In this document: positions 1 to 23,051 of the stretch, in pieces | How positions within the stretch are numbered: position 1 is the first letter of the stretch | How the letters are laid out: each line of letters begins with the position of its first letter | Source: a virus | Reading direction: 5' to 3' (one strand) | Virus record (IMG/VR): IMGVR_UViG_3300036945_000184 | Span: 1-23,051 of that record | DNA: 23,051 bases | Position numbers and translations under genes: made by a program | Notes under the pieces: model-generated | The model's input: the letters and a program-made list of their open reading frames with translations, nothing else | What the model was told of the DNA's origin: nothing | The model's database searches: none

Positions 1-1
1 T

Positions 2-193
2 AATGGTGGCTATGTTTCAGGTTCAGCAAATGTGGGTGGCGCAACTTGGGTTGTAGGTTCAAATCTACTATTTATGAACGGCTCATCCGATTACTTGGAA
101 GTTTATCTTTTTCAAAATTCGGGCTCTGGTGCAAATACTTCAACAGGGCAAAATGGTGTTTCATTTAATGGCTCAATGGTAAGGGCTGCATAA
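2..193 (+). CDS. Tail fibre protein, C-terminal end (partial)
   Basis: An open frame enters from the left edge and stops at TAA 191-193, leaving 63 residues. They are rich in Gly, Ser, Asn and aromatic residues (for example VGGATWVVGSNLLFMNGSSD and GVSFNGSMVRAA), the composition of beta-rich receptor-binding tips of phage tail fibres. The next three genes are also tail-type, which supports the call. The start and most of the protein lie outside the window, so the fibre subfamily cannot be named. Confidence 0.6.
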   Translation, partial: NGGYVSGSANVGGATWVVGSNLLFMNGSSDYLEVYLFQNSGSGANTSTGQNGVSFNGSMVRAA

Positions 194-363
194 TGACGTT
201 ATACGAAAAAATCATGGCTCTTTATCCTAGCCTTACGCAACAGGATTTTTGCACAGTCATCCGCTTGCAAAACGATTCTGATGGCAACGGCGACTACATC
301 GCTGACTGGTCACACCTCACATTGCCCAAACCCACTCAGGAGCAGCTTGATGCCGCTATCTAA
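193..363 (+). CDS. Small tail-fibre-associated protein (56 aa)
   Basis: A 56-residue frame starts with an ATG sharing one base with the preceding stop (TAATG). It begins MTLYEKIMALYPSLTQQDF and contains LQNDSDGNGDYIADW and PTQEQLDAA. Small proteins with a DGxGxYIxxW-type stretch and a terminal P-T-xEQLxAA element sit next to phage tail fibre genes and are often annotated as tail-assembly or XkdW-like; the exact role is unknown. Its last 14 bases overlap the start of the following HNH gene. Confidence 0.65.
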   Translation: MTLYEKIMALYPSLTQQDFCTVIRLQNDSDGNGDYIADWSHLTLPKPTQEQLDAAI

Positions 364-835
364 AGAACGTCTGCACGAACTGTTTGAGTACCGTGACGGC
401 ATGTTGTTTTGGAAACAGACACTGAGCAATGTGGCCCAAAAAGGCAAACGTGCTGGTTGCCTGTCAACAAACACTTATGGCTCGGTCATGATTGACAAGA
501 AGGCATATTGCATCCACAAGATTGTTTTTATGATGCATCATGGCTTTATGCCAGATCAGGTTGACCACAAAGACGGCAACCGACAAAACCACAAAATAGA
601 AAACTTGCGTCCTGCCAACAACTCATTGAACTCAATGAACAAGGGGGCGCAAAGCAACAATAAGTCAGGCGTGAAAAACGTCTGCTGGAACGCAACACAC
701 AAAAAGTGGCTTGTTCAGGTCAATGCTTTTGGCAAACGGGTTGTGTCAAAGATGGTTGAAGACTTAGAGCTTGCGGAGTTGGTTGCTGAAGAAGCGCGGC
801 GCAAGTATCACGGTAACTTTGCTTGGGGAACATAA
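350..835 (+). CDS. HNH homing-type endonuclease with AP2-like domain
   Basis: The start is placed at ATG 350 because AGGAG lies at 338-342, 7 bases upstream; an in-frame ATG at 281 would overlap the previous gene far more and lacks this site. The 161-residue product has an HNH_3-type core at about 71-87 (VDHKDGNRQNHKIENLR) and an AP2-like DNA-binding segment at about 106-155. Such free-standing enzymes nick or cut DNA and spread themselves between related phages. It sits between two tail-fibre-type genes and overlaps both neighbours, as a homing gene inserted at a gene junction would. A paralogue of the same architecture lies at 18429-18914. Confidence 0.88.
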   Translation: MPLSKERLHELFEYRDGMLFWKQTLSNVAQKGKRAGCLSTNTYGSVMIDKKAYCIHKIVFMMHHGFMPDQVDHKDGNRQNHKIENLRPANNSLNSMNKGAQSNNKSGVKNVCWNATHKKWLVQVNAFGKRVVSKMVEDLELAELVAEEARRKYHGNFAWGT

Positions 836-1617
836 TGGCTGGCAATATTGTAATTTCACAAATTAACGGTGGTGCTATTGGCGTAAAGAACGTCATCATC
901 AACGGCAACTTTCAGATTAACCAGCGTGGTGTATCTGGCACTGTTACCTTGGCTGCTGGCGCTTACGGACATGACCGCTTCAAGGCTGGTGCTTCTGGTT
1001 GCACATACACGTTTGCCACTTCTAACAACGTCACGACACTGACCATCTCTGCTGGATCACTTATTCAAGTAGTTGAGGGCTTGAATCTTTACACCGACAC
1101 CTACACCTTGTCGTGGACTGGTACTGCTCAAGGCAAGATTGGCGCTGGCTCTTATGCTGGCTCTGGAGTTACTGGCTCTGTGACTGGTGGAACAAACTTG
1201 AACATTGAGTTCAATACAGGCACTTTGTCTTTGGTACAGCTTGAAGCTGGCAGCGTTGCTTCCCCGTTTGAGCGCAGGGACTACGGGCGTGAGTTGGCGA
1301 TGTGTCAGCGGTACTTCCAAGTGATTGGCGACCTATCGCGTTTAACAGGTATGGCTTTTAACTCCACGGCAAATCCTATTTCGTGGCCGCTTGCGGTAAC
1401 TATGCGCGCGTCTCCATCAACTGTTTCGCTGTCGGGAACTGGGTCAAGCACTGTGCTGATCGGCGGCAGTAACCTTGCACTTACAGGGATAAGTAGTGTG
1501 GTTGTTAGTCCAAGCATTGTGTCATTTGATGCGAATGTCGCGTCTGGCGGCACATCTGGATTTGGCTGTCAACTTCGATTGTCGGGTTCTTCAATTTCAG
1601 CATCAGCGGAGATATAA
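835..1617 (+). CDS. Tail fibre / receptor-binding-like protein
   Basis: The start is ATG 835, overlapping the HNH stop as TAATG; an in-frame ATG 12 bases earlier is less likely. The 260-residue product opens with NVIINGNFQINQRGVSG, a stretch common in phage tail and capsid-decoration proteins, then a beta-rich carbohydrate-binding-like region. At about residues 135-155 come LVQLEAGSVASPFERRDYGR and the LAMCQRYF element, typical of tail fibre proteins where a jelly-roll-like module ends. The remaining third is Ser/Gly/Val-rich. It probably forms part of the fibre or of a tip contacting the host surface. The assignment rests on motifs and context, not on a full-length match. Confidence 0.7.
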   Translation: MAGNIVISQINGGAIGVKNVIINGNFQINQRGVSGTVTLAAGAYGHDRFKAGASGCTYTFATSNNVTTLTISAGSLIQVVEGLNLYTDTYTLSWTGTAQGKIGAGSYAGSGVTGSVTGGTNLNIEFNTGTLSLVQLEAGSVASPFERRDYGRELAMCQRYFQVIGDLSRLTGMAFNSTANPISWPLAVTMRASPSTVSLSGTGSSTVLIGGSNLALTGISSVVVSPSIVSFDANVASGGTSGFGCQLRLSGSSISASAEI

Positions 1618-1785
1618 ATGTACAAACTTCAAGTTGATAGAGACACACAACAACAGTCCGATTTTGCCCAAAAAATAACTGAAGACGGTTCTTTTGTGTT
1701 TGTAAATAGAACAACGGACGCTGAGTACCTGAAATGGCTGGCCGAGGGCAATGAGCCACTTCCGGCAGACACACAACCAGAGTAA
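1618..1785 (+). CDS. Small tail-region protein (55 aa)
   Basis: ATG 1618 follows directly on the previous TAA. The 55-residue product begins MYKLQVDRDTQ and has AEYLKWLAEGNEPLPAD near its end. The xxYLxWLAEGNxPxPAD element recurs in small proteins beside phage tail fibre genes and in tail-fibre assembly-type proteins. Its function is not established; position suggests a role in fibre assembly or attachment. There is no membrane segment. Confidence 0.65.
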   Translation: MYKLQVDRDTQQQSDFAQKITEDGSFVFVNRTTDAEYLKWLAEGNEPLPADTQPE

Positions 1786-1816
1786 AATCTGGCAACACTT
1801 TTAGCTGAGTCGTGAC

Positions 1817-2050
1817 ATGGACAACCAACAACTTTTTAACCTAGTCGTATCCGTTGCAGGGTTCTTGGCTGTCTTTGTTTTCTATCAGGTCATGCAGCGT
1901 CTTCAACGCTTGGAAGACTCGCTAGGCGCACTTGAAAAGCAGTTGCCGCACGATTACGTCACCAAAGATGACTATCGCTCTGACATCAAAGAAATCAAAG
2001 ACATCTTGCGACAAATCTTTGATAAGTTAGATGGGAAGGCAGACAAATGA
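1817..2050 (+). CDS. Small membrane protein with coiled coil, lysis region
   Basis: This 77-residue protein has one hydrophobic segment near the N-terminus (about 7-25, FNLVVSVAGFLAVFVFYQV) followed by a charged, probably coiled-coil tail with LQRLEDSLGALEKQL and IKEIKDILRQIFDKL. One membrane anchor plus a coiled coil resembles accessory lysis proteins (holin-like or i-spanin-like), and the genes that follow include a recognisable holin and lysozyme. No lipobox is seen. Exact function is unknown. Its stop overlaps the next start as ATGA. Confidence 0.65.
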   Translation: MDNQQLFNLVVSVAGFLAVFVFYQVMQRLQRLEDSLGALEKQLPHDYVTKDDYRSDIKEIKDILRQIFDKLDGKADK

Positions 2051-2139
2051 GAGACTTTGCCGAGGCTTTTGTCGCGGCAGTTGTCATTGTTTGTATTGTT
2101 ATCTGGACAGCAAAAGTAATGATTGAGGTTTTGTCATGA
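2047..2139 (+). CDS. Tiny single-pass membrane protein (30 aa)
   Basis: A 30-residue frame is coupled on both sides by ATGA overlaps (2047-2050 and 2136-2139), which supports it as a real gene despite its size. It begins MRDFAEAFVAAVVIVCIV and is almost wholly one transmembrane helix (about residues 7-22) with little outside it. Such miniproteins in lysis cassettes may modulate holin timing or act as small membrane disruptors. I recognise no named family. Confidence 0.6.
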   Translation: MRDFAEAFVAAVVIVCIVIWTAKVMIEVLS

Positions 2140-2642
2140 TTGGCTTGTTACTTGATCCAGAAGCAGCACTTGATGCGGTAAACAAAGCGGTATCGCTGGT
2201 CAAGAAGGCTAGTGCAACTGCTCAGAACATCGAGTCCCTTGCTCCCACTCTTGGCAAATACTTTGATGCCAAGGCTAATGCTATTGCGTCTGCTGAAGCG
2301 GCCAAGGCTGGCACGTTTGGCGGCTCGTCAATGGGTAAGGCTCTTGAGCTTGAGCTTGCTATCGATGCTCAACGTGAGTTTGAAGAAGACCTGAAGCGTC
2401 TTTTTTGGAACGCCAACAAGATGGATGTTTGGCAGAAGATCAAAGCTCGTGCTGTGGTGATGGAAGCTGAAGCTGCCAAGGCTGCTGGAAAAGCTAAAGA
2501 AGCTGCCCGCAAGAAAAAGATCAAAGACCAAGAAGACATTGAAGTTGCTATTGCTGGAACACTTGCTGTACTGATTCTTGCTGGATTGGTTTGGGGTGGC
2601 TGGGAAATGTTAATGCACTGCAAGAACAACGGCTGTGGGTAA
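2136..2642 (+). CDS. Lysis-region protein with C-terminal TM segment
   Basis: This 168-residue protein is mostly alpha-helical and rich in Ala, Lys and Glu, with a conserved-looking GGSSMGKALELELA stretch near residue 63, a long charged helix, and one C-terminal membrane segment (about 138-160, VAIAGTLAVLILAGLVWGGW). Proteins of this layout, with an xxMxxALE element, a basic helix and a terminal anchor, occur next to lysis genes in aquatic podoviruses. A spanin-like or tail-associated role is possible but not shown. Both ends overlap neighbouring genes. Confidence 0.65.
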   Translation: MIGLLLDPEAALDAVNKAVSLVKKASATAQNIESLAPTLGKYFDAKANAIASAEAAKAGTFGGSSMGKALELELAIDAQREFEEDLKRLFWNANKMDVWQKIKARAVVMEAEAAKAAGKAKEAARKKKIKDQEDIEVAIAGTLAVLILAGLVWGGWEMLMHCKNNGCG

Positions 2643-2830
2643 TGTGGAAGATCATCAAGTGGTTTGACGTTGGAGCAAACTACAAACTTGGGATTGACCG
2701 ATTTATCAAGCTGTGTTGCATGGCGATCATGTTTAACTGGTTCCTTGATATGCTTTATGTTTTGCCTATTGAGGACTCAAAAGCCTTGATTGACTTTGCA
2801 AAAAGCAATGTGATGTTGTCAGACGAATAA
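2642..2830 (+). CDS. Small membrane protein (62 aa), lysis region
   Basis: The start is ATG 2642, sharing a base with the preceding TAA. The product begins MWKIIKWFDVGANYKLG and has one hydrophobic segment at about 24-43 (KLCCMAIMFNWFLDMLYVLP). The Lys/Trp-rich N-terminus and acidic C-terminus resemble other short phage membrane proteins, but no family is recognised. It lies just before the holin gene, so a role in lysis is inferred only from position. Confidence 0.6.
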   Translation: MWKIIKWFDVGANYKLGIDRFIKLCCMAIMFNWFLDMLYVLPIEDSKALIDFAKSNVMLSDE

Positions 2831-2841
2831 CTGGAGTTTTT

Positions 2842-3366
2842 ATGCTTTCTTTGATTTCTACGCTTGGTGGCTTGCTGATTTCTGGCTTGCCTAAGTTGCT
2901 TGAGTATTTCCAAAACAAAGCTGACCAAAAGCATGAGTTGGCTTTGGCTGGTCTGCAAAAGGAACGTGAGCTTGCTTTGGCTGCTGCTGGCTTTGCTGCT
3001 CAAGTCAAGATCGAAGAAATCCGCACAGAACAAGTTGCCATGCAAACGCAACAAGTTGAGATGCAAACGACTGCCGAGATGACAAAAGGCGCTCAAGACC
3101 ATGACAAGGCTGTTCTTGCCAAAGCGTCTACATGGGTTGCCAACTACATCGGCACTGTTCGCCCAACAGTAACGTACATCTTTGTGCTTGAGTTGACATT
3201 GATTAACGCATGGTTGGCTTGGTATGTTTGGTACAACGAAAAGTTGATTACAAGCCTTGATGACTTGGTGAAGTTTAGCGACATCATTTTTAGCGCAGAC
3301 GAGATGGCAATGCTTGGCGGCGTGATTGGTTTCTGGTTTGGGTCCAGAAATTGGGATAAGAAATGA
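2842..3366 (+). CDS. Holin, 3-TM GTA-type
   Basis: The 174-residue protein has a hydrophobic N-terminus (about 1-20), a long charged coiled coil rich in Gln, Glu and Lys (about 25-90), then two hydrophobic segments (about 110-131, VTYIFVLELTLINAWLAWYV, and about 153-167, ending VIGFWFGSRNW). A xVRPxVTY entry helix and an FWFGxR-type last helix are typical of the GTA_holin_3TM family. It would form inner-membrane lesions that release the endolysin. ATGA coupling to the lysozyme gene supports this. An upstream GGAG (2832-2835) gives a normal start. Confidence 0.82.
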   Translation: MLSLISTLGGLLISGLPKLLEYFQNKADQKHELALAGLQKERELALAAAGFAAQVKIEEIRTEQVAMQTQQVEMQTTAEMTKGAQDHDKAVLAKASTWVANYIGTVRPTVTYIFVLELTLINAWLAWYVWYNEKLITSLDDLVKFSDIIFSADEMAMLGGVIGFWFGSRNWDKK

Positions 3367-3869
3367 AGCTCTCCAAAGCTGGCGCAGACTTGATGCACCG
3401 CTTTGAAGGGTGCAAAAACAAACCTTACCTTTGTCCGGCTCACATCTGGACAATTGGTTACGGCCATGTGCTGTACCAAGAACAAATCAGATTGCCGATG
3501 GTGCGGGTTGAGGGAAAAGACATTCCAATGATCCGAAAAGAGATGCCGTTAAAGCCGGAGGACAACCGTGTTTGGTCAAAAGAAGAAATCGAAAAACTAT
3601 TCGCTGATGATGTCGCGTCTTTTGAACGTGGTGTTCTACGACTTGTTCTCGGTGTTGTTGGCAAGCAAGGCGCTTTTGACGCTCTTGTCTCTATATCCTT
3701 CAATTTCGGGTTAGGCAACCTTCAGCGCTCAACCATCCGCATGAAAGCCAATAGAGGCGATTGGGAGGGTGCAGCAGAGGCTTTCATGGCTTGGACTAAG
3801 GGTGGTGGCAAAGAGCTTCCCGGCCTCGTTAAAAGGCGTGTGGCAGAAAAAACATTATTTCTGTCATAA
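3363..3869 (+). CDS. Endolysin, T4-type lysozyme
   Basis: This 168-residue phage lysozyme (glycoside hydrolase family 24) cleaves the glycan strands of peptidoglycan. The catalytic region runs FEGCKNKPYLC to WTIGYGH, with Glu15, Cys24 and Thr30 at the same spacing as the Glu-Asp-Thr triad of T4 lysozyme; the Asp is replaced by Cys, a variation known in phage endolysins. Later come FDALVSISFNFGLGNL and a terminal GLVKRRVAEKTLF element, as in the family. No signal peptide or SAR-type N-terminal helix is seen, so it depends on the coupled holin. Confidence 0.93.
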   Translation: MKLSKAGADLMHRFEGCKNKPYLCPAHIWTIGYGHVLYQEQIRLPMVRVEGKDIPMIRKEMPLKPEDNRVWSKEEIEKLFADDVASFERGVLRLVLGVVGKQGAFDALVSISFNFGLGNLQRSTIRMKANRGDWEGAAEAFMAWTKGGGKELPGLVKRRVAEKTLFLS

Positions 3870-3900
3870 CTGCTTCACATTTTCGGATTTCAATACACTC

Positions 3901-4317
3901 ATGATAAAGCGTGTTGACATTCGCAAAGGTTCTATTCAAGACAGGCTGTTGGCACTTCAAAAAACATGCTTGCCTTATGACATCCCTATTGACACAAACT
4001 TTGGCTGCTGGTGGATTGCTACTCGGGACGGCCGGGATATTGGTTTTGCGGGTCTTACTAGGGCTGTTAGCTGGACTGATTGTGGTTACTTGTGTCGCGC
4101 TGGTGTTGTTCCAGATGCTCGTGGACAAGGCTTGCAAAAAGAGTTTATTCGTGTCCGAATCCGTCAAGCAAAAGCTCTTGGCTGGAAGTGGCTTGTAACT
4201 GATACGACAGACAATCCAGCATCCTCAAACAGTCTGATTGCTTGTGGCTTCAAACTGTTTGAACCTTCAAACCCTTGGGGTTTTAAAAACGCGCTGTACT
4301 GGCGAAGGAAATTGTAA
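3901..4317 (+). CDS. GNAT-family acetyltransferase
   Basis: The start is ATG 3901 (MIKRVDIRKG); the open frame extends further upstream but only through the lysozyme gene. The 138-residue protein has the acetyl-CoA-binding motif A at about 74-83 (VVPDARGQGL) and a C-terminal ASSNSLIACGFKLF element, typical of GNAT N-acetyltransferases. The substrate is unknown. Several phages carry a small GNAT beside lysis or packaging genes. It overlaps the next gene by one base (TAATG). Confidence 0.85.
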   Translation: MIKRVDIRKGSIQDRLLALQKTCLPYDIPIDTNFGCWWIATRDGRDIGFAGLTRAVSWTDCGYLCRAGVVPDARGQGLQKEFIRVRIRQAKALGWKWLVTDTTDNPASSNSLIACGFKLFEPSNPWGFKNALYWRRKL

Positions 4318-5291
4318 TGACGGCAAGTTTATACACAGATAGCCAAATCATCAGTGCTATTGAGAACAGCAAATCAATGCAAGAGGCCAGTCTAATGCTC
4401 AAGATTGACCTATCGTCTTTGTACAAGCGCCGCCGCCGTATTGAGTTTAAGACCAAGGACGCAATCAAAGCAAATCACGTAAAACAAAGTCGGCCAGAGT
4501 TGCAGGTAAACACAACTCACGCAAAATCTAAAAACCTTGGCATCTTGAATGGCACTGTCATTGTCTTTTCTGACGCACACTTTTGGCCGGGTATCAGAAC
4601 AACAGCCTTTGAAGGTTTGTTGTGGGCGATCAAAGAACTCAAGCCTAAAGCCGTGATTGCTAACGGCGACATTTTTGATGGCGCTGGCATCTCTCGTCAT
4701 CCCCGGATTGGCTGGGCTAAAGCTCCTTCTGTCATTGAAGAACTGAAGGCTTGCACGATCACAATGAGTGAGATTGAAGAAGCGGCAAAGAAGGCTCGTT
4801 ACAACGTCAGATTGATGTGGCCGTTGGGCAACCATGATGCGCGGTTTGAGACATTCCTTGCCGCCAATGCTCCGCAGTATGAGCACGTTAAGGGCTTCAG
4901 CTTGCAAGACCACTTCCCTGATTGGGAGCCTTGCTGGGCAGTCTGGCTGAACGACTCAACTATTGTTAAGCATCGATTCAAGGGCGGTATTCACGCAACA
5001 CACAACAATGCAATCTGGTCTGGAAAGAACATCATCACAGGGCACTTGCACAGCTTGAAGGTTACGCCATTCAGCGATTACAACGGTGTTCGTTACGGTA
5101 TTGATACTGGCACACTGGCAGAGCCTTATGGCCCTCAGTTTGAGGATTACACAGAGCAAGGCCCATTGAACTGGCGATCAGGCTTTGCTGTGCTGACGTT
5201 TGTTGATGGCAAGCTGTTGTTGCCTGAGCTGGTTACAACACACAGCCCCGATTCCATTGAATTCCGAGGCCGTGTGATTAAAGTAAAGTAA
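4317..5291 (+). CDS. Calcineurin-like metallophosphoesterase
   Basis: This 324-residue protein carries the metallophosphoesterase motifs in order: D-x-H at 86-88 (FSDAHFW), GD at 117-118 (NGDIFD), GNHD at 171-174, His226/His229 (GGIHATHN), and GHLH at 242-245. A helix-turn-helix-like N-terminus (about 8-45, SQIISAIENSKSMQEASLML) precedes the catalytic domain. The enzyme would bind two metals and hydrolyse a phosphodiester, possibly nucleic acid or a nucleotide. It ends the rightward lysis block and converges on the leftward operon with only 7 bases between. Confidence 0.92.
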   Translation: MTASLYTDSQIISAIENSKSMQEASLMLKIDLSSLYKRRRRIEFKTKDAIKANHVKQSRPELQVNTTHAKSKNLGILNGTVIVFSDAHFWPGIRTTAFEGLLWAIKELKPKAVIANGDIFDGAGISRHPRIGWAKAPSVIEELKACTITMSEIEEAAKKARYNVRLMWPLGNHDARFETFLAANAPQYEHVKGFSLQDHFPDWEPCWAVWLNDSTIVKHRFKGGIHATHNNAIWSGKNIITGHLHSLKVTPFSDYNGVRYGIDTGTLAEPYGPQFEDYTEQGPLNWRSGFAVLTFVDGKLLLPELVTTHSPDSIEFRGRVIKVK

Positions 5292-5298
5292 GCTGCTC

Positions 5299-5511
5299 TT
5301 ACTGAACAACAGGTTCTTCTTCTGAGGAACCTTCTTCATCGTCTTCATTTTCCTCGTCATCAAGTGCGTTGAATTCATAGCACTGAATCCAGCCTTCTGT
5401 TTCTTGGAAGTTGATGAAGTCTTTGAGGACTTCAATCACATCAAAGTCATTAGTCTCGATTGTCACTTTGCCGTTACCGAGCCAGCCAATTTCCATTTCA
5501 AACTTGTACAT
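5299..5511 (-). CDS. Small protein with strongly acidic tail (70 aa)
   Basis: This is the last gene of the leftward operon, with AGGAG about 7 bases upstream of its ATG. Residues 1-50 look like a small alpha-beta fold (MYKFEMEIGWLGNGKVTIE). The last 20 residues are dominated by Asp and Glu (DDEENEDDEE, then SSEEEP). No family is recognised. Acidic tails can mimic nucleic acid or bind basic proteins, but nothing here proves either. Confidence 0.6.
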   Translation of the reverse strand: MYKFEMEIGWLGNGKVTIETNDFDVIEVLKDFINFQETEGWIQCYEFNALDDEENEDDEEGSSEEEPVVQ

Positions 5512-5569
5512 GATGAACTCCTGAAGCAGCGGATTGCTGCAAATTTATCTTAGGTTGAGAAAATGACAA

Positions 5570-5863
5570 TTAAGTGTCTGAGCTTTTTTTGTATTGCAGT
5601 TCCAGCAAAAGCTGAAGGTAGTGAATCGCTTTTTCAATGTCAGCAGCGCCGTTCTTCTCTTTGTGTCGGGTGACATACTTGATGACGTTACCCTCACAAA
5701 ATCCAAGATTGTTGCTGTGGATGTAGACGATTGGCTGGATGCCTTTGTCTTTGTAGTGACTGCCTGACACTTGTTTATCTAAGGCAGATAGCTTCAATGA
5801 AAGGCTGCAACGGCCAAGATTTGCACAATGAACATGATTGGTACAAGTATCGCAAAGCATCAC
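5570..5863 (-). CDS. DUF3310 protein (nucleotide-kinase-like) with Cys cluster
   Basis: This 97-residue protein has an N-terminal Cys4 cluster (Cys4, 7, 13, 19) and then the DUF3310 signature VSGSHYKDKGIQPIVYIHSN, GFCEGNVIKYVTRHK and a helical C-terminus (AADIEKAIHYLQLLLEL). DUF3310 includes the region related to T7 gp1.7, a phage nucleotide kinase; these short versions are usually annotated only as DUF3310. The start overlaps the MazG-like gene as ATGA, so the two are translated together, consistent with nucleotide-pool management. The Cys cluster is likely a zinc site. Confidence 0.85.
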   Translation of the reverse strand: MMLCDTCTNHVHCANLGRCSLSLKLSALDKQVSGSHYKDKGIQPIVYIHSNNLGFCEGNVIKYVTRHKEKNGAADIEKAIHYLQLLLELQYKKSSDT

Positions 5864-6165
5864 GACTCCTTTACAAAGATGCCTTCTGGTGTCAGATAAC
5901 CCTTGCGGTCTTTTATCTGCCCATAAGCGTGGTTAAAACAGCTCACAAGGTCAAGATCAGCAGTGGCGCAACCCATGACAAGGGTAACAAGAATATCGCC
6001 GTAGGCATCGATCATGGCCGCTTTGTCATTCGCCTCAATCGCATCGAACAACTCTTGCACTTCCTCAAGTGTTTTCTTGGCCTGTGCTTTGGGATTGCTG
6101 TTCTGGACAATGCCTCTGGCCTCACCCCACTGGATGACCTTCATTTCGGTTTGTGCGTAACTCAT
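5860..6165 (-). CDS. MazG-like nucleotide pyrophosphohydrolase
   Basis: The start is taken at ATG 6165, giving an ATGA overlap with the upstream gene; a GTG at 6174 is also in frame. The 101-residue all-alpha protein has the EExxE metal-binding motif at 34-38 (LEEVQELFDAI) and a second acidic pair at 53 and 57 (IDAYGDIL), the pattern of the MazG/all-alpha NTP-PPase family. It would hydrolyse NTPs or dNTPs to monophosphates, sanitising the pool or adjusting it for phage DNA synthesis. Its operon neighbours are DUF3310 and a winged-helix protein. Confidence 0.88.
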   Translation of the reverse strand: MSYAQTEMKVIQWGEARGIVQNSNPKAQAKKTLEEVQELFDAIEANDKAAMIDAYGDILVTLVMGCATADLDLVSCFNHAYGQIKDRKGYLTPEGIFVKES

Positions 6166-6473
6166 ACCGTCCACTCTCTTTCATTGCGTCCTGAATTGGA
6201 CTTGACGTTGTTGCCTGTTAGCGAAATAAAGCCCATGACTTTCATTTCGTTTAAGCGACGAGCAACTTGATTGCTTTCAAGGCCAGTCAGCTTTGCAATG
6301 CCATCTTTTCCAAGTGGCCCGTTTTTCTCTAAACAATCACGGATGATCCGGTGATGCTTGGATGCAACTTCTTTAACGCTGTCTGCCGCTTCAAACGATG
6401 TGATGGGGTCTTCCTTTCTTACCCGTGGGAAAAGGTCTAAAGGATTGCCGCCAAAAAAATCAGAGAATTTCAT
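6162..6473 (-). CDS. Winged-helix DNA-binding regulator
   Basis: This 103-residue protein has DPITSFEAADSV, then a helix-turn-helix region (IIRDCLEKNGPLGKDGIAKL and SNQVARRLNEMKVMGFI) and a beta-wing with an xGRxEREW end. This layout is common to small phage proteins in early operons, related to MarR-type winged helices. It probably binds DNA and may regulate the operon it belongs to. An AAGGAAT site precedes ATG 6473. Upstream lies the structured stretch 6485-6546. Confidence 0.8.
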   Translation of the reverse strand: MKFSDFFGGNPLDLFPRVRKEDPITSFEAADSVKEVASKHHRIIRDCLEKNGPLGKDGIAKLTGLESNQVARRLNEMKVMGFISLTGNNVKSNSGRNEREWTV

Positions 6474-6484
6474 GTTTATTCCTT

Positions 6485-6546
6485 AAAGGTTGGGCCTACT
6501 CGCTGCGTCTGTTTGGTACATCTATCCGATGTGGAACTCAACCTTT
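6485..6546. repeat. 8-bp inverted repeat enclosing an inner hairpin
   Basis: AAAGGTTG at 6485-6492 is complementary to CAACCTTT at 6539-6546. Inside, ACATC (6518-6522) pairs with GATGT (6528-6532). Together they could fold the leader of the winged-helix gene into a closed, branched RNA. The right arm borders a short CCG-CTTT-CGG hairpin. It is not a tRNA: there are no D or T arms. Function is unknown; leader control or operator use is possible. Confidence 0.4.
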
Positions 6547-6574
6547 ACAGCATCCGCTTTCGGCCCCGTTTTAA

Positions 6575-6829
6575 TTAAAAGGGAATGTCATCAACCATAT
6601 TTTCAAACCCGCCAGAAGGCTTAGAAGCCTTTTTATCGGGCGCTTCTTCCTTGGGTTTAACCGACAAGCTCAAAAACTTTTTACCAGTTTTCTTGCTAGT
6701 TTGAATCCATCCTGAAACCCATAAGTCAACGCCATCAACATTAAGACTTCCCTTGTAGTCAGGGTGCGTGTCTTTTTTCTTATCGTCATTCTTGAAAATG
6801 GCCCCTCGATTGTTATCGTCATATTCCAT
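6575..6829 (-). CDS. SSB-like small DNA-binding protein (DDIPF tail)
   Basis: The 84-residue protein begins MEYDDNNRGAIFKNDDKKKD, has HPDYKGSLNVDGVDLWVSGW and KKFLSLSVKPKEEAP, and ends with the acidic tail DDIPF. An acidic tip finishing in Ile-Pro-Phe is the hallmark of bacterial SSB C-termini that dock recombination and replication proteins. The body resembles a DUF736-type small beta-fold rather than a classic SSB OB-fold. Its position just after an Erf annealing protein gene makes single-strand binding in recombination a good inference. AAAGGAAT lies before the ATG. Confidence 0.7.
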   Translation of the reverse strand: MEYDDNNRGAIFKNDDKKKDTHPDYKGSLNVDGVDLWVSGWIQTSKKTGKKFLSLSVKPKEEAPDKKASKPSGGFENMVDDIPF

Positions 6830-6831
6830 GG

Positions 6832-7437
6832 TTATTCCTTTGCTTTCTTGATTTCACTTCTTACTTTGCTCGGAAGCATTGACCACAAAGCTACCTTCTG
6901 ATCGGCCTCAAGGTTTTCTGCTTCCATCCTCTCAAGACCCTGCTTTCCGTCCAAGGTCATGATTTCTTGTGCCAACTCTTGCAGGTACTGTTGTTCTTCT
7001 GGTGGCAAAGAATCAACAATGCCTTGCGCTGGCGTGATAACTACTTTTTTCTTTTCTTCAACTGGTTTGGACGAATCCAGCGCATCGTGCTCAACGATTT
7101 CAAGCGCAGCAACCCACAAATAGCGGCGCAGGTACGTCTGCACTGCCCCAAGGTTTTGCACCTCATGGCAGCCCTTTAAAGCGGCGCTGGACATAGGGCT
7201 ACTGATAATGATGCGATCCTCTGGCTTTTCATTGTCAATGATGCTGATGTGGGATATTTCAGTGCCAAATGTAACAACACTCGTCAAGCCAACTTCATTA
7301 AAAATTTCCAAGGCTGGAATGATGAAGTCGCCAAGTTCAAAGTATTTATAGCCAGCAAATTTGTTGTGGCCTGACTTCTTCAGTGCAATGCCGTGGAACT
7401 TAGCCCGAGCAATGTTGAGTTTTTGATAGACATTCAT
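6832..7437 (-). CDS. Erf-family ssDNA annealing protein
   Basis: This 201-residue protein matches the ERF single-strand annealing family: an N-terminal xxKxHxxxxKYxxLGDF-like region (FAGYKYFELGDFIIPAL) and the core element GAVQTYLRRYLWVAALEI at about 97-114, corresponding to the GxxxTYxxRYxL motif of Erf and Sak-type recombinases. A charged linker and a helical C-terminus follow. It would promote annealing of complementary strands during phage recombination and genome end repair. The SSB-like gene follows 2 bases downstream. Confidence 0.9.
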   Translation of the reverse strand: MNVYQKLNIARAKFHGIALKKSGHNKFAGYKYFELGDFIIPALEIFNEVGLTSVVTFGTEISHISIIDNEKPEDRIIISSPMSSAALKGCHEVQNLGAVQTYLRRYLWVAALEIVEHDALDSSKPVEEKKKVVITPAQGIVDSLPPEEQQYLQELAQEIMTLDGKQGLERMEAENLEADQKVALWSMLPSKVRSEIKKAKE

Positions 7438-7559
7438 TTTGATTCCTTGGTTTGTTGTGGTGGGTATGGGATGTTAAGGGCTTTGCAAAGCTCCTCCATC
7501 TTTGCCCAAGCTGTTGGCGACTCCATGCCAATTGCGTACAGATCGTTTTCGGTAATCAT
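7434..7559 (-). CDS. Small conserved phage protein (41 aa)
   Basis: A 41-residue frame begins MITENDLYAIGMESPTAW and ends with IPYPPQQTKESK, linked by ATGA overlaps both to the upstream 51-aa gene and to erf-type gene downstream. The tight coupling supports a real gene. The sequence is mainly helical with a Pro-rich end; no family is recognised. It belongs to the recombination operon by position. Confidence 0.55.
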   Translation of the reverse strand: MITENDLYAIGMESPTAWAKMEELCKALNIPYPPQQTKESK

Positions 7560-7711
7560 TGGATGCGCTCCACTTTTTTAGCCAGCAGCCATTTGTCGCC
7601 AAGGAAGCGGATTGACTTAACCCAAGCGCGGCAGTTGTGACGCTGCACACTTGATGGCACTCCTTCAACGCAAAACATGCTGCGAACTTGTTTCAAGGCT
7701 TGTGTGTTCAT
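7556..7711 (-). CDS. Small conserved phage protein (51 aa), first gene of leftward operon
   Basis: A 51-residue frame starts at ATG 7711 with AGGAG five bases upstream, so it is the first gene of the leftward operon. It reads MNTQALKQVRSMFCVEG, then RHNCRAWVKSIRFLGDKWLL. The xRHNxRAWVxSxRxLGxKWLLA pattern recurs in small early proteins of Burkholderiales phages, as I recall. Function is unknown; the basic, Trp-rich stretch suggests DNA or RNA binding. It ends in an ATGA overlap with the 41-aa gene. Confidence 0.6.
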   Translation of the reverse strand: MNTQALKQVRSMFCVEGVPSSVQRHNCRAWVKSIRFLGDKWLLAKKVERIQ

Positions 7712-7818
7712 GGACTCTCCTAAGTTGTTGAGGTCTCTATTGTTAAACCAAAAAACAAGCGTGTGTATTAGGACAAACCCTTATAGACACAACTTTTTTT
7801 TGATGTAATCTTTGCGGC
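7712..7818. promoter_or_regulatory. Divergent early promoter region
   Basis: This 107-bp gap separates the leftward recombination operon (first codon at 7711) from the rightward early operon (first codon at 7819), so it should hold two divergent promoters. It is AT-rich, contains the 20-bp palindrome at 7766-7785 and an eight-T run at 7794-7801. A TGTAAT hexamer at 7804-7809 could be a rightward -10, lying so near the ATG that transcripts could be nearly leaderless. No convincing -35 is visible. Confidence 0.55.
7766..7785. promoter_or_regulatory. Palindromic operator candidate, copy 1
   Basis: TATTAGGACAAACCCTTATA is a near-palindrome (TATTAGG, six bases, CCTTATA). It differs by one base from the perfect copy at 14700-14719. 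Both sit in divergent intergenic gaps. This is the expected arrangement for operators of one shared repressor, though the repressor is not identified in the window. Confidence 0.55.
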
Positions 7819-8013
7819 ATGAACACACATGAACTACACGAATCTATTGCTAGTGCAGACTTGGTTGCGTATGCAAAAAAGTTGGTTCAGCAATACACCA
7901 AACCCGATGACGTAGAGGCGGCTACCAAGGCGCTTCTTGTCGTTAGCTTGGAACATCTTTTTAACAGGAGCATTGAAATTGAACGACTTACAAGCACAGC
8001 AGTTTTACCTTGA
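7819..8013 (+). CDS. Small early protein (64 aa)
   Basis: First gene of the rightward early operon, beginning MNTHELHESIASADLVAY. It is predicted to be helical (VEAATKALLVVSLEHLFN). No Shine-Dalgarno sequence is visible before ATG 7819 (TTTGCGGC precedes it), and a possible -10 hexamer is only ten bases upstream, so translation from a nearly leaderless mRNA is possible. No family is recognised. The end overlaps the next gene by 35 bases. Confidence 0.55.
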   Translation: MNTHELHESIASADLVAYAKKLVQQYTKPDDVEAATKALLVVSLEHLFNRSIEIERLTSTAVLP

Positions 8014-8392
8014 CCAATTGGAAAGCGGTGTATCGCATCGAACAATTGCAAACCGTATGGCATCACGCTTTTCCGAGTCCCCTGCTGTCATCAAAGACAA
8101 GCTGTTGGCTGGTGGATACATCATGCTGTCCAATGTGAAGCGCATTGGTGAAACGCAGAAAAACAATTATTTCTTCATGCCAACTGGAAAATTATTGGTT
8201 GAGGACACTACGCCCAAGAAAGTTTGGAGCGACAAATGGGAAGACGGAACACCTAAAAGCCGTGGCAATGCTTTTGACTTGTCAACGGCCAAGGGATTGT
8301 TTACACGGGCAGAGCTTGCCAATGCCATCAACAAAGGCAAGCCAAACAACTACAACTCAACAGTGCAAGTGATTGCATATAGCCGAGCATGA
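7979..8392 (+). CDS. Hypothetical early protein with HTH-like region
   Basis: The start is set at TTG 7979 because AGGAG at 7966-7970 lies 8 bases before it; the longer open frame from TTG 7937 lacks such a site. The 137-residue product opens NDLQAQQFYLDQLESGVSHR, with a helix-turn-helix-like stretch (HRTIANRMASRF, then AVIKDKLLAGGYI), and then a basic C-terminal half with TPKKVWSDKWEDGTP. It is probably DNA-binding. No named family is recognised. Confidence 0.6.
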   Translation: MNDLQAQQFYLDQLESGVSHRTIANRMASRFSESPAVIKDKLLAGGYIMLSNVKRIGETQKNNYFFMPTGKLLVEDTTPKKVWSDKWEDGTPKSRGNAFDLSTAKGLFTRAELANAINKGKPNNYNSTVQVIAYSRA

Positions 8393-8583
8393 CATACACA
8401 ACAGACGAGATCAGCCAATGCGTTGGTAAGGACAAGCTGCCCACAAAAGAGCTGGCGCTGGTCATTGTTGGTCGCCGCAGGGATAACCCAATGGAGGCTT
8501 ACAAGTGCCCTCATTGCCATTACTGGCACGTTGGTCATGCAACGCCAAAGCAAAAAACTTTTAAGAGATCGCCTAAAAAGTGA
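8389..8583 (+). CDS. Small zinc-ribbon-like protein (64 aa)
   Basis: It is coupled to the preceding gene by ATGA. The C-terminal half has a CPHCHYWHVGH cluster, a Cys2-His-type metal site, followed by a basic tail (TPKQKTFKRSPKK). Small proteins with a YKCPxCxxWHxGH element are frequent in phage early operons and are annotated only as hypothetical. Nucleic-acid binding is likely from the metal site and basic tail. Confidence 0.65.
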   Translation: MTYTTDEISQCVGKDKLPTKELALVIVGRRRDNPMEAYKCPHCHYWHVGHATPKQKTFKRSPKK

Positions 8584-8600
8584 TATAGTGGTTTGAAACA

Positions 8601-8654
8601 CGGCTAGGTTGGGATTTGCTCCCCGACTGAAAAGGGTTACCCCTTCCCCTGCCG
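8601..8654 (+). ncRNA. Candidate branched RNA leader before the replication gene
   Basis: In the 107-base gap 8584-8690 the transcript can form a three-way junction. P1 pairs CGGC (8601-8604) and AGG (8606-8608) with CCTGCCG (8648-8654), leaving one bulged base. P2 is GGGA/TCCC (8611-8614/8620-8623) with a 5-base loop. P3 is AAGGG/CCCTT (8632-8636/8641-8645) with loop TTAC. In addition CCCCTT (8640-8645) can pair with AAGGGG (8666-8671), an alternative to P3. This is a structural reading by eye; no known RNA class is recognised. Confidence 0.4.
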
Positions 8655-8690
8655 CAGTTTCTTCAAAGGGGCTTGAAAAAGCGGGAAATC

Positions 8691-9497
8691 ATGCACTATT
8701 ACCAGCACCACATTGGTGACTTTATAAAAGCCACTGCGCGTCTTTCTGACTCTCAGGCAATGGGTTATTTGCGTTTGTTGTGGATGTACTACGACAGCGA
8801 AAAACCTCTAAATAAAGATGTTGAGGTTCTTGCATTTCAGATAGGTGCAACGATTGAAGACACGAATTTATTGTTGAGAAGTTTTTTTGTTTACCGCGAA
8901 ACTGGTTGGCATCAAACACGTTGCGACAATGAAATTCAAGAATACCGCGAGTTTCTTGATAAGAAATCTAACGCTGGCAAAGCATCTGCTCAACGCCGGA
9001 AGAACAACAGTTCAACAGATGTTCAACAGGTGCTCAACAGCGGCTCAACTGTTGAGCAACTAACCACTAACCAACAACCACTAACCACTAACCATAAACC
9101 AAAGAGAGAGAGCGCAACTGTCGTTGCTACGCCTGAAGGCGTTACTGAATCTGTTTGGCAAGATTTTGTAAAACATCGCAAAGCAAAGAAAGCTCCCATA
9201 ACGCCCACAGCTTTGGCTGGAATCAAGCGTGAGGCAGACAAGGCAAGTTGGTCGCTTGACAGGGCAATCACAGAATGTGTGGAGAGAGGTTGGATAGCTT
9301 TTAAGGCCGATTGGGTAGCGCCCAAACAATCATTTGCTCAACAAGCTGCTGATGTTGCCCGGACAACAGTCCCCGCCCAACACATTGGCCCCGACCCTGT
9401 GCTGCTTAAGATTCAGCAAGACCGATTAAGGGCAGTTCCTCCAACGATTGAACAACTTGAAAAAATGGCAGCATTGCGAAGGAGTATTGCAAAATGA
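8691..9497 (+). CDS. DUF1376 replication-associated protein
   Basis: The start is taken at ATG 8691 because family members begin with MxYYQxHIGDF (here MHYYQHHIGDFIKATARL); a TTG 18 bases earlier is the alternative. The N-terminal DUF1376 domain (about 1-95) has AMGYLRLLWMYYDSEKPL. A low-complexity Ser/Thr/Gln/Asn linker follows (about 105-140), then a helical C-terminus (TESVWQDFVKHRKAKKAP, then a WSLDRAITECVERGW element) like those of phage replication proteins. It is probably the replication initiator or helicase-loader equivalent. The linker's DNA holds an 11-bp iteron array. Confidence 0.78.
   Translation: MHYYQHHIGDFIKATARLSDSQAMGYLRLLWMYYDSEKPLNKDVEVLAFQIGATIEDTNLLLRSFFVYRETGWHQTRCDNEIQEYREFLDKKSNAGKASAQRRKNNSSTDVQQVLNSGSTVEQLTTNQQPLTTNHKPKRESATVVATPEGVTESVWQDFVKHRKAKKAPITPTALAGIKREADKASWSLDRAITECVERGWIAFKADWVAPKQSFAQQAADVARTTVPAQHIGPDPVLLKIQQDRLRAVPPTIEQLEKMAALRRSIAK
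9005..9057. repeat. 11-bp iteron array, candidate replication origin
   Basis: Four repeats follow at an exact 11-bp period: TTCAACAGATG (9011-9021), TTCAACAGGTG (9022-9032), CTCAACAGCGG (9033-9043) and CTCAACTGTTG (9044-9054). An extra CAACAG lies at 9005-9010. The last repeat forms a perfect inverted repeat with the sequence after it (GCTCAAC, T, GTTGAGC at 9043-9057). Because 11 is not a multiple of three, the repeat is not a protein repeat. Iterons inside an initiator gene resemble the lambda ori within gene O. Confidence 0.55.
9058..9100. repeat. ACTAACC micro-repeat after the iterons
   Basis: A purine-poor stretch repeats CCACTAA/ACTAACC units about five times with small interruptions, directly after the iterons. 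It codes for a low-complexity Thr/Asn/Gln linker. It could be the easily melted segment of an origin, or just a slipped linker; it is only moderately AT-rich. Confidence 0.45.
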
Positions 9498-9712
9498 ACT
9501 GGGAAAAATTGACACCATTGTTGGAAAAATCCATTGAAGAAGTTATGCAAATTAAAAACTTAGATGAGCGTCTTGCAATGTTGATTTTTAATGTTGCCGA
9601 AAAGGTTGAGGTTGCTGAACGCGAGTCTTGTGCAAAGTTGGCTGATGAATGGTCTGGTCACTATCAAGCAAATGAAATTACAAAATCTATCCGAGCAAGG
9701 GGACAAGAATGA
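9494..9712 (+). CDS. Small phage protein with EREsCAKL and IRARG motifs (72 aa)
   Basis: ATGA-coupled to the DUF1376 gene. The helical product begins MNWEKLTPLLEKSIEEV and ends with VAERESCAKLADEW and IRARGQE. The C-terminal half is shared with the protein at 13042-13344 (AEREACAKL, then AIRARG). This pair of motifs is common in small hypothetical phage proteins. Function is unknown. The codons for IRARG also supply the AAGGGG ribosome binding site of the next gene. Confidence 0.65.
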   Translation: MNWEKLTPLLEKSIEEVMQIKNLDERLAMLIFNVAEKVEVAERESCAKLADEWSGHYQANEITKSIRARGQE

Positions 9713-9915
9713 ACGAAGACATGAAAAATGCATGGTTGCAGATCAGCACACTTTGCGAAAACCCTGACATGACTGAATTAGATTTGTTCTTGCGGACTTG
9801 GCAACTGGCGATGGCTGCTGAACGCAAGCGATTGGCTGCTGAATGTGCGCTACTGCCTTTTGGTGACACTGCGGCCAGCTACTCTGTCTGGATTGCTAAC
9901 GGGGGTAAGCCATGA
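9709..9915 (+). CDS. Hypothetical early protein (68 aa)
   Basis: Coupled to both neighbours by ATGA overlaps, with AAGGGG before the ATG. It begins MNEDMKNAWLQISTLCEN and contains AAERKRLAAECALLPFGD, again an xAExxxLAAEC element resembling the preceding protein's C-terminal motif. Mostly helical, with no membrane segment. No family is recognised. Confidence 0.6.
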   Translation: MNEDMKNAWLQISTLCENPDMTELDLFLRTWQLAMAAERKRLAAECALLPFGDTAASYSVWIANGGKP

Positions 9916-10199
9916 AGCCAACACGCCAAAGAGCCATCAGAAAGCTGTTGCTAGAACACATTGATGGTTTGACAAAAAAACAGATTTCAGAAATGCTGGG
10001 CTTCAATGTTTCCAACATCAACACGACCATCAAAGCAATGCCAGATGTTTATGTTGACAGGTGGACAATTGGGGGCCGTGGGCAGTATCAGAAAATCTTT
10101 TGCATCGCTTTTGTTCCTGAAGACTGTCCGCATCCTAAAGACATGGTTTACAAGGGTGGCCGTGGCAAGCCATCAACAAAGTGGGTAACTATCAAATGA
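9912..10199 (+). CDS. Winged-helix DNA-binding protein (95 aa)
   Basis: The first half is a helix-turn-helix (RKLLLEHIDGLTKKQISEML, then VSNINTTIKAMPDVYVDRW) of winged-helix type, where a TKKQISEMLG helix pair precedes the recognition helix. The second half is a beta-rich basic segment. It is ATGA-coupled on both sides and followed by a shorter protein of the same type, suggesting a duplicated DNA-binding module. The target is unknown. Confidence 0.68.
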   Translation: MKPTRQRAIRKLLLEHIDGLTKKQISEMLGFNVSNINTTIKAMPDVYVDRWTIGGRGQYQKIFCIAFVPEDCPHPKDMVYKGGRGKPSTKWVTIK

Positions 10200-10363
10200 C
10201 AAGAACACACGCACTCAAAAAACTTTTAGAGCATGGCCCTTTGACAAGACGTGAGATCATTGAGATCACTGGCTGGAATCCAAAGCAAGTCCATTACACG
10301 CTGGCTTACCTTTCCAACTTTGGCTTCATTTTCAAACAAGAAAAAGCATGGGCATTAGGGTAA
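10196..10363 (+). CDS. Small winged-helix DNA-binding protein (55 aa)
   Basis: The start is ATG 10196, overlapping the previous stop (ATGA); an in-frame ATG 15 bases earlier is less likely. The product MTRTHALKKLLEHGPLTRRE continues with IIEITGWNPKQVHYTLAYL, a helix-turn-helix, and a short wing (GFIFKQEKAWALG). It is similar in layout to the preceding protein. A small regulator of phage early transcription is plausible. Confidence 0.65.
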   Translation: MTRTHALKKLLEHGPLTRREIIEITGWNPKQVHYTLAYLSNFGFIFKQEKAWALG

Positions 10364-10369
10364 CTACTG

Positions 10370-10582
10370 ATGGCATACAGCAGAAAAACTATATCCAATG
10401 AAGGCGACAGATACATGATTGAGCTTGGTGAAGCGCGAGTCTTGTTCAGGACTTACGAATCAACAGGCCAAAAGGTGTTAACGCCTGTCCGCATGGAATG
10501 GCTTGAGAAGCGATACGGCTCGGGCGCTGTCCAAAGAATCAAAGGTTACATGGTGAAATTACAGAGTGGGGAATTGGAGTAA
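10370..10582 (+). CDS. Hypothetical early protein (70 aa)
   Basis: A 70-residue basic protein beginning MAYSRKTISNEGDRYMIELG and containing RMEWLEKRYGSGAVQRIKGY. The stop shares a base with the next start (TAATG). No Cys cluster or membrane segment is seen. Family not recognised; the C-terminal helix with Lys and Arg may contact nucleic acid. Confidence 0.55.
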   Translation: MAYSRKTISNEGDRYMIELGEARVLFRTYESTGQKVLTPVRMEWLEKRYGSGAVQRIKGYMVKLQSGELE

Positions 10583-10989
10583 TGAATGAGTTGGCTTTAT
10601 TCGCAGGCGTTGAAATGACTAAGCAATACAAATCATCTGAATATATGAGGGAAAAAGCAAAAGCATGGCGCTTGGCTAACCCCGACCGCGTGGCTGCTTA
10701 CAGGGTTAAAAACAGAAGCAAAAACCATAGACAAGAGGTTGTTCGTAAATATGGCGTTGCTTTTGAGTGGTTTGATGAGCAACTTGAGAAACAAAACAAA
10801 TCATGTGCAACTTGTTTTAAGCCACTTGAATGGACAGACAAGCAAAACACACCTCATGTGGATCATTGTCATTCAACAGGAAAAGTAAGAGGAATTCTTT
10901 GTAATCGGTGCAACACGGTCTTAGGTCTTTGCGAAGACAGCAAAGAATTGTTTGAAAATTTAACAAGGTATTTGGAATGTCATGGTTAA
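10582..10989 (+). CDS. Endonuclease VII-type HNH nuclease
   Basis: The 135-residue protein has the endonuclease VII (T4 gp49-type) core: Cys75 and Cys78 (CATCFKP), HVDHCH at 92-97, VRGILCNRCNTVLG at 102-115. These enzymes resolve branched DNA and also act as homing nucleases. GGAG precedes ATG 10582, but typical homologues start at the internal MTKQYKSSEYMREKAKAW (ATG 10615). The extra N-terminus MNELALFAG is a copy of the methyltransferase motif I region encoded by the next gene, as if the nuclease gene had landed in the methyltransferase 5-prime end. Confidence 0.9.
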   Translation: MNELALFAGVEMTKQYKSSEYMREKAKAWRLANPDRVAAYRVKNRSKNHRQEVVRKYGVAFEWFDEQLEKQNKSCATCFKPLEWTDKQNTPHVDHCHSTGKVRGILCNRCNTVLGLCEDSKELFENLTRYLECHG

Positions 10990-11807
10990 TCAGCAAAGCC
11001 TTAATGAACTCGCTCTCTTTGCCGGAGCAGGTGGAGGAATACTTGGGGGAAAACTTCTCGGATGGCGAACAGTCTGCGCCGTTGAGTGGGAGCCATACCC
11101 AGCAAGCGTACTGTGCGCCAGGCAAAATGACGGACTTCTCCCGCCTTTCCCGATTTGGGATGACGTACAAACCTTTGACGGAAAGCCGTGGCGAGGAATT
11201 GTTGACGTTATTTCGGGCGGATTTCCGTGCCAGGACATTAGTGCAGCCGGAAAAGGCGCAGGGATTGACGGAGAACGATCAGGAATGTGGAGTCACATGG
11301 CGCGGGTGGTTGGCGAAGTACGACCCAGATTCGTCTTTGTGGAGAACAGCCCAATGCTCGTTTCTAGAGGACTTGAACGAGTCCTTGGTGACCTTACCGC
11401 GCTCGGGTATGACACGAAATGGACTGTTATGGGAGCTGCCGATGTTGGAGCAAACCACCAAAGGGACAGAATATGGATTGTCGGAAAATTGGCCTACACC
11501 TCGCAGTTGTTCAGCAATGGCGGCAACGATAACGCCAGAATCAGCATGGAACGAGAAACGCAATCCGAATCTGGAAACGATAGTGGGGAAAAGAATGTAT
11601 CCAACACCGACTTGTCACAACAGCAAGGAAGGAGCATATCCAGCGGAATACACCAGGAACACTCCTACGCTTGCGACTCACGCTGGTGGCAAATTGAACC
11701 CGATGTGGGTCGAATGGCTAATGGGGTGGACGCTGGGGTGGACAGACTTAAAGCCATTGGTAACGGACAAGTCCCATTGTGTGCCGCAACAGCATGGAAA
11801 GTGTTAA
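10977..11807 (+). CDS. Overlapping +1-frame protein inside the methyltransferase gene
   Basis: A second open frame of 276 codons covers almost the whole methyltransferase gene, one base out of phase. AAGG at 10965-10968 lies 8 bases before ATG 10977. The product has protein-like features: MTDFSRLSRFGMTYKPLTES (51-70), SLWRTAQCSFLEDL (120-133), two xPTP elements (WPTP near 172, YPTP near 208) and LNPMWVEWLMGWTLGWTDL near the end (240-258). From memory, proteins with LNPxWVEWLMG and PTP elements occur beside or within phage cytosine methyltransferase genes. Function is unknown. Whether it is expressed cannot be told here; the long open frame could partly reflect constraint from the other frame. 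Confidence 0.55.
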   Translation: MSWLISKALMNSLSLPEQVEEYLGENFSDGEQSAPLSGSHTQQAYCAPGKMTDFSRLSRFGMTYKPLTESRGEELLTLFRADFRARTLVQPEKAQGLTENDQECGVTWRGWLAKYDPDSSLWRTAQCSFLEDLNESLVTLPRSGMTRNGLLWELPMLEQTTKGTEYGLSENWPTPRSCSAMAATITPESAWNEKRNPNLETIVGKRMYPTPTCHNSKEGAYPAEYTRNTPTLATHAGGKLNPMWVEWLMGWTLGWTDLKPLVTDKSHCVPQQHGKC

Positions 11808-11815
11808 CAGCATGA
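10982..11815 (+). CDS. DNA C5-cytosine methyltransferase
   Basis: The 277-residue enzyme has the C5-methyltransferase motifs in order: motif I FAGAGGG at 13-19 (AdoMet binding), motif IV PCQ at 82-84 with catalytic Cys83, motif VI ENSP at 121-124, motif VIII QRDRIW at 160-165, and motif X GNGQVP at 260-265. The variable region between VIII and IX is only about 70 residues. It methylates cytosine in a sequence that cannot be read from here, probably protecting phage DNA from host restriction. The start overlaps endonuclease VII by 8 bases, and the stop overlaps the next gene as ATGA. Confidence 0.95.
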   Translation: MVNQQSLNELALFAGAGGGILGGKLLGWRTVCAVEWEPYPASVLCARQNDGLLPPFPIWDDVQTFDGKPWRGIVDVISGGFPCQDISAAGKGAGIDGERSGMWSHMARVVGEVRPRFVFVENSPMLVSRGLERVLGDLTALGYDTKWTVMGAADVGANHQRDRIWIVGKLAYTSQLFSNGGNDNARISMERETQSESGNDSGEKNVSNTDLSQQQGRSISSGIHQEHSYACDSRWWQIEPDVGRMANGVDAGVDRLKAIGNGQVPLCAATAWKVLTA

Positions 11816-12078
11816 GATACGCCGCCAGAGTGGACGCAAACCAAGCACAAATTGTTTCAGCACTAAGAGCTGCTGGCGCTTATGTCTGGATCATTGGTTT
11901 ACCAGTTGACCTTTTGGTTGGCTACAAATCTCATACCTTTCTGGTCGAAATTAAGGATGGCCCCAAAAAGCGTTTAACGAAGCTACAACAAGACTTTTTT
12001 GAAAATTGGTCTGGTAGTACGTTAGCAAGGATTGATGGCCCTGAAGCCGCTTTAAGAATGATTGGTGTCGCCAAGTGA
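11812..12078 (+). CDS. PD-(D/E)XK nuclease, VRR-NUC-like
   Basis: The start is ATG 11812, overlapping the methyltransferase stop as ATGA; the frame extends upstream only through that gene. The 88-residue protein has ANQAQIVSALRAAGAYVW, then Asp33 (PVDLLVG), and Glu46-x-Lys48 (LVEIKDGP), followed by LTKLQQDFFENW. This D...ExK arrangement with a trailing Gln is the core of VRR-NUC/Holliday-junction-resolvase-like nucleases found in phage replication modules. Confidence 0.82.
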   Translation: MRYAARVDANQAQIVSALRAAGAYVWIIGLPVDLLVGYKSHTFLVEIKDGPKKRLTKLQQDFFENWSGSTLARIDGPEAALRMIGVAK

Positions 12079-12491
12079 AAGTTACTCTACACAACGCCCA
12101 ACAAGGGCACACTGTCCTGAAGGATGTTTGGCAAAAGGCCAAGCCTTACTTGCTGGCTGGTAACAAATTGGTGCTGACGATTGAACAAGAAAAGCGCAGC
12201 CAAGAACAGAACGCTTTGTTGTGGTCTGTGCTGACAGACTTATCAAAACAAGTGATGTGGTATGGCGAAAAGCTGACCAAAGAAGAATACAAAGACTTGC
12301 TGACTGCTGGCCTGAAAAAGCAACGGGCAATTCCCGGAATAGATGGTGGGTTTGTTGTTCTTGGAACGTCAACCAGCAAGATGACAAAGCAAGAGATGAC
12401 AGACCTGATAACGCTTGCTCACTCTTTTGGTGACGAGCGTGAAGTTAAGTGGTCGCCTACAAGCATTGGTGAGTTTCATGACGAAGGATGA
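12075..12491 (+). CDS. ninB: NinB-type recombination protein
   Basis: It begins at GTG 12075 in a GTGA overlap with the nuclease stop. The 138-residue protein shows family elements RSQEQNALLWSVLTDLSKQV, then LTKEEYKDLLTAGL, PGIDGGFVVLGTSTSKMTKQ and a terminal acidic segment. NinB (Orf of lambda) binds single-stranded DNA and helps load recombinases in place of RecFOR. Here it lies between a resolvase-like nuclease and a RecA-dependent-type nuclease, all coupled by overlaps. Confidence 0.9.
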   Translation: MKVTLHNAQQGHTVLKDVWQKAKPYLLAGNKLVLTIEQEKRSQEQNALLWSVLTDLSKQVMWYGEKLTKEEYKDLLTAGLKKQRAIPGIDGGFVVLGTSTSKMTKQEMTDLITLAHSFGDEREVKWSPTSIGEFHDEG

Positions 12492-12771
12492 GAAGGCGCA
12501 CAAGAACGCAGTTGCTGAGTTAGGTTGCGCTCTTTGCCATCACTTGCATGGCGAACACGATCCAGCGCCAGTAGAGCTTCACCACCTAAGAGCAGGGGGA
12601 TGGGGAAAAGGCGACTACAAAACACTGATACCGCTTTGCGTTGAACACCACCGGGGCAATACAGGCTTTCACGGGCTTGGAAGCAAGGGTTTTGTCAAGC
12701 ACTACGGCATTACTCAGCAAGAGCTTTTGGATTGGACACTTCTAAGGGTTTCTACCAATACACAAAGCTGA
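12478..12771 (+). CDS. RecA-dependent-type (Ref-like) HNH nuclease
   Basis: The start is ATG 12478 (GGTGA a few bases upstream), overlapping NinB by 14 bases. The 97-residue protein has Cys17 and Cys20 (LGCALC), His35-His36 (VELHHLRAG), and IPLCVEHHRG with Cys54, His57 and His58, as in the RecA_dep_nuc family (phage P1 Ref). Such nucleases cut DNA in the presence of RecA filaments. The family member is short, and the P1 protein's extra N-terminus is absent. Confidence 0.85.
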   Translation: MTKDEKAHKNAVAELGCALCHHLHGEHDPAPVELHHLRAGGWGKGDYKTLIPLCVEHHRGNTGFHGLGSKGFVKHYGITQQELLDWTLLRVSTNTQS

Positions 12772-12813
12772 TTTGCCCGATCACAATTGAGGCTCATTAA
12801 CCAAGGAATGTTT

Positions 12814-13032
12814 ATGCACGATGCAACTGAATTTGAATACGACACAACACTAAACGGCGGTGTTGTCACTGTTGTTTTGAGAATTGATGAATCATGTGAT
12901 GAGGATGGTGTTTACTTCATCAGGTCACTCAAGGGGGTGTATTTTGATTGCGGTGATGTCACAAGCATTTTGTCAGAGCAACAGCTTTCCGAGTTGGAAA
13001 TGGAAGCTGATTCTGCTTGGCGCGGCGAATAA
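12814..13032 (+). CDS. Hypothetical acidic protein (72 aa)
   Basis: The start is set at ATG 12814 because AAGGA at 12803-12807 stands 6 bases before it; an ATG at 12808 and a TTG at 12787 lie in frame upstream. The product begins MHDATEFEYDTTLNGG and is rich in Asp and Glu (SCDEDGVYF, then ELEMEADSAW). Mixed beta then helical character. No family recognised. Confidence 0.55.
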   Translation: MHDATEFEYDTTLNGGVVTVVLRIDESCDEDGVYFIRSLKGVYFDCGDVTSILSEQQLSELEMEADSAWRGE

Positions 13033-13041
13033 GGAGTTGAC

Positions 13042-13344
13042 ATGAGAGACACGATAGATATGGCCCGTGAAGCTGGGCTTGTTTACCTTAGCAATGGACT
13101 TTGGTGGATGGATGCTGGTGAAGCCGGGTATGAACTCAAGACCTTTGAAGCCCTTGTTCGTGCTGATGAGCGTGACCGTGCCATGCGTGAAAACGCTTAT
13201 GTGCAAGCCGAAAGAGAGGCGTGTGCAAAGTTGTGTGACAAAGGCGTTGATACGGAGCACCCAACTGTTAAAGGGCATATTATGAAAGATTTTGGACGTT
13301 CGTCATTGTTGGCTAAAGCCATCCGAGCAAGGGGAAACACATGA
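13042..13344 (+). CDS. Phage protein with EREaCAKL and IRARG motifs (100 aa)
   Basis: AGGAG lies a few bases before ATG 13042. The protein begins MRDTIDMAREAGLVYLSNGL and WWMDAGEAGYELKTFEALV, then AEREACAKLCDKG and a terminal AIRARGNT. Its C-terminal half is paralogous to the one at 9494-9712, with different N-termini. The last codons form the AAGGGG site of the following gene, and the 15-base stretch coding this end is identical in both genes. Function is unknown. Confidence 0.65.
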   Translation: MRDTIDMAREAGLVYLSNGLWWMDAGEAGYELKTFEALVRADERDRAMRENAYVQAEREACAKLCDKGVDTEHPTVKGHIMKDFGRSSLLAKAIRARGNT

Positions 13345-13829
13345 AAGACGAAGCACTGAAGCTGGCGCTGGAGGCGTTGAAGCAATACACCAATGTTGTC
13401 ACGTCTGTAAATGACCCTAACAGTTGGGAAACCGTGGGTGATGGCGGCAAGCCAGCCCGTGATGCCATCACCGCCATCAAGCAAGCCCTTGCAGCACCTG
13501 TGCAGGAGCCTGTGGCGTACATACACAGGCAAGGCAATCACTACGAAGTCTCAGAGCGTTTTTTGTCTGACGATGAGAAGTCTCGCGGCTGGACAGAGGA
13601 ACCCCTCTACACATTTCCACCAGCACAGCAGGAGTCGTCAGAGTGGCAAAAGATTGAGTGCCCGATTTGCGGTGACATGGCAATTGCAACAGACATACCA
13701 CCAGCACAGCGGAAATGGTTTGGGCTGACGGATGAGGAGATAGCTATGGCTTGGCCTTATGAATTAGGACAATTAGAGAAACAATTTGCCCTTAACTTAG
13801 AAGCCAAGTTACGGAGCAAGAACACGTGA
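13341..13829 (+). CDS. Hypothetical phage protein with CPICGD cluster (162 aa)
   Basis: The start overlaps the previous stop as ATGA. It opens MKDEALKLALEALKQY and DAITAIKQALAAPVQEPVAY, a stretch shared by many phage hypothetical proteins. The C-terminal half has IECPICGDMAIATD, half of a metal site, then a helical end. It may be built from small modular units. Role unknown. Confidence 0.62.
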   Translation: MKDEALKLALEALKQYTNVVTSVNDPNSWETVGDGGKPARDAITAIKQALAAPVQEPVAYIHRQGNHYEVSERFLSDDEKSRGWTEEPLYTFPPAQQESSEWQKIECPICGDMAIATDIPPAQRKWFGLTDEEIAMAWPYELGQLEKQFALNLEAKLRSKNT

Positions 13830-14332
13830 GAAAGAAAAGCAAATACAAACCTAAACCAGTTATGGTTGACACTGTTAGCTGGGTGCTGGCCGGACTAAAG
13901 CCAATATCAAGTGCTGGTGATGCTGTTGTCGTTCTGAAGGCCAAGAACCACTCAGCACTTACAGAGGTTGTCCAAGGCCGTGGGAACAGGGATCAGATTG
14001 ATGTGCTGATTCATGCTCTAAACGTCTGTGAAGCATTTGCAAGGCATGGCAAGGGCAAGGACTGGTTGCCAGAGATTACAGAGGCGCAAGATGCCTTGTA
14101 TGACATGGCAAAGCGTGGCGTTGAGAATGAACGGTTTATATTCCGTGGGCCAGAGATGCAAGCCGTAAATCTTGCAATGGATGTTCATGATGTTCAGCTA
14201 GAGCAAAGCACCGTCCAAGAGCTGGAAAAGATGACCGCTTTTGTTGTGAAGCAGATCATCTTAAAGAAGGCAAGACCGATTGTTAGTACGATAGAACGTC
14301 AAAGTATGCCAGAGCAAATGCTGCTAACGTGA
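13826..14332 (+). CDS. Conserved phage hypothetical protein (168 aa)
   Basis: It begins at GTG 13826 in a GTGA overlap. It starts MRKKSKYKPKPVMVDTVSW, then GRGNRDQIDVLIHALNVCEA, LPEITEAQDALYDMAKRG and RFIFRGPEMQAVNLAMDVHD. I recall similar proteins near the end of early operons in Burkholderiales phages, always without an assigned function. Mostly helical. Its last 50 bases overlap a convergent minus-strand mini-gene (14283-14381). Confidence 0.68.
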   Translation: MRKKSKYKPKPVMVDTVSWVLAGLKPISSAGDAVVVLKAKNHSALTEVVQGRGNRDQIDVLIHALNVCEAFARHGKGKDWLPEITEAQDALYDMAKRGVENERFIFRGPEMQAVNLAMDVHDVQLEQSTVQELEKMTAFVVKQIILKKARPIVSTIERQSMPEQMLLT

Positions 14333-14381
14333 GGCCAAGACCGATTGCCAAGGTAATGTCTGCGATTGTTTCTTTGTTCAT
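14283..14381 (-). CDS. Tiny membrane protein (32 aa), antisense overlap
   Basis: A 32-residue frame with AAGGAAT before ATG 14381 begins MNKETIADITLAIGLGL and continues TLAAFALAYFDV, one clear transmembrane helix. Its 3-prime half overlaps the end of the rightward gene on the other strand by 50 bases, so both strands code there. The well-placed ribosome binding site, matching other leftward genes, supports it. Function is unknown. Confidence 0.5.
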   Translation of the reverse strand: MNKETIADITLAIGLGLTLAAFALAYFDVLSY

Positions 14382-14396
14382 GATGATTCCTTAAAT

Positions 14397-14410
14397 GGGG
14401 CAACCGCCCC
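14397..14410. terminator. Short GC hairpin between mini-genes
   Basis: GGGGC-AACC-GCCCC gives a 5-bp, GC-rich stem just upstream of the 32-aa gene. On the minus strand it is followed by ATTT rather than a clean T-run, so it would be a weak terminator or attenuator between the two leftward mini-genes. Confidence 0.3.
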
Positions 14411-14416
14411 GTTGGT

Positions 14417-14641
14417 TTAAATTGCTTTTGCCACCCACACTGTGGTCTTTCCATTGGCCCAGAACTGGTCTTTGTGTTCTTCCCACTTGGAACCAACATC
14501 GTCCTTTGGTGGCTTGTGACCTGCTGCCACATAGATGTCGCCGATGGCATAGATTGGTCTGGTTGTTTTGGTTGGCTGGTAACGGTAATCGCCAAGATCG
14601 GCAATATCAAGTCCAAGCGTTGCTGCAATGATGTGTTTCAT
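14417..14641 (-). CDS. Hypothetical protein (74 aa), leftward
   Basis: An AAGGAAT site lies before ATG 14641, as at other leftward genes. The product begins MKHIIAATLGLDIADLGDYR and has IYAIGDIYVAAGHKPPKDD, then KWEEHKDQFWANGKTTVW. A small alpha-beta fold seems likely; no family recognised. It is the first gene of a short leftward unit transcribed from the divergent region holding operator copy 2. Confidence 0.6.
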   Translation of the reverse strand: MKHIIAATLGLDIADLGDYRYQPTKTTRPIYAIGDIYVAAGHKPPKDDVGSKWEEHKDQFWANGKTTVWVAKAI

Positions 14642-14774
14642 GTTGATTCCTTAGTTGCGTTGTTGATGGCTTAATTATCTACTTGTCCACAAAAAATTCT
14701 ATTAGGACAAACCCTAATACACAACTCGCCAAAAGTGTGCTAGTGTTGTAAAATATGGTGAACTGGAGAACACT
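14642..14774. promoter_or_regulatory. Divergent promoter region before the late block
   Basis: This 133-bp gap separates the leftward mini-genes from the rightward packaging block. It holds operator copy 2 (14700-14719). On the minus strand, TAGAAT (14701-14696) is a good -10; 17 bases upstream TTGTGT (14724-14719) is a weak -35, with the palindrome in the spacer, where a bound repressor would block polymerase. For the rightward genes, TAAAAT (14749-14754) is a possible -10 with no clear -35. Confidence 0.5.
14700..14719. promoter_or_regulatory. Palindromic operator candidate, copy 2
   Basis: TATTAGGACAAACCCTAATA has perfect 7-base arms (TATTAGG/CCTAATA) around ACAAAC. It matches copy 1 at 7766-7785 in 19 of 20 bases. 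It overlaps the spacer of the leftward promoter candidate. Confidence 0.6.
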
Positions 14775-15134
14775 ATGGGTGGCTTGCTTGGTACAGAGCT
14801 TGAAATCTCAATTGAGATTGAAGAAGCTGAAGAATCAAAATTTGATGAGGCTGAGAACGCCAAGACCATCAAATACATGGAAGAAGCGCAGATGTACGGG
14901 CCGAAAGACCCGAGCAAGCCTTCTGGCGATTTCTGGCGTGACCTTGCCAACTACTGGCGCATTGCTCCAGATCAGGCCAAGCGCAAGCTGTGTTCTAACT
15001 GCGAATACGGCGATGTAAGCCCCGAAACCAAAGAGATGTACGGTGACGAGGCTGTCTACTGCAAGAAGTTTGAATTTGCTTGCAGCGAGAACAAGACTTG
15101 CAAGCGTTGGGGAGCCAATCATGGGAACGACTAA
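14775..15134 (+). CDS. Cysteine-rich phage protein (119 aa)
   Basis: First gene of the rightward packaging block, with GGAG about 8 bases before the ATG. An acidic N-terminus (ELEISIEIEEAEESKFDEAE) leads to a Cys cluster: KLCSNCEYGDV, then VYCKKFEFACSENKTCKRW. The five Cys, with the xCxNC...CKKFxFxC...TCxxW pattern, suggest a metal-binding fold known in hypothetical phage proteins near packaging genes. Function is unknown. Confidence 0.68.
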   Translation: MGGLLGTELEISIEIEEAEESKFDEAENAKTIKYMEEAQMYGPKDPSKPSGDFWRDLANYWRIAPDQAKRKLCSNCEYGDVSPETKEMYGDEAVYCKKFEFACSENKTCKRWGANHGND

Positions 15135-15255
15135 TCAAAAGCCAATGTCTTCTAAAGAAGCCAAAAAGCTGGCTGAACAAGCCCGTAAGCAAGCCGAGTC
15201 CAAGGGCTGGCAATCAATGGCTTACAAGTTCTCTGCTCCGAAAGGCAAGAAATGA
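15121..15255 (+). CDS. Small basic protein (44 aa)
   Basis: The start is ATG 15121 (MGTTNQKPMSSKEAKKLAEQ) with GGGGAG upstream, overlapping the previous gene by 14 bases; the longer open frame is not used. The 44-residue product is Lys- and Ala-rich and ends SAPKGKK. It is probably a helical nucleic-acid-associated peptide. No family recognised. Confidence 0.58.
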   Translation: MGTTNQKPMSSKEAKKLAEQARKQAESKGWQSMAYKFSAPKGKK

Positions 15256-15419
15256 AGATGAACAAAAAAGGCGAAGCCAAGATGGGCAAAGTCATGGGCG
15301 AGTACAAAGACAAGGAATTGCACTCTGGCAAGGGTGGCAAGGTTGTCAAAAGCCGTGACCAAGCTGTTGCTATTGCTATGAGCGAAGCCGCCAAAGCAAT
15401 GGGCCGTTACAAGAAGTGA
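15252..15419 (+). CDS. DUF6496 protein (55 aa)
   Basis: A 55-residue frame starts in an ATGA overlap with the previous gene. It contains KVMGEYKDKELHSGKGG, then KVVKSRDQAVAIAMSEAAKA, matching the DUF6496 pattern (xVMGEFxxGxLxSGxxGxxVxxxxQAIAIAxSEA). Such small basic proteins are found in phages and bacteria; function is unknown. It leads directly into the ADP-ribosyltransferase-like gene. Confidence 0.75.
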   Translation: MKMNKKGEAKMGKVMGEYKDKELHSGKGGKVVKSRDQAVAIAMSEAAKAMGRYKK

Positions 15420-15426
15420 GGCTGAC

Positions 15427-16734
15427 ATGGCTGGATTGCTTGGCGCATACTTTGGAAACCCTAACATTCAGCGTCAGGGTGCAAAAGCAAGGGCATTGGC
15501 TAAACAGCGTGATGTAAACTTGTTGGCTGATCCAAAAACCTATGCTGTTGTGCAGGGTCTGTTGGGTACGCCTCCTGACCAGTTGGGTTTTAGCGTCCTG
15601 AATCCAAAGTATCAAGAGATCAAGCAAGTTGCCGAGCCAGCCTTTTACGCTGGTTCTTTGCTTCAAGTTGCGCCAGCAACAGCGCCAGCAGTCAACAGAA
15701 TTGCCCAAGCAATCGGGCCAAAGTTGGAGCAAACGCTTCTGCCAGCATTTGAGGCGGCATACAACCGTGGCGGCTTGACCCGTGAGATGGTTGAAGCTAT
15801 GGGTAATCAGACTACAAGCCCATTGACTGTTTATCAAGGAAGTCCACATAAGTTTGCACCAACAGCAAAAAATCTTTTGGGCGAGTTTGACCCTGCAAAA
15901 ATTGGCACTGGCGAAGGCGCTCAAGCGTTTGGTTACGGCCACTATTCCGCAGAAGCAAAAAAGTTAGGTGAATACTATCGAGACATTTTGTCTGCTGATT
16001 TGGTTGACCCCGCAAAACGCACTTTGGCAAAAGCAGATGGCAATGTAAACAATGCAATTGCACTTGCCAAAACAGAGGCAGATCGTCTACGTGGTTTAAA
16101 TTTGACGCCAGAAACTGGATCGGCAAAAAGAGATCAGTTGCTTGCAAGACAAGAAAGCGCCATTGAACAACTCAACAACTATAAAAAAACTGGCGAATTT
16201 AATACTGGGTATCTTTACGAAATTGACTTGCCTGACGAGCAAATAGCAAAGATGCTTGATTGGGATAAGAAAATTGGGGATCAGCCACAAGAAGTTAAAA
16301 AGCAACTTGTTAATTTTGTTGAAGAAAATTTAGCAGATCAGTTACAGCAAGCAAAAGATTTAGCAAAAAAGTACAACGACACTTTTGATATTGAAGACTT
16401 AAATGGAAGAAACTTATATCAATGGGTAACTGAAAAAATGGGCGGCGCTCCTGATAAAGCGTCTGAAGCCTTAAAGAGTTATGGAATACCGGGTATCCGT
16501 TATTTGGATGATGCAAGTCGGACAAATTTTAAAGTTCAAAACACAGTAAAAGGCCAGCCATACGGTGAGCCAGTCTCTTTCATGACTGAACAACAAGCAA
16601 AAGACTACGCCGCTGAACAGATTGAAAAAGGCTTTGGCAGTCAAATTATTCCGGGAACATCAAACTTTGTAGTCTTCCCCGGCAATGAAGATATGCTTAC
16701 AATCCTCAAGCGCAACGGTGGATTGCTAGACTAA
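15427..16734 (+). CDS. ADP-ribosyltransferase-like (polyvalent-protein ART) protein
   Basis: The 435-residue protein has an N-terminal Ala-rich helical region (about 1-125), then an ART-like domain: VYQGSPHKF at 135-143, IGTGEGAQAFGYGHYSAEA at 159-177, YEIDLPD at 264-270, GIPGIRYLDDASR at 353-365 and NFVVFPGNEDMLTILKRNGG at 413-432. This set resembles ADP-ribosyltransferase domains of phage polyvalent proteins, which use NAD+ to modify host or partner proteins. The gene is in the packaging block, so the product may be carried in the virion and injected. Substrate unknown. Confidence 0.75.
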   Translation: MAGLLGAYFGNPNIQRQGAKARALAKQRDVNLLADPKTYAVVQGLLGTPPDQLGFSVLNPKYQEIKQVAEPAFYAGSLLQVAPATAPAVNRIAQAIGPKLEQTLLPAFEAAYNRGGLTREMVEAMGNQTTSPLTVYQGSPHKFAPTAKNLLGEFDPAKIGTGEGAQAFGYGHYSAEAKKLGEYYRDILSADLVDPAKRTLAKADGNVNNAIALAKTEADRLRGLNLTPETGSAKRDQLLARQESAIEQLNNYKKTGEFNTGYLYEIDLPDEQIAKMLDWDKKIGDQPQEVKKQLVNFVEENLADQLQQAKDLAKKYNDTFDIEDLNGRNLYQWVTEKMGGAPDKASEALKSYGIPGIRYLDDASRTNFKVQNTVKGQPYGEPVSFMTEQQAKDYAAEQIEKGFGSQIIPGTSNFVVFPGNEDMLTILKRNGGLLD

Positions 16735-16789
16735 CAACCAGCAGACAAATCTGCACTAACCTTGACCAACCTACGGGAGTCAAACCAAG

Positions 16790-17128
16790 ATGAATAAATT
16801 AGAGAGCGACAATTCCGCAAACTTAACCAACCGAGGCCGAGGAAGGCCACCGGGAAGCGTTAACAAGGCCACCAAGACGTTTAGAGAGACTGTCAGTAGG
16901 CTGCTAGAGGATAACGCTGAAAACGTCTCTAAGTGGCTTACAGAGGTTGCCGAAGGAAGCGTTGAGAAAGAATTGAAGGCAGACCCAAAAGCTGCTCTTA
17001 CTTTGCTGGCGCAGATGGCCGAATATGCCACTCCCAAACTTAACCGCACTGAAGTCACTGGTGACGGTGGTGGGCCAGTAGAGATTTCTGCCATTCAAAT
17101 CAAGCTGGTCAAGCCGAATGAATCTTGA
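16790..17128 (+). CDS. Terminase small subunit (putative)
   Basis: This 112-residue protein begins with a basic GRGRPPGSVNKATKTF segment (about 16-31), a helical DNA-binding start seen in terminase small subunits, then ALTLLAQMAEYATPKLNRTE and a VTGDGGGPVEI end. The position directly before the large terminase, with an 11-base overlap, is the main support. It would bind the packaging site and recruit the large subunit. A GGGAG upstream is rather distant from the ATG. Confidence 0.78.
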   Translation: MNKLESDNSANLTNRGRGRPPGSVNKATKTFRETVSRLLEDNAENVSKWLTEVAEGSVEKELKADPKAALTLLAQMAEYATPKLNRTEVTGDGGGPVEISAIQIKLVKPNES

Positions 17129-18368
17129 ACTGGACTTCCCTGAAAAGTTGGGATTCCTGTTTGAGCCGCACCGATACAAGATTCTTTATGGTGGCCGTGG
17201 GTCTGCCAAGTCTTGGTCGGTTGCTCGGGCATTGATCGCCATTGCTGTTCAGAAGCAAACCCGCATCCTTTGCGCCCGTGAGTTGCAGAATTCCATCTCT
17301 GACTCTGTGATTGCTCTGTTGGGTGACCAGATCAAAGCAATGGGGCTGGAGTCCTTCTTTGACGTACAGAGAACGGCCATCTATGGAAAGAACGGCTCCG
17401 AGTTCAGCTTTGCTGGCCTGAAACACAACGTAACGTCCATCAAGTCGTTTGAGGGCGTTGACATCTGTTGGATTGAAGAAGGCCAAGCCGTATCTAAGGT
17501 TTCATGGGAAACGCTGATCCCAACCATCCGTAAGCCTGACTCTGAGATTTGGGTGACATTCAACCCTGACTTGGACACTGACGAGACTTACAAGCGTTTT
17601 GTTGTAAGCCCTCCACCAAGCGCAAAGATTGCCAAGGTGAACTGGTCTGACAACCCTTGGTTTCCCAAAGTCCTAAAGGATGAACTGGAAGACCTGAAGT
17701 CCAAGAATGTGGATTCTTACCTGAACGTTTGGGAAGGCCACACACGCCAGATGCTTGACGGTGCTGTGTACGCCAACGAACTGAGGAAGGCGCAAGAAGA
17801 CAAACGCATCCGTGAACTGATTATTGACAAGTCAATCCCTGTTCAATTGTTCTTTGACCTTGGGTGGGCTGATATGACTTCTATTTGGTTCGTTCAAGCA
17901 CTTCCCGGTGGAGAAGTTAGGTTCATTGACTTCTATCAAAACTGCCAAAAAACCATCGATCATTACGTTCAGGTTATTCAAGATCGCGGGTACATCTATA
18001 AAGATTGGTGGCTACCGCATGACGCTGAACACAAAAACATGACTGGAAAATCAGTTAAAGACATCCTTGAGAGCATGGGCAAACCTGTTCGCATTACACC
18101 AAAGCTGTCAATTGCTGATGGAATCAATGCGGCTCGATTGCTAATGGATCGTTCATTTTTTGACGAAACCAAATGCGCTGATGGCTTGCAAAACCTACGT
18201 CACTATCGCTATGACGTTGATGCCAATACAAAAATGTTCAGCAACAAACCTTTGCATGACCAGCACAGCCATGCAGCAGATAGCTTCCGATATGCCGCAG
18301 TCGGATTAGATGAGAATGTGGGTGGGTGGAGTAAATCAATTAACAAACCAGCAAAGTGGATTGTCTGA
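17118..18368 (+). CDS. terL: Terminase large subunit, PBSX type
   Basis: The 416-residue packaging motor has an ATPase with Walker A GGRGSAKS at 25-32 and Walker B VDICWIEE at 114-121, followed by a TFNP coupling-type motif at 147-150. The nuclease domain has Asp247 (FFDLGWADMT) and a terminal HAADSFRYA at 385-393 containing Asp388, the RNase H-like metal sites of Terminase_3/PBSX-type enzymes. It cuts concatemers and pumps DNA into the prohead through the portal encoded downstream. Confidence 0.95.
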   Translation: MNLELDFPEKLGFLFEPHRYKILYGGRGSAKSWSVARALIAIAVQKQTRILCARELQNSISDSVIALLGDQIKAMGLESFFDVQRTAIYGKNGSEFSFAGLKHNVTSIKSFEGVDICWIEEGQAVSKVSWETLIPTIRKPDSEIWVTFNPDLDTDETYKRFVVSPPPSAKIAKVNWSDNPWFPKVLKDELEDLKSKNVDSYLNVWEGHTRQMLDGAVYANELRKAQEDKRIRELIIDKSIPVQLFFDLGWADMTSIWFVQALPGGEVRFIDFYQNCQKTIDHYVQVIQDRGYIYKDWWLPHDAEHKNMTGKSVKDILESMGKPVRITPKLSIADGINAARLLMDRSFFDETKCADGLQNLRHYRYDVDANTKMFSNKPLHDQHSHAADSFRYAAVGLDENVGGWSKSINKPAKWIV

Positions 18369-18380
18369 TAAGATTGGCCC

Positions 18381-18398
18381 AAGCGGTTGCAGCCGCTT
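18381..18398. other. Hairpin in the gap between terminase and HNH gene
   Basis: AAGCGG-TTGCAG-CCGCTT forms a 6-bp stem in the 60-base gap after the terminase gene. There is no T-run after it, so it is not a normal rho-independent terminator. It could mark the junction where the HNH gene inserted or affect mRNA stability. Confidence 0.35.
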
Positions 18399-18428
18399 AG
18401 ACCATGCCACAACGTATAGGAGTACGAA

Positions 18429-18914
18429 ATGACAGATCAGGATTTTATAGAGTTTTTGACCATCAATGTTTCTTATGATGAGCAAACTGGTTTATTTGCT
18501 TGGAAGCAAAAAAGACAAGGCGCTATTGCTGGAAAGTTTGGGAGCCTAGAGAAAACAGGCTATGTCAGGGTTAAATTGCTTAATAAAAAGCATTTGGCCC
18601 ATAGGCTTGCTTGGTTTATTGTTCACAAACAATGGCCCGATGGCCAGATTGACCACATCAACGGTAATAGATCAGACAATAGGATTGCTAATTTGAGGGT
18701 TGTAGACCAGTCTGGAAATTCTCAAAACCGCCGTGTGAAACAAAAAAACAATCAATCTGGTTATTTTGGTGTTCATGCTTCTGGCTCAAAATGGAGAGCG
18801 CAAATTCGCATTGATAAGAAGCTAAAGCATTTGGGGCTTTTTGATACGCCAGAGCTTGCAAGCATGGCTTACATTGAAGCAAAACGATCCATGCACGCAA
18901 CTTGCACAATTTAA
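18429..18914 (+). CDS. HNH homing-type endonuclease with AP2-like domain
   Basis: A 161-residue protein with an HNH_3-type core at 73-90 (QIDHINGNRSDNRIANLR) preceded by LAHRLAWFIVHKQWPDG, and an AP2-like region at about 110-152 (SGYFGVHASGSKWRAQIRI). Same length and layout as the gene at 350-835, with divergent sequence. It separates the terminase and portal genes, which are normally adjacent, as expected of a free-standing homing nuclease. GGAG lies a few bases before the ATG. Confidence 0.9.
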   Translation: MTDQDFIEFLTINVSYDEQTGLFAWKQKRQGAIAGKFGSLEKTGYVRVKLLNKKHLAHRLAWFIVHKQWPDGQIDHINGNRSDNRIANLRVVDQSGNSQNRRVKQKNNQSGYFGVHASGSKWRAQIRIDKKLKHLGLFDTPELASMAYIEAKRSMHATCTI

Positions 18915-18922
18915 GGATAGCT

Positions 18923-19084
18923 ATGTTTATGATGAGACAAGGCGATATTTCAAACGCCAAACGGGTCGATGAGCTTGAGAAGCGCATAGAAATGCTTGAA
19001 ACTGTGGTAAAGCAGTTACAATTGGCCGAACGCCCAAAGGTCGGGCGACCAGCAAAGGTCAAAGATGAGCCAGAACGAACTTAA
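18923..19084 (+). CDS. Small coiled-coil protein before portal (53 aa)
   Basis: The start is ATG 18923, with AAGGA about 5 bases upstream; an ATG 21 bases earlier lies inside the HNH gene. The 53-residue product begins MFMMRQGDISNAKRVDELEK and has a coiled coil (RIEMLETVVKQLQLAE) and a basic end with GRPAKVKDEPERT. It overlaps the portal start by 20 bases. It may be a small assembly factor or a terminase accessory protein; no family recognised. Confidence 0.6.
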   Translation: MFMMRQGDISNAKRVDELEKRIEMLETVVKQLQLAERPKVGRPAKVKDEPERT

Positions 19085-21212
19085 AGCTGCGGTTCAAGCC
19101 GCGATTGATGACTCCATTGGATTCATTGAAAGCGAAACAGTTGAGATGCGTAAACAGGCGTTGCAAGCCTATTTGCGTCAGCCTTACGGTAACGAAGTGG
19201 AAGGTAAGTCTTCTATCGTTACTGGTGAAGTTGCAGAAGCCATTGATGGTGCGCTGCCAGCTTTGATCCGTATCTTTACAGGTTCTGACCAGATCGTTGT
19301 TGCTGATCCTGTTGGCCCCGGCGATGAGGCTGGCGCAAAGCAAGCGACTGATTACCTGAATTACATTTTCCTCAAAGACAACCCCGGCGTGATAATCATG
19401 CACGACTGGTTCTTTGATGCCTTGCTGCAAAAGAACGGCATTGTGAAGGCCGTATGGGAAGACAAGGAAGACGTTACCAAAGAGACTTACGAAGGTCTTT
19501 CTGATGACGAACTGGCAATGCTGCTGCAAGATAGCGACATCGAGGTGGTTGAGCAAGAGACATTTACAAGCCCAATCCTTGACCCGATGGGCAACCCCGT
19601 CTTTGATGAGATGGGCGTGGCTGCTACCTACGGCGTTCACGATGTCACCATCAAGAAGGTTGAGAAGTCAGGCAAGGTCAAGATTTCCAACATCCCGCCT
19701 GAAGAATTCCTGATGGCAAAGGCTGGCCGCACTGTTAAGGATTCTCCTTTCGTTGCTCACCGCCGAATGATTACCCGTAGCGAACTGATCGCAATGGGCT
19801 TTGATGATGAAATCGTTAACAGCTTGCCAACTGGCGATGCTTTGGCCTACACGCCAGAACGTGTTGCTCGATTTGCTCCCGGTGAACAGCCGTATGACGA
19901 TGAGCCAACCGATTCTTCAATGCAAGAGATTGAAGTGTTTGAGTGCTACATTTACTACGATGCTGACGAAGACGGTATCGCTGAGTTGCACCAAGTGTTC
20001 TACGCTGGCAACGACATCCTGAGTGACGAAGAAACTGATTACGTTCCCTTCTACTCTGTCTGCCCACTGCCAATCCCGCACAAGTTCTTTGGTAACTCGC
20101 TGGCTGATCGCACTGTTGACCTGCAACTGATTAAGACAACAGTTACCCGTCAGATGCTGGACAACATGTATCTGACCAACAATAACCGTGTGGTTGCTGT
20201 TGAAGGTCAGGTCAACTTTGACGACTTGCTGACATCTACCGCTGGTGGTGTTATTCGTGCCAAGTCTCAAGGCGCTGTTCAGCAACTGGTTGTCCAGAAC
20301 ATGGCAAACCAGTCTTTCCCAATGCTGCAATACTTGGATTCTGTCCAAGCCAAGCGTACAGGCGTGACTGAAATGTCGCAGGGTCTTGACCCCAACATTC
20401 TCCAGAATGTGACCGCAGCAGCCGTGGCCTCCATGCAACAAGCTGGCGCTGGCAAGATTGAGCTGATTGCTCGTATCTTTGCCGAATCAGGCGTGAAAGA
20501 GCTGTTTGAAGGCATCATGCACTTGGTTACAAAGTACCAGCAGAAAGAGCGCATCATTCGCTTGCGTGGTACATACGTCACGATTGATCCCCGTTCATGG
20601 GCGAACAAGTTTGACATCTCGATCAATGTCGGTTTGGGTAACGGCAACCGCGACCAACAGATGGCGATGCTGAACATGGTTTTGGCAAAGCAAGAGCAAA
20701 TGATTGCTCAGTATGGGCCAGCCAACCCATTGGTTTCGCTTGGTCAGTATCGTGGCACTCTTGGCCGCATGGTTGAAGCTGCTGGCTTTAAAGACTCTGC
20801 TGAATTCTTCAAGCCGATCAGCCCAGAGCAAGACCAGCAACTGTCTAACCCACCACCACAGCAAGAACAGCCAATGTCGCCTGAAGTGCAAGCGTACATT
20901 GCCAAGACGCAAGCTGAAATTCAAGGCCAGCAAGCCAAGTTCCAAGCTGATATGCAAATGCAACAAGCCAAGATGCAAGCAGACCTTCAGTTTGAGCGCG
21001 AGAAGGCTGCACTTGAGTTGCAACTTCAACGCGAGAAGGCTGCGGCTGAGATTCAACTGATGCGTGAGAAAGAAGCCTCAAAACTTCAGATCGAGCGTGA
21101 AAAGATGAATATGCAATTTGCCATGAAGCAACAAGAGTTTGAGGCAGAAGCTCAATTGAAGGCAATGAAGGTCGGTGCTGGCATTACTTCTAACATTGAA
21201 ATTCCGGGGTGA
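19065..21212 (+). CDS. Portal protein, P22-like
   Basis: This 715-residue protein is close in length to the P22 portal (about 725). Typical features are SSIVTGEVAEAIDGALPALI near the N-terminus, YYDADEDGIAELHQVFYAG, PIPHKFFGNSLADRTVDLQL, TRQMLDNMYLTNNNRV, GLDPNILQNVTAAAVASMQQ and the trailing NVGLGNGNRDQQ stretch. The last about 110 residues are a long Gln/Lys/Glu/Ala-rich coiled coil (many QQAKxQA units), like the helical barrel of P22 portals. It forms the dodecameric ring through which DNA is packaged and released. Confidence 0.93.
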   Translation: MSQNELKAAVQAAIDDSIGFIESETVEMRKQALQAYLRQPYGNEVEGKSSIVTGEVAEAIDGALPALIRIFTGSDQIVVADPVGPGDEAGAKQATDYLNYIFLKDNPGVIIMHDWFFDALLQKNGIVKAVWEDKEDVTKETYEGLSDDELAMLLQDSDIEVVEQETFTSPILDPMGNPVFDEMGVAATYGVHDVTIKKVEKSGKVKISNIPPEEFLMAKAGRTVKDSPFVAHRRMITRSELIAMGFDDEIVNSLPTGDALAYTPERVARFAPGEQPYDDEPTDSSMQEIEVFECYIYYDADEDGIAELHQVFYAGNDILSDEETDYVPFYSVCPLPIPHKFFGNSLADRTVDLQLIKTTVTRQMLDNMYLTNNNRVVAVEGQVNFDDLLTSTAGGVIRAKSQGAVQQLVVQNMANQSFPMLQYLDSVQAKRTGVTEMSQGLDPNILQNVTAAAVASMQQAGAGKIELIARIFAESGVKELFEGIMHLVTKYQQKERIIRLRGTYVTIDPRSWANKFDISINVGLGNGNRDQQMAMLNMVLAKQEQMIAQYGPANPLVSLGQYRGTLGRMVEAAGFKDSAEFFKPISPEQDQQLSNPPPQQEQPMSPEVQAYIAKTQAEIQGQQAKFQADMQMQQAKMQADLQFEREKAALELQLQREKAAAEIQLMREKEASKLQIEREKMNMQFAMKQQEFEAEAQLKAMKVGAGITSNIEIPG

Positions 21213-21215
21213 TTT

Positions 21216-22031
21216 ATGACATATGAAGAACTGGTTGAACTGTTAAAGATGAAGCAAGCAGCGCCACAAGGTGCAGCACCATCTTTGAATGAAATCATTG
21301 CTGGCATCCAAGGGCAGTATCAGCCTGTTCAGAATATGCCAATGCAATCAATGGGCCAAGGCGCACAACGGTTTGTTACTGGTGTGCAGAACTTTGGCCC
21401 TGTTGAGCAAATCACTGAATATGGTCGCCAGCCTGTTGCTCAGTCAGCAACGCCAATGACAACATTTGTACCCGGCGCGTTTGACATTAACAAGACCGCT
21501 TACTTTGTTGAGCCGTCAGAGGCGCAAATTGCTGCTCGTATGGGACAGGGAGGCGGCGATACTCCGACTGCTGCTTTGTCTCCACAGCAAGAAGCCTTCT
21601 TTAACTTCTTGGAATCTCCAGAAGGCAAATCCATGAAGGATGCCCGAGGCGCGGCAATGAGTAATGTGATTGGGTCTGTTGCGGGTATGTTTAACCCTGT
21701 TGCTGCTGCTTATAACTTCTTTACTGGACAGCCAAATATCGGCAAATCCATTTCAAACCTTGCTTCTGCTGATAGGGCTGCTTTTGAGGCGGCTAAAGAA
21801 GCATTGGTTAATTACGGTGTAACTTCTACTGCAATGGGGCCACCTACTGCCGCACAAATGGCAGCATTGATGGGTTCTTTGGCTGTGGAATCTCCAGTTT
21901 ATGACTATGGCTACACGCCGGATTCTTACAGTTATGGCGATACATCGCAGTCTTATAGCGGTGGCGATTCAACATCCGCATCAAGTGCCGATAGCACTGC
22001 ATCTGACAACTCTGGGGTGGGTGGCTGGTAA
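21216..22031 (+). CDS. Virion-associated-like protein (271 aa)
   Basis: The N-terminal half is Gln/Met/Pro-rich with repeats of short motifs (MPMQSMGQGAQRF); the middle has PTAALSPQQEAFFNFLESPE and AMSNVIGSVAGMFNPVAAAY, a moderately hydrophobic helical segment. The last 50 residues are Ser, Tyr, Gly and Asp-rich low complexity (YGYTPDSYSYGDTSQSYSGG). Position between portal and scaffold points to a structural or injected protein. No named family. Confidence 0.55.
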   Translation: MTYEELVELLKMKQAAPQGAAPSLNEIIAGIQGQYQPVQNMPMQSMGQGAQRFVTGVQNFGPVEQITEYGRQPVAQSATPMTTFVPGAFDINKTAYFVEPSEAQIAARMGQGGGDTPTAALSPQQEAFFNFLESPEGKSMKDARGAAMSNVIGSVAGMFNPVAAAYNFFTGQPNIGKSISNLASADRAAFEAAKEALVNYGVTSTAMGPPTAAQMAALMGSLAVESPVYDYGYTPDSYSYGDTSQSYSGGDSTSASSADSTASDNSGVGGW

Positions 22032-22270
22032 TGGATAAAAAACTCCAAGCTGAATGGGCCAGCAACTTGCTAAACGATGACTTTTTCAAGAAAGTCATGG
22101 ATGATTTGAAAAATCAGCAGATTAGTGTGATAATTAACACAAATCAAGATGAGATTGATGAGCGCGAAGCTGCTTATGGTCACATCAAGACGCTTGACCT
22201 GTTCCTTGGACACTTGCAAGGCATTGCCGCTGAAACCAAGATTCAGGAAAAGAAGTGGAAAATTCTGTAA
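22031..22270 (+). CDS. Small helical protein before scaffold (79 aa)
   Basis: The start shares a base with the preceding TAA (TAATG). The product begins MDKKLQAEWASNLLNDDFFK, then KVMDDLKNQQISVIINTNQD, ISDERE-like IDEREAAYGHIKTLDLFLGH. Short helical proteins in this position between portal and scaffold genes are common in podoviruses. It may contribute to head assembly. Function unknown. Confidence 0.62.
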   Translation: MDKKLQAEWASNLLNDDFFKKVMDDLKNQQISVIINTNQDEIDEREAAYGHIKTLDLFLGHLQGIAAETKIQEKKWKIL

Positions 22271-22320
22271 CGAAAGTTACCCGCAGTCCAGACGGTTTCT
22301 GGCGAAAACTGAGATAACAA

Positions 22321-23051
22321 ATGGAAAACACCAACCCGCAAGGGAGTGAAAGCCTGAACGTAAACCAAGCCGCTAATGCGTTTTTGGGTTTGATGGGTAG
22401 TGACGAAGGAGCCGATGAAGGCCAACCTGAAGAACAATCTGAAGAACTTGAAGCGACTGGCGAAGCTGAAGATCAGTCTGAATATGAGGACGATCAAGAG
22501 CCTGTAGAGGAAGTAAAACCCCGATACAAGGCAAAAGTCGGTGGCGAGGAAGTTGAGGTTGAACTTGACGAACTTATCAACGGCTACCAGCGAAGCAAGG
22601 ATTACACACAAAAATCTCAGGCTCTGGCTGAACAGCGCAAGGCTATGGATGCCGAACGCCAACATCTTGAGCACGTTAAACAAGAGCGACAAGCATACGC
22701 CCAGAAACTGCAAGCACTCGATAGCTTCTTGAGCCAGCAGAATCGGGGTGAGGACTTAGAAGTTTTGAAAGAGACAGACCCTATCGGCTACGCCGTGAAG
22801 GTAGCAGAACAGAGCCAGCGTGAGAAACAACTTGCAGTAGTACGTGCCGAACAGCAACGCATTGCCCAACAGCAACAAGCCGAGCAACAGCAGACACTGC
22901 AAAACCATCTCAAGTATGAATCTGAAAAGCTAACGTCTGTTATCCCAGAACTGGCAACGCCAAAAGGTGATGCGATCCGGAAAGAAATCCGTGAATACGC
23001 AAAGTCTGTTGGCTGGTCAGATCAAGAACTCGCCTCAGTGTATGACCATCG
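22321..23051 (+). CDS. Scaffold protein, N-terminal part (partial)
   Basis: An open frame from ATG 22321 runs off the right edge after 243 codons. It begins MENTNPQGSESLNVNQAANA, has an acidic, Glu/Asp-rich region (about 29-66), then VGGEEVEVELDELINGYQRS (about 74-93) and a long Gln/Glu/Lys/Arg coiled coil (AEQQRIAQQQQAEQQQTLQN), ending in an EIREYAKSVGWSDQE segment. This acidic head plus coiled coil, placed after the portal, is typical of phage scaffold proteins that shape the prohead. The C-terminus is not in the window. Confidence 0.8.
   Translation, partial: MENTNPQGSESLNVNQAANAFLGLMGSDEGADEGQPEEQSEELEATGEAEDQSEYEDDQEPVEEVKPRYKAKVGGEEVEVELDELINGYQRSKDYTQKSQALAEQRKAMDAERQHLEHVKQERQAYAQKLQALDSFLSQQNRGEDLEVLKETDPIGYAVKVAEQSQREKQLAVVRAEQQRIAQQQQAEQQQTLQNHLKYESEKLTSVIPELATPKGDAIRKEIREYAKSVGWSDQELASVYDH

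Follow-up and report, generated by a model that had tools for sequence, protein, structure and literature searches.

A probable free-standing homing element at the 5′ end of phage C5-cytosine methyltransferase genes

Homing nucleases that spare their target genes

A homing nuclease must avoid ruining the gene that it enters, which is known to be achieved through introns, inteins, intergenic sites, split genes or, in yeast, the replacement of the target's 3′ end. The yeast WHO element inserts into FBA1 by homing; the 3′ end of this gene is exchanged for one that resists cleavage, and the old end stays behind as a fragment (PMC7282813; Coughlan et al. 2020, eLife). Among the cyanophage enzymes with the Endo VII motif (DHHRN), F-CphI is a proven homing endonuclease (PMC6083498). 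A homing-like HNH insertion, ShiLan, is found in actinophage methylase genes (PMC11855218), and mobE in nrdA of phage Aeh1 and mobA in gene 60 of T4 are free-standing nuclease genes within coding regions (PMC2988022).

From the comparison of phage sequences, we consider it likely that the locus described here carries a free-standing phage homing element that targets the 5′ end of a C5-cytosine DNA methyltransferase (MTase) gene, presumably by cleavage. The element pairs a nuclease with a new version of one end of the target gene, whose old end persists as a fragment; there is no splicing, and allelic sequence differences keep the target gene whole. In these respects it works like WHO, but it is not a member of the WHO family. 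WHO is LAGLIDADG-related, occurs in yeasts and acts at the 3′ end of FBA1, whereas Pfam and PDB comparisons place the phage nuclease with Endo VII and Hpy99I rather than with the HO/WHO-type LAGLIDADG nucleases, and the end replaced is the 5′ one, including the start codon and the N terminus. Resistance to cleavage has been shown for WHO and is predicted for the phage element.

The phage nuclease shares with F-CphI the Endo VII catalytic motif with the same spacing, and both are free-standing phage nucleases tied to a conserved gene; what protects the F-CphI carrier from self-cleavage is a separate group I intron in the target gene, a role that the recoded start may fill here. The ShiLan insertion differs: the methylase ORF around it is otherwise continuous, the insert is out of frame within it, and no gene end is replaced. 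Like mobE and mobA, the phage element is a free-standing nuclease gene inserted in a coding region, but those genes split their targets into two working polypeptides, whereas the target here becomes a single full-length ORF again. Nor is the insert spliced out in the manner of an intein or intron: it ends in a stop codon and carries its own replacement start. In the literature that we searched, which covers few subscription journals, we found no published description of a phage element that replaces a 5′ end.

The stretch analyzed (the window) is the whole 23,051-base IMG/VR virus record IMGVR_UViG_3300036945_000184, possibly a piece of a larger genome, and it encodes a phage terminase, an SU10-type portal, a lysozyme and an ERF recombinase. 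An upstream phage gene of 70 residues with unassigned function (10370–10582, + strand) ends in a stop codon that overlaps the start of the 135-residue nuclease ORF (10582–10989, + strand), which encodes MNELALFAGVEMTKQYKSSEYM... and matches Pfam Endonuclease_7 with an E value of 1.3e-19. This ORF is an in-frame fusion of the short form of the nuclease, with the nuclease proper at 10615–10989 (+ strand), to a stub (10582–10608, + strand) made up of the start codon and first codons of an original MTase gene of what we call type A. The catalytic residues D94, H95, H97, R103 and N111 (numbering of the whole ORF) and the zinc cysteines C75, C78, C107 and C110 provide the D-H-x-H, R and N residues and the CxxC...CxxC zinc site of the DHHRN or Endo VII-motif family (motif compared with PMC6083498), and the best PDB match is Hpy99I, an Endo VII-fold type II restriction enzyme. 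The nuclease stop codon is overlapped by the start of the MTase ORF (10982–11815, + strand; 277 residues), the interrupted and rebuilt target gene, which encodes MVNQQSLNELALFAGAGGG... (Pfam C-5 DNA methylase, E 4e-33). Its 5′ end (10982–11028, + strand) is the replacement from the insert, with the new start MVNQQSL followed by a recoded NELALFAGA.

Two more nucleases, of the HNH_3 type, are encoded at 350–835 and 18429–18914 of the window, the second with a weak AP2 match, and are likely other homing endonucleases of the same phage. The central region of the MTase (window 11470–11720 and its relatives) is short, polar and hypervariable in length, with no recognizable target-recognition domain.

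Occupied and empty methyltransferase genes

The nuclease begins MNELALFAG, and motif I of the window MTase reads NELALFAGAGGG. As the initial annotation had stated, the shared residues are exact when read from both ORFs, and six of the eight are encoded by differing synonymous codons (AAT GAG TTG GCT TTA TTC GCA GGC in the nuclease; AAT GAA CTC GCT CTC TTT GCC GGA in the MTase). Its rejection of a recent DNA duplication also holds, since the two copies each match a different class of gene start. The nuclease ORF starts ATG-AATGAGTTGGCTTTATTCGCAGG, which is the 5′ end of an intact type A MTase gene. In nuclease-free members of this MTase family, the gene begins XTG-AATGAGTTGGCTCTTTTCGCAGGYGCTGGTGGAGGAATACTT or a variant whose second leucine codon is TTA, and at least 120 stretches match this pattern of the empty-site start. 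The first 26 bases of the nuclease match the starts of many nuclease-free MTase genes with few mismatches. Type A MTases occur without any nuclease in 163 unique virus loci, a count that depends on what was assembled, the loci being metagenomic virus contigs, partly fragments, of which many empty ones were found with the pattern of the empty site itself.

The nuclease is present in 30 of the 194 unique loci with a readable MTase N terminus and lies directly before the MTase in every one of them. A stub is recognizable in 24 of these 30 loci which, together with the 26-base DNA match, excludes a chance likeness of NELALFAG. Stubs are absent from L002, L016, L019, L126, L128 and L138, the last two being contig ends; the nuclease–MTase pair can therefore also occupy other junctions. 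An extended nuclease away from any MTase, which the initial annotation had named as evidence against its reading, was not encountered: no nuclease of the clade is without an adjacent MTase, and about 44 more distant Endo VII matches (at most about 50% identity) have neither stub nor MTase. In L016 (4001–4408), the nuclease is fused to MESYAETDGFD. An unrelated gene of L019 (889–1566) has a similar start (MESYAKANGFDM...); this nuclease seems to have taken over a second gene start, distinct from that of the MTase. Intact MTase genes in Acinetobacter phage ABMM1 (L304), Pseudomonas phage phPA-G (L303) and MW202462 (L305) have starts that are similar or identical to the empty target site.

A comparison of the upstream DNA of all loci showed at least seven gene contexts in both the empty and the occupied state, with homology that extends as far as the stub. 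Occupied L012 and empty L053 are 92% identical over 1005 bp upstream, occupied L004 and empty L256 are 94% identical over 1175 bp, and occupied L020 and L021 are 98–99% identical upstream to empty L188. Occupied L005 pairs with empty L275, L193 and L084, occupied L124 with empty L247 and L098 and, by a short match, occupied L011 with empty L024 and L033. The homologue of gene 10370–10582 overlaps into a stub and nuclease in L003, L006 and L009 and straight into an intact type A MTase in L208, L221, L240 and L265, as predicted by the initial annotation, whose proposal that a homing nuclease landed early in the MTase gene is supported by these occupied and empty pairs. As expected of a free-standing homing element, the nuclease occurs sporadically at a fixed position for which empty counterparts exist.

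The stubs tend to carry the allele of the empty partner from their own context. Those of L004, L005 and L012 have no mismatches in 27 bases to their partners (L256, the three partners of L005, and L053), versus 3.1–3.5 on average to all empty sites; the stubs of L020 and L021 show no such own-context match, with 2 mismatches versus an average of 2.1. The window shares its gene order and the TTA stub allele with the context of L003, L006 and L009, and its upstream gene is only about 41–47% identical in protein to theirs. In the nearest relatives of the window MTase (L024, L033 and L011), the MTase, with or without a nuclease, lies at differing positions among the same small genes (compare window 9912–12490), so the MTase gene itself changes place. 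Because of this distance of the upstream gene and the differing locations of the nearest MTase relatives, the insertion history of the window is read from the family.

The rebuilt methyltransferase start and its nuclease

The insertion point lies at codon 9. The insert follows ATG-NELALFAGAG, leaving the first ~30 bp of the recipient as the stub, and its last ~45 bp comprise a replacement start (MVNQQSL or MADKSGADGGL) and the same residues in other codons, so that a full-length MTase ORF follows the nuclease. As in homing, the insertion thereby alters the original site in its carrier, which is interrupted after codon 9 and has codons 1–8 recoded in all 30 nuclease loci. In all 30, codon 1 is GAA and codon 2 is CTC or CTT, where nuclease-free type A genes have GAG and then TTG or CTG. 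Codon statistics were restricted to loci found by protein similarity because many empty loci had been found with the empty-site pattern; between occupied and empty genes, the codon-use distance is 0.91–1.0 at codons 1, 2, 4 and 7, 0.44–0.67 at codons 3, 5, 6 and 8, and at most 0.38 at every tested codon from 9 on. Against the type A consensus, occupied genes differ at 7.3 of 24 bases in codons 1–8 and 1.8 of 21 in codons 9–15, and the corresponding values for nuclease-free genes are 2.0 and 1.7. We dropped the type A start as a separate DNA-level signal of conservation, many other codons of these MTases being equally conserved.

The recoded start exists in two versions, MVNQQSLNELALFAGAG and MADKSGADGGLRELALFAGAG. 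The GAA CTC common to both points to a single recoding in an ancestor, retained since then, and the recoded start may have come with a divergent MTase when the element formed rather than through selection on codons. These findings modify three points of the initial annotation. The MTase does have a new start downstream, but that start was supplied by the insert and not regained by the MTase. Reduced recombination between the two copies is a possible reason for the recoding, but self-protection is at least as likely, and the recoding looks like a single ancestral event. The internal MTKQYKSS, proposed as the typical nuclease start, does not fit the family, in which the ancestral nuclease probably had an N-terminal zinc-finger part with its own start.

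This long form occurs in L020, L021, L078/L127, L122, L124 and L129–L136, where the nuclease has an N-terminal CxxC zinc-finger part and its own start, and the stub remains in front as an orphan. It is probably ancestral because many of the more distant Endo VII proteins likewise have an N-terminal zinc-finger part. The short form in the window has neither this leader nor the zinc finger. It continues the reading frame of the stub, and its translation presumably begins at the start codon of the target. In L130 (2792–2820), TTGGCT from the stub and TATAAT from the insert lie 17 bp apart and exactly span the insertion junction. This sigma70-like arrangement matches 10 of 12 consensus positions, with TG before the −10 box and 0.1 matches expected in shuffles, and the same candidate is seen in L122, L124, L078/L127 and L129, pointing to a putative sigma70-like promoter formed at the long-form junction.

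Purifying selection acts on the nuclease (median dN/dS 0.10; 0.05–0.13 for the window copy versus its relatives), and the catalytic residues are kept in nearly all copies. The nucleases of L015 and L022 (4001–4408 in each) have a premature in-frame stop, with the adjacent MTase still in frame, and that of L022 also has a D-to-N change at the DHCH motif. The usual cycle of homing endonucleases is invasion followed by decay, and these decaying copies are a sign of it. Six type B MTases, which have recoded starts, occur without a nuclease (L057, L060, L062, L063, L070 and L071); all six keep AATGTCATGG just upstream, which corresponds to the codons of the nuclease's C-terminal CHG. This remnant disfavors the nuclease-free type B genes as an ancestral form and makes nuclease loss, with a scar left behind, the more probable explanation. 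Among 84,980 prokaryote genomes, a search for relatives of the nuclease returned only two distant matches (34–37%).

Signs of homing, alternative readings and a proposed mechanism

Nuclease DNA is 98–99% identical among L003, L005, L006 and L008, and their recoded starts are identical, with upstream flanks at chance level (24–30%) except between L003 and L006, which have the same upstream gene. Where readable, MTase identity among these four loci falls from 95–98% beside the insert to 60–70% further away. As read from these alignments, the decay is the pattern left by co-conversion of the DNA flanking an insert during homing. Mapped on a tree of the MTase body with the 5′ end left out, nuclease presence requires 15 changes, of which well-supported branches impose at least 12, a reconstruction in which insertion occurred many times independently. 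In the L012/L053 pair, the exchange ends within a few codons, and from codon 9 onward the MTase bodies are 97–98% identical. For L004/L256, identity is 94% in each outer flank but the whole MTase has been exchanged, so the moving unit is not always the insert alone.

This whole-gene exchange fits an alternative in which the nuclease–MTase unit moves entire by ordinary phage recombination at conserved gene ends, without nuclease-driven homing, the stub marking the place where the unit replaced an older MTase. Phage mosaicism, the ERF recombinase in the window and the existence of stubless loci are all compatible with such movement. We nevertheless regard it as unlikely: a directed break better accounts for the same insertion point in at least seven contexts and for short-tract insertions like that of L012/L053, and the insert is always nuclease-led, with its catalytic residues retained in nearly all copies.

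A second alternative is that the two proteins form a restriction–modification pair, the nuclease cutting sites that the MTase protects and the shared N terminus being a by-product of gene rearrangement. It is a serious rival because Hpy99I, the nearest solved structure, is encoded beside a methylase, as are most of its Helicobacter relatives (PMC6083498); the phage genes are themselves adjacent and overlapping, and the nuclease has a weak PADLOC match to REase_II. However, nucleases that are 95–99% identical in DNA pair with MTases sharing 7–24% of variable recognition-region positions, most MTases of the family have no nuclease (it is present in 7 of 80 among the matches listed), and L015 and L022 have broken nucleases. 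Such a pair would also leave unexplained the stub, the exact insertion point and the confinement of recoding to codons 1–8. Near-identical nucleases in unrelated upstream contexts and beside unlike recognition regions favor homing over a restriction–modification pair, which we judge quite improbable. An independent origin of NELALFAG, whether fortuitous or through short duplication of the neighbor's motif I and later synonymous drift, could account for the six of eight differing codons within the window, but it has next to no probability, being refuted by the occupied and empty pairs in the same contexts and by stubs that match intact MTase starts in DNA while the nucleases behind them have diverged at dS ~1 or more.

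We therefore return to homing, for which we propose the following scheme. During a mixed infection, the nuclease would cut an intact site near GCAGGYGCTGGTGGAGG (GCAGGYGCTGGT), and the break would be repaired from the carrier, with the stub as left homology and the MTase body as right homology. The ERF-family single-strand annealing recombinase (6832–7437, − strand; PF04404, E 3.9e-8) could aid this repair through the ~30-bp stub homology. Recoding would keep the carrier's own gene uncut and would prevent loss of the nuclease by recombination between the stub and its copy. The ancestral long-form nuclease would be expressed from its own ribosome site and the junction promoter (stub TTGGCT, 17 bp, insert TATAAT), and the short form in the window would use the target's start codon instead. 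Whether these features amount to a distinct phage strategy, a self-contained "cut and rescue" cassette with a recoded 5′ end, is in our estimate an evenly balanced question. Such a cassette would capture the target's start codon in its short form, pair the target's −35 box with its own −10 box in its long form, and, through long conversion tracts, swap whole MTase alleles between phages.

Engineered home-and-rescue gene drives are reportedly designed to home into a gene while supplying a recoded copy of the part of the target that is lost, the combination proposed here for the phage element. HomeR, one such drive (PMC7968924), is a designed CRISPR system in flies, whereas the phage element is natural and phage-borne. 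At the 5′ end, phages seem to have arrived at replacement by way of a recoded start, which would make the element a natural counterpart of these drives. The many occupied and empty alleles leave the mechanism open to direct testing. The element also offers a driver for the exchange of MTase alleles among phages, which may affect their sensitivity to restriction.

Follow-up and report, generated by a model that had tools for sequence, protein, structure and literature searches.

A phage locus whose two nested reading frames very probably encode a two-subunit DNA cytosine-C5 methyltransferase

A virus record of 23,051 bases (the whole stretch of DNA that was analyzed, hereafter the window) contains two overlapping reading frames on its plus strand that, judged from their sequences, very probably form a nested, dual-coding, two-subunit DNA cytosine-C5 methyltransferase of the M.EcoHK31I kind. 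The protein of frame 0, which we call alpha, would supply AdoMet binding, the catalytic cysteine Cys83 and motif X, and the protein of the +1 frame, which we call beta, would supply the target-recognition region (TRD) and motif IX. In ordinary C5-methyltransferases, the TRD and motif IX lie between motifs VIII and X of a single chain. Translation of alpha and beta most likely begins at start codons that almost coincide, and the two proteins most likely assemble into one active, putative orphan methyltransferase, which would mark the phage DNA and in this way protect it from host restriction. We infer that both proteins are produced and bind each other, that neither is dispensable, and that the enzyme has an anti-restriction role.

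Alpha is a cytosine-C5 methyltransferase frame of 277 amino acids (10982-11815 with its stop codon, 10982-11812 without) and beta is an open reading frame of 276 amino acids nested in it (10977-11807 with its stop codon, 10977-11804 without), so the first-pass annotation, which described two frames open together at this locus, had their coordinates and lengths right. The two starts overlap in ATGTCATGG (10977-10985), with the beta ATG at 10977, the alpha ATG at 10982 and 5 nt between them. On the same strand, alpha has motif I for AdoMet binding (LFAGAGGGILGG, 11015-11050), motif IV with Cys83 (GGFPCQDIS, 11216-11242), motif VI (FVFVENS, 11330-11350), motif VIII (HQRDRIWIVG, 11456-11485) and motif X (RLKAIGNGQVPLCAATAW, 11744-11797). 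The annotation had credited this frame with all catalytic motifs, which is not the case: motif IX is absent, and the match to Pfam PF00145 (E 4e-33) covers residues 11-195. Neither a TRD nor motif IX was found in the alpha chain, where residues 183-260 mostly have a pLDDT below 50; residues ~171-255 are weakly conserved and mostly predicted to be disordered. The residues C83, E121, N122, R161 and R163 are invariant across homologues, and the alpha structure model has a confident catalytic domain that matches M.HaeIII and M.HhaI over ~170 residues. The motif X sequence RLKAIGNGQVP is conserved as well, with a predicted C-terminal helix and a pLDDT of 84-96 over the block. In beta, also on the plus strand, the putative TRD (11490-11690) includes the elements WPTP (11490-11501) and YPTPT (11598-11612) and is followed by a motif IX-like block, KLNPMWVEWLMGWTLGWTDL (11691-11750).

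The +1 frame is open well beyond what the alpha protein and its codon usage predict. When the synonymous codons of alpha were shuffled 20,000 times with the protein fixed, the +1 frame had a mean of 7.2 stops and never zero, and when codons were drawn from the usage of the other window genes it had a mean of 6.2 stops, with P(0)=0.00035. The remaining long genes of the window have 6-24 stops each in their +1 frames, with longest runs of 45-119 codons. The chance estimate of the first-pass annotation was too loose, and its suspicion that the frame is open beyond chance holds up under synonymous resampling. We gathered homologous loci with a beta query and, against bias, also with three different alpha queries. 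Of the 166 close homologues that we drew from viral contigs, all except 2 have an open +1 frame; in the beta-anchored set, the close homologues L008 and L021 have one +1 stop each, and a few close homologues have breaks in alpha. In two alpha-anchored sets, which were not selected for +1 openness, the median longest +1 run is 279 and 243 codons, compared with 48 and 40 for the +2 frame, and in sets B and C this run spans ~98% of the alpha length at the median locus. Shuffling predicts 4.8 and 3.6 +1 stops for sets B and C, and from the WDDV motif to motif X all 98 loci analyzed are free of them, although such homologue counts are not probabilities, because related sequences are not independent.

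In a more diverged group, set D (35-60% identity to a Paenibacillus phage enzyme), +1 stops are numerous up to alpha codon ~58, all but vanish over the next 200-300 codons and after that are often numerous again. Read from its stops, this pattern is the footprint of a putative second gene that starts later, the one to which the depositors of phages Shelly and Diva gave the name 'internal gene'. The same set provides an internal control for dual coding: changes at alpha third positions run at ~18 per site upstream of the beta start and at ~9.5 just after it. The first-pass annotation had proposed looking among homologues for +1 stops or an absence of constraint, and this check did not refute its reading: what we found was a frame open in nearly all of them, conserved starts and alpha synonymous sites that slow at the onset of beta.

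The start of beta is itself conserved. In relatives, the usual layout is ATGAATGAG, with the alpha start first (ATG, or GTG/TTG) and the beta ATG four bases later, and the beta ATG is found in 157 of 164 loci. For the asparagine codon that forms this ATG, 154 loci use AAT and no locus uses AAC, whereas AAT makes up 41% of asparagine codons elsewhere in these genes. The commonest spacing of Shine-Dalgarno-like motifs in relatives is 4 nt to the alpha ATG, hence 8 nt to the beta ATG, and in the window an AAGG ends 8 nt 5' of the beta ATG. Set D had suggested a beta start at residue 62, which we dropped for the close clade because there the ATGAATG start is conserved and MSWLIS was rebuilt at the N-terminus, as described next.

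In the window, an endonuclease VII-like HNH gene (10582-10989, plus strand) opens with MNELALFAG, and its first 28 bases, ATGAATGAGTTGGCTTTATTCGCAGGCG, are the usual 5' end of alpha and beta, so this gene appears to have been inserted into the methyltransferase gene. An inserted gene with a methyltransferase-type 5' end occurs at ~10 loci and involves more than one type of gene: besides 10582-10989 of the window, we list L007, L009, L016, L036, L069 and L165 as invaded, with other inserted genes in L142, L184 and L224. The inserted genes, mostly endonuclease VII-like, lie just 5' of a recoded methyltransferase start. A single site appears to have been invaded repeatedly, in the fashion of homing endonucleases. 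In the rebuilt 5' end, the MSWLISKAL of beta and the NELALFAG of alpha, which are normally superimposed, now lie one after the other and are encoded by different codons. Both N-termini were kept after invasion, which argues that both are needed.

We also counted changes per site by codon position on a tree of 105 sequences, and the frame in which selection acts switches along the gene. Across motifs I-VIII the changes fall on alpha third positions; for example, at beta residues 27-41 the values for alpha first and third positions are 3.1 and 22.0. Just 3' of motif VIII, selection passes to the beta frame, and from there through the motif IX-like block, including the putative TRD, the changes fall on beta third positions (36.1 vs 18.3 and 16.0), with 36.1 and 18.3 at alpha first and third positions for beta residues 207-221. 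On the 3' side of the motif IX-like block, selection is back in the alpha frame at motif X and changes fall on alpha third positions again, with 11.7 and 24.5 at alpha first and third positions for beta residues 267-281. Mean pairwise identities follow the same course: over motifs I-VIII alpha is at 0.85 and beta at 0.63, between motifs VIII and X they are at 0.25 and 0.37, the motif IX block has 0.74 for alpha and 0.87 for beta, and motif X has 0.90 and 0.63. The changes by position and the identities agree, and therefore point to the TRD and motif IX segment being carried by the +1 frame. The dual-coding pair proposed from the window alone is borne out to this extent: stop avoidance, codon-position changes and identity all indicate protein-level selection on both frames.

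The C-terminal block of beta, [KR]LNPxWVEWLMGWPxGWTDL, resembles canonical motif IX (RRLTPRECARLMGF in enzymes from the same genomes), and in the window beta has Thr252 where this block has a nearly invariant proline. A profile of the beta C-terminus matched motif IX of canonical enzymes weakly (E 0.059), with the match placed exactly on motif IX. Beta matches the phage cluster PHROG 1008, named 'DNA methyltransferase' (E 5e-25), and other phage clusters as well; neither beta nor its profile had a sequence match in PDB, Pfam or NCBIfam, so that the database search proposed earlier for the +1 product succeeded among phage clusters and came back empty from Pfam and PDB. An AlphaFold2 model of beta alone is poor (pTM 0.30) and had no Foldseek match.

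Intermediate forms are stronger evidence on the identity of beta than the direct motif IX profile match. In Gordonia phage MelBins, gp5 is one chain with motifs I-VIII, then PTP elements, RLNAAFAEWMMMLP, and then motif X. In mycobacteriophage Zaka, alpha (gp91) stops after motif VIII, and PTP elements, an EWMMGW block and motif X are found in gp90, a gene that overlaps it in the +1 frame. The beta HMM matches gp90 at E 1.1e-17, with motif X next to the match in the same frame, and the TRD-IX region of MelBins gp5 at E 9.9e-5 (both E-values for 1000 sequences). By sequence, MelBins and Zaka would place the +1 segment as the target-recognition region plus motif IX. The first-pass annotation had placed LNPxWVEWLMG proteins near methyltransferase genes of other phages, which is correct: at every locus we checked they lie inside or overlap one. 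It had also offered two roles for the second protein, of which acting with methylation is now favored and countering it disfavored, since beta appears to hold the missing TRD and motif IX.

Existing annotations of such loci vary. Zaka gp91 and gp90 (901-1900 of its extracted locus) are both annotated 'DNA methylase', and many mycobacteriophages have two adjacent methylase genes. In mycobacteriophage Bipolar (901-1594), beta (gp69) alone is annotated, as 'DNA methyltransferase', and the catalytic alpha frame from 901 is unannotated. In Streptococcus phage P0093_47 (1052-1471), a +1 open reading frame annotated as a methyltransferase lies within a conventional single-chain enzyme with a motif IX of its own, and this frame is probably a passive open frame and a useful negative control. 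It also matches the N-terminal half of beta, and similarity in that half can be passive because the underlying alpha DNA is conserved.

With the beta query, at least 599 viral stretches match. In one scan of species genomes, beta lies at the same offset to a methyltransferase in 80 of 80 loci, which according to record titles span Pseudomonadota, Bacillota, Actinomycetota, Verrucomicrobiota, Synergistota, Chloroflexota, others and one archaeon. None of these 80 genomic loci has a motif IX-like block in the alpha frame, and none has beta without alpha; the loci were located via beta and so give no estimate of how frequent one-chain enzymes are. When 20 of these genomes were searched with PF00145, the enzymes examined either had long Pfam matches and +1 runs of 46-152 codons or short Pfam matches and +1 runs of 205-361 codons. 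A search among E. coli relatives, as a route to M.EcoHK31I, returned only four prophage-like matches, one of them marked as a pseudogene. In E. coli PCP07014 (1501-2262 of locus L406), a homologous alpha annotated as a pseudogene has an internal stop and adjoins an integrase.

Other readings of the locus have to be weighed against this evidence. The +1 frame could be open accidentally, or just because codon usage is biased and the methyltransferase protein conserved, with no second protein at all; coding bias does reduce +1 stops in conserved methyltransferase motifs, and the canonical enzymes of the same genomes reach +1 runs of 152 codons. On the sequence comparisons, this reading is already contradicted by synonymous resampling, the sharp stop boundaries of set D, the conserved beta start and the switch of selection to the +1 frame, and we find it scarcely credible. 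It is unlikely, to a lesser degree, that only the C-terminal part of beta is functional, from about residue 62 or later, with nothing but an incidental overlap across the first ~60 codons of the close-clade genes. The beta of diverged relatives does begin at alpha codon ~58, and that of Zaka even later. The +1 frame is nevertheless open over this stretch in nearly all close-clade loci (0.5 stops expected in each), the ATG and MSWLxSxAL have been retained, and where a locus was invaded, the rebuilt MSWLIS uses different codons.

Programmed ribosomal frameshifting would explain why the +1 frame carries the TRD and motif IX after motif VIII, and why motif X is in that frame too in Zaka, by fusing motifs I-VIII of alpha to the +1 segment in a single chain without two subunits. 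Regaining motif X in the window would take two opposite shifts, however, and beta possesses a separate conserved start, 4-5 nt away from that of alpha, and an N-terminal sequence kept far 5' of any shift site, all of which makes frameshifting very unlikely. Finally, beta could be a separate regulator, inhibitor or anti-restriction protein that simply overlaps alpha, as might be suggested by its long N-terminal part without a known domain and by the lack of a structure match. But alpha is without exactly the region that beta carries, one-chain and partly overlapping relatives have that region within the methyltransferase, and beta was found without alpha in none of the 80 genomic loci, so we consider a separate protein quite improbable. 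The two-subunit methyltransferase, with its TRD and motif IX in beta, is the reading that we prefer.

As for how such a pair arose, on balance we lean towards a history in which the ancestral segment with the TRD and motif IX moved to the +1 frame, after which overprinting extended the second gene upstream until its start almost coincided with that of alpha, making this a major, overlooked form of phage orphan C5-methyltransferase in which invaders must rebuild both N-termini in tandem, the overlap leaving little room for silent recoding. If the nested reading is true, few same-strand overlapping gene pairs of phages and bacteria would be as long or as widespread as these, which occur across many phyla. 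Annotation pipelines mostly retain one frame, so the records of some phage methyltransferases would show an incomplete enzyme, an 'internal gene' or a hypothetical protein. Anyone who recodes such a gene would lose its partner unawares, a point that bears on phage methyltransferase assays and on phage genome recoding. The series from one chain to a partly overlapping split to a fully nested pair would also illustrate how a domain can shift frame within a gene.

In M.EcoHK31I, the beta gene also lies inside the alpha gene in a different frame. In contrast to that enzyme, the window beta spans the whole of alpha. As summarized in PMC3404938 (citing Lee 1995), M.EcoHK31I (YGGCCR) has motifs I-VIII and X on its large subunit and motif IX on a smaller polypeptide, with both required in vitro, and going by this published description the window locus likewise has I-VIII and X in alpha and motif IX on a second polypeptide. 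The TRD of M.EcoHK31I is, in the same account, predicted to be in the large subunit, whereas here alpha is poorly conserved from VIII to X and the conservation lies in the beta frame. More generally, split C5-methyltransferases, both natural and artificial, function as two chains (PMC3404938, PMC5944983). M.AquI (CYCGRG) is made of two chains split in the variable region, and its small subunit carries motif IX as well as motif X (PMC3404938); the window pair would share the two chains and the site of the split, but its motif X stays in alpha. Zaka gp91/gp90, where gp90 holds IX and X, has the M.AquI-like layout.

In the Paenibacillus larvae phages Shelly and Diva, the depositors annotated an 'internal gene' within the methyltransferase, which belongs to the same beta family and frame; it begins at alpha codon ~58-62, and its annotated function is a transferred name only. 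Among PHROG 1008 and related clusters there are cases in which the beta frame was annotated in place of alpha, and the PHROG 1008 cluster carries no statement that its members are nested partners of another frame. M.BatI, from a Bacillus prophage, is an active orphan C5-methyltransferase 20-30% smaller than usual (PMC8936443), and going by that description it may be an assayed member with a hidden beta. Among the papers searched, we found no published nested phage pair. Because of the M.EcoHK31I precedent the kind is already known, and what appear to be new, as far as the literature was searched, are the complete overlap, the TRD in beta, the wide distribution and the invaded and rebuilt start.
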